The translations under genes and the position numbers were made by a program. Below, piece after piece: positions 1-64,000 of a stretch of 64,000 bases of DNA; position 1 is the first letter of the stretch; every line of letters begins with the position of its first letter. This DNA comes from Actinacidiphila rubida (lineage in GTDB: Bacteria; Actinomycetota; Actinomycetes; Streptomycetales; Streptomycetaceae): positions 1 to 64,000 of the forward strand of contig NZ_FODD01000037.1 in NCBI RefSeq assembly GCF_900110255.1. Reading direction: 5' to 3'. Below the pieces are notes generated by a model. It saw nothing but the letters and a program-made list of their open reading frames with translations, was not told the origin of the DNA and searched no databases.

Positions 1-681
1 CGCACCGCCCAGACCGTTCTGCGTGATGTCCTCACCCGTCACGGCCTTCACGACATCCGGCCCGGTGATGAACATCTGCGAGGTCTCACGGACCATGAAC
101 ACGAAGTCCGTCAGCGCCGGACTGTAGGCCGCACCACCCGCACACGGACCCAGCATCACCGAGATCTGCGGGATGACACCCGAAGCCCGCGTATTGCGCT
201 GAAAGATCCCGCCGTAGCCGGCCAGCGCCGACACACCCTCCTGGATCCGCGCACCCGCACCGTCGTTCAGCGACACCAGCGGAGCACCGGCCGAGATGGC
301 CATGTCCATGATCTTGTGGATCTTCGTGGCATGGGCCTCGCCCAACGCACCCCCGAAGATCCGGAAGTCGTGCGCGTACACGAACACCGTCCGGCCGTGG
401 ACCGTACCCCACCCGGTGATCACACCATCGGTGTACGGACGCTTCGCCTCCAGCCCGAACCCGCTCGCACGATGCCGCCGCAACGGCTCCACCTCACGGA
501 AGGAACCCTCGTCCAGCAGCAGATCGATCCGCTCCCGCGCCGTCAGCTTGCCCTTGGCCCGCTGCGCCTCGGTCGCCTTCTCGCTCGGCCCGCGCCAGAC
601 CTCCTCGCGAATCGCATGGAGTTCGGCCACGCGCCCCCGGGCGTCGTTCGCCGTGGCGGGCACCTCTTGCGATGTGGTCAT
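1..681 (-). CDS. accB: Acyl-CoA carboxylase beta subunit (carboxyltransferase), 3' end beyond window
   Basis: The first 227 residues of a biotin-dependent carboxyltransferase are visible; the family is usually about 530 aa, so the C-terminal half lies left of position 1. It moves the carboxyl group from carboxybiotin to acetyl- or propionyl-CoA, giving malonyl- or methylmalonyl-CoA in the cytoplasm. Family motifs in order are the [17 protein letters not shown] segment near residue 50, the [13 protein letters not shown] block, GAGARIQEG, and [13 protein letters not shown] with its oxyanion-hole glycines. The ATG start at 681 has no Shine-Dalgarno; a TACTGT box sits 6 nt upstream, suggesting a leaderless message. 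Substrate choice (accB or pccB) cannot be decided because the specificity residues are in the missing half. Confidence 0.9.
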
Positions 682-687
682 GCAACG

Positions 688-737
688 ACAGTACGAGCGG
701 GAGGCCCGGTTTCGGGCCATCGACTCTGTACAGTGTC
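688..737 (-). promoter_or_regulatory. Putative leaderless promoter and palindromic operator of accB
   Basis: A TACTGT -10-like box (688-693) is separated by 6 nt from the ATG at 681, the spacing expected when transcription starts at the start codon. Further upstream, 722-737 is a 16-nt near-perfect palindrome (GACTCTGTACAGTGTC, one mismatched pair), a plausible binding site for a dimeric regulator. No convincing -35 box is seen. Confidence 0.35.
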
Positions 738-859
738 CGTCCGCTCTTCATGGTGGAACCCGACAGACGCGCACGACCGCGGGCCCCGGCCCGGAGGAGG
801 CGGGGGCCCGCGATCGGGTTCGCCGGCCGGTCCCGCGGACCCGGGCCCGGCCGTCCGGG

Positions 860-1729
860 TCAGCGCCCGGCCACCGCCTCGGCCAGCGCGAGCACCCGGC
901 GCGCCTCCTCGACGTGCAGGTTCTCGATCATCCTGCCGTCCACCGTGACCACCCCGCGCCCCTGTGACGTGGCCTCTTCGAACGCGGCGATGATCCGCCG
1001 GGACCGCTCGACGTCGGCCTGGGCGGGTGCGTAGATCCGGTTGCAGGGCTCCAGTTGCCCGGGGTGGATCAGCGTCTTGCCGTCGAATCCCATCCTGCGG
1101 CCTTGGAGGGTCTCCTCCTCGAAGCCCGCCGTGTCCTTCACGTCGTTGTAGACACCGTCCAAGATGACCCGCCCGGTGGCCCGGGCCGCGAGCAGCGCCA
1201 TGGACAGTCCGGTGAGCAGCGGGGCCCGGCCCGGGACGTGCTCCGCGTGGAGCTCCTTGGCCAGGTCGTTGGTGCCCATGACGAGCACGGTGAGACGCTC
1301 GGAGGCACCGGCGATGGCGCGGGCGTCGAACATCGCGACCGGGGTCTCGATCATGGCCCAGATGGCGGTGCGGTCGGGGGCACCGGCCGCCTCCAGCGCG
1401 GCCTCGACGGCGCGGACGGTGTCCGGGGAGTCGACCTTGGGCACGACGACCGCGTCCGGGCCCGCCTCGGCGGCGGCCCGCAGGTCGTCGGCGTGCCAGG
1501 GGGTGCCGGGCGCGTTGACCCGGATGGTCACCTCGCGGTGGCCGTACTCGCCGCCGGCCGCGGCGGCCGCGACCCGGCCGCGGGCCTCGGCCTTGGCGTC
1601 CGGGGCGACGGAGTCCTCCAGGTCGAGGATCAGCGCGTCGGTGGGGAGGGTCTTGGCCTTCTCCAGGGCGCGCTCGTTGGCGCCGGGCATGTAGAGCACC
1701 GAACGGCGCGGGCGCGGCTCGCCGCTCAT
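860..1729 (-). CDS. HpcH/HpaI-type CoA-ester lyase (citrate lyase beta / malyl-CoA thioesterase-like)
   Basis: A 289-aa TIM-barrel protein of the HpcH/HpaI aldolase/citrate lyase family. Visible signatures are [14 protein letters not shown] (metal-binding Glu/Asp strand), the substrate-contacting Arg in [16 protein letters not shown], and [12 protein letters not shown] with the second metal-binding Glu. Members cleave or hydrolyse CoA esters such as malyl-, methylmalyl- or citramalyl-CoA. The ATG overlaps the stop of the upstream paralogue by 4 nt (ATGA), so the two are probably translationally coupled. In Rhodobacter a similar pair splits into a lyase (Mcl1) and a malyl-CoA thioesterase (Mcl2). 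Applying that split here is inference. Confidence 0.8.
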
Positions 1730-2811
1730 CGGGCCTCCTCCCCTGCGGTGGCGGCCGCGTAGGCCGCGGCGAGCTCGGGGTCGCGGGCGGCGAGCGCGTC
1801 CGCGAGGTCGGCGACGACCAGGCACTGCTTGTAGGTGGCGTCGTCCTGCATCTTGCCGTCGATCATCACCGCGCCGGTGCCGTCTCCCATGGCCGCGATG
1901 ACCCGGCGGGCCCAGGCGACGTCCTGCGGCGACGGGGAGAACACGCGCTTGGCGATGCCGATCTGCACCGGGTGCAGCGACCAGGCGCCCACGCAGCCGA
2001 GCAGGAACGCGTTGCGGAACTGGTCCTCGCACGCGGTGGTGTCCTGGATGTCCCCGAACGGCCCGTAGTAGGGCAGGATGCCGTGCGCCGCGCAGGCGTC
2101 GACCATCCGCGCGATCGTGTAGTGCCACAGGTCCTGCTGGAACGTCGGCCGCGGCCCGTCGCCGGCGGCTCCCCCGCCGGAGGCGGGCGGATCGGCGCGC
2201 ACCAGGTAGTCGGGGTGGCCGCCGCCGACCCGGGTGGTCTTCATCCGGCGGCTGGCGGCCAGGTCGGCCGGGCCGAGCGAGATGCCCTGCATCCGGGGGC
2301 TGGCGCCGGCGATCTCCTCGACGGCGGCCACACCGGCGGCGGTCTCCAGGATGGCGTGCACGAGGATCGGCCGGGTGAGTCCGGCCTTGGCCTCCAGCTG
2401 GGCGAGCAGCCGGTCCACGTAGTGGATGTCCTGCGCGCCCTCGACCTTGGGCACCATGACGACGTCGAGCTTGCCGCCGATCTCGGGCACGAGGGTGAGC
2501 AGGTCGTCCAGCGCCCAGGGCGAGTCGAGGCTGTTGATCCGCGTCCACAGCTGGGTGTCGCCGAAGTCCACGTCCCGCGCGGTCTTCACCAGCCCGGCGC
2601 GGGCCGCCTCCTTGCGGTCGGCGGGGACGGCGTCCTCCAGGTTGCCGAGCAGGACGTCCACCTGCGGCGCGAGGGACGGCACCTTGGCCGCCATCTTCTC
2701 GTTGCCGGGGTCGAAGAAGTGGATCATCCGTGAGGGCCGGAACGGCACCTCCCGCACGGGGGCCGGAGCCCCCACGGCCAGCGGGCGGAAGAAGTCCTTC
2801 GCCGAGCGCAT
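1726..2811 (-). CDS. HpcH/HpaI-family malyl-CoA lyase-like protein
   Basis: A 361-aa paralogue of the next gene, closer to the longer malyl-CoA lyase (Mcl1) group. It shows [17 protein letters not shown], the RINS substrate Arg, [18 protein letters not shown] with the metal-binding Glu, and a C-terminal WSLHPVQI segment. The likely reaction is reversible cleavage of malyl- or methylmalyl-CoA to acetyl/propionyl-CoA and glyoxylate, as in the ethylmalonyl-CoA pathway; ccr and meaA are not in this window. The ATG at 2811 was chosen over an in-frame GTG further up because GGGAG lies 5 nt before it. A TAGGGT box at 2852-2857 could start its transcript. Confidence 0.8.
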
Positions 2812-2877
2812 GCGATCTCCCGGTTGTCGGTCGGGGTGAGGGTGTGGCGCCACCCTACGGGGAGCGGCCCTCGCCGG

Positions 2878-3396
2878 TTACCCGACAGTACGTGTGCCGT
2901 TCGTCACCGGTGACCAGCGCATCGCGAGATCGGGTTCGCGCTCCATGTTGCCGGAGCCGTCGGTCTCCGCCGTGACGGTGAAGCCGTGGCGGACGTAGAA
3001 CGCGCGCGCGTCGGTGTTCTTCTGGAACACGAACAGGCCGAGCCCGTCCGGCCGGTGGGCCTTGGCGGCGGCCAGCAGGAGGCTGCCGATGCCGTGCCTG
3101 CGGTGCTCGGCCAGCAGGTAGAGGGCGTCGAGTTCGTCGCCCTCGACGGCGGCGTAGCCGACCACGGCGCCGTCGGCCTCGGCCACCCAGACGGCGCTGC
3201 CGGGCAGCACGACGTCCCGCACCCAGGACTCCACCTCGGCGTCGCTGCGCTTGCGCGGCGGCAGGTAGGGCATGGTCGCCTCGCGCGACCTGATGTGGAC
3301 CTGAGCGATGGCGGCCGCGTCGGCCGGCTGGGCGGGGCGTACCAGCGGCGCGGGGCGGGAGCCGGCGGGGGCGTTCTCACGGGAGGTGTCGGTCAC
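2878..3396 (-). CDS. GNAT family N-acetyltransferase
   Basis: A 172-aa acyl-CoA N-acyltransferase. The fold signature is clear: a central strand ALYLLAEHRRHGIGSLL contains the acetyl-CoA pyrophosphate loop (R-R-H-G-I-G, the Q/RxxGxG/A motif). LFVFQKNTDARAFYVRHGF then matches motif B. About 20 N-terminal residues before the domain are disordered-looking and Pro/Ala-rich. The substrate cannot be told. The GTG start at 3396 has a TAGGGT box exactly 6 nt upstream and no Shine-Dalgarno, so it is probably leaderless. It stands alone, downstream of a secreted-protein gene and upstream of the lyase pair. Confidence 0.85.
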   Translation of the reverse strand: MTDTSRENAPAGSRPAPLVRPAQPADAAAIAQVHIRSREATMPYLPPRKRSDAEVESWVRDVVLPGSAVWVAEADGAVVGYAAVEGDELDALYLLAEHRRHGIGSLLLAAAKAHRPDGLGLFVFQKNTDARAFYVRHGFTVTAETDGSGNMEREPDLAMRWSPVTNGTRTVG

Positions 3397-3402
3397 CCCG
3401 GC

Positions 3403-3408
3403 ACCCTA
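3403..3408 (-). promoter_or_regulatory. -10 box of a leaderless promoter (GNAT gene)
   Basis: TAGGGT on the minus strand is followed by 6 nt and then the GTG start at 3396. This spacing puts the transcription start on the start codon. No -35 consensus is evident. Confidence 0.35.
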
Positions 3409-3546
3409 CGAGGACACCACCCGCCCGGCCGAACGGTTTTCCGCCGGCCGGACGGGTGGCGAGGGCCCGGAGCGCGGGCCCGGAGGCGCGGTACCGCGGC
3501 TGCGGTGCCGCGCGGTGTGCTTCGGGTGCGCTCGGCTCCGCCGGGG

Positions 3547-4098
3547 TCAGCAGCCGCCGCAGTTGTAGTAGAGGACGTCCCAGTGGCTGCCCTCGTCGGT
3601 GTAGACGTTCCCGGCGGCGGAGTCCCACATGGGGTAGCCGTCGCCGCGCAGCCCGGCGTACGCGAACACGTTGTGCACGTAGTTGTTGAGACAGGTGTAC
3701 TTGCTCATGTCGAGCTTGTAGCCGTTGTAGTGCGAGTACGTGCCGCTGGCGTGGCCGACCTCGGTGCCGCCGGTGATGTTGATCGCGCAGCCGCTGGCGT
3801 GCTTGAGGGTCACGGCGCCCTGCGCGGTGGCCTGGTTGAGGCCGTCGAAGGACGTGCACGTGGAGTTGTTGCGGTTGGTGCAGCCGCCGGACGACGACCA
3901 GGTGATGCCGGCCGCACGGAACATGCTCTCGGCCTGCGCCTGCGTCAGCTTGGTGACCGCGAACGCGTCGTGGCTCGAGGCGAGCCCGACGCCGGGCGCG
4001 AAGAGCACGGTGAGCAGGAGCGTCAGGGCGGTGACCACCGCCCGCAGACGGGTGCGCGGACGCGCGGGGGACGGGACGACCAGGGTGGTGCTGCTCAT
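3547..4098 (-). CDS. Secreted small cysteine-rich protein with M15-type zinc peptidase motifs
   Basis: A 183-aa precursor with an Arg-rich n-region and hydrophobic core (residues about 17-40), a standard Sec signal peptide ending near 40-47. The mature part carries six cysteines (73, 81, 104, 136, 180, 183), enough for three disulfides. Two segments match the zinc site of M15 DD-/LD-peptidases: S122-H123-x2-G126-x3-D130, the SxHxxGxAxD pattern with His and Asp seven apart, and E169-x2-H172 in DEGSHWDVLYY. I infer an extracellular zinc metallopeptidase or a derived cell-wall binding protein. The family name is inference from motifs. The ATG at 4098 follows GGAGGA. Confidence 0.7.
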   Translation of the reverse strand: MSSTTLVVPSPARPRTRLRAVVTALTLLLTVLFAPGVGLASSHDAFAVTKLTQAQAESMFRAAGITWSSSGGCTNRNNSTCTSFDGLNQATAQGAVTLKHASGCAINITGGTEVGHASGTYSHYNGYKLDMSKYTCLNNYVHNVFAYAGLRGDGYPMWDSAAGNVYTDEGSHWDVLYYNCGGC

Positions 4099-4285
4099 GC
4101 GATCTCCTCCTGCGGAGGCGGGCGTTGCCGCCTGGGATGGGGGATGTGCAGGTGGCGCAGGAGGAGTCTGCCCGAGCTCTACGCGCGTCCGCCAGGGTTC
4201 GGCCCGGATCTCCGTGCGGGCCCGGTCCTGGTCGCCGGACGGGCCCGCCGTGATCGCCCCGGGTCACCCCGGCACTACCGCGCCG

Positions 4286-5896
4286 TCACTCCTGGGGTTC
4301 GAGGCCGGCCCGCAGCAGGCCGTAGGCGTAGGCGTCGTCCAGGGCCTGCCAGGACGCGGCGATGACGTTGTCCGCTACGCCCACCGTGGACCACTCACCG
4401 CTGCCGTCGGTGGTGGTGATCAGCACCCGCGTGGTGGAGTCGGTGCCCGAACGGCCTTCCAGGATGCGGACCTTGTAGTCGACGAGGGCGAAGCCGGCCA
4501 GTTGCGGGTAGATCCGCTCCAGGCCCACCCGCAGCGCGCGGTCGAGCGCGTTGACCGGGCCGTTGCCCTCGGCGGTGGCGACGATCCGCTCCCCCTTGGC
4601 CCACACCTTGACCGTCGCCTCGTTGGCGTGGATGCCGTCGGGGCGGTCCTCGATGATGGCGCGCCAGGACTCGGTGCGGAAGAAGCGGCGCGGGGTGCGT
4701 CCGCCGGCCTGCTCGACCTCACCGCGCATCAGCAGCGCGAACGAGGCGTCCGCGGCCTCGTAGGTGTAGCCCTGCAGCTCACGCTCCTTGACCCGGTCGA
4801 CGACGCGCTGCACCAGCGCGCGGTCGCCACCGAGGTCGATGCCCAGTTCCCGGCCCTTGAGCTCGATGGACGCGCGCCCGGCCATGTCGGAGACCAGCAT
4901 CCGCATGGTGTTGCCGACCAGTTCGGGGTCGATGTGCTGGTACAGGTCCGGGTCGATCTTGATGGCCGAGGCGTGCAGCCCGGCCTTGTGCGCGAACGCG
5001 GACACGCCGACGTACGGCTGGTGGGTGGACGGCGGCAGGTTGACGACCTCGGCGATGGCGTGCGAGATCCGCGTCATCTCGCCGAGCGCGCCGTCGGGCA
5101 GCACCCGGCGGCCGTGCTTGAGCTCCAGCGCGGCCACGACCGGGAAGAGGTTGGCGTTGCCGACCCGCTCGCCGTAGCCGTTGGCGGTGCACTGCACGTG
5201 GGTGGCCCCGGCGTCCACCGCGGCCAGGGTGTTGGCGACCGCGCAGCCGGAGTCGTCCTGGGCGTGGATGCCCAGGCGGGCGCCGGTGTCGGCGAGCACC
5301 AGCCCGGTGACGGCCTGCACCTGGGCGGGCAGCATGCCGCCGTTGGTGTCGCACAGCACGACGACCGAGGCCCCGGCCTCGTGCGCGGCGCGGACGACGT
5401 CGGTGGCGTAGGCGGCGTCGGCCCGGTAGCCGTCGAAGAAGTGCTCGCAGTCCACGAAGACCCGGCGGCCCTGGGCGACGAGGTAGGAGACGGTGTCCCT
5501 GACCATCTCCAGGTTCTCCTCGAGCGTGGTGCGCAGGGCCAGCTCCACGTGCCGGTCGTGCGACTTGGCGACCAGTGTGATGACCGGGGCGCCGGACTCC
5601 AGCAGCGCGTTGACCTGCGGGTCCTCGGCGGCCGAGGCGTTCGCCCGGCGGGTGGCGCCGAACGCGACCAGGACGGAGTTGCGCAGCTTGAGCTCGCCGC
5701 GGGCCCGGGCGAAGAACTCGGTGTCGCGCGGGTTGGCGCCGGGCCAGCCGCCCTCGATGAAGCCCACCCCGAAGTCGTCCAGGTGCCGCGCGATCGTCAG
5801 CTTGTCCGCGACGGTGAGGTTGATCCCCTCACGCTGGGCGCCGTCGCGCAGCGTGGTGTCGAAGACGTGGAAGCCGTCGTCGAGTTCCGTGGTCAT
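4286..5896 (-). CDS. cimA: Citramalate synthase / 2-isopropylmalate synthase-family enzyme
   Basis: A 536-aa DRE-TIM metallolyase. The N-terminal barrel shows DTTLRDGAQ (the R-D metal and catalytic pair), FIEGGWPGANP, the HAQDDSGCAVAN metal histidine region and GYGERVGNANL. The C-terminal 150 residues form the LeuA-type allosteric domain. Length and the FIEGGWPG variant fit citramalate synthase (pyruvate plus acetyl-CoA to citramalate, a threonine-independent route to isoleucine). Orthologues are often labelled LeuA-like, so substrate remains inferred. The ATG at 5896 follows AGGAG by 9 nt; upstream in-frame codons have no ribosome site. A candidate attenuator precedes it, and ilvE lies upstream on the same strand. 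Confidence 0.88.
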   Translation of the reverse strand: MTTELDDGFHVFDTTLRDGAQREGINLTVADKLTIARHLDDFGVGFIEGGWPGANPRDTEFFARARGELKLRNSVLVAFGATRRANASAAEDPQVNALLESGAPVITLVAKSHDRHVELALRTTLEENLEMVRDTVSYLVAQGRRVFVDCEHFFDGYRADAAYATDVVRAAHEAGASVVVLCDTNGGMLPAQVQAVTGLVLADTGARLGIHAQDDSGCAVANTLAAVDAGATHVQCTANGYGERVGNANLFPVVAALELKHGRRVLPDGALGEMTRISHAIAEVVNLPPSTHQPYVGVSAFAHKAGLHASAIKIDPDLYQHIDPELVGNTMRMLVSDMAGRASIELKGRELGIDLGGDRALVQRVVDRVKERELQGYTYEAADASFALLMRGEVEQAGGRTPRRFFRTESWRAIIEDRPDGIHANEATVKVWAKGERIVATAEGNGPVNALDRALRVGLERIYPQLAGFALVDYKVRILEGRSGTDSTTRVLITTTDGSGEWSTVGVADNVIAASWQALDDAYAYGLLRAGLEPQE

Positions 5897-6024
5897 AGCC
5901 GTCTCACTCCTGTCAGGTGGATGGGTGTCCCCCGGGCGGCCTGAACCCACCCGGAGGTTCCGACTCCACTTGCCCCCAGCTCTCCCGTGCGAATTCGCCT
6001 CCGGCGCGGATGGGCCGGGAAACG

Positions 6025-6137
6025 AAAAAACCTCTCGCGGATGCGAGAGGTCTGCACGCGGGTCTGGGACACGGTGACGCTTCACTGGGGTCAGTGGGGC
6101 GTCACTGCGGACCGGCGTGCCTGCGGCCAATAATCAT
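6025..6137 (-). promoter_or_regulatory. Candidate leader-peptide attenuator upstream of cimA
   Basis: In RNA order: a 12-codon ORF (6137-6102) reading M-I-I-G-R-R-H-A-G-P-Q-stop, with two adjacent isoleucine codons. Next is a stem-loop (GTGACGC at 6099-6105 with 6074-6080, plus an inner CACTG/CAGTG stem), extended by pairing of 6110-6120 with 6054-6064. Last is an intrinsic terminator (CCTCTCGC/GCGAGAGG, 6031-6050) followed by six U (6025-6030). Segment 6054-6060 could alternatively pair with 6036-6044 and break the terminator. There is no Shine-Dalgarno before the ATG; a GTG five codons earlier, in frame, follows CAGACT by 6 nt and could be a leaderless start. Confidence 0.55.
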
Positions 6138-6140
6138 GGC

Positions 6141-6368
6141 GGGCGAGGACACGTTCGCAGTCTGCCACACCGCTCCGCTCGCGCCGCACCCGTCTCACCA
6201 TCCGGTCCCCCCCGCCCGCCCCTCGGTCACCCCCCGCCGGGGCAGGGGCTCGCCGTCCTGGCGGGGGGGGTCGCCCTGTGCGGGCGAACGGCAACCCTCC
6301 GGGGCAGCCCCTCCCGCGCAGGGCGAACCGCTGCCCGGGGAGGGCGAACCGCTGGGAGAGGGGCGTCG
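6141..6368. repeat. Intergenic region with repeated GGCGAACCGC words between ilvE and the cimA leader
   Basis: No gene is seen here. Positions about 6262-6356 hold short imperfect repeats: a GTCGCCCTGTGCGGGCGAA hairpin, then CAGGGCGAACCGC and GAGGGCGAACCGC. The same words recur around 48.8-49.1 kb. Upstream of them is a C-rich tract (6205-6240). A plausible role is transcript end for ilvE, but no U-tract hairpin is obvious. Confidence 0.45.
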
Positions 6369-7457
6369 TCAGACGCCCAGGGGGTGCATCCAGGTGTGCG
6401 CGTCAGCGGAACGGCCGGTCTGGATGTCGAGGAGCGCGGAGCGCAACCGCATGGTGACCTCGCCGGGCTGCCCGTCCGCGACGGACCAGTCCGCACGGGT
6501 GGACTTCACCGACCCCACGGGAGTGATCACCGCGGCGGTGCCGCACGCGAACACCTCGGTGAGCGTGCCGTCCTCGTTGCCCCGCTTCCAGTCCTCGACG
6601 CTGATCCGGCCCTCGCTCACCTCGTAGCCGAGGTCCGCGGCGATGTTGAGCAGCGAGTCGCGGGTGATGCCCGGCAGCAGCGAGCCGGACAGCTCGGGGG
6701 TGACGATGCGGTCCCCGTACACGAAGTACAGGTTCATGCCGCCCATCTCCTCGATCCAGCAGCGCTCGATCGCGTCGAGCCACACGACCTGGTCGCAGCC
6801 GTGCTCGATGGCCTGGGCCTGGGCGACGAGGGACGCGGCGTAGTTGCCGCCGGTCTTGGCCGCGCCGGTGCCGCCGGGCGCGGCGCGCACGTACTCCTCG
6901 GACAGCCAGACGGAGACCGGCTTGACGCCGCCGGAGAAGTAGGCGCCGGCCGGGGAGGCGATGACGAGGAAGAGGTACTCGTTGGCGGGGCGGACGCCAA
7001 GGCCGACCTCGGAGGCGAACATGAACGGCCGCAGGTACAGCGACGCCTCACCCTGGCTCGGCACCCACGCCTTGTCCTGCCGCACCAGCGCGTCGCACGC
7101 GGCGATGAAGGTCTCGACGGGCAGTTCGGGCATCGCCAGCCGGCGGGCGGACGCCTGGAAGCGCTCGGCGTTGGCCTCGGGCCGGAAGGTGGCGACGCTG
7201 CCGTCGGGCTGGCGGTACGCCTTGAGGCCCTCGAAGATCGTCTGCGCGTAGTGCAGCGTCATGTTGGCCGGGTCGATGGACAGCGGCGCGTACGGGACGA
7301 GCTCCGCGTCGTGCCAGCCACGGCCCTCGGTCCACCGGATGGTGACCATGTGGTCGGTGAAGTGGCGTCCGAAGCCGGGGCTGGCGAGGATCGCTTCGCG
7401 CTCGGCGTCGGCCAGTGGGTGCGACGAGGGCTTGAGCTCGATCGTGGGCGTCGTCAT
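6369..7457 (-). CDS. ilvE: Branched-chain amino acid aminotransferase
   Basis: A 362-aa fold-type IV PLP aminotransferase making the last step of Ile, Leu and Val synthesis (2-oxo acid plus glutamate). Family features are [14 protein letters not shown], the early Tyr/Phe substrate pocket, the PLP lysine in [27 protein letters not shown] and the phosphate-binding [13 protein letters not shown]. Length is as expected. The ATG at 7457 follows AAGGA by 8 nt; the open frame continues upstream but without family sequence. It lies between leuB and cimA, all on the minus strand, forming a branched-chain amino acid block with separate transcripts suggested by the gaps. Confidence 0.96.
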
Positions 7458-7529
7458 GTGTGGTTCCTTCACCGTCTTCCGCTCTGCCGTCCCGGATGCT
7501 AGGACGTCCAAGTTTCGCGCCGTACCGCG

Positions 7530-7560
7530 GCCCCGCCACCGATTATCGCAGCGGCGGGGC
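7530..7560 (-). terminator. Hairpin between leuB and ilvE
   Basis: An 8-bp perfect stem (GCCCCGCC at 7530-7537 with GGCGGGGC at 7553-7560) encloses a 15-nt loop, 34 nt past the leuB stop. There is no U-tract, which is common for Streptomyces terminators, so termination is plausible rather than certain. Confidence 0.4.
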
Positions 7561-7593
7561 CGGGTACCTACCTCTGGGCGCGGTTCAGCCGGG

Positions 7594-8637
7594 TCAGGCC
7601 GAGACCCGGGCCGCCAGCGCGTCCCCGATCTCCACCGTGGACCGGGCCGGACGGCCGGCACGCTCGGCGAGGTCGGCCTGGACGGCGGCCTCGATCCTGG
7701 CGGCCTCGGCCTCGTAGCCGAGGTGCCGCAGGAGCAGGGCGACGGAGAGCACGGTCGCGGTCGGGTCGGCCTTGGACTGGCCGGCGATGTCCGGCGCGGA
7801 GCCGTGCACCGGCTCGAACATCGAGGGGAACGTGCGGCCGGGGTTGATGTTGCCGCTGGCCGCCACGCCGATGCCGCCGGACACGGCCGCGGCGAGGTCG
7901 GTGATGATGTCGCCGAACAGGTTGTCGGTGACGATCACGTCGAAGCGCTCGGGCTGCGTGGTGAGGAAGATCGTGGCCGCGTCCACGTGCAGGTAGTCCG
8001 TGGTGACGTCGGGGTACTCCGCGCCGACGGCCTCGAAGATCCGGGTCCACAGCCGGCCGGCGTGCACCAGGACGTTGTTCTTGTGGACCAGGGTGAGCTT
8101 CTTGCGCGGGCGGGCCTGCGCACGCTCGTAGGCGTCACGCACCACGCGCTCGATGCCGTACGCGGTGTTGAGGCTGACCTCGGTGGCGACCTCGTGCGGG
8201 GTGCCGGTCCTGATGGTGCCGCCGTTGCCGGTGTACGGGCCCTCGGTGCCCTCGCGGACCACCACGAAGTCGATCTCCGGGCTGCCGGCCAGCGGCGTGC
8301 CCACGCCCGGGTACAGCTTGCTCGGGCGCAGGTTGACGTGGTGGTCGAAGGCGAAGCGGAGCTTCAGCAGGAAGCCGCGCTCCAGCACGCCGGACGGCAC
8401 CGACGGGTCACCGATGGCGCCGAGCAGGATCGCGTCGTGCGCCGTCAGCTGCTCGAGGTCGTCGTCGGTGAGGGTCTGGCCGGTGGCGTGGTACCGCTTG
8501 GCGCCGAAGTCGTAGTCCTTCGTCTCCAGCTTCACGTCCTGCGGGAGTACGGAGGACAGGACCTTGAGGCCTTCGGTGACGACTTCGGGCCCGATTCCGT
8601 CGCCGGGGATGACTGCGAGGCTGAGGGTGCGAGACAT
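7594..8637 (-). CDS. leuB: 3-isopropylmalate dehydrogenase
   Basis: A 347-aa NAD-dependent beta-decarboxylating dehydrogenase: 3-isopropylmalate to 4-methyl-2-oxopentanoate in leucine synthesis. Clear motifs are [10 protein letters not shown] at the N terminus, the short actinobacterial-type [15 protein letters not shown] region, K-NN in VHKNNVL, the metal-binding [12 protein letters not shown] and the NAD-binding [12 protein letters not shown]. The start fits the family exactly. A TAGGGT box lies 6 nt before the ATG, with GTGTCA 17 nt further up, pointing to a leaderless transcript. A weak GGAG also lies 12 nt before the start. A 6-bp inverted repeat upstream may be an operator. Confidence 0.97.
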
Positions 8638-8643
8638 GCCCGC

Positions 8644-8693
8644 ACCCTACTCCGCGTCCCATCCCGTGACACACGCCGTCCGCATGCCGGACG
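8644..8693 (-). promoter_or_regulatory. leuB promoter with inverted-repeat operator
   Basis: The minus strand has TAGGGT (8644-8649) 6 nt before the ATG and GTGTCA (8667-8672, 4 of 6 to TTGACA) with a 17-nt spacer. Just upstream is CGTCCG-N5-CGGACG (8677-8693), a perfect 6-bp inverted repeat in position for an activator or repressor of leucine genes. Confidence 0.45.
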
Positions 8694-8754
8694 AAAGGTG
8701 CGACCGACGGGGCCGTACGGGGGGCCGGGGGCGGCCGGAGCGGCGGGCCGGTGG

Positions 8755-8850
8755 TCAGCCGCGCTCGTGGCCGGTGCTGCCGCCGTTGTCACGGCGGTCC
8801 ATCGAGCGCTGCAGGGCGCGCAGGGCGTTCTGGCGGGCGGTCTCGTCCAT
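8755..8850 (-). CDS. Small hypothetical protein, 31 aa
   Basis: A 31-codon ORF starting M-D-E-T-A-R-Q-N-A-L-R-A-L and ending in a Gly/His/Arg tail. The N-terminal 18 residues would form an amphipathic helix; there is no signal peptide or membrane segment. GGAG precedes the ATG by 9 nt, and a promoter-like pair lies about 150 nt upstream (8999-9027), which is why I accept it as a gene. Function is unknown. It sits between pruA and leuB, reading the same way. Confidence 0.55.
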   Translation of the reverse strand: MDETARQNALRALQRSMDRRDNGGSTGHERG

Positions 8851-8998
8851 GGGGATCAACTCCACTGGAAATCGGAGGAGATGGGAGTGCCATGGAACGC
8901 GGGCGGTGGGCCGGCGCCGCGGGGGGTGACCCGCCGGAAGGGCGCCGTGCTCGCATCCGCCACTCGCTCGATCGAGCGGGACGTTCGGCTTACCCACA

Positions 8999-9027
8999 AC
9001 GCTAGGCCAGCAGCTTCGTCCTGTCTC
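8999..9027 (-). promoter_or_regulatory. Probable promoter in the pruA-small ORF gap
   Basis: The minus strand carries GAGACA (9022-9027), a 17-nt spacer and TAGCGT (8999-9004), a fair vegetative-type promoter. Expected start is near 8990, giving a leader of about 140 nt before the 31-aa ORF. The surrounding 8851-9176 gap is locally AT-richer than its flanks and holds no other gene. Confidence 0.45.
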
Positions 9028-9176
9028 CACAATTACTCGGACTTCCTACTATCTGAGACGGAGCGGCGGTCCGGAACGGCTGGAGCGGCAATGGAAACCG
9101 CCCCCGCGACCGGATGGGGACCGGGGGCGGGGGCGGCGGTTCGGGGGCGGGCCGGGCTGGCCGGGGCGGCCGGGGA

Positions 9177-10808
9177 TCAGCCCTGGTGCGGGTACCGGTA
9201 GTCGGTCGGCGGCACCAGGGTCTCCTTGATCGACCGGGTCGACGTCCAGCGCAGCAGGTTCTGCGCGGCGCCGGCCTTGTCGTTGGTGCCGGACGCCCGG
9301 CCGCCGCCGAACGGCTGCTGACCGACGACCGCACCGGTCGACTTGTCGTTGATGTAGAAGTTGCCGGCCGCGAACCGCAGCCGCTCCATCACGTGGGCCG
9401 CGGCAGCGCGGTCCCGGGCGATGACCGAGCCGGTCAGCCCGTACGAGGACACCGACTCCATCTGCGTGAGCATCGCCTCGAAGTCGTCGTCCTCGTAGAC
9501 GTACACGCCCAGGACCGGGCCGAAGTACTCCTCGCGGAAGATCTCGTTCTCCGGGTCGGTGGAAGCCAGGACCGTCGGGCGGACGAACCAGCCGACCGAG
9601 TCGTCGTACGTGCCGCCGGCCACGACCTCGACGGTCGGGTCGGCCTTGGCGCGGTCGATGGCGGCCTTGTTCTTCGCGAAGGCGCGGTCGTCGATGACGG
9701 CGCCGATGAAGTTGGTGAGGTCGGTGACGTCGCCCATGGTGAGGCCGTCGACCTCGGCCGCGAAGTCCTCCTTGAAGCCGGCGTCCCAGATCGAGCGCGG
9801 GATGTAGGCGCGGGAGGTGGCCGAGCACTTCTGGCCCTGGTACTCGTAGGCGCCGCGGGTCAGCGCCGTCTTGAGCACCGCCGGGTCGGCCGACGGGTGG
9901 GCGACGACGAAGTCCTTGCCGCCGGTCTCGCCGACGATCCGCGGGTACGAGCGGTAGCGCTCGATGTTCTCGCCGACCGTGCGCCACAGGTGCTGGAAGG
10001 TGCGGGTGGAGCCGGTGAAGTGGATGCCGGCCAGGTCCGGGTGCTGCAGCGCCACCTCGGAGACGGCCAGGCCGTCGCCGGTGACGAGGTTGATGACGCC
10101 GTCCGGGAGGCCGGCCTCCTTCAGCAGGCGCATCAGCAGCACGGCCGAGTGCGTCTGCGTCGGCGACGGCTTCCACACCACGACGTTGCCCATCAGCGCG
10201 GGCGCGGTCGGCAGGTTGCCGGCGATCGCGGTGAAGTTGAACGGCGTGATGGCGTAGACGAAGCCCTCGAGCGGGCGGTGGTCGAGCCGGTTCCACACGC
10301 CGGGCGCGTTGGCGACCGGCTGCTCGGCGAGGATCTGCCGGGCGAAGTGCACGTTGAAGCGCCAGAAGTCGACGAGCTCGCAGGGGCTGTCGATCTCCGC
10401 CTGCTGCGCGGTCTTGCCCTGGCCGAGCATCGTGGAGGCGGCGATGGTCTCGCGCCAGGGGCCGGCCAGCAGCTCGGCGGCCCGCAGGATGATCGCGGCG
10501 CGGTCGTCGAAGGACATCGCGCGCCAGGCCGGCGCGGCGGCCAGCGCGGCGTCGATCGCGTCCTGCGCGTCGCCGGTGGTGGCGTTGGCGAAGGTGCCGA
10601 GGCGCGCGCCGTGGTTGTGCGGCTGCACGACGTCGAACCGCTCGCCGCCGCCCATCCGCTCCTCACCGCCGACGAACATCGGCAGGTCGACCGGGTTGCC
10701 GGCCAGCTCCTTGAGCTTGGCCTCCAGCCGGGTGCGTTCCGGGCTGCCGGGGGCGTAGCCGTGCACCGGCTCGTTGACCGGCGCGGGGACCTGGGTCACA
10801 GCGTCCAT
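9177..10808 (-). CDS. pruA: 1-pyrroline-5-carboxylate (L-glutamate gamma-semialdehyde) dehydrogenase
   Basis: A 543-aa aldehyde dehydrogenase that oxidises pyrroline-5-carboxylate/glutamate semialdehyde to glutamate, the second step of proline breakdown. The catalytic glutamate sits in VGETGGKDFVVAHP and the catalytic cysteine in YQGQKCSATSRAY; the P5CDH-type ending RWTSTRSIKETL is present. The ATG at 10808 follows AGGAG by 8 nt. It lies 26 nt after putA, so the two are one operon under the divergent PucR-type regulator. In Streptomyces the two activities are separate proteins, unlike enterobacterial PutA, which fits what is seen. Confidence 0.96.
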   Translation of the reverse strand: MDAVTQVPAPVNEPVHGYAPGSPERTRLEAKLKELAGNPVDLPMFVGGEERMGGGERFDVVQPHNHGARLGTFANATTGDAQDAIDAALAAAPAWRAMSFDDRAAIILRAAELLAGPWRETIAASTMLGQGKTAQQAEIDSPCELVDFWRFNVHFARQILAEQPVANAPGVWNRLDHRPLEGFVYAITPFNFTAIAGNLPTAPALMGNVVVWKPSPTQTHSAVLLMRLLKEAGLPDGVINLVTGDGLAVSEVALQHPDLAGIHFTGSTRTFQHLWRTVGENIERYRSYPRIVGETGGKDFVVAHPSADPAVLKTALTRGAYEYQGQKCSATSRAYIPRSIWDAGFKEDFAAEVDGLTMGDVTDLTNFIGAVIDDRAFAKNKAAIDRAKADPTVEVVAGGTYDDSVGWFVRPTVLASTDPENEIFREEYFGPVLGVYVYEDDDFEAMLTQMESVSSYGLTGSVIARDRAAAAHVMERLRFAAGNFYINDKSTGAVVGQQPFGGGRASGTNDKAGAAQNLLRWTSTRSIKETLVPPTDYRYPHQG

Positions 10809-10834
10809 GGAGCGTTCTCCTCGTGGGATTCGGG

Positions 10835-11764
10835 TCAGCGGGCGGGGAGGAAGGAGCGGAGGAAGAAGGCGAGGTTGGCCGGTCGCTCCGCCAGGCGGCG
10901 CATGAAGTAGCCGTACCAGTCTGCGCCGTAGGGCACGTAGATGCGCATCCGCTCGCCCTCGTCCGCCAGGCGCCGCTGCTCGGCGGTCCGGATGCCGTAG
11001 AGCATCTGGAACTCGTACGAGCCGGCGACGCGGTGGTTGCGGGCGGCCAGGTCCTGGGCGATGGCGATCATCCGCGGGTCGTGCGAGCCGACCATCGGGT
11101 AGCCCTCGCCCTCGAAGAGGATCCGCAGCGCGCGCACGTAGGCGCGGTCGACGTCCTTCTTGTCCTGCAGGGCGACGTCGGCGGGCTCCTTGTAGGCGCC
11201 CTTGACGAGCCGCACGCGGGAGCCGGCGACGGCCAGCGCGCGGGCGTCGTCCTCGGTCCTGAACAGGTAGGACTGCAGCACCGCGCCGGTCTGCGGGTGC
11301 GCGCGGCGCAGCTCGTGCAGGATCGCCAGCGTGGAGTCGACCGTGGTGTGGTCCTCCATGTCCAGGGTCACCGTGGTGCCGATCTCGGTGGCCAGCTCGG
11401 CGACCTCGCGGACGTTGGCCAGGGCGATGTCGTGGCCGCCGTCGGGCAGCGACTGGCCGAACGCGGAGAGCTTGACCGAGACCTCGGCCCGCGGGCCCAG
11501 ATCGTCCTTGCGCAGCGTCTCCAGCAGGCGCAGGTAGGCGTCGCGGGTGGCCTGGGCGGTGGCCCGGTCGGTGACGTCCTCGCCGAGGTGGTCGAGCGTG
11601 ACCTCGAGACCGCCGGCGGTCAGGCCGCGGACGGTGTCCATGGCGGGGTCCAGCTCGTCGCCGGCGATGAAGCGCTTCACCACGGGACGGGTGACGGGTG
11701 CGGCGGCGACGACGCGGCGCATACGGTCGCTGCGCGAGGCGGCGAGCAACACGGGACCGAGCAC
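10835..11764 (-). CDS. putA: Proline dehydrogenase
   Basis: A 309-aa monofunctional FAD-dependent proline dehydrogenase oxidising proline to pyrroline-5-carboxylate. Family motifs include VTLDMEDHTTVDSTL, RLVKGAYKEP, and the C-terminal YVPYGADWYGYFMRRLAERPAN with the conserved RRxxERP substrate arginines. I chose the GTG at 11764 (V-L-G-P-V) because GGAG lies 5 nt upstream; an in-frame ATG six codons earlier lacks a ribosome site. It is the first gene of the putA-pruA operon. Confidence 0.95.
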   Translation of the reverse strand: MLGPVLLAASRSDRMRRVVAAAPVTRPVVKRFIAGDELDPAMDTVRGLTAGGLEVTLDHLGEDVTDRATAQATRDAYLRLLETLRKDDLGPRAEVSVKLSAFGQSLPDGGHDIALANVREVAELATEIGTTVTLDMEDHTTVDSTLAILHELRRAHPQTGAVLQSYLFRTEDDARALAVAGSRVRLVKGAYKEPADVALQDKKDVDRAYVRALRILFEGEGYPMVGSHDPRMIAIAQDLAARNHRVAGSYEFQMLYGIRTAEQRRLADEGERMRIYVPYGADWYGYFMRRLAERPANLAFFLRSFLPAR

Positions 11765-11824
11765 GGTGGCTCCTTCGGGCAAACGGATTCTGCTGACGTG
11801 CGGCGGACGCGCGCCGTCACCGTG

Positions 11825-11918
11825 AATCTAGGTACCGGCTACCCCGTGGACCATCGACAGCTGTCACGCATCCGGGTGCGGTCCCTCATACAGATGTATG
11901 AGCGCGGTGCGGGACAAT
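11825..11918. promoter_or_regulatory. Divergent putA / pucR-type control region
   Basis: The putA side has TAGATT on the minus strand (11825-11830) with TGGTCC 17 nt upstream. The regulator side has GACAAT (11913-11918) 6 nt before its GTG start. Between them are two palindromes: GACAGCTGTC (11856-11865, perfect) and CTCATAC-AGAT-GTATGAG (11885-11902, perfect 7-bp arms). These are the natural candidates for regulator binding and autoregulation. Confidence 0.5.
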
Positions 11919-11924
11919 GGGCGG

Positions 11925-13172
11925 GTGGCCGGTGAGTACGGGGATTTCCAGGAGCTTGTCGACGAGGTGTCGGCGCTGCTCGGCGCGCCCGCGACGCTGG
12001 AGGACCGGGACTTCCGGCTGATCGCGTTCGGCGTCCACGACAGTGACGACGACGCGGCCATGGACCCGGTGCGCACCCGCTCGATCCTCACCCGGCGCTC
12101 GACCGTGGAGGTCCGCTCGTGGTTCGAGCGGTTCGGCATCGCCCGCGCCACCGGCCCGGTGCGCATCCCCGCCGCCCCCTCCGCCGGGGTGTTCCGCGGG
12201 CGGCTGTGCCTGCCGGTCCGGCACGGGGGCGTCGTGTACGGCTACGTGTGGCTGCTCGACGAGGCCGAGCACACCGAGGCGCAACTGGCCGCGGCGATGG
12301 CCGTCGCCGCCCGGATCGGCGCGCGGCTGGCGGCCGCGGCCACCACCGGCTCGGCGGCCGGCCAGGCGCTGCGCTCGCTGCTCACGGCGGGGACCCGCGC
12401 GGCGCGCGACGAGGCGGAGGACGCGCTGGGTACCGCGCTCGGCGCGTCCGCCGACGCCTCGCCCGCCACGCCGCACGCGCTGGTCTGCGTCCTGGGCGCC
12501 GTGAACGTCCCGGGGGCCGCGGGTGGCGCGGTGGCGGAGCCGGTGGAGCTGCCGGGGCTGCGCGCGGTGCCGGGCGCCGCCGCGATCGCCTCCGTGCCGT
12601 GGGCGCCGTCCGGCGCGTACCGGCACGTTCCGGCGGCGCCCGGCACACCCGTCCCGGCGGCCGGACGGCCGGAGCCGGTGGCGCTGCTGGTGCGACTGCG
12701 CTCCCCGCAACTGGCCACGCCCGCGCGGGCCGCGGCACTGCGCCTGCTGGAGACGCTCTCCCCCGCGGTGGCCGGGCTGAGCGACGGCAGGGAGCGACTC
12801 GACGAGCTGCCGGACGCGTGGCGGGAGGCGCTGGACGCGGCCCGCGCGGCCGAGGCACAGCCCGAGCTGGGACCGGTCGCCTCCTGGGCCGACCTCGGCG
12901 CGTACCGGCTGCTCACCGCGCTCCCCCCGGGCGCCCCGCCGGACTCCGCGGTCGCTCCCCTGCTCGCCCCCGACCACCGCGACCTGGCGCACACCGCCGA
13001 GGTCTACCTCGACCACGCGGGCCAGGCGGCCCGCACCGCCGCCGCTCTGGCCATCCACCGCCAGACCCTCTACTACCGCCTGTCGCGCATCGAGCAGCTC
13101 ACCGGCCTCGACCTCGCCGACGGCCGCTCCCGGCTGCTGCTCCACATGGCACTGAAGGCCGCCCGGCTGTAG
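11925..13172 (+). CDS. PucR-family transcriptional regulator (probable proline-utilisation activator)
   Basis: A 415-aa cytoplasmic regulator. The C terminus holds the PucR/CdaR-type helix-turn-helix: [23 protein letters not shown] followed by the hydrophobic end of the domain. The N-terminal part begins with a [17 protein letters not shown] segment typical of PucR sensory regions, and the middle is GAF-like and Ala/Gly-rich. I prefer the GTG at 11925 over the ATG at 11898, because a GACAAT box sits 6 nt before the GTG (leaderless) and the ATG falls inside a palindrome. Divergence from putA-pruA suggests proline-responsive control, as for PutR/PruR regulators; that role is inferred from position. 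Confidence 0.85.
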
Positions 13173-13208
13173 CCGGACGGCCTTCGGGGTGACCGCGGAA
13201 CGCGCCCG

Positions 13209-13796
13209 CTACATGGCGTCGATCTCGGTGAGGTCGATGTCGAGGGTGAAGGGGGCGGAGAGCTTGAGGTGGTCGTGATGGATGCCCGTCAGCTCGTACT
13301 TCTCCCCCACCCGGTCGAGTTCGTAGGTGTGGATCGCGGGCCGGCCGCTGTCCGTGCGCTCCACGAGCCAGAAGTGCGGGATCCCGGCTCCGGCGTAGAG
13401 GAGCGGCTTGCGCTTGCGGTCGCGGGCGGCCGACTCCGGCGAGACGACTTCGACGGCGAGCACCACGTCCTCGGCCTGGTAGGCGGTCTCCGCATGTCCC
13501 GTCGCGGGTACCGCTTCCTGCCGGATCACCACGAGGTCGGGCTCCGGCCGGCTGTTCCTGTCCACCACGACCGTCATCTCGCGCCGCACCCGGAGATGGC
13601 CGGGCGACTGTGATCGCAGTCCCACTTCGAGGAGGAACATCGCCAGCGTGTGGAAACTCTTCTGCGGACCCACGAAGACGAGGCTCCCGTCGATCAGCTC
13701 GCTGTGCGGCGGGAGATCGGGGATGCGGTCCAGGTCGTCCGCCGTGAAGCCGCCCGGGGGCGGGAATACCCAGGCCGGAAGCCGTTCGGCAGTCAT
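13209..13796 (-). CDS. Uma2 family endonuclease-like protein (DUF820)
   Basis: A 195-aa protein with the Uma2/DUF820 PD-(D/E)XK-like core: HSELIDGSLVFVG, RPEPDLVVI (acidic residue), and VLAVEVVSPESAARDRKRK with the E-x-x-S-P motif and trailing lysine. Such proteins are abundant in Streptomyces and cyanobacteria; nuclease activity is predicted from fold and biology is largely unknown. The ATG at 13796 follows GGAGGA by 4 nt; a longer upstream reading frame overlaps the serA terminator region and has no ribosome site. It stands alone between serA and the PucR-type gene. Confidence 0.85.
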   Translation of the reverse strand: MTAERLPAWVFPPPGGFTADDLDRIPDLPPHSELIDGSLVFVGPQKSFHTLAMFLLEVGLRSQSPGHLRVRREMTVVVDRNSRPEPDLVVIRQEAVPATGHAETAYQAEDVVLAVEVVSPESAARDRKRKPLLYAGAGIPHFWLVERTDSGRPAIHTYELDRVGEKYELTGIHHDHLKLSAPFTLDIDLTEIDAM

Positions 13797-13852
13797 GATT
13801 CCTCCCATGGGCGGAATTCTGTCCGCCGTGGTCAGAGTGGTGCCGGGAAACG

Positions 13853-13890
13853 ACAGCGCCGCCATCCCTACGAGTGAATGGCGGCGCTGT
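13853..13890 (-). terminator. Transcription terminator downstream of serA
   Basis: A perfect 13-bp stem (ACAGCGCCGCCAT at 13853-13865 with ATGGCGGCGCTGT at 13878-13890) and a 12-nt loop lie 23 nt past the serA stop. The minus strand continues CGTTTCCC. The symmetry means it could also block plus-strand transcripts. Confidence 0.7.
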
Positions 13891-13913
13891 GTTGACGAAA
13901 CCGAGGTGCCGGG

Positions 13914-15506
13914 TCAGTCCACCAGGTTGACGGCGCGGGCCGAGGTGGCGCCGATCTCGTCGGCGATGTCGGCGAGGACGCCGGCCGGGATCGTCGTGTC
14001 GACGGTGAGGGCGACCAGCGCCTCGCCGCCGGCGGCCGCGCGGGCCACCTGCATGCCGGCGATGTTGACGTCGACCTCGCCCAGGATGCGGCCGATGGTG
14101 CCGACCACGCCGGGACGGTCGGTGTAGCGCATGAAGGCCATGTGGTCGGCGAGCGTCAGGTCGACGTCCTCGTCGCCGACCGCGACGATCTTCTGCAGGT
14201 GCTTGGGACCGGCGAGCGTGCCGGACACCGAGACGTCGCTGCCGTCGGCCAGGGTGCCGCGCACGGTGACCAGGTTGCGGTGGTTGGGCGACTCGCTGCT
14301 GGTCGTCAGGCGCACCTCGACACCGCGCTCCTGCGCGAACAGCGGTGCGTTGACGTACGACACGGTCTCCGCCACCACGTCCTCGAACACGCCCTTGAGC
14401 GCGCTGAGTTCGAGGATCTTGACGTCGTGCTGGGTGATCTCGCCGCAGACCTCGACGTCGAGCCGGGCGGCGACCTCACCGGCCAGCGCGGTGAAGATCC
14501 GGCCGAGCTTCTCGGCGAGCGGCAGCGCCGGCTTGACGTCCTCGGCGATCACGCCGCCCTGGACGTTGACCGCGTCCGGCACCAGCTCGCCGGCGAGCGC
14601 GAGCCGCACCGACTTCGCGACCGCGATGCCGGCCTTCTCCTGCGCCTCGTCGGTGGAGGCGCCCAGGTGCGGGGTGGCCACCACGTTGTCGAACTGGAAG
14701 AGCGGCGAGTCGGTGCAGGGCTCCTTGGCGTATACGTCCAGGCCCGCGCCGGCGACCCGGCCCTCCTTCAGCGCGGAGGCCAGCGCCTCCTCGTCGACGA
14801 TCCCGCCGCGGGCCGCGTTGACGATCCGCACCGACGGCTTGACCTTGTGCAGCGCCTCGTCGCCGATCAGGCCGAGCGTCTCGGGGGTCTTGGGCAGGTG
14901 GACGGTGATGAAGTCCGACGTCTCCAGCAGCTCGTCGAGGGTGAGGAGCTTGACGCCCATCTGCGCGGCCTTGGCGGGCTGCACATAGGGGTCGTAGGCC
15001 ACGACCTTCATGCCGAACGTGGCCATGCGCTGGGCGACCAGCACGCCGATCCGGCCCAGGCCGACCACGCCGAGGGTCTTCTCGCTCAGCTCCACGCCGG
15101 TGTACTTGTTGCGCTTCCACTCCCCCGCCTTCAGCGCCGCGTTGGCGGGCGCGATGTTGCGGGCGGTGGCGATGAGCAGGCCGCAGGCCAGCTCGGCGGC
15201 GGTGACGATGTTGGACGTCGGCGCGTTGACGACCATCACGCCGGCCTTGGTGGCGGCGGCCACGTCGACGTTGTCCAGGCCGACACCGGCGCGGGCCACC
15301 ACGCGCAGTTTGCGGGCGGCGGCGATGGCCTCGGCGTCCACCTTGGTGGCGCTGCGGATCAGGATGGCGTCCACGTCGGCGATCGCGGGCAGCAGTTCGG
15401 CGCGGTCCGCCCCGTTGCAGTGCCGGATGTCGAAGTCCGGTCCGAGCGCGTCGACCGTGGCCGGCGACAGCTCTTCTGCGATGAGTACGACAGGCTTCTG
15501 GCTCAC
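13914..15506 (-). CDS. serA: D-3-phosphoglycerate dehydrogenase
   Basis: A 530-aa long-form SerA, the first committed step of serine synthesis (3-phosphoglycerate to 3-phosphohydroxypyruvate, NAD-linked). The Rossmann motif GLGRIGVLVAQR, the catalytic region NAARGGIVDEEAL and the HLGASTDEAQ histidine are all present. Residues from about 310 form the extra intervening domain, and the last 75 form a serine-binding ACT domain (DRPGVVGTIGRIL), as in the mycobacterial enzyme. The GTG at 15506 has GAGG 5 nt upstream and begins V-S-Q-K-P-V-V-L-I. It is separated from ilvC by a 315-nt gap with large inverted repeats. Confidence 0.96.
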   Translation of the reverse strand: MSQKPVVLIAEELSPATVDALGPDFDIRHCNGADRAELLPAIADVDAILIRSATKVDAEAIAAARKLRVVARAGVGLDNVDVAAATKAGVMVVNAPTSNIVTAAELACGLLIATARNIAPANAALKAGEWKRNKYTGVELSEKTLGVVGLGRIGVLVAQRMATFGMKVVAYDPYVQPAKAAQMGVKLLTLDELLETSDFITVHLPKTPETLGLIGDEALHKVKPSVRIVNAARGGIVDEEALASALKEGRVAGAGLDVYAKEPCTDSPLFQFDNVVATPHLGASTDEAQEKAGIAVAKSVRLALAGELVPDAVNVQGGVIAEDVKPALPLAEKLGRIFTALAGEVAARLDVEVCGEITQHDVKILELSALKGVFEDVVAETVSYVNAPLFAQERGVEVRLTTSSESPNHRNLVTVRGTLADGSDVSVSGTLAGPKHLQKIVAVGDEDVDLTLADHMAFMRYTDRPGVVGTIGRILGEVDVNIAGMQVARAAAGGEALVALTVDTTIPAGVLADIADEIGATSARAVNLVD

Positions 15507-15646
15507 GTGGTCCTCACTTGTCCTTCGTGGGCGGCCGGTCCCGTGCGACCGCTCCAGGGAGGCGGGGTGGGCAGAGCCCACCAGGCGGGGTTGTGGCATG
15601 CCGCGGAAGACACACGACGCTGTGAGCCTGACGCGCTTGTTAAGGG

Positions 15647-15795
15647 AGTGTATCGACGGGGTGCTCCGACGGCCTTCGCCGAAATGGAAGGATCACCCGC
15701 AAGGGTTGCGTCGCTTCGTACAAACCCCGTACCGCATCGTGGTCAGGGTGCCGCCGGGGCGGCGGTCGAAGCGACGCAACCGAGCGCGTCGCGGG
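15647..15795 (-). promoter_or_regulatory. serA 5' region with long perfect inverted repeat
   Basis: Within the ilvC-serA gap, 15704-15718 and 15767-15781 are exact reverse complements (15 bp, GGTTGCGTCGCTTCG and its complement) separated by 48 nt. A third segment (about 15787-15795) can pair with the 15771-15781 arm instead, so two folds are mutually exclusive. A TACACT box (15647-15652, minus strand) could be a serA -10. The ilvC-proximal part probably also serves as transcript end for ilvC. Confidence 0.45.
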
Positions 15796-15821
15796 GTTCG
15801 CGGGCGGACCCGCGAGGGTGC

Positions 15822-17421
<1,600 letters not shown>

Positions 17422-17462
17422 GGCGTGGTCTTCCTTCAGGTCTCTGCTGTTCCCGGTGGCGT

Positions 17463-19334
17463 TCAGTCGTCCAGTCCGTCGCTGAAGTCCGGACGGACGT
17501 CGCGGGCGGCCATGATCTCGTCGTTGGAGGTGCCGGCGGCGACCATCGGCCACACCATCGCGTCCTCGTGCACGATGAAGTCCACGACGACCGGGCGGTC
17601 GTTGATGGCATTGGCCTCGGCGATGACCTTGTCCAGGTCCTCCGGGGACTCGCAGCGCAGGCCGACGCAGCCCATCGCCTCGGAGAGCTTGACGAAGTCC
17701 GGGACCCGCGTGCCGCGGTTCTGGATGGAGCCGACGCCGCGGGTGGAGCCGGGGACGCCCTCGGCGCCGTCGTGCAGCACGGTGTTGGAGAACCGCTCGC
17801 CGTAGAAGAGGTTCTGCCACTGGCGGACCATGCCCAGGGCGCCGTTGTTGATGATGGCGACCTTGATCGGGATGTTGTTCAGCGCGCAGGTGACCAGTTC
17901 CTGGTTGGTCATCTGGAAGCAGCCGTCGCCGTCCACGGCCCAGACCGTGGCCTCGGGCCGGCCGGCCTTGGCGCCCATCGCGGCGGGCACCGCGTAGCCC
18001 ATGGTCCCGGCGCCGCCGGAGTTGAACCAGGTGCCGGGCTTCTCGTACTTGATGAACTGCGCGGCCCACATCTGGTGCTGGCCGACGCCGGCGGCGAACA
18101 GCGTGCCCTCGGGCGCGAGTTGGCCGATGCGCTCGATGACCTGCTGCGGCGACAGGCTGCCGTCGGCGGGCACCTCGTAGCCCAGCGGGTAGGTGTTCCG
18201 CCAGAAGTTCAGGTGCTCCCACCACTCGGAGTAGTCGCCCTTGTGGCCGGCGTCGTGGTCGGCCTGGACCGCCACGATCAGGTCGGCGAGCACCTCGCGG
18301 GCGTCGCCGACGATCGGCACGTCCGCGACGCGGTTCTTGGAGATCTCGGCCGGGTCGATGTCGGCGTGCACGATCTTGGCGTGCGGCGCGAAGGTGTCCA
18401 GCCGTCCGGTGACGCGGTCGTCGAAGCGGGCGCCGAGCGCCACGATCAGGTCGGCCTTCTGCAGGGCGGTGACCGCCGAGACGTCGCCGTGCATGCCGGG
18501 CATGCCGACGTGCTGCGGGTGGCTGTCCGGGAACGCGCCGAGCGCCATCAGCGTGGTGGTGACGGGCGCGCCGGTCAGCTCGGCGAGGATGCGCAGCTCG
18601 GCGGTGGCGCCGGCCTTGAGGACACCGCCGCCGACGTAGAGGACGGGCCGGCGGGACTCGTTGATCAGCCGGGCGGCCTCGCGGATCTGCTTGGCGTGCG
18701 GCTTGGTCACCGGGCGGTAGCCGGGCAGGTCCTGCTGCGGCGGCCAGGTGAAGGTGGTCTCGTTCTGCAGCGCGTCCTTGGCGATGTCGACCAGGACCGG
18801 GCCGGGGCGGCCGGTGGACGCGATGTGGAACGCCTCGGCGATGGTCCGCGGGATCTCGTCGGCGTCGGTGACGAGGAAGTTGTGCTTGGTGATCGGCATG
18901 GTGATGCCGCAGATGTCCGCCTCCTGGAAGGCGTCCGTGCCGATGGACTTGGAGGCGACCTGCCCGGTGATCGCGACGATCGGCACCGAGTCCATGTGCG
19001 CGTCGGCGATCGGCGTGACCAGGTTGGTGGCGCCGGGACCCGAGGTCGCCATGCACACCCCGACCCGGCCGGTGGCCTGCGCGTAGCCGGTGGCGGCGTG
19101 GCCCGCGCCCTGCTCGTGCCGGACGAGCACGTGACGCACCTTCGAGGAGTCCATCAGGGGGTCGTACGCCGGCAGGATCGCACCACCGGGGATGCCGAAC
19201 ACCGTGTCGGCGCCGACGGCCTCGAGGGAGCGGATGAGGGACTGCGCGCCCGTCATGCGCTCGGCGGGGGCGGTGGATGCCGCACTGCGGGTCCGCGGCT
19301 GCGGATGGTGGGACCCGGTGGCCTGCTCGGTCAT
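17463..19334 (-). CDS. ilvB: Acetolactate synthase large (catalytic) subunit
   Basis: A 623-aa ThDP enzyme condensing pyruvate with pyruvate or 2-oxobutyrate, first common step of branched-chain synthesis. The catalytic glutamate is in [14 protein letters not shown]; the GDG-N(27) ThDP/Mg motif is [14 protein letters not shown] to [12 protein letters not shown]-binding residues lie in the central domain ([12 protein letters not shown]). The first 26 residues are a low-complexity extension common in actinomycete IlvB. The ATG at 19334 has a purine-rich upstream (GAAGAG). Expression is expected to follow branched-chain amino-acid supply through the leader attenuator at 19417-19529. Confidence 0.97.
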
Positions 19335-19416
19335 CTGCGTTCTCTTCTCTCGAAGATGAGGGCTGAGGGTGGTGGGATGAGGAGGAATTCCACTGCCCGA
19401 GACCGGCCCGGGCAAC

Positions 19417-19450
19417 AAAAAACCCCTCGTGCCGTGAGGCAAGCGAGGGG
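19417..19450 (-). terminator. Attenuator terminator of the ilvBNC leader
   Basis: CCCCTCG/CGAGGGG stem (19423-19429 with 19444-19450) extended by TGCC/GGCA, followed on the minus strand by six U. It lies between the leader-peptide stop and ilvB, the position of a classical attenuator terminator. Confidence 0.85.
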
Positions 19451-19487
19451 AGCGCGCCGGTGGGGTGCGAGGCGGTGTGAGCCTCGG

Positions 19488-19529
19488 TCAGCCGACGCGC
19501 TTTCCAAGTACGAGAATTCGGGTGCGCAT
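19488..19529 (-). CDS. ilvBNC leader peptide (13 aa)
   Basis: ATG CGC ACC CGA ATT CTC GTA CTT and onward, encoding M-R-T-R-I-L-V-L-G-K-R-V-G then TGA. All three branched-chain amino acids occur consecutively (I-L-V-L), the hallmark of an attenuation leader. It matches what I recall of the conserved actinobacterial ilvB leader. GAAGG lies 8 nt before the ATG. Shortage of charged Ile/Leu/Val tRNA should stall the ribosome here and favour read-through of the terminator at 19417-19450. Confidence 0.85.
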   Translation of the reverse strand: MRTRILVLGKRVG

Positions 19530-19536
19530 GGCCCTG

Positions 19537-19566
19537 ACCTTCCTCCGGTCCCCCCTGGGGTGTCAA
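19537..19566 (-). promoter_or_regulatory. ilvBNC promoter
   Basis: A perfect -35 TTGACA (19561-19566, minus strand) with an 18-nt spacer to GAAGGT (19537-19542). It lies just upstream of the leader peptide, so the transcript begins at or within a few bases of the leader ORF. Confidence 0.6.
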
Positions 19567-22437
19567 GCGGGTGGGACGGGCGTCTCATCATGTGAACGCC
19601 GTGGCCGGGGTGGCGGACCGCAGGAACCGACCTGCTCACGGGCGGTCTCCCCGGCCGGGACGGGGGCCGGGACGGGCCCCTGGACGGCCGCGGGCACGGG
19701 GTAGACGCCGCGGGCGAGCGAGCCGCGCAGGCGCCGCTCGTCCAGCGGTCCGGCGAAGGCCATGCCGACGCCCTGAGCGCAGCCCAGGTCGCGCAGTGCG
19801 TGCACCTGCTCGGGCCGGTCCACCCCCGCCGCGACGGTGCGGATGCCCAGGTCCTGGGCGATCCGCAGCAGCCCGCGGGTGACCGCGTGCTGGCGGCCCT
19901 GCTCCGCGACGCCCTCCACGAAGCAGCGGTCCAGCTTGAGCACGTCGACCGGCAGGGCGCGCAGCACCGCGAGCGCGCCGTGTCCGCGGCCGAAGCCGCC
20001 GAGCGCGATCCGCACCCCGCGCCTGCGCAGCCCGGACAGCCGGCGGCCCAGCTCGTCGTGCGGGATGTGCGGGTCGCCGCCGGCCAGCTCCAGGACCAGG
20101 GCGCCGGGGGGGCAGCTCGTGCCGGTCGAGCAGCGACTCGACGGTGCCGGCCGGCAGCTCGCGGTGGAACAGCCGCCGGGTGGACAGCCGTACCGTGACC
20201 GGGACGCGGTGGCCGGCGTCGTACCGCCGCGCGGCCTGCTCCACGGCCTGCTCCAGCAGCCACCGGGCCGGTTCCAGGCTGCGCTCCCCCGCGCCGGCCG
20301 GCGCGTCCGCGCCGTGCAGGAAGTCGGCCGGCGTGCTGGGGAACCCGGCCGCCGAGCGCCATCGCGGGTGCGCCTCGACGCCGGCGATCCGGCCGCCCGC
20401 CAGCTCCACCACCGGCTGGTGCAGCAGGGTCATCTCCCCTTCGTGCAGCGCCTTGCGGAGGCGTCCGGCCAGCTCCGTGCGGCGCACCACGTCGGCCTGC
20501 AACTGCGGGGCGTACAGCTCCACCCGGCCCTTGCCGGCCTGCTTGGCGCGGTACATCGCCAGGTCCGCGTTGCGCATCAGCTCGCCGGGGGTGTCGCCGG
20601 AGCGGGCGAGCGCGATGCCGATGCTCGCGCCGACCCGCACCTCGCCGCCCTCGACGCGGTACGGCCGGGACAGGGCGCTGCGCAGCCGGTCGGCGATCTC
20701 GCGGACCTGCTGCTCGCGGAACTCCTCGTGGCGGGCGCCGGAGCCGCTGATCAGCACCGCGAACTCGTCGCCGCCGAGCCGGGCGGCGGTGTCGCCGGAG
20801 CGCAGCGCCTCCCGCAGCCGGCGCGCGGCCTGGGTGAGCAGGTCGTCGCCGGCCTGGTGGCCCGCGGTGTCGTTGACCGCCTTGAAGCCGTCGAGGTCGA
20901 CGTAGAGCACGGCGGCGCGGCCGTCGGCGGCCCGCCGGCCGCCCAGGGCGTTGCCGAGGCGTTCGGTGAACAGCGCCCGGTTGGGCAGGTCGGTGAGCGG
21001 GTCGTGCGAGGCGTTGTGCTGCAACTGGGCCTGGAGCGCGACGCGTTCGGTGACGTCGCGGCTGTTGAAGATCAGGCCGCCCTGGAAGCGGTTGACGCTG
21101 GACTCCACGTGCAGCCAGCCCTCGTGTCCGTCGCGCGCGTGACCGGAGCGGATCCGGCACTCGATGCGGGTGGCGGGCTCCTCCCCGGGCGGCGCGGCCA
21201 GGAAGCGGCGCACCTCGTGCACGACCCGCCCGAGGTCGGCGGGGTGGATGTGCGCGGCCAGCTCGGTGCCGACGAGTTCCTCCGGGTCGCGCCCGTAGAC
21301 GCCCTTGGCGGCGGGCGAGACGTAGCGGAGCACGCCGCTGGGGGCGGCGATCATGATGACGTCGCTGGACCCCTGCACCAGGGACCTGAAGTGGCTCTCC
21401 TTCTGGGCCAGTTCCTGGGTGAGGGAGATGTTGTCCAGCAGCATGATGCCCTGCCGGACCACCAGCGCCATGACCACGGTGCAGCCGGTGAAGAGCACGA
21501 CCCGGTCGCACTTCTGGCCGGTGATGACGTTGTAGAGGATGCCCAGGGTGCAGACGGTCGCGGCCAGGTACGGGGTGAGGGCGGTGAACGAGCCGGTGGC
21601 CTTGCGGGTGGCGCCGGCCGGGCGGCGCGGCACGGCGTGCTGCAGGCGGCTGCCGACCCAGGGCGCGTACGCCATCAGCAGCGCGCCGGCGAACCAGCCG
21701 GCGTCGAGCACCTGCCCGGAGCGGTAGTGGGCGCGCAGCAGCGGCGAGGTGAACAGTCCGTCGCACAGCACGGTCAGGGCCAGGGCCGCGATCGCGGTGT
21801 TCACCGCGGCGCGGTTGGCGGCCGAGCGCCGGAAGTGCAGCGCCAGCACCATGCTCACCAGCACGATGTCCAGCAGCGGGTAGGCCAGCGAGAGCGCGAG
21901 GCGGGCGGTGCTGGGGCCGTCGAGCTGCGCGGCGCGGGCCAGCGCCAGGCTCCAGGACAGGGTGAGCAGCGAGCCGCCGATCAGCCACGTGTCCAGGGCC
22001 AGGCACACCCAGCCGGCCCGCGTCACCGGGCGCTTGGCGAGCACCAGCAGGCCGATCACGGCGGGCGGCGCGAACAGCAGGAAGCAGAAGTCGGCGGCGG
22101 AGGTGCGCGGCACGGGTTCGCGCAGCACCACCTCGTACCAGCCCCACACGGCGTTTCCGGAGGCGAGCATGGCGGAGGAGATCGCGAACAGGACCCAGGC
22201 GGGGCGGTGCGGTCCCCGCGTCCTGCGGGCGTACAGCAGCGCGGACACGGTGGCCGTCACGGAGGCCGCCGACAGCCCGAAGTCGCCCATGACCAGGGCG
22301 ACTTCGCTGGAGCCCCAGCCGAGGGCGGCGCCGGCGGTGTAGCCGCCGCAGAGCACCGCGAGGAGCAGTTGCGGCAGGAGCCCGCCGCGGCTCGCGGGGC
22401 GCACGGGTGGGAGCACCGCCGCGCTGGTGGCGCTCAC
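19563..22437 (-). pseudogene. Membrane PAS-GGDEF-EAL c-di-GMP protein, frameshifted in the EAL domain
   Basis: From the GTG at 22437: about seven to eight membrane helices (residues 20-330), a PAS domain (about 345-465), then a GGDEF domain with an intact RLGGDEF active site (555-559) and an RxxD inhibitory site (546-549). An EAL domain follows. After ESLLDRHELPP the frame breaks at a run of seven C (20106-20112); six C would restore LVLELAGGDP and the rest of EAL, read in another frame to 19563. The EAL part is degenerate: EAL is EAH, the DDFGTG metal site is GGFGRG and AEGVE is AAGVD. It therefore looks like a cyclase with a non-catalytic EAL. It could be a real frameshift, a slippery site or a sequencing error. 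It lies upstream of ilvB. Confidence 0.75.
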
Positions 22438-22514
22438 GGTGCGGTCCGATGTCGGGTGGTGGTGGCTTCGGTGCGCTGGGCCCGCGTACCCGGATCGTTC
22501 GTTCCGTTCTGCAT
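22434..22514 (-). CDS. Possible 26-aa upstream ORF coupled to the PAS-GGDEF-EAL gene
   Basis: ATG at 22514 opens a 26-codon frame (M-Q-N-G-T-N-D-P-G) whose TGA overlaps the GTG start of the cyclase gene (GTGA). A G-rich stretch 9 nt upstream could act as ribosome site, while the GTG itself has none. Coupled translation is therefore plausible. The peptide has no recognisable feature, and the gene could also start at an upstream GTG at 22542 instead. Confidence 0.3.
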   Translation of the reverse strand: MQNGTNDPGTRAQRTEATTTRHRTAP

Positions 22515-22644
22515 CGCCCGTCGCCCCCCTTGCTCGTGTCACTGGTCTGTCCGTCCACTCCCCGCCTCCCGCCGGTGTCCGGGCTGCGGCTCGTCCCCCG
22601 ATCGGGACGATACACCAGATTCGTCACTCAGGGATAGGGCTTCT

Positions 22645-22657
22645 CTACTCAGCGTAA
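22645..22657 (-). promoter_or_regulatory. BldD-like palindrome upstream of the cyclase gene
   Basis: The minus strand reads TTAC-GCTGA-GTAG in a locally AT-rich stretch, resembling the loosely palindromic sites I recall for the developmental regulator BldD, which represses several c-di-GMP genes. The rest of the 22438-22758 gap holds the short upstream ORF and no further gene. Confidence 0.25.
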
Positions 22658-22758
22658 TCACAAGGGAGTTGGTGGCAACCGCCCGCAGTCACCCGGTGCC
22701 TCAGGGTGCTCCGACCTGGGGTCCGGCGGTGGCCGGGAACGGGTCCCGGGCCGGCCGC

Positions 22759-23724
22759 TCAGCTGACCGCGACGACGTTCTCCAGCGGCTCCCCGGCCGC
22801 GAACCGCCGCAGCTGGGCGACGACCAGACGCTTGGCGCGCGGCAGGAACGCCGACGTGCTGCCGCCCACGTGCGGGCTGATCAGCACGCCGGGCGCGTGC
22901 CACAGCGGGTGGCCGGCCGGCAGCGGCTCGGGGTCGGTGACATCGAGTGCCGCGGTGAGCCGCCCGGACTCGGCCTCGGCGAGCAGCGCCTTGGTGTCGA
23001 CGACGGGACCGCGCGCGACGTTCACCAGCAGCGCGCCGTCCTTCATCGCCGCCAGGAAGGGGGCGTTGACCAGCCCGCGGGTCTGCTCGGTCAGCGGCGT
23101 GGTCAGCACCACCACGTCCGCGGCGGGCAGCAGGCCCGGCAGGTCGTCCAGCGCGTGCACGGGTCCGCGCGGGGAGGTCCGCGCGGAGCGGGCGACCCGG
23201 GTCACCTCGCACTCGAAGGCCGCCAGCCGGTCCTCCACCGCCGCGCCGATCGAGCCGTACCCGACGATCAGGACGCGGCGGTCGGCGAGCGCCGGGTAGA
23301 AGCCCGCGTACCACTTCTCGTTGTCCTGACCGCGGACGAAGCGCGGAACGCCGCGCAGGGACGCGAGGATCAGCGTGAGCGCGAGCTCGGCGGTGCTCGC
23401 CTCGTGCACCCCGCGGGCGTTGCACAGGCGTGTGCCGGACGGGAGTTGGGACAGGTGCGGGGCGATGTGGTCGACGCCGGCGCTGAGCGTCTGGACCACC
23501 TGGACGCGGCGCATCCCCGGCAGCGGGCGGGCCCCCGCCGTGGGGCCCTTCATGTACGGCACCACGTAGAAGGCGGCGTCGGCGGGGTCGGCGGGGAACC
23601 GGTCGGACGTACCGTCCCAGAACACGTACGAGAAGGCGTCGGGCAGCCCCTCGATCTCCTCCGGTGGCAGGGACAGCCACACCTGGGGGCGGTCCTGGGC
23701 GACGGGCGCGGTCGAATCTGTCAT
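22759..23724 (-). CDS. D-isomer-specific 2-hydroxyacid dehydrogenase
   Basis: A 321-aa NAD(P)-dependent dehydrogenase. The Rossmann signature is VGYGSIGAAVEDRL; the catalytic triad residues are Arg in VNVARGPVVD, Glu in DPEPLPAGHPLW and His in SPHVGGST. It is shorter than SerA and has no ACT domain. Substrate is unknown; relatives reduce glyoxylate, hydroxypyruvate or phosphonate-type acids. The ATG at 23724 has a TAGCCT box 7 nt upstream and no Shine-Dalgarno. It is divergent from the aldo/keto reductase with only 74 nt between. Confidence 0.87.
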   Translation of the reverse strand: MTDSTAPVAQDRPQVWLSLPPEEIEGLPDAFSYVFWDGTSDRFPADPADAAFYVVPYMKGPTAGARPLPGMRRVQVVQTLSAGVDHIAPHLSQLPSGTRLCNARGVHEASTAELALTLILASLRGVPRFVRGQDNEKWYAGFYPALADRRVLIVGYGSIGAAVEDRLAAFECEVTRVARSARTSPRGPVHALDDLPGLLPAADVVVLTTPLTEQTRGLVNAPFLAAMKDGALLVNVARGPVVDTKALLAEAESGRLTAALDVTDPEPLPAGHPLWHAPGVLISPHVGGSTSAFLPRAKRLVVAQLRRFAAGEPLENVVAVS

Positions 23725-23798
23725 GGTCAGGAGGCTACGGCTTCTTCCCCGGGGCGGACCGTGTGGCACAGTAAGGCCGCGCGAGGGAGGTCGGGTAC

Positions 23799-24806
23799 GT
23801 GGAGCGCAGGACGGTCGGGGCGGCGGCTCTGGAAGTGGGCGCGGTGGGCCTGGGCTGCATGCCGATGAGCTGGGCCTACACCACGTCGCGGCAGGACGGC
23901 GAGGAGTCGCTGCGGGCGGTGCACACGGCGCTGGACCGCGGCACGACGCTGCTGGACACCGCGGACATGTACGGGCCGTTCACCAACGAGCTGCTTCTCG
24001 GGCGGGTGTTGAAGGAACGGCGGGCCGAAGCGTTCGTGTCGACGAAGTGCGGGCTGCTCGTCGGCGAGCAGCACATCGTGGCCAACGGCCGCCCCGGGTA
24101 CGTGAGAAGGGCCTGCGACGCGTCGCTGCGCCGGCTGCAGACCGACGTCATCGACCTGTACCTGCTGCACCGCGTCGACCCCGAGGTGCCGATCGAGGAG
24201 ACCTGGGGCGCGCTCGCCGGGCTGGTGGGCGCGGGCAAGGTGCGGGCGCTGGGCCTGAGCGCGGTGGGCGCCCGGGGCAGCCGGGTGCGCGCCCGGCAGG
24301 GCGGCAACGGGCACCTGCACGCGGAGACCCTCCAGCACCTGGCGCGCGCCCAGCAGGTCTTCCCGGTCAGCTGCGTGCAGGCCGAGCTGTCGGTGTGGGC
24401 GCCGGAGGCACTGGACGAGCTGCTGCCGTGGTGTACGGCGCGCGGTGTCGGCTTCATGGCCGCGATGCCGCTGGGGAACGGTTTCCTCACCGGCACGCTC
24501 ACGCCCGGCGGCGGGTTCGAGCCGGACGACCTGCGGGCCCGGCACCCGCGGTTCACCGCGGAGATGATGGCCGCGAACCAGCCGATCGTGGCCGGCCTGC
24601 GCCGGGTGGCGGAACGCCACGGCGCGACCCCGGCGCAGGTGGCGCTGGCCTGGACGCTGGCCCAGGGGCGGTCGGTGGTCCCGGTACCCGGCACCAAGAC
24701 CGCCCGCTGGGCCCGGGAGAACGCCGCGGCCGCGGCGCTCCGGCTGACCGACGGCGACCTCGCGGAGATCGCCGGGCTGCCGCCCGCGCGGGGGTCGTGG
24801 GACTGA
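23799..24806 (+). CDS. Aldo/keto reductase
   Basis: A 335-aa NADPH-dependent oxidoreductase with the AKR tetrad: Asp and Tyr in TTLLDTADMYGPF, Lys in VSTKCGLL, His in DLYLLHRVDP. The C-terminal cofactor site is VVPVPGTKTARWARENAAAA. It groups by sequence with the YhdN/AKR13-like proteins. The GTG start at 23799 follows GGGAGG by 8 nt. Insertion of a Gly/Arg-rich stretch near residues 160-175 is unusual but keeps the frame. Substrate unknown. Confidence 0.88.
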   Translation: MERRTVGAAALEVGAVGLGCMPMSWAYTTSRQDGEESLRAVHTALDRGTTLLDTADMYGPFTNELLLGRVLKERRAEAFVSTKCGLLVGEQHIVANGRPGYVRRACDASLRRLQTDVIDLYLLHRVDPEVPIEETWGALAGLVGAGKVRALGLSAVGARGSRVRARQGGNGHLHAETLQHLARAQQVFPVSCVQAELSVWAPEALDELLPWCTARGVGFMAAMPLGNGFLTGTLTPGGGFEPDDLRARHPRFTAEMMAANQPIVAGLRRVAERHGATPAQVALAWTLAQGRSVVPVPGTKTARWARENAAAAALRLTDGDLAEIAGLPPARGSWD

Positions 24807-24870
24807 ACCGTGATCACCGCGCGGCGGCGAACGCGCACGGCGCGGGGTGGGTGTGTGGTGTGCTGGAAGG

Positions 24871-26121
24871 GTGAGGACAGTCAGTCGTACGGGCACGGAC
24901 CGGCCGCGGGGCGCCGGGCGGCGCGGGCGCGCGGGCACGACCGCGGGTGCGGCGGCCGCCGGGCTGGCGCTGGTGCTGGGCGGCTGCTCCTCCGGCGGCG
25001 GACACGGGGTGTCGCCGCTGCTGTCCCCCTCGGGCCGGGCGTCCGCGTCCGCCCCGGCCGCGCCCTCCCAGCACGCGGCGCCCGGTGCGACGGCCTCCGC
25101 GACGCTGTCGGCGGCGCCGGCCAAGGGCACCGCGAAGGTCACCGCCACGGTGGCGACCGGTATCGCCCAGCCCTGGGGCGTCGCCCAACTCCCGGACGGC
25201 ACGCTGCTGGTGGCCTCCCGGGACAGCGGGCGCATCTCCCTCGTCGACCCCGCGAAGCACACGGTCACGCCCATCGGCACGGTGCCGGGGGTGTCCCACA
25301 CCCAGGGCGGTGAGGCGGGCCTGCTCGGGCTCGCCGCCTCCCCCCACTTCGGGTCCGACCATCTGATCTACGCGTACTTCACCACCGAGTCCGACAACCG
25401 CATCGCACGCATGCTGTACGACCCGACGCGGGCGAAGGGCGACCAGCTCGGGGCGCCCGACACCATCCTGCGCGGCATCCCCATGGGCCTGATCCACAAC
25501 GGCGGGCGGATCGCCTTCGGACCCGACGGCATGCTGTACGCCGGGACCGGCGAGACCGGGCAGCGCGGGCTCGCCCAGGACGTGGGGTCGCTGGCGGGCA
25601 AGATCCTGCGGATGACGCCGGACGGGCAGCCGCCCAAGGACAACCCGGTACCCGGGTCGCTGGTGTACTCCACCGGCCACCGCAACGTCCAGGGTCTCGC
25701 CTGGGACGCCCAAGGACGCCTGTGGGCCTCGGAGTTCGGTCAGGACCGGTGGGACGAGCTGAACCTCATCAAGCCCGGAGGCAACTACGGGTGGCCGGTC
25801 GTCGAGGGCATCGCGCACCGCGCGCCGTACATCGACCCCGTCGTCCAGTGGCACACCGACGAGGCGTCCCCCAGCGGCATCGCCTACGCGGGCGGCTCCA
25901 TCTGGATGGCCGCGCTGCACGGCCAGCGCTTGTGGCGCATCCCGCTCGACGGTCCCCGTGCGGCGGCCCCGCCGCAGGCCTTCTTCACGAACACGTACGG
26001 CCGTCTCCGCACCGTCGTCGCCGTCGACGCGCACACGCTGCTGCTCACCACGAGCAACACGGACGGCCGGGGCAGCCCGCACCCGGGCGACGATCGGGTC
26101 CTCCAGCTCACCGTCTCCTGA
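24871..26121 (+). CDS. PQQ-dependent sugar dehydrogenase-like lipoprotein (GSDH family)
   Basis: About 416 aa. A twin-Arg-containing N-region and hydrophobic stretch end in LVLGGC, a lipobox, so the protein is probably anchored outside the membrane. After a 60-residue Ser/Ala/Pro linker comes a beta-propeller of the glucose/sorbosone dehydrogenase family: QPWGVAQLPDGTLLV, GLLGLAASPHF, the IHNGGRIAFGPDG histidine, GHRNVQGLAWD and GGNYGWPVVEG. Relatives oxidise aldose sugars with PQQ. The start is uncertain: the GTG at 24871 has GGAAGG immediately before it, and in-frame GTG codons at 24847 and 24853 are alternatives. Confidence 0.82.
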   Translation: MRTVSRTGTDRPRGAGRRGRAGTTAGAAAAGLALVLGGCSSGGGHGVSPLLSPSGRASASAPAAPSQHAAPGATASATLSAAPAKGTAKVTATVATGIAQPWGVAQLPDGTLLVASRDSGRISLVDPAKHTVTPIGTVPGVSHTQGGEAGLLGLAASPHFGSDHLIYAYFTTESDNRIARMLYDPTRAKGDQLGAPDTILRGIPMGLIHNGGRIAFGPDGMLYAGTGETGQRGLAQDVGSLAGKILRMTPDGQPPKDNPVPGSLVYSTGHRNVQGLAWDAQGRLWASEFGQDRWDELNLIKPGGNYGWPVVEGIAHRAPYIDPVVQWHTDEASPSGIAYAGGSIWMAALHGQRLWRIPLDGPRAAAPPQAFFTNTYGRLRTVVAVDAHTLLLTTSNTDGRGSPHPGDDRVLQLTVS

Positions 26122-26817
26122 AGCTTTCCCCTGCGGAGAGCTAACGGGTGCCCCTGGGGCTTGCTGGGTTCGGCCTACGGGGTGCCCCCGGGGCTTGCTC
26201 GTTGTCCACCGGCCGGTGGGTGGCTACGGCTTCCGGGGTGCCCCGCGCTGCGCGCTGCCGTCTGCCGGTCTCGTCGTGGCTTGTCGCGCTGGGGGCACCT
26301 CCCGGCCGAAGGCTGGGGGACCCCGCGCCCCTGATATGCGTGCCCTTTGTCCGTGGGGTCGGGGGCGCTCCGGAAGCGTCTCCTCGGAAATGTGCATACG
26401 GGTTCGTCCACATCCGCACCCGGGGGCCACGCACATTTCTCTGCGGGGAGCACTTCCTCCCCACCCCCTCCCACTCACCCACCGTGCGGCGGGGGACATG
26501 GGACACGGCCAAGCTCTGTCCTCCCGCAGACGGGGACCGGCCGGAAGGGGACGATCCGGGTGTGTCCCCGCAGAGCTTTGCAAGGCCCCGGCCCACCAAT
26601 CTGGAAAAAGCCGCCATGCAAAGCTCGAGGAGACACTCCCGGAGTGGCCCCTGACCCCACCCACCGACGTGCACCGCCAGGGGCGCGGGGAACTGCGCGA
26701 CAAGCCACGACGGCGCGGCAGACGGCAGCGCGCAGCGCGGGGCAGCCCGGAAGCCGTAGGGCCGCGCGCAGCGCGGGGTGGGGCGAACCCCGCGCTGCGC
26801 GCGAACGCACCGGCGCG
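26122..26817. repeat. Non-coding region built of nested inverted repeats
   Basis: No convincing gene. The outer arms 26224-26332 and about 26676-26759 are reverse complements over roughly 80 positions (for example CTACGGCTTCCGGG and the CCGTCTGCCG segment). The left arm has an extra 30-nt hairpin (26290-26320) that the right arm lacks. Inside are further inverted pairs: GCTTTGCA/TGCAAAGC (26574-26621), AAGCTCTG/CAGAGCTT (26511-26579), and a gcgctccggaagcgtctcc-type pair (26365-26384 with 26629-26650). A 58-nt segment (26278-26335) recurs near-identically at 48937-48994. Confidence 0.7.
26763..26803 (-). terminator. Strong hairpin terminator downstream of the LAL regulator
   Basis: A perfect 17-bp stem (CGCGCGCAGCGCGGGGT, 26763-26779, with 26787-26803) and a 7-nt loop, starting 14 nt past the regulator's stop. 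It has no U-tract, as in many Streptomyces terminators, and is equally strong for plus-strand transcripts. Confidence 0.65.
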
Positions 26818-29800
26818 TCAGGAGGGGAAGAGGGCGAGCCGGTGGGCGAGCGCCGCCGCCTCGCCGCGGGTGGACACGGAAAGCTTCGCCAGGATGTTGG
26901 AGACATGCACACTCGCCGTCTTCGGCGAGATGAAGAGCTCCTCGGCGATCTGCCGGTTCGTCCGCCCCTCGGCGACCAGTCGAAGGACGTCCCGCTCGCG
27001 AGCGGTGAGCCCGAGCGTCTCAACCGACGTCCGCCCGGCGACGCTCGGCGCCGCCGTCGCGGTGGACGCCAGGGGAACCCCGGCCCGCCGGGCCACCTCC
27101 GCGACGCGCGCGCCCAGCGGCCCCGCCCCGGCCCGCAGGGCCGCGGCGTGCGCGAGGGACAGCAGGTCCGCTCCCGCCTCCCGCTCCCCCGCGGCCAGCA
27201 CGCACTCGGCCCGGCGCAGCCGGATCCCGGCCAGCTCGACCGGCCGCTCCTCCGCGGCGAACGCCGCCTCCGCCGCGGCCCAGAGCGCCGCGTCGTGGCC
27301 GCCCCGGGCACGGTCCAGTTCGGCCGCGACCAGCAGTGCGTACGCCGCGGCCACGCCGGAGTCCCGTGGCAGCCGGCCCGCGGCGTCCTCGATCCGGCCG
27401 AGCGCCTCGGGATCGGCGCCGGCGGGGTCCGCCGCCTCCGCGGCCGCGCCCGCGGCGAGCAGCGGCCAGCCGAAGCGCGCGGTGCCGGGCGGGAACCCGA
27501 CCTCGCCGACGGCCCGCAGCTCCCGCCGGGCGTCCTCGAACCTCCCTTGCGCGACGGCCAGTTCGGCGGCCAGGGCGCGCAGCGGGATGAGGTGCTGCGG
27601 CTGCGTGTCGTGCTGCAGGAGTGCCTGCGCCTCGGCGAGATGGGCCTCCGCGGCACCGTCGTCGCCGACGCCCAGCGCCCGGTGGCCGAGCAGGATCTCC
27701 AAGCCGCCGCGCAGATACGTGCGTTCGGCCAGCCGCCGGGCCTGGTCCAGCGGTACGAGCGCGGCCTCGTACTCGCCGGACGCCAGCAGCGACTCGCCCT
27801 CGTTGGTGAGCAGCCACGCCCGGGTGATGTTGGCGACCTTCTCCCCCAGCAGGGCCAGGCCCTCGCGGCTGACGCGGACCGCCTCGGCGGAGCGGCCGGC
27901 GCCCTCGAGCACCGAGGCGAGATTGCCGTAGGTGCGGGCGACGAGGCTGCGCGAGCGCAGGTCGCGGGCGACCCGCCGGACGTCCTCGACCTGCGCGATG
28001 CCGCGGTCGATCTCACCGATGTCGACCTGGAGGAGTCCGAGGGTGACACGGGCGTGCAGTTCGGTGTCGCGGTCGCCCGCGGCCCGGGCGAGTTCGACGG
28101 CACGCTCGGCGACGGAGATGCCCTCGGCACCGGACTTGTGGACCATGATCCACCCGGCGATCATGGCCATCACCTCGGCGTGCACGGCCGACGGAGGCAG
28201 CCCGCGGACGAGTTCGCGGGCGCGGGACAGCTCCTCCCAGCCGTCGCCGCGGGCGAGGTCCTCGGTGAGCCGGGACCGCTGGGCCCAGAACCAGGCGGCC
28301 CGGAGCGGCTCGACGGCGCCGGTGCGTTCGATGAGGTGCGTGGCGCGCTTGGCGACGGTGTGGGCCCGCTCGCGCTCGCCGCTCAGCCGGGCGGCGACGG
28401 TGATCTCGGCGAGCAGGTCGAGGAAGCTCAGCGGGGCGGCCGGCGCGTCGCCGCCGTCCGCGGCGTCCGCCGTGCCGGAGGCCGTCATGGGCGGGTAGGC
28501 CTCGGCGCAGTCCAGCGGCCGCAGCCGGGCGCGGACGTCCTCGGGGGCGTCCTCCCAGAGTTCCAGCGCGCGTTCCAGCAGGCGGTGCTGCTCGGCGTAG
28601 GCGTGCCGGCGGCGTGCCTCGACGGAGGCGCGCAGCACCGCGGGCAGCGCCCGGGCCGGGTCGTGGGCGGAGTACCAGTAGGAGGCGAGGCGGGCGGCCC
28701 GCTCGTCGGCCCGTACCAGGCCGGGGTCGGCCTCGACGGCCTGCGCGTAGCGGCGGTTGATGCGGCTGCGCTCGCCGGGCAGCAGGTCGTCGCCGACGGC
28801 CTCGCGGACCAGCGAGTGGCGGAAGCGGTAGCCGTCGCCGCTGTCGGTGGGCACCAGGATGTTCGCGCCGACGGCGGTCCGCAGCGCCGCGATCAGCTGG
28901 TCCTCCTCCAGGCCCGCGATCGCGTCGAGCAGCCGGTACTCGACGGTGTTGCCGCCCTCGGCGACGATCCGGGCGACCCGCTGGGCGTCCTCGGACAGCG
29001 CCTCGACGCGGACCAGCAGCAGGTCGCGCAGCGACTCGCTGATGCCGGTGGAGCAGGTGCCGTCGAGGGAGCAGGCGAGTTCCTCGACGAAGAAGGGGTT
29101 GCCGTCGGAGCGGGCGAAGACCTGGTCGACGATGGCGTCCTCGGGTTCGGCGCGGAGGATCGCGGCGAGCTGGCGGCGCACCTCGTCGTGGGTGAACCGG
29201 GACAGCTCGACGCGGTCCACGGTGCGCAGCCGGTCCGTCTCGGCGAGGAACGGCCGCAGCGGGTGGCGGCGGTGGATGTCGTCGGCCCGGTAGGTGGCGG
29301 CGATGAGGACCCGGGCGCGCTGCAGGGAGCGGAAGAGGTACGCGAGCAGTTCGCGGGTGGACCGGTCCGCCCAGTGCAGGTCCTCGACGACCAGGACCAG
29401 CGTCCGGTCGACGCCCAGGCGTTCCAGCAGCCGGACGGTGAGTTCGAAGAGGCGGACCCGGCCGTTCTCGTCGTGCGGGTCGCGCCGGGTGGCGCCCTGC
29501 TCGCCCAGTTCGGGCAGCAGCCGGGCCAGTTCGGTCTCCTGGCCGGCGGCGGCGCGCACGAGTTCGGGGCCGAGGGTGGCGTGCAGGTCGCGCAGTGCCG
29601 TGGAGATCGGCGCGAACGGCAGTCCGTCCGCGCCGATCTCCACACATGCCCCGACGGCGGCGACGGCCCCCGTGCCCCGCGCAGCCGTCAGGAACTCCTC
29701 GGTGAGGCGGGTCTTGCCGACGCCTGCCTCACCGCCGATCAGCACCGCCTGCGGCTCGCCCCGGTCCGCGGCGGCCAGGGCCGCGGCCAGGCGTTTCAGC

Positions 29801-29976
29801 TCGGCGTCGCGGCCGATGAACACCGGGCTCAGGGACTGTGTCTGCACGGTGTCGAGGATGTCATGCAAGGCCCTCGCGGCGACACCGTTTACCTGCGCGG
29901 TTCCGGTGCCCGCGGCCTCCCCGGCGGGCTGGGTGCCGGCGGCCGCCGGGGAGGCCGCCGGCGCCTGGGCGGTCAT
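26818..29976 (-). CDS. LuxR-family ATP-binding (LAL) transcriptional regulator
   Basis: A 1052-aa regulator. An AAA ATPase near the N terminus has Walker A [9 protein letters not shown] (81-89) and Walker B [12 protein letters not shown]. The long middle is helical, TPR-like and Ala/Leu-rich. The last 70 residues are a LuxR helix-turn-helix ([43 protein letters not shown]). LAL proteins act as signal-integrating activators; the target here is unknown. The ATG at 29976 overlaps the stop of the preceding 75-aa gene (ATGA), which also fixes the start; the much longer open frame upstream is non-family. It ends at a strong hairpin. Confidence 0.92.
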   Translation of the reverse strand: [1052 protein letters not shown]

Positions 29977-30200
29977 GCCGCGCTGTGCGGGTGCAGGGCG
30001 CGGTGCAGGCGGCCGAGTGACGATCCGGACGCCTCGGCGTCGCTGCCGCGGGACGCGGTCCTGGCGCCGGTGCGGCGCGCGCGCCGCTCGCTGGTGCGGG
30101 CGGCCTTGGCGTCCCGTGCGAGCCGCCACTGCTCGGCCTCGCGCTGGAGGTCGGAACGGTGGGCCTTCTGGAGCTCGTTCTGGAGTTCGTAGCCGAACAT
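29973..30200 (-). CDS. Small Arg/Ala-rich protein (75 aa) coupled to the LAL regulator
   Basis: A 75-aa basic protein beginning M-F-G-Y-E-L-Q-N-E-L-Q-K-A-H-R. The first 40 residues are a charged amphipathic helix; the rest is Arg/Ser/Ala-rich. There is no signal or membrane segment. AAGGAG lies 7 nt before the ATG, and the stop overlaps the regulator start by 4 nt. I recall similar short proteins next to Streptomyces regulators but no function. A role in coupling or modulating the LAL protein is only inferred from position. Confidence 0.75.
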   Translation of the reverse strand: MFGYELQNELQKAHRSDLQREAEQWRLARDAKAARTSERRARRTGARTASRGSDAEASGSSLGRLHRALHPHSAA

Positions 30201-30558
30201 GGTGGGTCTCCTTGGATGTCGTGTCCTTTTCGCTGAGACAAGCTTCGTCTCCAAGGGGGGTCCGCCACATCGGGCACCTGCCCGAACTTCCGGGCCCGGG
30301 GGGGTCCCGGGCGCCTCAGACGGCGGCGCGGGGGCCTTAGACCGGACCGCCGCGGGGCCCGGCGGGGACTCAGAGGGCCTTAGGCCGGGCCCGGGGGGCC
30401 TTAGGCCGCCTCGGACGCCTTAGGCATCCGGGTTCCGGTGGCCCGTGGGCGCGCCGCGACCGTACGCGGCACGTGGGCCCGCGGCGCGGGCCCGTGCCGC
30501 GCCGGGACGCGGAACCCCCCGAACTCCTTGCGGAATCCGGGGGGTTGGGGCGCCGGTG
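30201..30558. promoter_or_regulatory. Control region with GAGAC palindrome and GCCTTAGG repeats
   Basis: No gene. Just upstream of the 75-aa gene is GAGAC-AAGCTTC-GTCTC (30235-30251), a near-perfect palindrome around AAGCTT and a likely operator. Further up, the word GCCTTAG occurs four times (starting 30334, 30377, 30398, 30417), three of them as GCCTTAGGC near-palindromes. The MMPL gene's terminator hairpin closes the region. Confidence 0.45.
30513..30546 (-). terminator. Hairpin downstream of the MMPL gene
   Basis: AACCCCCC (30513-30520) pairs with GGGGGGTT (30539-30546), 13 nt past the MMPL stop, with an 18-nt loop. Only two U follow on the minus strand. Confidence 0.55.
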
Positions 30559-32871
30559 TCAGCGGGTCCGGTACGTCTCCTGGGCGCTGCGGGCGCGCAA
30601 CGCGCGCTCGTCGGACAGGGGCACCGGGCGCGGGGTGGGCGTGCGGGCCGGACCGGCGCCGGCGTGCTGGTCCGGTGCGGGCGGCACCGGTCCGCCGGGC
30701 AGCGCGGGCACCGGCGGTACGGCGGTGGCGGCGGGCGCCTCGATACTGAGCCGCGGCAGCCTGCGTTCGAGCCAGCCGGGCAGCCACCAGTTGGCGCCGC
30801 CCAGCAGGTGCATCAGCGCGGGCACCAGCAGGGTGCGCAGCACGAACGCGTCGAGGGCCACGGCGGAGGCCAGTCCGATGCCGAACATCGACATGACGCG
30901 GTCGCCGCTGAGCACGAAGGCCAGGAAGACGGCGATCATGATGACCGCGGCGGAGTTGATCACCCGGCTGGTCTCGGCCAGGCCGACCCGTACCGCGCGC
31001 CGGTTGTCGCGGGTCTCCTGCCACTCCTCGTACATCCGGCTGACCAGGAACACCTGGTAGTCCATGGAGAGCCCGAAGAGCACCGAGACCATGATCACCG
31101 GCAGGAACGGCTCGATGGGCCCGGCCCGGCCCAGGCCCAGCCACTCGGTGCCCCAGCCCCACTGGAAGATCGCGGTGACCACGCCGAAGGACGCGCCGAC
31201 GGCGGCGACGTTCATCACCGCGGCCTTGAGCGGGATGCCCAGGGAGCGGAAGGCGAGCAGCAGCAGGATGCAGCCCAGGCCGACGACGGAGCCGACGAAC
31301 AGCGGCAGCTTGCCGATGATCACCTGCGCGAAGTCGTCGTAGCTGGCGGTGGTGCCGCCGACGTAGACGTGCAGACCGTTCCCGTGCGCCGCGGACGGCA
31401 GCACGTCGTGTCGCAGGTGCTGGACCAGCGCGGAGGTGGCGTGGGACTGCGGGGAGCTGTCGGGGACGACGGTGATGACGCCGGTCGTGCCGGAGCCGTC
31501 GAAGACGGTGGGGCTGACGGACGCCACGCCGGCGGTGTGCTCCAGCGTCTGCGGCAGGGCGTCCATGGCCACCCGGGCGCTCGCGCTGTCCGCGGTGCCG
31601 ACGAGGGTGAGCGGGCCGTTGGTGCCCGGCCCGAAGCCCTGGGCGAGCAGGTCGTACGCCTGGCGGGTGGTGGCGGTCGCCGGGCCGTTGCCCTGGTCGG
31701 AGGTGCCGAGGTGGAGCGTGAAGGTGGGCAGCGCGAGCACGACCATGACGACCGCGGCGAGCCCGCCGAGCAGCTTGGGGTGCCGTTCGACGAACGCGGA
31801 CCAGCGGGCGGCCAGCCCGGCGGGCATCTCCGGCTGCGGGCCGAGCTCGGCGAGCGTGCGGCGCTCGCGGCGGCTGAGGGCGCGCTGCCCTATCAGGCCG
31901 AGCAGCGCCGGCAGCAGGGTGATCGAGGCGGCGACGGTGAGCAGCACGGTCAGCGCGGACGCGACGGCGACGCCGTTGAGGAATCCGAGGCGGAGGATGA
32001 ACATGCCGAGCAGCGCGGCGCACACCGTGCCGCCGGCGAAGACCACGGCCCTGCCGGTGGTGGCGACCGCCTCCTCGGCGGCCTGGGCGACGGTCAGGCC
32101 GCGTTTGAGCCCTCTGCGGTGCCGGGTGACGATGAACAGCGCGTAGTCGATGCCGACGCCGAGGCCGACGAGCATGCCGAGCATGGGGGCGAAGTCCGCG
32201 ACCGTCATGCCGTGGCCGAGCAGCACGGTGGCCATGTAGGCGGTGCCGCAGCCGACGAGCGCGGTCGCGATGGGCAGGAGCATCGCCGCGAACGAGCCGA
32301 ACGCCAGCAGCAGCACCACGGCCGCCACGGCGACGCCGACGATCTCGCTGAGGTGGGCACTGGTGCCCTCGGTGCTGCCGACGGCCTGGCCGCCCAGCTC
32401 GACCTGGAGGTCGGCGGTCCCGGCGGCCTTGGCGGTGTCCACCAGGGCGTGTGCCTGGGCGGAGCTGATGTTCTCGGCCTCCTGGGCGTAGGAGACGGAG
32501 GCGTACGCGGTGTGGCCGTCGCGGCTGATCTGGCCGGCGCCGGAGGCGCCGTACGGGCCGACGACGGAGGTGACGCCGGGCAGGGTGCGGGTCTTGTCGA
32601 GGACCTTGGTCATGGTCTGCTCGACGCTTGCGGCCCGGACGCTGCCGTGGTCGGTGTGCCAGACGATGGTGTCGGTGTCGCCCGCCTGCCCGGGGAACGC
32701 GTCGTGCAGCAGGGCGGCGGCGTGGCCGGACTCGGTCCCGGGAGCGTTGTAGCTCTTGGAGTACGCGGAGCCGGCGGCACCGGCGGCCGCGGTCAGGCCG
32801 AGAAGGACGGCGAGCCACAGGATCACGACGGTGATGCGGCGGTTGATGCACCACCTGGCGAGTGCGGCCAT
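30559..32871 (-). CDS. MMPL/RND-family membrane transporter
   Basis: A 770-aa integral membrane protein with the MMPL layout: one N-terminal helix (about 13-35), a large outer loop, a block of six helices from about 175 to 400 including the GVGIDYALFIVTRHRRGL signature, a second outer loop and a final block of helices with GLSMDYQVFLVSRMYEEW. The paired GxxxDY motifs carry the proton-relay Asp-Tyr pairs. It probably exports a lipid or hydrophobic compound with proton force; the substrate is unknown. The ATG follows AGGAG by 10 nt. The C-terminal 50 residues are Pro-rich and cytoplasmic. Confidence 0.92.
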   Translation of the reverse strand: MAALARWCINRRITVVILWLAVLLGLTAAAGAAGSAYSKSYNAPGTESGHAAALLHDAFPGQAGDTDTIVWHTDHGSVRAASVEQTMTKVLDKTRTLPGVTSVVGPYGASGAGQISRDGHTAYASVSYAQEAENISSAQAHALVDTAKAAGTADLQVELGGQAVGSTEGTSAHLSEIVGVAVAAVVLLLAFGSFAAMLLPIATALVGCGTAYMATVLLGHGMTVADFAPMLGMLVGLGVGIDYALFIVTRHRRGLKRGLTVAQAAEEAVATTGRAVVFAGGTVCAALLGMFILRLGFLNGVAVASALTVLLTVAASITLLPALLGLIGQRALSRRERRTLAELGPQPEMPAGLAARWSAFVERHPKLLGGLAAVVMVVLALPTFTLHLGTSDQGNGPATATTRQAYDLLAQGFGPGTNGPLTLVGTADSASARVAMDALPQTLEHTAGVASVSPTVFDGSGTTGVITVVPDSSPQSHATSALVQHLRHDVLPSAAHGNGLHVYVGGTTASYDDFAQVIIGKLPLFVGSVVGLGCILLLLAFRSLGIPLKAAVMNVAAVGASFGVVTAIFQWGWGTEWLGLGRAGPIEPFLPVIMVSVLFGLSMDYQVFLVSRMYEEWQETRDNRRAVRVGLAETSRVINSAAVIMIAVFLAFVLSGDRVMSMFGIGLASAVALDAFVLRTLLVPALMHLLGGANWWLPGWLERRLPRLSIEAPAATAVPPVPALPGGPVPPAPDQHAGAGPARTPTPRPVPLSDERALRARSAQETYRTR

Positions 32872-32968
32872 GCGCAGTTGTCTCCTGTGAGGGCAGCCCG
32901 TGATTTCGCCCCACTGTGCCAGCTAAACGTGATCGATTGGGACTTTCGTGCCCTTCCTCACAAGCGGT

Positions 32969-33013
32969 AAAAAGCACGTAAGGACGGCACCCGAATTTCG
33001 GGTACCGCCCTTA
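32969..33013 (-). terminator. Terminator downstream of gatB
   Basis: A long bulged stem (GTAAGG-CGG-ACCCGAA pairing with TTCGGGT-CCG-CCTTAC, 32978-33013) is followed on the minus strand by GTGC and five U (32969-32973). It sits about 95 nt past gatB, before MMPL. Confidence 0.65.
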
Positions 33014-33106
33014 CATATGCCTTATCCGAGCGGCGAATCCGCCCCCGGAAGAGCTCCGGCCGGCCCTCGGACCGGGCCGGATCCCGGCGCCGGACCGGCC
33101 GCCGGA

Positions 33107-34615
33107 TCAGCCCTGGACGCCGAGCTTCTCCAGCACCAGTTCACGGACGCGCTTGGCGTCCGCCTGGCCGCGGGTGAGCTTCATGACGGCGCCGATCAGC
33201 GCGCCGGCCGCCGCCAGGTTGCCGCCGCGGATCTTCTCGGCGATCGCCGCGTTGTCCGCGATCGCCTGGTCCACGGCCGCGCCGAGCGCGCTGTCGTCGG
33301 AGACGACCTTCAGCCCGCGCCGGTCCACGACCTGGTCCGGGTCGCCCTCGCCGGCCAGCACGCCCTCGATGACCTGCCGGGCCAGCTTGTCGTTGAGGTC
33401 GCCCGCGGCGACCAGCGCCGACACCCGGGCCACCTGCACCGGGGTGATCGGCACCGCCGGCAGCTCGACACCGGACTCGTTGGCGTGCCGGGCCAGCTCG
33501 CCCATCCACCACTTGCGGGCCGCGGCGCCGTCCGCGCCGGCGTCGATGGTGGCGACGATGAGGTCGAGGGCACCGGCGTTCAGCACCGACTGCATCTCGT
33601 GGTCGGAGATGCCCCAGTCCGTCTTCAGCCGCTCGCGGCGCAGCCGCGGCAGCTCGGGCAGACCGGAGCGCAGCTCCTCGACCCAGTCGCGGGGCGGTGC
33701 CACCGGCACCAGGTCCGGCTCGGGGAAGTACCGGTAGTCCTCGGCCTCCTCCTTGATCCGGCCGGAGGTGGTGGAGCCGTCCTCCTCGTGGAAGTGACGG
33801 GTCTCCTGGACGATGGTGCCGCCGGTCGAGAGCACCGCGGCGTGCCGCTGGATCTCGTACCGGGCGGCCCGCTCGACGCTGCGCAGGCTGTTGACGTTCT
33901 TCGTCTCGCTGCGGGTGCCGAACTTCTGCTCGCCCCGGGGGCGCAGCGACAGGTTGACGTCGCAGCGCATCTGGCCCATCTCCATGCGGGCCTCGGACAC
34001 CCCCAGCGCCTTGATCAGCTCACGCAGCTCGGCGACGTACGCCCGCGCCACCTCGGGGGCCCGGTCGCCGGCACCCTCGATCGGCTTGGTGACGATCTCG
34101 ATCAGCGGGATGCCGGCCCGGTTGTAGTCCAGCAGCGAGTACGTCGCGCCGTGGATACGGCCGGTGGCCCCGCCGACGTGGGTGGACTTGCCGGTGTCCT
34201 CCTCCATGTGGGCGCGCTCGATCTGCACCCGGAAGACCTCCCCGTCCTCCAGCTGGACGTCCAGATAGCCGTTGAAGGCGATCGGCTCGTCGTACTGGGA
34301 GGTCTGGAAGTTCTTCGGCATGTCCGGGTAGAAGTAGTTCTTCCGCGCGAAGCGGCACCACTCGGCGATCTCGCAGTTCAGCGCCAGGCCGATCTTGATC
34401 GCGGACTCGACGCCGGTCGCGTTGACGACCGGCAGCGAGCCGGGCAGGCCCAGGCAGGTCGGGCACGTCTGCGAGTTGGGCGCGGCGCCCAGCTCCGTGG
34501 AGCAGCCGCAGAACATCTTGGTGCGGGTGCCCAGCTCGACGTGGACCTCGAGGCCCATCACCGGGTCGTAGGTCGCCAGCGCGTCCTCGTAGGGCAGCAG
34601 GTCCGTGACGGTCAC
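33107..34615 (-). CDS. gatB: Asp-tRNA(Asn)/Glu-tRNA(Gln) amidotransferase subunit B
   Basis: A 502-aa GatB. It binds mischarged tRNA and carries the kinase step that activates Glu/Asp on tRNA. The cradle domain shows [18 protein letters not shown] and [15 protein letters not shown] (zinc cysteines), then [22 protein letters not shown], and a C-terminal YqeY-like helical domain ([24 protein letters not shown]). The GTG at 34615 begins V-T-V-T-D-L-L with GAGG 11 nt upstream. It is the last gene of the gatC-gatA-(74-aa ORF)-gatB run. Confidence 0.97.
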
Positions 34616-34640
34616 AGTTCGCTCTACCTCAGTCCTCTGA

Positions 34641-34865
34641 TCAGTCCGTCAGGACGTCGTCGTCGTGCTGGCGCAGCTCGCGGATGAGCAGAGCCACGCC
34701 GGTGGCCACCGCGGCCACCCGGATCAGGCCGTCCACCAGCTGCAGGGTGTCCTCGTCGCCCCGTGCGCTGCGTACCTTCTTGACGTTGCTGAAGGCGGCG
34801 AACAGGGTCGTGCCGATGGCCAGGTAGGTGCCGGCCTTGCTCTTCTTGCCCTTGTTGGTGCTCAC
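34641..34865 (-). CDS. Small membrane protein embedded in the gat operon (74 aa)
   Basis: A 74-aa protein with a Lys-rich N terminus ([12 protein letters not shown]), a first hydrophobic stretch (about 12-28) and a second (about 46-64), so probably one or two membrane passes. Its GTG overlaps the gatA stop (GTGA) and gatB begins 25 nt after it, so it is translated within the amidotransferase operon. No function is known to me; membrane tethering of the operon product is speculation. Confidence 0.8.
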
Positions 34866-36358
34866 AGCTGCGGTGCCTCCTCAAGCAGCGGGTGGCCCCA
34901 CTTCGTCACGAAGGCGGCCTCGACGGCGGCGCCGACCCGGTAGAGCCGGTCGTCCTTGAGCGCGGGCGCGATGATCTGCAGACCCACCGGGAGACCATCC
35001 TCCGGGGCGAGACCGCAGGGCAGCGACATCGCCGCGTTGCCGGCCAGGTTGACCGGGATGGTGCAGAGGTCCGCCAGGTACATCGCCAGCGGGTCGTCGA
35101 CGCGCTCGCCGATCGGGAACGCCGTGGTCGGAGTGGTCGGCGAGACGATCACGTCGACGCTCTCGAACGCCCGCTCGAAGTCGCGGGAGATCAGCGTGCG
35201 GACCTTCTGCGCCGAGCCGTAGTACGCGTCGTAGTAGCCGGAGCTGAGCGCGTACGTGCCGAGGATGACGCGGCGCTTGACCTCGGGACCGAAGCCGGCC
35301 TCGCGGGTCAGCGCGGTGACCTCCTCCGCGGAGTGCGAGCCGTCGTCGCCGACCCGCAGCCCGTAGCGCATGGCGTCGAAGCGGGCCAGGTTGCTGGAGC
35401 ACTCCGACGGCGCGATCAGGTAGTAGGCGGCCAGCGCGTAGGTGAACGACGGGCAGGACAGCTCGACGACCTCGGCACCCAGCTCGCGCAGCATCTCCAC
35501 GGACTCGTTGAACCGCTGCACGACGCCGGCCTGGAAGCCCTCGCCGCCGAACTCCTTGATGACGCCGACCCGCAGGCCCGCGACGCTGCCGTTGCGGGCG
35601 GCCTCGACGACCGGCGGCACCGGCACGTCGACGGAGGTGGAGTCCATCGGGTCGTGCCCGGCGATCACCTCGTGCAGCAGGGCCGCGTCGAGCACCGTGC
35701 GGGCGCACGGCCCGCCCTGGTCCAGGGACGAGGAGAACGCCACCATGCCGTACCGGGACACCCCGCCGTAGGTCGGCTTCACGCCGACGGTGGCGGTGAC
35801 GGCGGCGGGCTGCCGGATGGAGCCGCCGGTGTCGGTGCCGATGGCCAGCGGCGCCTGGTACGAGGCCAGGGCCGCGGCCGAGCCGCCGCCGGAGCCGCCG
35901 GGGATGCGGGTGAGGTCCCACGGGTTGCCCGTGGGACCGTACGCGCTGTTCTCGGTGGAGGACCCCATGGCGAACTCGTCCATGTTGGTCTTGCCGAGGA
36001 TCACCACGTCGGCGTCCTTGAGCCGCTTGGTGACCGTCGCGTCGTACGGCGGGATCCAGCCCTCGAGGATCTTGGAGCCGACGGTGGTCGGCACGCCCTC
36101 GGTGGTGAAGATGTCCTTCAGGGCCAGCGGGACGCCGGCCAGCGGGCCGAGCGGCTCGCCCGCGGCGCGCTTGGCGTCCACCGCGCGGGCCTGGGCGAGC
36201 GCGCCCTCGCGGTCGACGTGCAGGAAGGCGTGCACCTTCTCGTCGACGGCCTCGATACGGGCCAGGTGCGCCTCGGTGACCTCGACGGCGGTCAGCTCGC
36301 CGGAGGCGATCTTCGCGGCGGTCTCGGCCGCCGTCAGCCTGATGATGTCGGTCGTCAT
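34862..36358 (-). CDS. gatA: Asp-tRNA(Asn)/Glu-tRNA(Gln) amidotransferase subunit A
   Basis: A 498-aa amidase-signature enzyme that releases ammonia from glutamine for GatB. The Ser-cisSer-Lys site is visible: Lys in [14 protein letters not shown], the [13 protein letters not shown] serine cluster and the [13 protein letters not shown] nucleophile loop. The ATG at 36358 starts M-T-T-D-I-I-R-L, 5 nt after gatC. The long open frame upstream belongs to overlapping genes. Length is normal. Confidence 0.98.
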
Positions 36359-36363
36359 CACGA

Positions 36364-36660
36364 TCAGTCCTCCCCGAGGATCTGGGGCACCTTGAAGCGC
36401 TGCTGCTCCTGCGCGGGCGCGCCGGACAGGGCCTGGTCCGGGGTCAGGGACGGCCGGACGGTGTCCTGGCGCATGACGTTGGTCAGGGGCAGCGGGTGGG
36501 AGGTCGGCGGGACGTCCTCGCCGGCCACCTCGGAGACGCGGGCTACGGCACCGATGATGTCGTCGAGCTGTCCGGCGAAGTGGTCCAACTCTTCGCTGGA
36601 GAGCTCCAGTCGTGCCAGCCGGCCGAGGTGCGCGACCTCCTCGGGCGTGATGCCAGGCAT
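36364..36660 (-). CDS. gatC: Asp-tRNA(Asn)/Glu-tRNA(Gln) amidotransferase subunit C
   Basis: A 98-aa GatC, the small stabilising subunit of the amidotransferase: [37 protein letters not shown] and the extended PQILGED tail. First gene of the operon. The ATG was chosen by family length; upstream in-frame sequence is not family-like. Confidence 0.95.
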
Positions 36661-36789
36661 GCGGCGATCCTCTGGGGGGTGAGATGTCGTTTGTGGCCTC
36701 AATCCTACGGGCCCCGAGGTACGCGCCCGCACCCCCATTACCCCCGCGCCCCGCCGGAACCCGGGGCCCGGCCCGTCGCGGGGCGGGAG

Positions 36790-39099
36790 CTAGCTCGTCG
36801 CGGCCCTGCCGGTGGGGGTGCCTGCGTCGGCGACGGACGCGTGCTCGGGCTCCGGCTCCGCGGGCGGGAGGGCGGGAAGGGGCGAGGCCGGGAGGGCGGA
36901 CAGAGGCGCATCCGGGAGGGCGGGCAGAGGTGCGTCCGGCGCGGCGGAGGCGCCGCGGGCGGCGGCCGTCCGGGCGGGGCGGGCCGGCCGCTGCCAGCCG
37001 CCCTCGCCGCGGGCCCGCAGCCAGGTCGTGGCCTCGTCGGGCGGCATCGCGGCGGCGACCAGCCAGCCCTGCACGGCGTCGCAGCGCAGGTCCCGCAGCC
37101 GCTCCCAGGTCTCGTCGTCCTCCACGCCCTCGGCGACGACCATCAGGCCGAGGGAGTGCGCCAGGTCCACGGTGCAGCGGACGATCTCGGCGTCCTCGGG
37201 GTCCACGACCAGCCGGGCCACGAACGAGCGGTCGATCTTCAGCTCGCTGACGGGCAGCCGGCGCAGGTGGACCAGCGAGGAGTAGCCGGTGCCGAAGTCG
37301 TCCAGCGACATCTTCACGCCGTGGCCGGTGAGCGCGTTGAGCGTCTCGGCGGCCCGCTGCGGGTCCTCCAGCAGCACGTGCTCCGTGATCTCCAGCTGCA
37401 GGCAGCCGGGCGGCACCCGGTGGTGGGCCAGGCGGGCGGCGACGGCTCCGGCGAAGCCGGGGCTGTGCACGTCGCGCGGCGACACGTTGACGGCGACCGG
37501 CACGTCGATCCCGGCCTCGCGCCAGCGGGCGATCTGGGCCAGCGCGGTGTCCAGCACGTACTCGGTCAGCTGGGGCATCAGGCCGGACGTCTCGGCCATG
37601 GCGATGAACTCGTCGGGGTTGACCCGGCCGCGGTCCGGGTGCTCCCAGCGCACCAGCGCCTCCAGGCCGGCGACCTGGCCGTCGAACCGCACCTTGGGCT
37701 GGTAGTGCAGCTCCACCTCGCCGGCGTCCAGGGCGCGCCGCAGGTCGCCGAGCAGGCCCAGCCGGTCGGGGGTGTTGCCGTCGCGGGTGATCTCGTAGAC
37801 CTCGACGCCGCTGCGGTCCCGCTTGGCCTGGTACATCGCGACGTCGGCGCGGCGCAGCAGGCCCTCGGCGTCCAGCGCGTGGTCCGGGAAGACCGCGACC
37901 CCGGCGCTGGCCTCCAGCACCAGGGTCAGGCCGTCGAGCCCGATCGGTGAGCCCAGTGCCGCGACCAGGGCCCTGGCGACGCGCTGGGCCCGGGTCGGCG
38001 AGTCGCAGGCCGGCAGCAGCACGGCGAACTCGTCGCCGCCGAGCCGGGCCGCCTCGGCGCCGCGCGGCAGCGCCAGCCGCAGCCGGTCGGCGATCTGCAG
38101 CAGCAGCCGGTCGCCGGCGAGGTGGCCGAGGGTGTCGTTGACCGAGCGGAACTTGTCCAGGTCGATGAGGATCAGGCCGACCCGGCCGGCGCCGGGCGTG
38201 GTGCCGCCGTCGGCGAGGCCGGGCTCCTTGGCCCGTTCCGCCGCGACGTCGATCGCCGACCAGGCGCGTTCCAGCAGCCACTGGCGGTTGGGCAGCCCGG
38301 TGAGCGGGTCGCGCAGCTGCTCCTCGGCACGGGCGTGGGCGATCCACAGGGTGGAGTCGAGCGCGATCAGCGGCACCGAGAACAGCGGCAGCAGCGACGG
38401 CTTGTCGCAGGCCACGACGAGGATCAGCGGGGAGATGCCGAGCAGGGCGACGCCGACCATGCCCTGCCGGACCAGTGCGGTGCGGGCCACCGTCGGCAGG
38501 CCGCCGCTGCGCGGCGCGAAGGCCCACCACAGCAGGGCGCGGGTGGCGGCCAGGTAGGCCAGTCCGGTGACGCCCACGGTGACGGCGGCGGTCGCCGACC
38601 ACGCGTCGGGCACCCACGGGTGCTCGACCGAGGGAGAGGTGCCGAAGGCCCACAGGGCCAGCGCGCCGGCACCGATGCCGAGGATGTCGATGGCGCCGTG
38701 CAGCACGGCCTGCCGCCAGCGGTGCCGGCGGGCGGCGCCGACCAGGACCACCACGGCGAGGCTGACCAGGACGGCGGGGACCCAGCCGTAGAGCATCAGC
38801 ATGGCCAGGGTGAGGGCGGCGCCGGAGCCGGTGCCGCCCCACCAGCGGTCGCGGCCCATGGCCACCAGGTGGCCGACGATGATGCCGGTGAGGAACGCGA
38901 ACGCCCAGCCCACCGTGCCGCCGGGGAAGAGGGCGTGACCCTCGTTCAGCAACCGGACCACACCGGCCAGCAGGGCGGTCGCGGCGACGGCGGTGAGTGC
39001 CCGCCGGGCCAGCGGCCCGGGACGGGCGGGGAGTACGGACGGGCGCACGGCGGGGCGTCCCAGCAGGGGCGCCGCTCGGGCGCTGTCCGTTGATTCCAT
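36790..39099 (-). CDS. rmdB: Membrane GGDEF-EAL c-di-GMP phosphodiesterase, RmdB-type
   Basis: A 769-aa protein. Residues about 30-250 form eight or so membrane helices. The GGDEF domain follows (about 265-440, RLGGDEF at 352-358; the I-site reads R-G-A-E, so product inhibition is unlikely), then a complete EAL domain (E480-A-L), with the LEITEH Glu, LDDFGTG Asp pair, ELKIDR Lys and AEGVE Glu all kept, so phosphodiesterase activity is expected. In S. coelicolor RmdB, a developmental phosphodiesterase, lies beside ligA as I recall; the match of position and architecture supports the name. The ATG follows GAGGG. A promoter at 39284-39311 gives a leader of about 180 nt. Confidence 0.85.
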
Positions 39100-39283
39100 G
39101 CCCGTCCCTCTCACTGCCCTCTTGCAAGCAGGTACCTCGCGCCGATACCCCTGGGCGATGCCCCGCTTCAGGTGTGGTGCACGGTTGTTGCCGGGATGGC
39201 GCGCCGTTCCACAGTAGGCCGCGAGGCGGTGGCGCGAGCACCGAACGACTGCCATTGCCGAAGGCGACCTGCGGAGTCACCGT

Positions 39284-39311
39284 ATTCTGATATGGGCTGA
39301 TCGGGTGACAA
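39284..39311 (-). promoter_or_regulatory. Promoter of rmdB
   Basis: TTGTCA (39306-39311) and CAGAAT (39284-39289) on the minus strand, spaced 16 nt, close to the vegetative consensus. It starts only 12 nt past the ligA stop. GTCACC and GGTGAC half-sites flank the -10 region and could bind a regulator. Confidence 0.55.
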
Positions 39312-39322
39312 GTTCGGCTTCT

Positions 39323-42564
<3,242 letters not shown>

Positions 42565-42571
42565 GCCCGAA

Positions 42572-42577
42572 AGGGTA
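42572..42577 (-). promoter_or_regulatory. -10 box of a leaderless promoter (MetE-like gene)
   Basis: TACCCT on the minus strand lies 7 nt before the GTG at 42564; no Shine-Dalgarno is present. Confidence 0.3.
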
Positions 42578-42616
42578 GTGGCTGCCGGGCGGCGGCCCGC
42601 CCGGGCCCTCGGCGGC

Positions 42617-43831
42617 TCACGGCGGCCCGTTCCAGATCAGCGAGAGGTGCACGCCGTAGACGGCGGAGGCGATCGCCGCGGTGCTCAGGGTGTACACGAT
42701 CGTGCGGCGGTGGGTGCGGGCGAGCACCCGGGCCAGCGGGATCAGCAGCGGGAAGGCCGGCAGCAGGAAGCGGGCGCGGGCGATGTAGACGCCCTTGCCG
42801 AGCCCGACGACGGCCAGCAGCGCGCCGCTGAACAGCAGCAGCGGCAGCGGCTGCCGCTGCACCACGCACAGCACGAACAGCGCGAAGCAGGCGATCACGA
42901 CGAGGGTGACGGCGACGTACGCGACGGGGATGTCGGCGCCGCGCTGCCCGAGGAACACCCAGCGGATGCGGCGCAGCAGGTAGCCGCCCTTGCTGAGCTT
43001 GTTGCCCCACGCGGACTGGACCGCGAAGTAGCCGTCGGCGCGGTGCAGCCGCACGCCGACCCAGATCACGAACGTCAGCCAGCCCGCGGGCGCGAGCAGC
43101 AGCGCCAGGCCGGGCCGCCAGGCCCGCCGCCACCAGTCGCCGCCGGCCCGCGCCTCGCGCAGCACCGCCAGGCCCGCGACCGCGCAGACCGCGGCGGCCA
43201 GGGCGATGCCGGTGGGCCGGGTGAGTCCGGCGAGCGCGGCGAGCAGTCCGGCGCGCACCCAGTGCCGGCCGAGCACCGCGTACAGCGCGCCGGCGCACAG
43301 CGCGGTGAACAGCGACTCGGTGTACGCCATGCTCTCCACCACGGCGTGCGGCAGGCAGCCCCAGAGCACCGCCAGGATCGTCCCGGTCCTGCGCCGGTAC
43401 AGCCGGTTGCCGACGAGGAAGATCAGCCACGCGGCGGCCAGCGACGCGGCCATGGACACCAGCCAGGCGGACTTGGCGGGCCCGGTGGGCAGCAGGGCGT
43501 CGGCGATCCGGCACAGCCACGGGTACAGCGGGAAGAACGCCAGGTTGCTCCAGACGTGCCAGCCGTGCGCGGTGACGTCGAGGGTGTGGTCGTAGCCGTG
43601 CTGGGCGACGTCGAGGTACCAGCGTGAGTCCCACGACCCGTAGAGGACGGTGCCGGGCGAGGTGCCGCGCCGCTTGGCCAGGTAGTAGAGCAGCCCGATG
43701 CCCAGGGCGCGGGCGGTGGCGTAGCCGAGGAGCGCGGGGGCGGCCAGCCGGACGGCGGCCTCGGCACGGCGGCGCAGGTCCCGGCGGGCGCCGGCCGGTG
43801 CGGTCCGGGGTGCCGCGGTCGCTTGGGCCAT
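42617..43831 (-). CDS. PIG-V-like membrane glycosyltransferase (GT-C family)
   Basis: A 404-aa protein with about ten hydrophobic helices and the large-loop motif WDSRWYLDVAQHGY typical of PIG-V-type mannosyltransferases, whose acidic residue is catalytic. FFPLYPWLCR and LTRPTGIAL are further family landmarks. It probably uses a lipid-linked sugar at the membrane; acceptor unknown. The gene ends 52 nt before the MetE-like gene. Confidence 0.8.
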   Translation of the reverse strand: MAQATAAPRTAPAGARRDLRRRAEAAVRLAAPALLGYATARALGIGLLYYLAKRRGTSPGTVLYGSWDSRWYLDVAQHGYDHTLDVTAHGWHVWSNLAFFPLYPWLCRIADALLPTGPAKSAWLVSMAASLAAAWLIFLVGNRLYRRRTGTILAVLWGCLPHAVVESMAYTESLFTALCAGALYAVLGRHWVRAGLLAALAGLTRPTGIALAAAVCAVAGLAVLREARAGGDWWRRAWRPGLALLLAPAGWLTFVIWVGVRLHRADGYFAVQSAWGNKLSKGGYLLRRIRWVFLGQRGADIPVAYVAVTLVVIACFALFVLCVVQRQPLPLLLFSGALLAVVGLGKGVYIARARFLLPAFPLLIPLARVLARTHRRTIVYTLSTAAIASAVYGVHLSLIWNGPP

Positions 43832-44038
43832 GGTCGTCCGCTCCCTCGGATCGGTGGGGCGCGGACGACCCTACGGTCCGGGGGCGGACGACACGGCGGC
43901 GGACGGGCGCGCCTAGGCCCGATGAGAGCCCGAGATGCACACGGTCGGGTGACGGGGGCCCGGGCACCCGGCGGGAGGGGCCGCCAAGGGGAACGCGGGC
44001 CCGGCACGGCCGGCGGGACCGGCGGGCCCGACGGGGCG

Positions 44039-44755
44039 TCAGGCCAGGCCGGGCCGCACGGTCAGGTCGGTGATCAGGGCGTCCCGCGGCAGGTCGACGG
44101 CGGTGAGCACCGCCGTGGCGACGGACTCCGGGTCGATCCAGCGGGCCGCGTCGTACGCCTTGCCCTCCTGCTGGTGGACCTTGACCTGCATGGGCGTGGC
44201 GGTGCGGCCCGGATAGACGGTGGTGACCCGCACGCCGTGCTCCTGCTCCTCGGCCCGCAGCGAGTCGGCCAGCGCCTTCAGCCCGTGCTTGCTCGCGGCG
44301 TACGCGGACCACTGGGCGTGCGCGGCCAGTCCCGCGCCGGAGTTGGCGAACACCACGTGGCCGCGGCCCAGACGCAGTTGGGGCAGCACCAGCCGGGTCA
44401 GCTCGGCGGGACCGACCAGGTTGGCGGCGAGCGTCTCCTGCCAGATCTTCGGGGTGAGGTCGCCGACCGGGCCGAGCTCGACCACGCCCGCGATGTGCAG
44501 CAGGGTGTCCAGCCGGTCCGGCTGGGCCTGGTGGCCCAGTGCCCAGGACAGCCGTCCGGGCTCGCCGAGGTCGCCGACGAGGGTGCGGGCGCCGGCGTGG
44601 GCGGCCTCCAGCTCGCGGGCCCGTCCGGCGTCGCGGGCCAGCAGCCACACCTCGTCGCCGCGGTCCAGCAGGCGGCGGGCGAGCGCGGCGCCGATGCCGG
44701 AGCCGCCGCCGGTCAGCAGGTGGACGCGGGGGCCGGTCGTGCCGGGCGCGCTCAC
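44039..44755 (-). CDS. Short-chain dehydrogenase/reductase
   Basis: A 238-aa classical SDR: nucleotide motif TGGGSGIG (15-22), active-site Ser139 in VVFANSGAG, and Y152-x3-K156 in YAASK, followed by PGRTATPM. Substrate is unknown. The GTG at 44755 overlaps the stop of the LOG gene (GTGA), so it is the third gene of mnmA-LOG-SDR. Confidence 0.9.
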   Translation of the reverse strand: MSAPGTTGPRVHLLTGGGSGIGAALARRLLDRGDEVWLLARDAGRARELEAAHAGARTLVGDLGEPGRLSWALGHQAQPDRLDTLLHIAGVVELGPVGDLTPKIWQETLAANLVGPAELTRLVLPQLRLGRGHVVFANSGAGLAAHAQWSAYAASKHGLKALADSLRAEEQEHGVRVTTVYPGRTATPMQVKVHQQEGKAYDAARWIDPESVATAVLTAVDLPRDALITDLTVRPGLA

Positions 44756-45282
44756 ACCTGCTCCTGGAGGTAGGCGAGGGCGGCGGCGCCGTCGTCGGCG
44801 AAGTGGACCAGGTCGGCCAGCGGCAGCGGCAGGAAGCCCTCGGACTCCATCCGCCGGAACTGCTGCTCCAGGCCGTCGTAGAAGCCGGCGCTGTTGAGGA
44901 CGACGACGGGCTTGCGGTGCATCCCGTGCTTCTTCAGCTCCAGGATCTCGGTGGCCTCGTCGAGCGTGCCGGTGCCGCCCACCATGACGACGATCGCGTC
45001 GGAGCGCTGCAGCAGTTCGGCCTTGCGGTGCGCGAGGTCGCGGGCGATCACCATCTCGTCGGCGTCCTTGCGCGCGACGTCGTGCAGGAACTCCACGGAG
45101 ACGCCGATGAGGCGCCCGCCGGAGGCCTGCACGGCGTCGGCGACGACCTTCATCAGGCCGGACTCCGAGCCGCCCCACACCAGGCTGTGGCCGCCCTCGC
45201 CCATGAGCCGGCCGAACTCCTTGGCGGGGACGGTGTACTGCTCGCCCAGATCGGCGGCGGACAGGAACACGCCGATGTTCAT
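44752..45282 (-). CDS. LOG family (TIGR00730-type) Rossmann-fold protein
   Basis: A 176-aa protein with [12 protein letters not shown] and [23 protein letters not shown], the latter the PGGxGTxxE signature of lysine-decarboxylase-like proteins that cleave nucleoside 5'-monophosphates to release cytokinin-type bases. Function in bacteria is uncertain. The ATG overlaps the mnmA stop by 4 nt (ATGA) and its own stop overlaps the SDR start. Confidence 0.88.
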
Positions 45283-46427
45283 ACGGTCACCGGGGGTTTC
45301 TCCTCGACATGGCGGATGGTGGCCGCGATCGTCGCGGAACCGACGACGCGGGTGCCGTCGTAGAGCACGACGGCCTGACCGGGCGCGACCCCGCGCACCG
45401 GCTCGGCGAAGGACACCCGCAGCTCGTCGCCGACCGGCTCGGCGGTGACGGGGACGTCGTCGCCGTGGGCGCGCAGCTGCGCGGTGTACGCGGCGGGGCC
45501 GGTGGGCGGGGTGCCGCACCAGCGGGGGCGGATGGCGGTCAGGGCGTGGACGTCGAGCGCATCGGCGGGGCCCACGGTCACGGTGTTGCGCACCGGTGAG
45601 ATGTCGAGCACGTAGCGGGGCTTGCCGTCGTCGGCGGGCACCCCGATGCGCAGGCCCTTGCGCTGGCCGACGGTGAAGCCGTAGGCGCCGCTGTGGGTGC
45701 CGAGCCGGTTGCCGTCCTCGTCGAGGATGTCGCCCTCGGCGGTGCCGAGGCGGCGGGCCAGGAAGCCCTGGGTGTCGCCGTCGGCGATGAAGCAGATGTC
45801 GTGGCTGTCGGGCTTGCGCGCGACGGCCAGGCCGCGGCGCTCGGCCTCGGCGCGGATCTCGTCCTTGGTGGTGAGGGTGTCCCCGAGCGGGAACATGGCG
45901 TGGGCGAGCTGCCGCTCGTCGAGCACGCCGAGGACGTAGCTCTGGTCCTTGGCCGCGTCGCTGGCGCGGTGCAGTTCACGGCCGCCGTCGGGGCGTTCCA
46001 CGACCGTGGCGTAGTGGCCGGTGCAGACCGCGTCGAAGCCAAGCGCGAGCGCCTTGTCGAGCAGCGCGGCGAACTTGATCTTCTCGTTGCAGCGCAGGCA
46101 CGGGTTGGGGGTGCGGCCGGCCGCGTACTCGGCGACGAAGTCCTCGACGACGTCCTCGCGGAACCGCTCGGCGAGGTCCCAGACGTAGAAGGGGATGCCG
46201 ATGACGTCGGCGGCGCGCCGGGCGTCCCGGGAGTCCTCGACGGTGCAGCAGCCGCGGGCCCCGGTGCGGAAGCTCTGCGGGTTCGCGGACAGCGCGAGGT
46301 GCACGCCGGTGACGTCGTGCCCCGCCTCGGCGGCCCGGGCCGCCGCGACCGCGGAGTCCACTCCGCCGCTCATCGCGGCGAGCACCCGCAGCCGCTTGCC
46401 GGGGGCGGTCCTTGGGGTCTCGTTCAC
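45279..46427 (-). CDS. mnmA: tRNA-specific 2-thiouridylase
   Basis: A 382-aa enzyme making 2-thiouridine at the wobble base of Glu/Gln/Lys tRNAs. The ATP PP-loop is SGGVDSAV (20-27). The catalytic cysteine pair is C110 in NPCLRCN and C212 in [15 protein letters not shown]. The GTG at 46427 has GAGG directly abutting it, too close for use, and a TACCCT box 6 nt upstream, so it is probably leaderless. A cysteine desulfurase 1 kb away on the other strand could supply sulfur. Confidence 0.96.
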
Positions 46428-46550
46428 CTCACCAGGGTAACGGGCGGGGCGTGACCCTCCGGCCCCAGCCTTCCGGGCCTTCCGGCCTTCGCCTGCCTTC
46501 TCCTGCCTTCTCCTGTCATCTCCGTCGGCGTCCCGCTCGAGCCGGGAAGA

Positions 46551-46615
46551 CTGAGCGGGCGCTTAGCGTTGCCACCCTCGAGTCTGGACACAGGGTGACT
46601 ACCGACGGGTAACAT
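46551..46615 (+). promoter_or_regulatory. Promoter and TetR-type operator of the thioesterase gene
   Basis: CTGAGCG-GG-CGCTTAG (46551-46566) is a near-perfect palindrome of the AGCG-N2-CGCT kind used by TetR regulators of acyl-CoA metabolism. It is followed by TGGACA (46585-46590), a long 19-nt spacer and TAACAT (46610-46615), 7 nt before the ATG. Confidence 0.5.
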
Positions 46616-46622
46616 AGCGATC

Positions 46623-47483
46623 ATGGCAACTGCAGCGGCCCGCGCGGCCATCGGGGACAGCGAGTTCGACCGCGACACCGCGGTCGTGCCCAGGGACGGC
46701 GAGCCGGGGACGTACGACATCGACCTCTCCCCCGGCTGGACGATCATCGCCGCGGTCAACGGCGGCTACCTGCTGGCCGCGGTCGGGCGGGCGCTGCGCG
46801 ACGCGCTGCCGCACCCCGACCCGCTCACCATCACCGCCCACTACCTCACCGCGTCCCAGCCCGGCCCCGCCGTGATCAGGACGCAGACGGTGCGCACCGG
46901 GCGGACCATGTCCAGCGGCCAGGCGTCGCTGTTCCAGACCGACGAGCAGGGCCGCGAGGTCGAGCGGATCCGGGTCATCGCCGGCTACGGCGACCTGGAC
47001 GCGCTGCCCGACGACGTCCGCACCTCGGCCACCCCGCCCCCGATGCCCGCCTACGAGGACAGCGCCGCCTCCGACGACGCCCCCGGCGGCAGCCCCGTCC
47101 CGGGCGCCACCTCGTTCCTCGACCGGATCGACCTGCGGCTGGACCCGGCGACCGCGGGCTGGGCGATCGGCATGCCGTCGGGCGCCGGCGACATCCGCGG
47201 CTGGCTGGGCCTGGCCGACGGCCGCGACCACGACGCGCTGTCGCTGCTCCTCGCGGTCGACGCGCTGCCGCCGACCGCGTTCGACCTCGGCCTGAAGGGC
47301 TGGACGCCGACCCTGGAGCTGACCGTGCACCTGCGGGCGCGTCCGGCGCCCGGCCGGCTGCTGGTCTCGCTCACCACCCGGAACCTGGCGGGCGGGCTGC
47401 TGGAGGAGGACGCGCAGGTCTGGGACGGCGCGGGCCGCCTCGTCGCGCAGGCCCGGCAGTTGGCCCGCGCACCGCGCGGCTGA
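46623..47483 (+). CDS. Acyl-CoA thioesterase family protein (TesB-like double hotdog)
   Basis: A 286-aa protein of the thioesterase-like superfamily. First hotdog: WTIIAAVNGGYLLAAVGRAL and ITAHYLTASQPGPAVIRTQTVRTGRTMSS. Second hotdog: DALSLLLAVDALPPTAFDLG and PTLELTVHLRARPAPGRLLV, ending in the typical LLEEDAQVWDGAGRLVAQARQLA. Catalytic acids cannot be assigned with certainty. It is preceded by a TetR-type palindrome, which fits acyl-CoA-responsive control. Confidence 0.85.
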   Translation: MATAAARAAIGDSEFDRDTAVVPRDGEPGTYDIDLSPGWTIIAAVNGGYLLAAVGRALRDALPHPDPLTITAHYLTASQPGPAVIRTQTVRTGRTMSSGQASLFQTDEQGREVERIRVIAGYGDLDALPDDVRTSATPPPMPAYEDSAASDDAPGGSPVPGATSFLDRIDLRLDPATAGWAIGMPSGAGDIRGWLGLADGRDHDALSLLLAVDALPPTAFDLGLKGWTPTLELTVHLRARPAPGRLLVSLTTRNLAGGLLEEDAQVWDGAGRLVAQARQLARAPRG

Positions 47484-47528
47484 GCCGCCGCCCGCGACAG
47501 GGCGGGACCGGGGGCCCGCCGGCCGCCG

Positions 47529-47534
47529 TAGAAT
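47529..47534 (+). promoter_or_regulatory. -10 box upstream of the cysteine desulfurase
   Basis: TAGAAT, close to the best Streptomyces -10, lies 9 nt before the ATG at 47544. Transcription would start within a few bases of the start codon, so the gene can be expressed apart from the thioesterase. Confidence 0.4.
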
Positions 47535-47543
47535 CGCTGGACC

Positions 47544-48710
47544 ATGGCCTACTTCGACCACGCCGCCACCACGCCCATGCTCCCGGAGGCGGTGCAGGCG
47601 ATGACCGCCCACCTGACGGTGACGGGCAACGCCTCCTCGCTGCACGCCGCCGGGCGGCAGGCCCGGCGCACCGTCGAGGAGTCCCGCGAGGCCCTGGCCG
47701 CGGCGCTCGGCGCCCGGCCCAGCGAGATCGTCTTCACCGGCGGCGGCACCGAGTCCGACAACCTGGCGGTCAAGGGACTGTTCTGGGAGCGGCGGGCCGC
47801 CGACCCGGGCCGGGTCCGGGTGCTGGCCAGCCCGGTCGAGCACCACGCGGTGCTCGACGCGGTGCACTGGCTGGCCGACCACGAGGGCGCGGTCGTGGAG
47901 TGGCTCGCGGTCGACGAGGTCGGCCGGGTCCGCCCGGAAGCCCTGCGGGCCGCGATCGAACGGAACCCCGACGACGTCGCGGTGGCCACCGTGATGTGGG
48001 CCAACAACGAGGTCGGCACGATCATGCCGGTTCGTGAACTGGCCGCGGTGGCAGCCGAGTTCGGGGTACCGCTGCACTCCGACGCGGTCCAGGCGTTCGG
48101 TCAGGCCGAGGTGGACTTCGCGGCCAGCGGCCTCGACGCGATGACGGTCACCGGGCACAAGATCGGCGGCCCCTACGGCGTCGGCGCGCTGGTCCTGCGC
48201 CGCGAGGAGACGCCGGTGCCGCTGCTGCACGGCGGCGGTCAGGAGCGCAGCAGGTCGGGCACGCTCGACGTGCCGGCGATCGCCGCGTTCGCGACGGCGG
48301 GCACGCTGGCCGCGGAGCGCCGGGCGGAGTTCGTCCGCACCGTGGGGGCGCTGCGGGACACGCTGGTGCGCGAGGTCATGGCCGCGGTGCCGGACGCCGT
48401 GTACAACGGCGACGCGTCGCAGGAGGGGCGGCTCGCCGCCAACGCGCACTTCACGTTCCCCGGCTGCGAGGGGGACGCGCTGCTGCTGCTGCTCGACGCG
48501 CAGGGCATCGCCTGCTCCACCGGCTCCGCCTGCACTGCCGGAGTGGCTCAGCCGAGCCATGTGCTGCTCGCGATGGGTCAGCCCGCGGAGGCCGCGCGGG
48601 CGACCCTCCGCTTCTCGCTCGGCCACACCTCCACTCCGGAGGAGGTCGCTGCGCTGGCCTCGGCGATCGGGCCCGCCGTCTCCCGCGCCCGCACCGCCGG
48701 CCTGACCTAA
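47544..48710 (+). CDS. Cysteine desulfurase (NifS/IscS family)
   Basis: A 388-aa PLP enzyme taking sulfur from cysteine as a persulfide. Begins with [15 protein letters not shown] lysine K206 is in [11 protein letters not shown]; the catalytic cysteine C330 lies in the short loop [11 protein letters not shown], a group I layout. Only six nt separate two candidate cysteines (C324, C330); C330 aligns with IscS. With no isc scaffold genes nearby and mnmA close, a role in tRNA thiolation is inferred. Confidence 0.93.
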
Positions 48711-49132
48711 CCCTCCGCGCCCACCGCCCCGCCCTGCCCGGGCGCGCATCCACCTGACGGTGTGCGGTCCGCTCTGTGCGGGCAGCGTCCACCTGACCGT
48801 GTGGGGTTCGCCCTGTGGGGGCGAAGGGTCACCACCAGGGGCGCGGGGAACTGCGCGGGCAACCGGCCACCGGCCGGTGGTCCGGAGACGACAGCAACAG
48901 CCCCTTTGGGGCGGTGACGAACCGCGGCGCCGCGGTGGCTGGTCGCGCTGGGGGCACCTCCCGGCCGGAGGCTGGGCGACCCCGCACCCCTGATGGTTGC
49001 CCTTCGCCCGCACAGGGCGAACCGCTGCCCACGGCAGGGGCAACCGCATCACCGCGAAGGTGAAGGCCGCCCGCGCAGGGGGGAACCGCCGCCCGCGCAG
49101 GGCGAACCGCACACCGCGAAGGTGAAGGCCGA
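48711..49132. repeat. Second nested inverted-repeat element and tandem repeats
   Basis: No gene. An outer inverted pair (about 48804-48828 with 49000-49022, GGTTCGCCCTGTG-type) encloses an inner pair (48835-48857 with the 48937-48994 arm). The inner arms match those of the element near 26.3-26.7 kb: 48937-48994 agrees with 26278-26335 at 54 of 58 positions, and 48835-48857 is identical to 26677-26699. To the right, ACCGCGAAGGTGAAGGCCG occurs twice (49051-49069 and 49113-49131). The region lies between convergent genes and probably ends both transcripts. Confidence 0.7.
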
Positions 49133-50200
49133 TCAGCTCGCCGCAGGCGAGTTCTCCGGGTGGTGGCAGGCCACCTGGTGACCGCTGGCGAGAACCTCCA
49201 GCTTCGGCTCCTGCGTCTTGCAGAGATCCGTCGCCTTCCAGCACCGCGTGTGGAACCGGCAGCCCGACGGCGGCGCGATCGGCGACGGCACGTCGCCGTT
49301 CAGCAGGATCCGCTCGCGCTGCTGCCTCCGCTTCGGGTCCGGCACCGGCACCGCGGACAGCAGCGCGTTGGTGTACGGGTGGAACGGCGTGCTGTACAGG
49401 TCCTCGCGGTCGGCGACCTCCACGATCTTGCCGAGGTACATCACCGCGATCCGGTCGGAGACGTGGCGGATGACCGACAGGTCGTGCGCGATGATCACGT
49501 AGGTGAGGCCGAGCTCGCTCTGCAGGTCGTCGAGGAGGTTGACGACCTGCGCCTGGATCGACACGTCCAGCGCGGAGACCGGCTCGTCGGCGACGACCAG
49601 CTTGGGCTTGAGGGCCAGCGCGCGGGCGATGCCGATGCGCTGCCGCTGACCGCCGGAGAACTCGTGCGGGTAGCGGTTGTAGTGCTCGGGGCTCAGGCCC
49701 ACCAGCTCCAGGAGGTTCTGCACCTCCTTCTTCACGCCACCCTCCGTCTGCACCTTCTGCAGCCGGAACGGCGCACCGACGATCGTGCCGATCGTGTGCC
49801 GCGGGTTGAGCGACGAGTACGGGTCCTGGAAGATCATCTGCACGTCGCGCCGCAGCGGACGCATGGCGCCGGTGCTCAGGTGCGTGATGTCCCGGCCCTG
49901 GAACTCGACGGTGCCGCCGGTCGGTTCGAGCAGCCGGGTGATCAGCCGGCCCATGGTGGACTTGCCGCAGCCGGACTCGCCGACCACGCCCAGCGTCTCA
50001 CCCGCCCCGACCTCGAAGTCGATGCCGTCGACCGCCTGCACGGCGCCGACCTGGCGGCGCAGCAGGCCCTGGGTGATCGGGAAGTGCTTCACCAGTCCGG
50101 TGACCTTCAGCAGCGGCTCCCGGTCCCGGCTCTCGGGCGCGCCCTTCTCCAGCGAGGTGTTCGCCGACGGTGCAGTCACGGCTTCGTCCTGGCCCTTCAC
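49133..50200 (-). CDS. Oligopeptide ABC transporter ATP-binding protein (OppF/DppF)
   Basis: A 355-aa ATPase: Walker [10 protein letters not shown], signature [15 protein letters not shown], Walker [15 protein letters not shown] and switch His in [11 protein letters not shown]. The oligopeptide-type C-terminal domain has a cysteine cluster ([14 protein letters not shown]), which in this family binds a [4Fe-4S] cluster. The GTG at 50200 overlaps the oppD stop (GTGA); a second GTG at 50179 has AGGA 7 nt upstream and may be the real start. Last gene of the operon. Confidence 0.93.
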
Positions 50201-51375
50201 AGCTTCGGTTCGATCTCTTCGGTCCAGATCCGGGACCGCTCGTCGTCCGCCAGATGGCACGCGGCGAAGTGGCCGGGGGCCATCTCGCGCAGCTCGGGCA
50301 CGAGGGTCTCGGAGGAGCCGCCGGTCAGCGACGCGTACGGGCAGCGCGGGTGGAAGGCGCAGCCGTCCGGCACGTTGATCAGGCTGGGCGGGCTGCCCTT
50401 GACCGGGTTGAGGCGGTCGGTGCGCTCGCGGTCCAGGCGCGGCATCGAGCCCAGCAGGCCCCAGGTGTAGGGGTGCTGCGGGTTGGTGAACACCCGCTCG
50501 GCACTGCCGCGTTCGATGACCCGGCCGGCGTACATCACCAGCAGGTCGTCGGCGACCTCGGCGACCACGCCGAGGTCGTGGGTGATCATGATGACCGCGG
50601 AGCCGAACTCCTTCTGCAGGTCCCGGATCAGGTCCAGGATCTGCGCCTGCACGGTCACGTCGAGCGCGGTGGTCGGCTCGTCCGCGATCAGCAGTTCGGG
50701 GTTGTTGACCAGCGACATCGCGATCATCGCGCGCTGCCGCATACCGCCGGAGAACTGGTGCGGGTAGTCGTGGAACCGCTTGCGGGGCTCGGGGATGCCG
50801 ACCCGGTCGAGCATCTCCACGGCCCGCTCGGCGGCGACCTTCCGCGACACCTTGTGGTGCACCCGGTAGGCCTCGACGATCTGCGCCCCGACCTTGTAGT
50901 AGGGGTGCATCGCGGACAGCGGGTCCTGGAAGATCATGGCCATCTTGCGGCCCCGCAGCCGGCGCACCCGGTCGGGGTCGGCCGCCACGAGCTCCTCGCC
51001 GTCCAGCCAGACCTCGCCGCTGATCCTGGCCCGCGAGGTGCGGTGCAGGCCCATGATGCCGAGCGAGGTGACGGACTTGCCGGAGCCGGACTCGCCGACG
51101 ATGCCGAGGGTGCGGCCGCGCTCCAGGTCGAAGCTGAGCCCGTCCACGGACTTCACCAGGCCGTCGTCGGTCTGGAAGTGGATGCGCAGGTCGCGCACGG
51201 ACAGGTACGCGTCGCCCGCGGGCGCGGCGGCGGCCACCGGCTCGCCGATCGCGCCGGCCGGTTCGCCCGTCGCGGCGGCCGCCGGTTCGTCGGTCGCCTT
51301 CTGCGCCGGTACCTGGGCCGCCGGTTCGTCAGCGTCCTTCTTCAGCGCGTCGCTGCTGCTGTTGTCGGTGCTCAC
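50197..51375 (-). CDS. Oligopeptide ABC transporter ATP-binding protein (OppD/DppD)
   Basis: A 392-aa ATPase with Walker [10 protein letters not shown], signature [15 protein letters not shown], Walker [15 protein letters not shown] and switch His in MITHDLGVV. It carries an unusual 55-residue Ala/Glu/Pro-rich N-terminal extension before the ATPase domain. The C-terminal oligo_HPY domain has [10 protein letters not shown]. The GTG overlaps the oppB stop (GTGA). Confidence 0.93.
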
Positions 51376-52382
51376 GAGTACCTCACGCGGGGGTCGATGG
51401 CGGCGTAGAGCAGGTCCACCAGGAGGTTGCAGATGACGATGAAGGCGGCAGCGACCATGGTCACGCCGAGGACCTTCGGCAGGTCGTTGTCCGTCACGGC
51501 CTGCACCGCATAGGCACCGATGCCCTGGAACGAGAAGACCTGCTCGGTGATGATCGCGCCGCCGATGAGCAACCCGAAGTCCATACCGAAGATGGTGACG
51601 ATGGGGGTGAGCGCGGCCCGCAGGCCGTGCTTGCCGACCACGGTGCGCTCCGGAAGTCCCTTGGCGCGCGCGGTGCGGATGTAGTCCTCACCCATGGTCT
51701 CCAGCATCCCGGCTCTGGTGAGGCGGGCGTAGAGAGCGGAGTAGAGGAACGCCAGGCTGATCCACGGCAGGATGAGGTTCCAGGCCCATTCGCCGGGATT
51801 GCTGGTGAAGCTGTGGTACTGGACGTTGTCCCAGATGACCCACTTGTAGGAGAACAGGCCGAGCAGCAGCATGCCGGTGAAGAAGATCGGCAGCGAGACG
51901 CCGGCCAGGGCCACGCCCATGGAGAAGCGGTCGAACAGGGTGCCCCGCTTGAGGGCGGAGACGACGCCGATGGCCACACCGGAGACGACCCAGATCACCG
52001 CGGCGCCGATGGCGAGCGAGAACGTGACCGGGATGCGGTCCTTGATCTCGGGCCACACCTCGACGTGGGACTTGAAGGAGTAGCCGAAGCAGGGACGGTG
52101 GCAGTACGCGGCGTCGGGGCCGAACTTGTAGTGCGCGCCCATGACGATGGCCTTGATGAAGTGCCAGTACTGCTGGTAGATCGGCAGGTCCAGACCGAGG
52201 TTCTTCTTGACCGCCGCGATCGACTCGGGGTTGGCGTCCTTGCCGACGTACTGGGTGGCCAGCTGGGTGGTGGTCTGCCCGCCGAGCTTCGGGACCAGGA
52301 AGAAGATCGCGAAGGTGACCGCGCTGACGACCAGCACCAGGACTATCGCGGCGATCACGCGTCGAATGATGTACGCAGTCAC
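51372..52382 (-). CDS. Oligopeptide ABC transporter permease (OppB/DppB)
   Basis: A 336-aa membrane permease with six helices. Starts YIIRRVIAAIVLVLVVSAVTF; the EAA loop is YIRTARAKGLPERTVVGKHGLR and the end is LLYAAIDPRVRY, all typical of DppB. A longer extracytoplasmic loop (about 70-110) with two Cys (CHRPCFGYSF) is characteristic of some actinobacterial forms. The GTG lies 17 nt after a strong 16-bp hairpin. Confidence 0.93.
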   Translation of the reverse strand: MTAYIIRRVIAAIVLVLVVSAVTFAIFFLVPKLGGQTTTQLATQYVGKDANPESIAAVKKNLGLDLPIYQQYWHFIKAIVMGAHYKFGPDAAYCHRPCFGYSFKSHVEVWPEIKDRIPVTFSLAIGAAVIWVVSGVAIGVVSALKRGTLFDRFSMGVALAGVSLPIFFTGMLLLGLFSYKWVIWDNVQYHSFTSNPGEWAWNLILPWISLAFLYSALYARLTRAGMLETMGEDYIRTARAKGLPERTVVGKHGLRAALTPIVTIFGMDFGLLIGGAIITEQVFSFQGIGAYAVQAVTDNDLPKVLGVTMVAAAFIVICNLLVDLLYAAIDPRVRYS

Positions 52383-52398
52383 AGCGGGTCGGCGCCGG

Positions 52399-52433
52399 GT
52401 CCGCCGGGCCGGGTACCACCCGGCCCGGCGGAC
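52399..52433 (-). terminator. 16-bp hairpin between the binding-protein and OppB genes
   Basis: A perfect 16-bp GC stem (52399-52414 with 52418-52433) and 3-nt loop. There is no U-tract. In an operon this probably limits read-through or protects the upstream mRNA, favouring the binding protein over the permease and ATPases. Confidence 0.6.
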
Positions 52434-52487
52434 GCCGATGCCTTCACCTGCCTTCCGGTGTTCGTGTGCCTTCTGTGCTTACTGGGC

Positions 52488-54260
52488 TTACTTGGACGAG
52501 CCGAGCAGCAGGTAGTCGTACATGCCCAGGTACGCCTGGGTGATCGTGACGTTCGTCGCCGAGTCCGGGCGGTAGAGCAGGTTCTTGCGGTAGATCAGCG
52601 GCACCACGGTGGCGGTGTCGACGACCATCTTGTCGATGTCGCCCCACGCCTTGGTGCGGGCCGCGGCGTCGGTGTTGGCGATCGCGGCCGCGAGCGCGGC
52701 GTTGATGTTCTTGTCGTTGAGCTCCTGGAGGTTGTTGCCGCCGGACGGCTTGATGGCGCTGCCGTCGACGATCTGGTCCAGGAAGCCGTAGCCGGTCGGC
52801 CAGTCGGCGCCCCACGCGGTGAGCATCAGGCCGAGCTGGTGCTGGTGCACGTAGCTCGGGACACCGGCGAAGTTCGAGAAGTACTTGCCGGCCGGGAAGC
52901 TCTTGATGTTGGCGGTGATGCCGACCTGCTTGAGCGAGTTCTGGATCGCGGTCGCCTCGGCCATCTCGGCCGGGCGGTCGCTGCGCGCCGTCAGGTTGGT
53001 GGTGAAGCCGCCCGGCTTGCCGCACGCGGCCAGCGAGGCCTTGGCCTTGGTGGCGTCGCCCTTGTTGTCCGGCGTCGCGAACTCGTCGAACTTGGTGTAG
53101 CCGTTGACGGTCGGCGGGAGCAGCGTGGTGGCCACGTCACCCTTGACCGGGCCGCCGATGGCCGTCTGCACGGAGACCTTGTCGATCGCGTACTCGATCG
53201 CCTTGCGGCAGTCGGCGTTGTTGTACGGCGCGACGTTCGGGTTGATCGCCAGGTACGAGGTGGCACCGGCGTACGAGTCGTCGGTGTTCTTCGCGTACTT
53301 GGGGCCGATGACCTTGGCCTGGGTCTGCGGGGTCACGCCGGTGCCGCCGGAGTCGACGGTGGTGTTGCCCGCGAGCAGGTTGTTGTCGATCGTGTTCGCG
53401 TTGACCTTGAACTTGATCTTGATCTCGTTCGGCAGGGCCTTGCGGATCGGGTCGGTCGCCTGCGACCACTGCGGGTTGCGCACCAGGTCGGCGGAGGCGC
53501 CGTCCTGGTAGGAGGCGAACTTGTACGGGCCCGAGGACACGATGTGCTTCACGTACCCGGCGCCGTCGTCCTTCGCCGCCGGCACGGGGGCCGTCTGCGA
53601 GAACGTCGCCAGGTAGTCGAAGTCCGCGAAGGGCTTCGCCAGGTGGAAGACGATCGTGGTGTCGTTCGGGGTCTCGATCGACGCGATCCCGTTGGGGTTC
53701 TTGTCCTTGTAGGGACCCTTGTACGCGTCACCGCCGGCCAGGTAGGCCTTGAAGTACGTCGGGCCGTTGGACAGGGCCTCGGGCGCGAAGTTGCTGCGCT
53801 CGATCCCGTACTTGATGTCCTTGGTGGTGATCGGCGTGCCGTCGTCGTACTTCAGACCGGAACGGATCGTGTACGTCCAGGTCTTGGCGTCCGGGCTGGC
53901 CTTGCCGAGGCCGGTGGCCAGGTCGGGGACGACGGTCAGGCCGTCCTTGCCCGCGGCCGGCTTGAAGGTGAGCAGCGTACGCGCGTAGAGGCGCGAGAAG
54001 TTCTGCACCCAGCCGTAGTAGGTGTTGCCCGGGTCCAGGGAGTCCGGCACGTCCGAGTTCTCCATGACGACCGTGCCCCCCTTCTGGTCCGAGGCGTTCA
54101 CGATGCCGGTGAGCGCGGCGTCCTTGGCGGCGGAGGTTCCCTGGCTGCTGGAGCTCTTCTTGCCGTTGTCACTGCTCTTGGAGTCGCTGCTGCACGCGGA
54201 TGCTCCCAGGGCGAGTGCCGTGGCAAGCGCCAGCGCGGCTGTCGCTTTTCTGCTGTTCAT
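52488..54260 (-). CDS. Oligopeptide ABC transporter substrate-binding lipoprotein
   Basis: A 590-aa SBP_bac_5 family protein. Signal peptide with lipobox ASAC (lipidated C23), then a Ser/Lys-rich linker and the extracellular binding protein: DSLDPGNTYYGWVQN, WTYTIRSGLKYDDGTPITTKDIKYGIERS and AIEYAIDKVSVQ. It captures peptides for the permease pair. The ATG at 54260 gives the expected signal sequence. It is the second gene, between the OppC and OppB genes, with hairpins on both sides. Confidence 0.94.
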   Translation of the reverse strand: MNSRKATAALALATALALGASACSSDSKSSDNGKKSSSSQGTSAAKDAALTGIVNASDQKGGTVVMENSDVPDSLDPGNTYYGWVQNFSRLYARTLLTFKPAAGKDGLTVVPDLATGLGKASPDAKTWTYTIRSGLKYDDGTPITTKDIKYGIERSNFAPEALSNGPTYFKAYLAGGDAYKGPYKDKNPNGIASIETPNDTTIVFHLAKPFADFDYLATFSQTAPVPAAKDDGAGYVKHIVSSGPYKFASYQDGASADLVRNPQWSQATDPIRKALPNEIKIKFKVNANTIDNNLLAGNTTVDSGGTGVTPQTQAKVIGPKYAKNTDDSYAGATSYLAINPNVAPYNNADCRKAIEYAIDKVSVQTAIGGPVKGDVATTLLPPTVNGYTKFDEFATPDNKGDATKAKASLAACGKPGGFTTNLTARSDRPAEMAEATAIQNSLKQVGITANIKSFPAGKYFSNFAGVPSYVHQHQLGLMLTAWGADWPTGYGFLDQIVDGSAIKPSGGNNLQELNDKNINAALAAAIANTDAAARTKAWGDIDKMVVDTATVVPLIYRKNLLYRPDSATNVTITQAYLGMYDYLLLGSSK

Positions 54261-54298
54261 GCCGAGGAAAGCCTCCCGGTTCGACGGTGTGGTGCACG

Positions 54299-54324
54299 GC
54301 CGGACGCGGGGGACCGCGTCCGGC
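54299..54324 (-). terminator. Hairpin between the OppC and binding-protein genes
   Basis: An 11-bp perfect stem (54299-54309 with 54314-54324) and 4-nt loop in the 94-nt gap. It has no U-tract, so it may be a stability or attenuation element. Confidence 0.4.
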
Positions 54325-54354
54325 GGGTTGAGAATGCGCGGATGAGAAGTTCGG

Positions 54355-55353
54355 TTACTTGCTGCGCGGGTCGAGGGCGTCCCGCAGCCCGTCGCCCAGC
54401 AGGTTGAAGGCGAGGACGGTGATGAAGATCGCGACGCCCGGAACGACCATGTACTCCGGGTCGGCGTAGAAGAGGTCGATCGCCGAGTTGAGCATGCCGC
54501 CCCAGGACGCCTGCGGGGGCGAGATACCGACGCCGAGGAAGCTCAACGCGGCCTCGAAGAGGATGTTGGTCGGGATCAGCAGCGTCGAGTAGACGAGGAT
54601 CGGGGCGACCAGGTTGGGCAGCAGCTCGCGGAAGAGGATGAACGGGCCGCGGGCGCCCAGGCTGCGCGACGCCTCGACGAACTCGCGCTCCCTCAGGCTC
54701 AGCGTCTGGCCGCGCACGATCCGGCCCATGTAGGGCCAGTTGAAGAAGCCGATCACGAAGATCAGCACGCAGATCCGCAGCTTCAGGCCGGCCAGGCCGA
54801 ACGCGCCGTCCTGCAGCGACGCCGAGATGGAGATGGCGAACAGCAGCAGCGGGAAGGCCAGGAAGATGTCCATCACCCGGCTGATCAGGGAGTCGACCCA
54901 GCCGCCGTAGTAGCCGGCGATCAGGCCCATGACCGAGCCGATGATGACCGACAGGAGCGTGGCTCCGGTCGCCACGATCATCGACACCCACGAGCCCTCG
55001 ATGATGCGGGCGAGCAGGTCGCGGCCGTACTGCGGGTCGACACCGAGCAGGTGATGCATGCTCATCCCGCCCCAGCCGCCCTTGGGGACGGTCGTCGACG
55101 GGTCGATCAGGTCCTGGTGGAAGGCGTTCGGGTCGAGGCCGAAGACGCTCTCGATCGGCTTCGCCAGGACGGCGAGCAGCACCAGCAGGATGACCACGAC
55201 GCCACCGGCCACCGCCACCTTGTCGCGCTTGAAGCGCATCCAGGCGATCTGACCGAGGGAGCGCCCCTCGATCGTCTTGCGACCGGCCCCGGCGAGGATG
55301 GCCTCCGGCTGTGCCGCGGCCTGTGCCTGGGTGGTCTCTATAGGTGCGGTCAT
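54355..55353 (-). CDS. Oligopeptide ABC transporter permease (OppC/DppC)
   Basis: A 332-aa permease with an N-terminal cytoplasmic tail, one early helix (about 43-65) and five more. The EAA loop is FVEASRSLGARGPFILFRELLPN and the family ending EAALSFLGVGISPPQASWGGML is clear. First gene of the C-A-B-D-F operon. The ATG at 55353 has AGGGG 11 nt upstream; the operon promoter must lie in 55354-55615, where I could not fix it. Confidence 0.93.
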   Translation of the reverse strand: MTAPIETTQAQAAAQPEAILAGAGRKTIEGRSLGQIAWMRFKRDKVAVAGGVVVILLVLLAVLAKPIESVFGLDPNAFHQDLIDPSTTVPKGGWGGMSMHHLLGVDPQYGRDLLARIIEGSWVSMIVATGATLLSVIIGSVMGLIAGYYGGWVDSLISRVMDIFLAFPLLLFAISISASLQDGAFGLAGLKLRICVLIFVIGFFNWPYMGRIVRGQTLSLREREFVEASRSLGARGPFILFRELLPNLVAPILVYSTLLIPTNILFEAALSFLGVGISPPQASWGGMLNSAIDLFYADPEYMVVPGVAIFITVLAFNLLGDGLRDALDPRSK

Positions 55354-55603
55354 GGTGAAGCTGACCCCTCTCGCCGGCGGGTAACCGGCGCGCGCCCGCC
55401 GCTGTAGCGGCTTTACTCATTGGTCGTGCTGCGGTGCGAAGTTCAGGATTCGGGGACGTTTCTGAAAACGTGCAGTGTCGCTTTGGGTCCCCGTTGCGCT
55501 GGATTCTTCTGTGCGTCGGCGATCACCCGCCAGACCTCACCCAGAAGGGATGCGCAACTGTGATGTGGTGATTCTTAGTCCGTTACCCGCCCCTACCACG
55601 CGG

Positions 55604-55609
55604 TACGGT
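55604..55609 (+). promoter_or_regulatory. -10 box of a leaderless promoter (DUF885 gene)
   Basis: TACGGT followed by 6 nt and the GTG at 55616. No Shine-Dalgarno is present. Confidence 0.35.
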
Positions 55610-55615
55610 CGGCGG

Positions 55616-57142
55616 GTGGACGAGCGGCTGCGCGCGGTGTGCGACCTGATGATGCCCCAGGCCAGGGAGATGGCGGGCCTGCACGAGTACGACGGCAGGG
55701 TGCAGGACCTGTCCCCGTCGGGGGTGGCGGCCTCGCTCGCCAGGCTGGAGAGCGCCCGGCGGTCCGCGGGACCGCGGCGCGACGCCCACGACGAGGCCCA
55801 TCTGGCGGTCTTCGAGGAGGCGATGCGGGTCCGGTTCGCCGAGCTCGAACTGCACCGCAGGGACCCGTATCCGCATCTGTCGAATCTCGAACTCGCCTGC
55901 TACGACCGCGAGTACGGCTCGCGCAAGGAGCGGGCGGGGGCCCGCAGGAAGCATCTGGCGCAGTGGCCGGAGGCGATCCAGGCGTCACTGGAGTCACTCG
56001 ACCAGGTGAGCGCGCCGGTCGCCGAGGCGCTGCTGGGCACCGCCTACGGGCTGGCCGTCGGACTGGAGGCGGGGCACGGCCGGGAGGAGGAGCAGGCGCT
56101 GCGGGCGCACGCCCGGCTGGTGGCCCGGCTGGAGGACGCGGCCCGGCACGGCGATCCCGACCCGCGCATGGGCGGCCGCGCCCTCGCGGCCCTGATGGGG
56201 TCGCAGGAGGGGATGGCGGTCGATCTGGGGGCGCTGGCCGAGGAGGCCGACCGGGAACGGGCCCGGCTGACCGGACTGCTGGAGGACGCCTGTGCGGAGC
56301 TGGACCCGCGGCGCCCCGTCGACGAGCTGATCCCGGGGCTGCTGGCCGACCACCCGGACGCCGACGAGGTCATCGCGGAGGCGGCCCGGCTCACCGACGA
56401 GGTCATCGACTTCACCCGCGACCGGCGGCTGGCGCCCTTCCTGGACGGCGAGTGCCTGGTCGGCCCGGCGCCGGCGTCCCGCCGCTGGTCGATGGCGATG
56501 ATGAGCTGGGCGGCGCCGGCCGAGAAGTCGTCGGTGCCGTCATGGTTCCACGTCACCCCGCCCGAGCCGGAGTGGCCGCGCGAGGAGCGCGAGGAGTGGC
56601 TGTCCGTCTTCAGCCGCACCAGCCTGCCGTCGATCACCGTGCACGAGGTGGCGCCCGGCCACTTCGCGCACGGCCGCGCGCTGCGCCGGGTCTCCGGGCC
56701 GGTGCGCCGGGTGCTGCACAGCCTGGCGTTCGCCGAGGGCTGGGCGCACTACGTGGAGGAGGTCTGCCTGGAGGAGGGCTTCCGGTCGCGCGACCCGCGG
56801 TTCGCGATCGGGGTGGCCCTGGAGGCCCTGGTCCGGGTGACGCGGCTGACCTGTGCGATCGGGCTGCACACCGGCGCGATGACCCTGGAGGAGGCGACCG
56901 GCCGGTTCATGCGGGACGCGCACCTGGCGCGGGCCAGCGCGGTGGCGGAGGCCCGGCGCGGGACCTTCGACGCCGGCTACGGGCGGTACACCTGGGGCAA
57001 GTTGGAGATCATGCGGCTGCGGGAGCGGGCCCGGCGCCGGTGGGGCCGGGAGTTCGGCCTGCCGCGCTTCCACGCCGCCCTGCTGTCCCTGGGCAGCCCG
57101 CCGCTGGGGCTGCTGGCCGACGCGCTGGACCTGCGGGACTGA
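55616..57142 (+). CDS. DUF885 family protein (putative metallopeptidase)
   Basis: A 508-aa DUF885 protein. The zinc-type motif H-E-V-A-P-G-H occurs in ITVHEVAPGHFAHGRAL, followed by FAEGWAHYVEE, the pattern shared with M32/M3-like helical peptidases. Function in the genus is unknown. I chose the GTG at 55616 because a TACGGT box lies 6 nt upstream (leaderless) and the family sequence begins there; the open frame extends 47 codons further up without family match. It runs head to head with the opp operon and ends 7 nt before the convergent SseB gene. Confidence 0.82.
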   Translation: MDERLRAVCDLMMPQAREMAGLHEYDGRVQDLSPSGVAASLARLESARRSAGPRRDAHDEAHLAVFEEAMRVRFAELELHRRDPYPHLSNLELACYDREYGSRKERAGARRKHLAQWPEAIQASLESLDQVSAPVAEALLGTAYGLAVGLEAGHGREEEQALRAHARLVARLEDAARHGDPDPRMGGRALAALMGSQEGMAVDLGALAEEADRERARLTGLLEDACAELDPRRPVDELIPGLLADHPDADEVIAEAARLTDEVIDFTRDRRLAPFLDGECLVGPAPASRRWSMAMMSWAAPAEKSSVPSWFHVTPPEPEWPREEREEWLSVFSRTSLPSITVHEVAPGHFAHGRALRRVSGPVRRVLHSLAFAEGWAHYVEEVCLEEGFRSRDPRFAIGVALEALVRVTRLTCAIGLHTGAMTLEEATGRFMRDAHLARASAVAEARRGTFDAGYGRYTWGKLEIMRLRERARRRWGREFGLPRFHAALLSLGSPPLGLLADALDLRD

Positions 57143-57149
57143 ACGGGCC

Positions 57150-57953
57150 TCAGCGCGCGGGTCCCCAGGCGGGCCCGGCGGCGTACGCGTCGCGGTCGAA
57201 GAACGCGGAGGCGTGGACCCGCATCCACAGCGCCACCGGGTCGTAGGCGTCGCCCATGGCCACCGTGGAGACGGCGAGCCCGTCGGGCACGCCGCCGACC
57301 GCCTGCTGCATCATCATCCGCACGCCCTCCACGGCCTGCGGCACACCGTCGTAGACCTCGACGCCGATCGCCAGGTACGGCTCGCCGAGCGCCGGCTGCA
57401 CCCAGGCGCGGCGCAGCGCGCGGACGGCCGGGGTGCGGTGCGCGGCCTGCGCCAGCAGCGCGTAGAACTGCGGGACCTGGAGGGTCGGTTCGGCGATCTG
57501 CAGCGGCCCGGCCGGCAGCACGTCCAGGCCGACGGCGATCCGCCGCAGGTCCGGCCACGGCACGCCGACGCCGCCGCCCCCGGTGTGCGGGTTCAGCCAC
57601 AGGCCGCAGCGGTCGGGGTAGAGCGTCAGCGCCACGTCCCGCCCGGAGACGACCTCGTGGTCCCGGCCCCAGCCGCTGGCGGCCAGTTCGCGCGGCGAGG
57701 TGAAGCACGGCGCGTAGGCGTGCCCGCCGACCTCCATGCTGCCGTACTGCGCGTCCGGCGAGCCGGGCATGCCGTGCCACAGCAGCATCCACACCTGGCC
57801 CCCGGCCAGTGACGCGAGCAGGTTCTCGTATGCGTCGAAGCGGCCGGGGGCCACCTGGAGCAGCATCTGCTCCACATGGCCGGCCGCCGCAGCGCCGCCT
57901 TGCGCGCCCGCGATCACGTGGGACCGCCCCTTCTCCTCGTCCGTTCCCGCCAT
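57150..57953 (-). CDS. SseB-family protein (enhanced serine sensitivity)
   Basis: A 267-aa protein with the SseB N-terminal-like domain (VWMLLWHGMPGSPDAQYGSMEVGGHAYAPCFTSPREL) and the C-terminal SseB domain (AVRALRRAWVQPALGEPYLAIGVEVYDG). SseB is named for a serine-sensitivity phenotype in E. coli, with unknown biochemistry. The ATG at 57953 is taken; a TTG precedes it. It lies next to a second SseB-like gene and the glycine/serine cluster. Confidence 0.82.
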   Translation of the reverse strand: MAGTDEEKGRSHVIAGAQGGAAAAGHVEQMLLQVAPGRFDAYENLLASLAGGQVWMLLWHGMPGSPDAQYGSMEVGGHAYAPCFTSPRELAASGWGRDHEVVSGRDVALTLYPDRCGLWLNPHTGGGGVGVPWPDLRRIAVGLDVLPAGPLQIAEPTLQVPQFYALLAQAAHRTPAVRALRRAWVQPALGEPYLAIGVEVYDGVPQAVEGVRMMMQQAVGGVPDGLAVSTVAMGDAYDPVALWMRVHASAFFDRDAYAAGPAWGPAR

Positions 57954-58062
57954 CAAATCAGGTCGAGTGTTCCCGGTGGAACGCTCGACGACTCAAGCGG
58001 CGCTGTCTATATGTCCGCTGAACAACGCATACACACGGCCGCCGGGCCGTGCTCCGGGCAGG

Positions 58063-58803
58063 TCAGCCGCGGGTGAAGAAGGGCCGGACGGCCTCCAGCA
58101 TCCAGTCCGCGACCGGGTCCTGGGCCACGTCCAGCAGGATCAGGTGGACCGGCATCGGCAGCGGGGCGGCGCCCAGCGCGCGCCCGAGCGCGTCCATCGC
58201 CGCGGCCCGGTCGGGCTCGTGCCAGGCGTCGAGCTCCACTCCGACGAAGAGCGCAGGCGGCTCGTCCTCGACCGCGGCCACCGCCCGGCGGGCGGTGAGC
58301 ACCACGGGCGTCACGGCGAACTCGGAGGCCGCGGCGGCGAGGAAGTCCACCGGCTCGTCCTCGTGGCCGGGCTCCCACAGCCGGACCCGGCCGCCGGACG
58401 CGGCGTCCTGGACGCCGCGGTCGGGCCGGCACAGCTCGGCGACCGCGGCGGGCGGCAGCGGCACACCGACGGCGCCGCCGGGGTTGACGGCGATCCCGAC
58501 CGTCGGCGGCAGCCCGCGGGCGAACTCGTGGACCGGTGCGACCGTGCAGGACATGCCGTCGGCCGCCTGCCGGAACTGCTGCTCGGAGCTGAAGACCGGA
58601 ACGTAGGTGGCGCCGCCGAGTTCGACCGTGGGCAGGTCGAGGTCGGCCGCGCCGGGGTGGCCGCCGTTGGGCAGCGGAACCCAGACCTGGGAGCGGCCGA
58701 GGACCTCCAGCAGTCGCGCTCCGGCGGCGGGGTTGCCGACGCTGGCGGTGAGGACCTCTTCCAGCTCGTTGGCCGGCCATATGTACGGTGCCGGATTCTC
58801 CAT
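58063..58803 (-). CDS. SseB-family protein, second paralogue
   Basis: A 246-aa relative of the neighbouring gene: NELEEVLTASVGNPAAGARLLEVLGRSQVWVPLP, VELGGATYVPVFSSEQQFRQAADG, then ALFVGVELDAWHEPDRAAAM and an LLDVAQDPVADWM end. It reads toward the first SseB gene with a 109-nt gap. A TAAGAT box on the minus strand (58917-58922) may be its -10. The glycine riboswitch begins on the other strand about 200 nt away. Confidence 0.82.
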   Translation of the reverse strand: MENPAPYIWPANELEEVLTASVGNPAAGARLLEVLGRSQVWVPLPNGGHPGAADLDLPTVELGGATYVPVFSSEQQFRQAADGMSCTVAPVHEFARGLPPTVGIAVNPGGAVGVPLPPAAVAELCRPDRGVQDAASGGRVRLWEPGHEDEPVDFLAAAASEFAVTPVVLTARRAVAAVEDEPPALFVGVELDAWHEPDRAAAMDALGRALGAAPLPMPVHLILLDVAQDPVADWMLEAVRPFFTRG

Positions 58804-59014
58804 GTCGTCGCCGTCCGCCCTCGTCCGCCCTCGTGTGCCCTGGTCCGGCCCGGTCCGCGCCGGTGCGGCGAAGTCCGCCGTGGTGCCGTGGGGGCACTGA
58901 CCTGCTGCCCGGGAAAATCTTAGGGCCTGGCGCGGACAGCGGGCCCGGGGGCGGGCACCCGCGACACGGGCGTGCAATGATGTCTGGCACAACTTGCATA
59001 CCGGCCGTTCGAGG

Positions 59015-59222
59015 CCGCGCGGGAGAGTTCCGACCCTGTCCGGGCCGGGCGCCGAAGGAGCAAGTCCTCCCTTGAATCTCTCAGGCACAGATACCGCGCG
59101 GGCGAGGCAGATCTGAAAAGCGGAGGGGCCGCAGGGCTCCTCTCACCCAAGGTGCAAGCCGCGGGCCCGCGTCGGGTTCACGGTGAACCTCTCAGGTTCC
59201 GATGACAGATGGGGAGGCCGCT
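59015..59222 (+). ncRNA. Glycine riboswitch (tandem aptamers)
   Basis: The first aptamer starts at CGCGCGGGAGAG (about 59017) and has the conserved core GCCGAAGGAGCAAG, CTTGAATCTCTCAGGCA and AGATCTGAAAAGC. The second, about 59121-59222, has CTCACCCAAGGTGCAAG, GTGAACCTCTCAGGTTC and GATGACAGATGGGGAG. A short linker separates them. It sits in the gcvT leader; glycine binding is expected to turn on the glycine-cleavage genes. About 70 nt follow before gcvT with no clear terminator, so control may act at translation. Confidence 0.93.
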
Positions 59223-59292
59223 GTGGCCTCGTCCGTTTCCTGTCCCGGTACCTCCGTCCCGTTCACCGTCCTCACCTGGGAGCCCGTTTCCG

Positions 59293-60426
59293 ATGAGCGA
59301 ATCCCCGAGCCAGCCCGCGCAGCGCCGTACCGCGCTGGACGCCCTGCACCGCACGCTCGGCGCCACCATGACCGACTTCGCCGGCTGGGACATGCCGCTG
59401 CGGTACGCCAGCGAGCGCGAGGAGCACCAGGCGGTGCGCACCCGCGCCGGCCTGTTCGACCTGTCCCACATGGGCGAGATCACCGTGACCGGCCCGCAGG
59501 CCGGTGAGGTGCTGGACTACGCGCTGGTCGGCCACCTGTCGGCGCTGGCCGTGGGCCGGGCCCGCTACACGATGATCTGCGCGGCCGACGGCGGGATCGT
59601 GGACGACCTGATCGTCTACCGGCTCGGCGACCAGGAGTTCATGGTCGTCGCCAACGCCTCCAACGCGCAGGTCGTGCTCGACGCGGTGACCGGGCGCGCG
59701 GCCCGCTTCGACGCGGCGGTCCGCGACGACCGGGACGCGTACGCGCTGCTCGCCGTCCAGGGGCCGGAGTCCCCCGGCATCCTGAAGTCGCTGACCGACG
59801 CCGACCTGGACGGGCTGAAGTACTACGCCGGCCTGCCCGGCACGGTCGCCGGGGTGCCGGCCCTGATCGCCCGCACCGGCTACACCGGCGAGGACGGCTT
59901 CGAGCTGTTCGTGGCGCCGGCCGACGCCGAGCGGCTGTGGCAGGCGCTGACCGGGGCCGGGGCGGACAAGGGCCTGGTGCCGTGCGGCCTGTCCTGCCGG
60001 GACACGCTGCGCCTGGAGGCCGGGATGCCGCTGTACGGCCACGAGCTGACCACGGCGCTGACGCCGTTCGACGCCGGCCTCGGCCGGGTGGTGAAGTTCG
60101 ACAAGCCCGGCGACTTCGTCGGCCGCGAGGCGCTGACCGCCGCCGCGGAGAAGGCCGCGGCGACCCCGCCGCGCAAGCTCGTCGGCCTGGTGGCCCAGGG
60201 CCGCCGGGTGCCGCGCGCGGGCTACCCGGTCACCGACGCCTCGGGCGCGGTCGTCGGCGAGGTCACCTCGGGCGCCCCCTCCCCCACGCTCGGCGTGCCG
60301 ATCGCCATGGCCTACGTGGACGCGGCGCTCGCCGCGCCCGGTTCGGCCGGGGTCGCGGTGGACATCCGCGGCGCCCAGGAGCCGCACGAGGTCGTGGCCC
60401 TGCCGTTCTACAAGCGCGAGCGCTGA
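59293..60426 (+). CDS. gcvT: Glycine cleavage system aminomethyltransferase (T protein)
   Basis: A 377-aa folate-dependent enzyme that releases ammonia from the aminomethyl-lipoyl H protein and makes methylene-THF. Motifs are [39 protein letters not shown] (folate site) and [18 protein letters not shown]. The ATG at 59293 follows GGGAG by 10 nt. First gene after the riboswitch; gcvH, glyA and sdaA follow on the same strand. Confidence 0.97.
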
Positions 60427-60493
60427 AACTCCTCTTACGTCACCGTCCTCGCGCCGCGCGCGAGCACTGCCAACCATCCGGGAGAATTCCGAC

Positions 60494-60874
60494 ATGAGCA
60501 TCAACCCTGAGCAGCTGCGCTACAGCAAGGAGCACGAGTGGCTCTCCGCCCCCGAGGCCGGGGTCGCCACCGTGGGCATCACGTCGCACGCCGCGGACGC
60601 GCTCGGCGACGTCGTGTTCGTCCAGCTCCCCGAGGTGGGCGCGACCGTCTCCGCGGGCGAGACCTGCGGCGAGCTGGAGTCCACCAAGTCGGTCAGCGAC
60701 CTGTACTCGCCGGTGTCCGGTGAGGTCACGGAGGTCAACCAGGACGTCGTCGACGACCCGTCCCTGGTCAACTCGGCCCCGTTCGAGGGTGGCTGGCTGT
60801 TCAAGGTGCGGGAGTCCGCGGAGGGGGCGGATCTGCTGACCGCCGCCGAGTACGACGCGTTCATCGCGGGCTGA
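60494..60874 (+). CDS. gcvH: Glycine cleavage system H protein
   Basis: A 126-aa lipoyl carrier. The lipoylated lysine is K65 in [15 protein letters not shown]; it shuttles the aminomethyl group between the P, T and L proteins. The P protein gene (gcvP) is not in this window. A GGGAG lies 10 nt before the ATG. Confidence 0.98.
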
Positions 60875-60884
60875 GGGCGCCGTC

Positions 60885-62135
60885 ATGTCGCTGCTGAACC
60901 AGTCCCTGCACGAGTTCGACCCGGACGTGGCGGTCGCGGTCGACGCCGAGCTGCACCGCCAGCAGTCCACGCTGGAGATGATCGCGTCGGAGAACTTCGC
61001 TCCGGTCGCGGTCCTCGAGGCCCAGGGCTCGGTGCTGACCAACAAGTACGCCGAGGGCTACCCGGGCCGCCGGTACTACGGCGGCTGCGAGAACGTCGAC
61101 GTCATCGAGCAGATGGCGATCGACCGGGTCAAGGCGCTGTTCGGCGCCGAGGCGGCGAACGTCCAGCCGCACTCGGGCGCCCAGGCCAACGCCGCCGCGA
61201 TGTTCGCGCTGCTCAAGCCGGGTGACACCATCCTGGGCCTGGACCTGGCGAACGGCGGGCACCTCACCCACGGCATGAAGATCAACTTCTCCGGCAAGCT
61301 CTACAAGGTCGCCGCGTACCACGTGGACGAGACCGGCCGGGTGGACATGGCCGAGGTGGAGAAGCTCGCCAAGGAGCACCGTCCGCAGCTGATCATCGCC
61401 GGCTGGTCGGCGTACCCGCGGCAGCTGGACTTCGCCGAGTTCCGGCGGATCGCCGACGAGGTCGGCGCGTACCTGATGGTCGACATGGCGCACTTCGCGG
61501 GCCTGGTGGCGGCCGGACTGCACCCCAACCCGGTGCCGCACGCGGACGTGGTCACCACCACGACGCACAAGACGCTGGGCGGGCCGCGCGGCGGTGTGAT
61601 CCTCTCGAAGGCGGAGCTGGCCAAGAAGATCAACTCCGCGGTCTTCCCTGGTCAGCAGGGTGGCCCGCTGGAGCACGTGATCGCCGCGAAGGCGGTGGCG
61701 TTCAAGGCCGCGGCGACGGACGAGTTCAAGGACCGCCAGTCCCGTACGCTGGAGGGCGCGAAGATCCTCGCCGACCGGCTGTCCCAGCCGGACATGGCCG
61801 AGGTGGGCGTGTCGGTGCTGTCCGGCGGCACGGACGTGCACCTCGTGCTGGTCGATCTGCGCGACTCGGCGCTCGACGGCCAGCAGGCCGAGGACCGGCT
61901 GCACGAGGTCGGCATCACCGTCAACCGCAACGCGATCCCGAACGACCCGCGGCCCCCGATGGTCACCTCGGGTCTGCGGATCGGCACCCCCGCGCTGGCC
62001 ACCCGCGGCTTCGGCCCGGACGACTTCCGCGAGGTCGCCGAGGTCATCGCGCTGGCGCTGAAGCCCGTGTACGACGCGACGGTCCTGCGGGAGCGGGTCA
62101 CCGTGCTGGCCGCGAAGTACCCGCTGTACGCGTAA
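60885..62135 (+). CDS. glyA: Serine hydroxymethyltransferase
   Basis: A 416-aa PLP enzyme interconverting serine and glycine with THF. Landmarks are [36 protein letters not shown], and the PLP lysine K229 in [14 protein letters not shown]. It starts 10 nt after gcvH, so they are co-transcribed. Confidence 0.98.
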
Positions 62136-62145
62136 GTCCCCGAAC

Positions 62146-62173
62146 GGGGGTGTGCCGTGCCCGGCGCACCCCC
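62146..62173 (+). terminator. GC hairpin between glyA and sdaA
   Basis: GGGGGTGTGCC (62146-62156) pairs with GGCGCACCCCC (62163-62173) apart from one T/G position. It has no U-tract. It may lower read-through into sdaA. Confidence 0.4.
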
Positions 62174-62223
62174 GGACCCGGGGGGACAACGGCGTCCCCC
62201 CGCCAGACAGGAGTCCCCAAACC

Positions 62224-63609
62224 ATGGCAATCTCGGTCTTCGACCTGTTCTCGGTGGGCATAGGCCCGTCGAGCTCGCACACCGTGGGCCCGATGCGGGC
62301 CGCCGGCATCTTCGCCCACCGGTTGAAGAACGAGGGCCTGCTCGCGCACACCCGGGCGGTCCGCGCCGAGCTGTTCGGCTCGCTGGGGGCCACCGGGCAC
62401 GGCCACGGCACGCCCAAGGCCGTCCTGCTGGGCCTGGCCGGGCACTCGCCGCGCACGGTGAACGTGGAGACCGCCGACGACGAGGTCGCGGCGGTCCACG
62501 CGAGCCGGCGGCTGAGCATCCTGGGCGCCCACGAGATCGACTTCGACCCGGCCACCCAGCTGGTGCTGCACCGCCGCAGGTCGCTGCCGTACCACGCCAA
62601 CGGCATGACGCTCGCCGCCTACGACGAGGCCGGCGCCGTGCTGCTGGAGAAGACCTACTACTCGGTCGGCGGCGGCTTCGTGGTGGACGAGGACGCGGTC
62701 GGCGAGGACCGGATCAAGCTGGACGACACGGTGCTGCGGCACCCGTTCCGCACCGGTGACGAGCTGCTGCGGATCTCCCGGGAGACCGGTCTGTCGATCT
62801 CCGCGCTCATGCTGGAGAACGAGAAGGCCTGGCGTTCCGAGGCGGAGATCCGCGCCGGCCTGCTGGAGATCTGGCAGGTGATGCAGGCGTGCGTGTCGCG
62901 CGGGATGTCCCGCGAGGGCATCCTGCCCGGCGGCCTGAAGGTGCGCCGCAGGGCCGCCCAGTCCGCCCGCCAGCTGCGCGCCGAGGGCGACCCGGCGACG
63001 CACGCGATGGAGTGGGTCACGCTCTACGCGATGGCGGTCAACGAGGAGAACGCGGCCGGCGGCCGGGTGGTGACCGCCCCGACGAACGGCGCGGCCGGGA
63101 TCATCCCCGCGGTGCTGCACTACTACCTGAACTTCGTCGCGCCGAAGAACGCCCCGGCCGAGGAGCAGGAGGACGCGATCGTCCGCTTCCTGCTCGCGGC
63201 GGGCGCCATCGGCATGCTCTTCAAGGAGAACGCCTCGATCTCCGGCGCCGAGGTCGGCTGCCAGGGCGAGGTGGGCTCCGCCTGCTCCATGGCCGCGGGC
63301 GGCCTCGCCGAGGTGCTGGGCGGCTCCTCCGAGCAGGTGGAGAACGCCGCCGAGATCGGCATGGAGCACAACCTGGGCCTGACCTGCGACCCGGTCGGCG
63401 GCCTGGTCCAGATCCCGTGCATCGAGCGCAACGGCATGGCCGCGGTCAAGGCGGTCACGGCCGCCCGCATGGCCATGCGCGGCGACGGCCGGCACCACGT
63501 CTCCCTGGACAAGGTCATCAAGACCATGAAGGAGACCGGCGCCGACATGAAGATCAAGTACAAGGAGACCGCCCGCGGCGGCCTCGCGGTCAACGTCATC
63601 GAGTGCTGA
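62224..63609 (+). CDS. sdaA: L-serine dehydratase, iron-sulfur type
   Basis: A 461-aa single-chain enzyme deaminating serine to pyruvate. N-terminal SDH-beta domain ([16 protein letters not shown]) and C-terminal catalytic domain. The [4Fe-4S] ligands are C346, C388 and C399, spaced as in the Legionella enzyme (42 and 11 residues). The last residue is C461, which in Legionella is a tail cysteine occupying the cluster site as an autoinhibitory ligand. The ATG at 62224 matches the family start. It consumes the serine made by glyA. Confidence 0.97.
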
Positions 63610-63642
63610 CCCCGGCCCCCGCCGGCCGGTGGGGAGGGCGGG

Positions 63643-64000
63643 TCAGAGGGTGGTGAGGATGCGGGGGCCGTCGGCGGTGACGGCGACGGTGTGCTCGATG
63701 TGGGCGGCGCGCGAGCCGTCGCTGGTGAACAGGGTCCAGCCGTCGGGGCCGGTGCGGTAGGTGTCGCGGCCACCGGACATCAGCATCGGCTCGATCGCCA
63801 GGGTCAGGCCGTGCCGCAGGGGGAAGCCGCGCCCGGGACGGCCCCGGTTGGGCACGTGCGGGTCCTCGTGCATGCGGCGGCCGATCCCGTGGCCGCCGAA
63901 GTCCGCGGGCATCCCGCAGGCCGCGCGGCGGGCGACGCGGCCCACCGCGTGCGCGATGTCGCCGATGCGGTTGCCGACGGTGGCCGCGGCGATCCCGTCC
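63643..64000 (-). CDS. map: Type I methionine aminopeptidase, C-terminal part
   Basis: The last 118 residues of a methionyl aminopeptidase; the start lies right of position 64000. The metal-binding histidine is in [17 protein letters not shown], a metal Glu in [12 protein letters not shown], and the last metal Glu in [11 protein letters not shown]. It removes N-terminal Met from new proteins. Streptomyces often has several map genes; which one this is cannot be told. Convergent with sdaA, 33 nt apart. Confidence 0.93.

Follow-up and report, generated by a model that had tools for sequence, protein, structure and literature searches.

A candidate isoleucine-responsive transcription attenuator upstream of cimA in Actinacidiphila rubida and other Actinomycetia

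The cimA gene commits carbon to isoleucine via the citramalate route, and the locus described here raises the question of whether, and by what means, its transcription is tied to the supply of that amino acid. The DNA analysed, referred to as the window, is a stretch of 64,000 nucleotides from Actinacidiphila rubida (contig NZ_FODD01000037.1, positions 1 to 64,000). On its minus strand ilvE stops at 6369 and cimA starts at 5896, and the gap is occupied by a candidate leader element that combines a short ORF with a long hairpin and a terminator. A preliminary description of the sequence proposed an attenuator with an Ile-Ile leader peptide in this gap, and we consider it very likely that the cimA leader is an isoleucine-responsive, ribosome-mediated transcription attenuator. 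The features concerned are as follows.

4286–5896, minus strand: cimA, citramalate synthase (TIGR00977 above cutoff)
6025–6053, minus strand: intrinsic terminator; core stem 6050–6043 with 6038–6031, extended 6053–6028, T tract 6030–6025
6036–6060, minus strand: previously proposed antiterminator, 6060–6054 with 6044–6036; possible, not supported; 7/7 pairs in the window
6054–6064, minus strand: strand 2 of the leader hairpin, GACCCGCGTGC; covariation with 6110–6120
6074–6105, minus strand: inner hairpin enclosed by the 1:2 stem and overlapping the leader stop; minimum-energy fold
6102–6152, minus strand: leader ORF, GTG start, product MSSPAMIIGRRHAGPQ, stop TGA 6104–6102
6110–6120, minus strand: strand 1 of the leader hairpin, GCACGCCGGTC; covariation with 6054–6064
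6129–6134, minus strand: control codons ATT ATT (Ile-Ile); adjacent Ile codons in 46/50 CimA-selected loci
6159–6169, minus strand: extended −10-like element TGTGGCAGACT, 6 nt before GTG 6152; columns conserved in 61 sequences
6192–6203, minus strand: box GGATGGTGAGAC upstream of the leader promoter; TGAGAY in 60/62 family-set elements
19417–19535, minus strand: ilvB leader element, MRTRILVLGKRVG; ORF 19488–19529; covariance model R1 24.9 bits

The downstream gene is cimA, as had been supposed: its product scores 620.9 bits against TIGR00977, the NCBIfam citramalate synthase model (cutoff 450), and lies below the cutoffs of the isopropylmalate synthase models. SCO5529 is presumably the S. coelicolor homologue. 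A search of 61 genomes with the CimA protein gave matches at E ≤ 0.001 in all 61, though some of these are not CimA, and upstream sequence was taken for 50 loci (L002–L051; L001 duplicates L002), one each from 50 of these genomes, chosen by CimA similarity only. The Ile codons are conserved across relatives: in 46 of the 50 loci the element has a pair of neighbouring Ile codons (35 ATT-ATT, 6 ATT-ATC and 5 ATC-ATT). The remaining four, namely L027 with Met-Ile-Met, L039 and L041 without an element and L042, which is cut by the contig end, were left out of the 204 elements compiled in all. ATT makes up 81 of the 92 Ile codons in the 46 leaders; in nine coding sequences of the window, Ile is ATC in 173 cases of 173. 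The rare ATT may have been kept because slow decoding sharpens the response.

The short ORF with two adjacent ATT codons is present on the minus strand, its codons (6152–6102) reading GTG TCC TCG CCC GCC ATG ATT ATT GGC CGC AGG CAC GCC GGT CCG CAG TGA. The preliminary description began it at ATG 6137, directly before ATT ATT (6134–6129). This segment, 6102–6137, stands as the 3′ part of a longer ORF, but the start is probably GTG 6152–6150. Of 203 elements, 202 have a start codon 12–24 nt upstream of the Ile codons, the only range of distances tried. For distinct upstream sequences, a distance of 15–21 nt is found in 61/61 of the family set and 133/135 of the rest; a start in frame at a distance of 3 nt, of the ATG 6137 type, occurs in 63 of 203 elements. 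The family set consists of L002–L036 and L057–L085 and represents the window's own family (f1), which we take to be Streptomycetaceae; L037, also f1, was counted in the other set. Among its 61 distinct sequences the start codon is GTG in 59 and ATG in 2.

When these 61 sequences were aligned on the start codon, the motif TGTGnCAnACT ended 6 nt before it and no Shine-Dalgarno-like columns were seen, which together suggest a leaderless transcript. The cimA leader transcript thus probably starts at GTG 6152, judging by sequence. Leaderless transcripts have been reported for several S. lividans leaders (PMC8079986, accessible part). The same −10-like region is less sharply conserved outside the family set, and a sigma-70 consensus scan that included a −35 element found no promoter for the leader. 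The TGAGAC box lies about 28 nt before the −10-like element, with no clear −35. TGAGAY is found no more than about 104 nt ahead of the Ile codons in 60 of the 62 elements of the family set, compared with 16 of 142 others. The box precedes both leaders in the window, at 6192–6203 (minus strand) for cimA and at 19582–19593 (minus strand) for ilvB. An initial assignment as an LtbR/NdgR site was dropped: the box is unlike the NdgR motif in the accessible part of PMC4340878, where SCO5529 does not appear, and unlike the NdgR/LtbR consensus in that of PMC8222616. Because these published motifs are dissimilar, we name no regulator for it.

Strand 1 of the leader hairpin pairs with strand 2 at 10 of 11 positions, leaving one C·C mismatch, and this pairing of 6110–6120 with 6054–6064, read by eye in the preliminary description, shows covariation beyond shuffles. 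The terminator, with the sequence CCTCTCGC-ATCC-GCGAGAGG followed by six T, was likewise rightly recognised, although its extent is corrected here to 6053–6028: the AGA between strand 2 and the core stem can pair into the T tract, giving 11 pairs. A consensus scan of 5880–6400 found this one terminator-like site (shuffle mean 0.0, sd 0.2). The segment 6158–6025 folds at −67.0 kcal/mol, whereas 300 dinucleotide shuffles average −39.3 (z = −8.2).

Comparative evidence for the structure comes from a MAFFT alignment (A1) of 26 elements hand-picked for diversity from the 46. The 1:2 hairpin has standard pairs in 97.7% of cells and changes on both sides in 6 of its 10 pairs. Hairpin and terminator together exceed 500 of 500 shuffles in cells paired, in double-change pairs and cells and in covariation score, and slid versions score far lower; in further pair types they do not exceed the shuffles, 338 of 500 being as high. 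For the terminator alone, double changes are found in only 1 of 8 pairs. The compensatory changes sought in both stems are found in the hairpin and scarcely in the terminator. Covariation is accompanied by a leader ORF whose reading frame is conserved as far as the Ile codons, so that neither of the comparative findings that would have told against the attenuator was obtained. Beyond those codons the frame can differ: L024, L025, L030 and L031 read on as VIIMDSARRSAVSAP with strand 1 unchanged. With the nucleotides kept but the frame altered in one clade, it is the RNA and the Ile codons that are conserved, rather than the peptide. The hairpin starts 4–9 nt after the last Ile codon in 203 elements and the terminator 0–3 nt after the hairpin in all 204, a tight geometry that is partly by construction, because the patterns and model used for compiling also favour the hairpin-terminator context.

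How widely is the element distributed? The covariance model R1 matches 196 of 394 Actinomycetia genomes, in 81 of 138 genera, at E ≤ 0.01, and cimA is found at E ≤ 1e-120 in 310 of the same genomes; 192 have both, 118 only cimA and 4 only the R1 match. In all 101 genomes for which both positions were compared, the match shared the strand of cimA and lay 26–227 nt upstream of it. In the four matched genomes without cimA, the element precedes ilvB (G061), ilvB and leuA (G103), a leuA-like gene (G085) and leuS (G295). When 39 of the 118 cimA-only genomes were searched again with looser filters, 13 gave a match at E ≤ 0.01, before cimA (6), a threonine-dehydratase-like gene (5), ilvB (1) and leuS (1). 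With 118 of 310 cimA-bearing genomes lacking an R1 match and only six regained from these 39, the cimA element is widespread yet by no means universal.

Other samples bear on the same point. A pattern scan of named genomes returned at least 119 stretches (L086–L204), with the element upstream of cimA in 110 of those listed; L094 and L192 (stretch end), L113 and L130 were left out, as were L118, L123, L137, L195 and L196, whose records are named non-actinobacterial. The genera among the matches listed include Micromonospora, Kribbella, Actinokineospora, Herbidospora, Nonomuraea, Catenulispora, Jiangella and Salinispora. The selecting pattern demanded ATTATT, so this set is uninformative on the Ile codons. 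L066 and L080 were missed by the regular expression and matched by R1, both beside cimA; L053–L056 are weak matches within the window's own genome, L053 being ilvB. All of 20 diverse loci fetched by place (L205–L224) have cimA downstream, one of them (L213) with a single Ile in the leader. The model found another 21 cimA loci, with adjacent Ile codons in 15 and not in 6: L226 has Met-Ile-Met, L230 and L251 one Ile, L260 Val-Ile, and L238 and L240 Ile-Val-Ile, that of L240 having been read by eye in a stretch where the scan found no start.

Weaker R1 matches precede ilvB, leuS, leuA and threonine-dehydratase-like genes, and the codons mostly match the gene. The 46 loci kept from this search comprise 21 before cimA, 7 before ilvB, 5 before leuS, 2 before leuA, 5 before threonine-dehydratase-like genes, 2 before a small protein whose weak ACT match falls below the cutoff, and 4 that are chance-like. 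The leaders of leuS and leuA carry runs of Leu codons, those of ilvB a mixture of branched-chain codons. The leuS leaders are MRAVRLLLSEPR, MQAVRLLLGRPR, MRHGLLLTGPR, MRVLLLTGPR and MATHFLLLGRPR, the gene being called from model matches below cutoff to partial proteins at L248 and L250 and by sequence reading at L242, L247 and L263. The ilvB leaders include MRIPRLVVG, MSHTTVVVIRRTG, MRRILVLVST and MHLTRDLVIP; at L249 the script found no leader and at L236 none was sensible. The window has an ilvB of its own (NF005860, 1109.4 bits, cutoff 881), whose leader MRTRILVLGKRVG uses ATT for Ile and shares the upstream box TGATGAGAC with the cimA leader. The leuA-like leaders are MTNLLLT and MKHLLLIESARH; at L241 and L246 (element from 1501, minus strand), in genomes without cimA at E ≤ 1e-120, a Leu-Leu-Leu leader, a hairpin and a terminator precede a leuA or leuA-like gene, called by model at L246 and by 34% identity to CimA at L241. 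This matching of control codons to genes on a common scaffold is the best argument that sensing takes place through translation.

Two smaller groups of loci were also observed. L253, L254, L256, L259 (element from 1501) and L262 (from 946) come from five genomes of one family, and in them the element precedes a threonine-dehydratase-like gene, called by threonine ammonia-lyase models below cutoff at L254, L256, L259 and L262 and by 59% identity at L253. Their leaders have a single Ile-Thr, as in MPHQLMAIT, and this may be an unreported ilvA attenuator. At L229 and L244 (element from 1501, minus strand), the leaders MFALVIIM and MFTPRIII precede a small protein, about 50% identical between the two loci, which at L244 has an ACT-domain match of 17.9 bits (cutoff 27); it could be a branched-chain sensor under its own attenuator.

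The leader ORF, Ile control codons, 1:2 hairpin and intrinsic terminator of an attenuator are thus all found upstream of cimA, in an arrangement conserved among relatives. In the mechanism we favour, the transcript would start at GTG 6152 and a ribosome would translate the 16-codon leader behind RNA polymerase. With ample Ile-tRNA the ribosome would pass both ATT codons, reach the stop and leave; 6120–6110 would then close on 6064–6054 and the adjoining terminator would stop transcription before cimA. With scarce Ile-tRNA the ribosome would stall at ATT ATT, 8 nt from the hairpin base, and hold that base open, so that polymerase would read through into cimA more often. The leaderless start, the stalling and the direction of control are what we infer; since the arrangement of Ile codons, hairpin and terminator has been kept in many related soil bacteria, cimA is probably turned up when isoleucine is short.

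A classical mechanism would include an antiterminator, and the preliminary description suggested that 6054–6060, once freed, pairs with 6036–6044 to disrupt the terminator. This pairing can be drawn in the window, with 7 pairs and a 2-nt bulge, but comparison does not support it. All 7 pairs form in the window and in 11 of the other 25 rows of A1, with 3–6 in the remaining rows, several distant ones having 3–5, and covariation across the 26 rows is no higher than in shuffles. In a swap test on the 168 distinct sequences among the 204 elements, region-2/terminator duplexes were weaker between true partners than between swapped ones (−6.89 vs −7.38 kcal/mol), and 1000 of 1000 permutations were at least as strong as the true partners. 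For the same 168, masking 4–6 nt of strand 1, in imitation of a stalled ribosome, raised upstream pairing of the terminator 5′ arm from 1–2% to 25–43% before the 3′ arm was complete; stems with permuted base pairs were nearly as effective under masking (0.378 vs 0.348 and 0.394 vs 0.369; 100 distinct elements), and once complete the terminator prevails in at least 95% even with the hairpin base masked. The mechanism may involve a weak, lineage-specific, kinetically acting antiterminator or may do without one. An alternative pairing, GGUCCGC with GCAGACC (6112–6106 with 6056–6050), was dropped, as 6 of its 7 pairs form in just 12 of 26 rows, with 4–5 in 6 rows and 0–2 in 8.

Could the structure simply be the 3′ terminator of ilvE, the short ORF being there by chance? 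The ilvE gene ends at 6369 on the same strand, and the region 5880–6400 has no second terminator-like site. However, the element tracks cimA and not ilvE, which lies within 1.5 kb upstream in only 30 of 62 family-set and 29 of 116 other elements with enough upstream sequence, and a terminator for ilvE would account for neither the conserved Ile codons nor the covarying hairpin; we regard this explanation as very unlikely. Any short translatable ORF before a gene also invites the idea that its nascent peptide arrests the ribosome, or that it is translationally coupled to cimA. Here, however, the peptides are dissimilar apart from Ile (MSSPAMIIGRRHAGPQ, MKHYRVIIS, MTSSVLIIGS, MQHQPQIITACAPAPEQR), a different frame is used in one clade, and in the window 205 nt separate the leader stop from cimA; to this explanation we give the least credence of all.

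Hardly better placed is the suggestion that a T-box, a riboswitch or a protein-bound leader senses isoleucine directly, with the ORF incidental. Unusual T-boxes do occur before ileS in Actinobacteria (PMC1262725, accessible part). Against this, Rfam gives no match to the leader at gathering thresholds, and at E up to 10 the region 5850–6350 has two chance-level matches, on the opposite strand only; moreover, related scaffolds have different control codons before different genes. At gathering thresholds the only match in the window is a glycine riboswitch (RF00504) at 59010–59106 on the plus strand (66.2 bits, gathering 32). Ribosome-mediated attenuation is thus our preferred reading of the cimA leader. 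It could be extended to a single compact leaderless scaffold in Actinobacteria (control codons, 4–9 nt, GC hairpin, 0–3 nt, terminator), re-used before cimA, ilvB, leuS, leuA and threonine dehydratase by codon exchange and lacking a dedicated antiterminator, in which a stalled ribosome would keep the base of the hairpin from closing, and the hairpin, once closed, would itself favour pausing or termination at the abutting terminator; this broader scheme we consider rather doubtful.

In our search of the open-access literature we found no report of a cimA attenuator. The survey in PMC1262725, in its accessible part, names other genes and states that conserved structures were absent upstream of other pathways, and the table of eight S. 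lividans leaders in the accessible part of PMC8079986 has none for cimA. The present data point to a switch of translation-reading appearance at cimA in about half of the sampled Actinomycetia genomes. Its many divergent copies offer a natural experiment on an old puzzle: the branched-chain leaders of these bacteria resemble attenuators, but altering codons of the ilvB leader in S. coelicolor reportedly changed nothing (cited in PMC1262725, accessible part), and no conserved antiterminator was found here either. The S. coelicolor result calls for caution, whilst the ilvB1 attenuator of M. tuberculosis, for which the accessible part of PMC13236596 describes premature 3′ ends and a codon-dependent reporter, is evidence that such elements act.

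Among known systems, the trp leader of Streptomyces and Corynebacterium has a leader ORF, repeated control codons, hairpins and a terminator as at cimA, but its codons are Trp, and it is described as a case of classical attenuation with a conserved antiterminator (PMC1262725, accessible part), whereas covariation, swap and permutation tests found none in the cimA leader. The LEU element before leuA shares with cimA a leader ORF with control codons and a homologous enzyme gene. It is described in the same source, as far as accessible, as a pseudoknot whose base stem pairs the Leu codons with the Shine-Dalgarno box; the cimA element and the leuA elements of L241 and L246, in contrast, end in a terminator. 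The leuS leaders of Streptomyces (leuL2) have the geometry of the cimA leader but carry Leu codons and precede a tRNA synthetase gene; that of L248, MRAVRLLLSEPR, matches the LeuL2 peptide of S. lividans exactly (PMC8079986, accessible part). The ilvB (ilvBNC) leader attenuators of Actinobacteria (ilvL), described in the accessible parts of PMC1262725 and PMC8079986, likewise combine a short ORF of branched-chain codons with a hairpin and a terminator, although their codons are mixed Ile, Leu and Val and the gene is a different one. In the window itself, the ilvB leader matches R1 at 24.9 bits and has an upstream box similar to that of cimA. Of the known systems, the actinobacterial leaders of ilvB and leuS stand closest to that of cimA.
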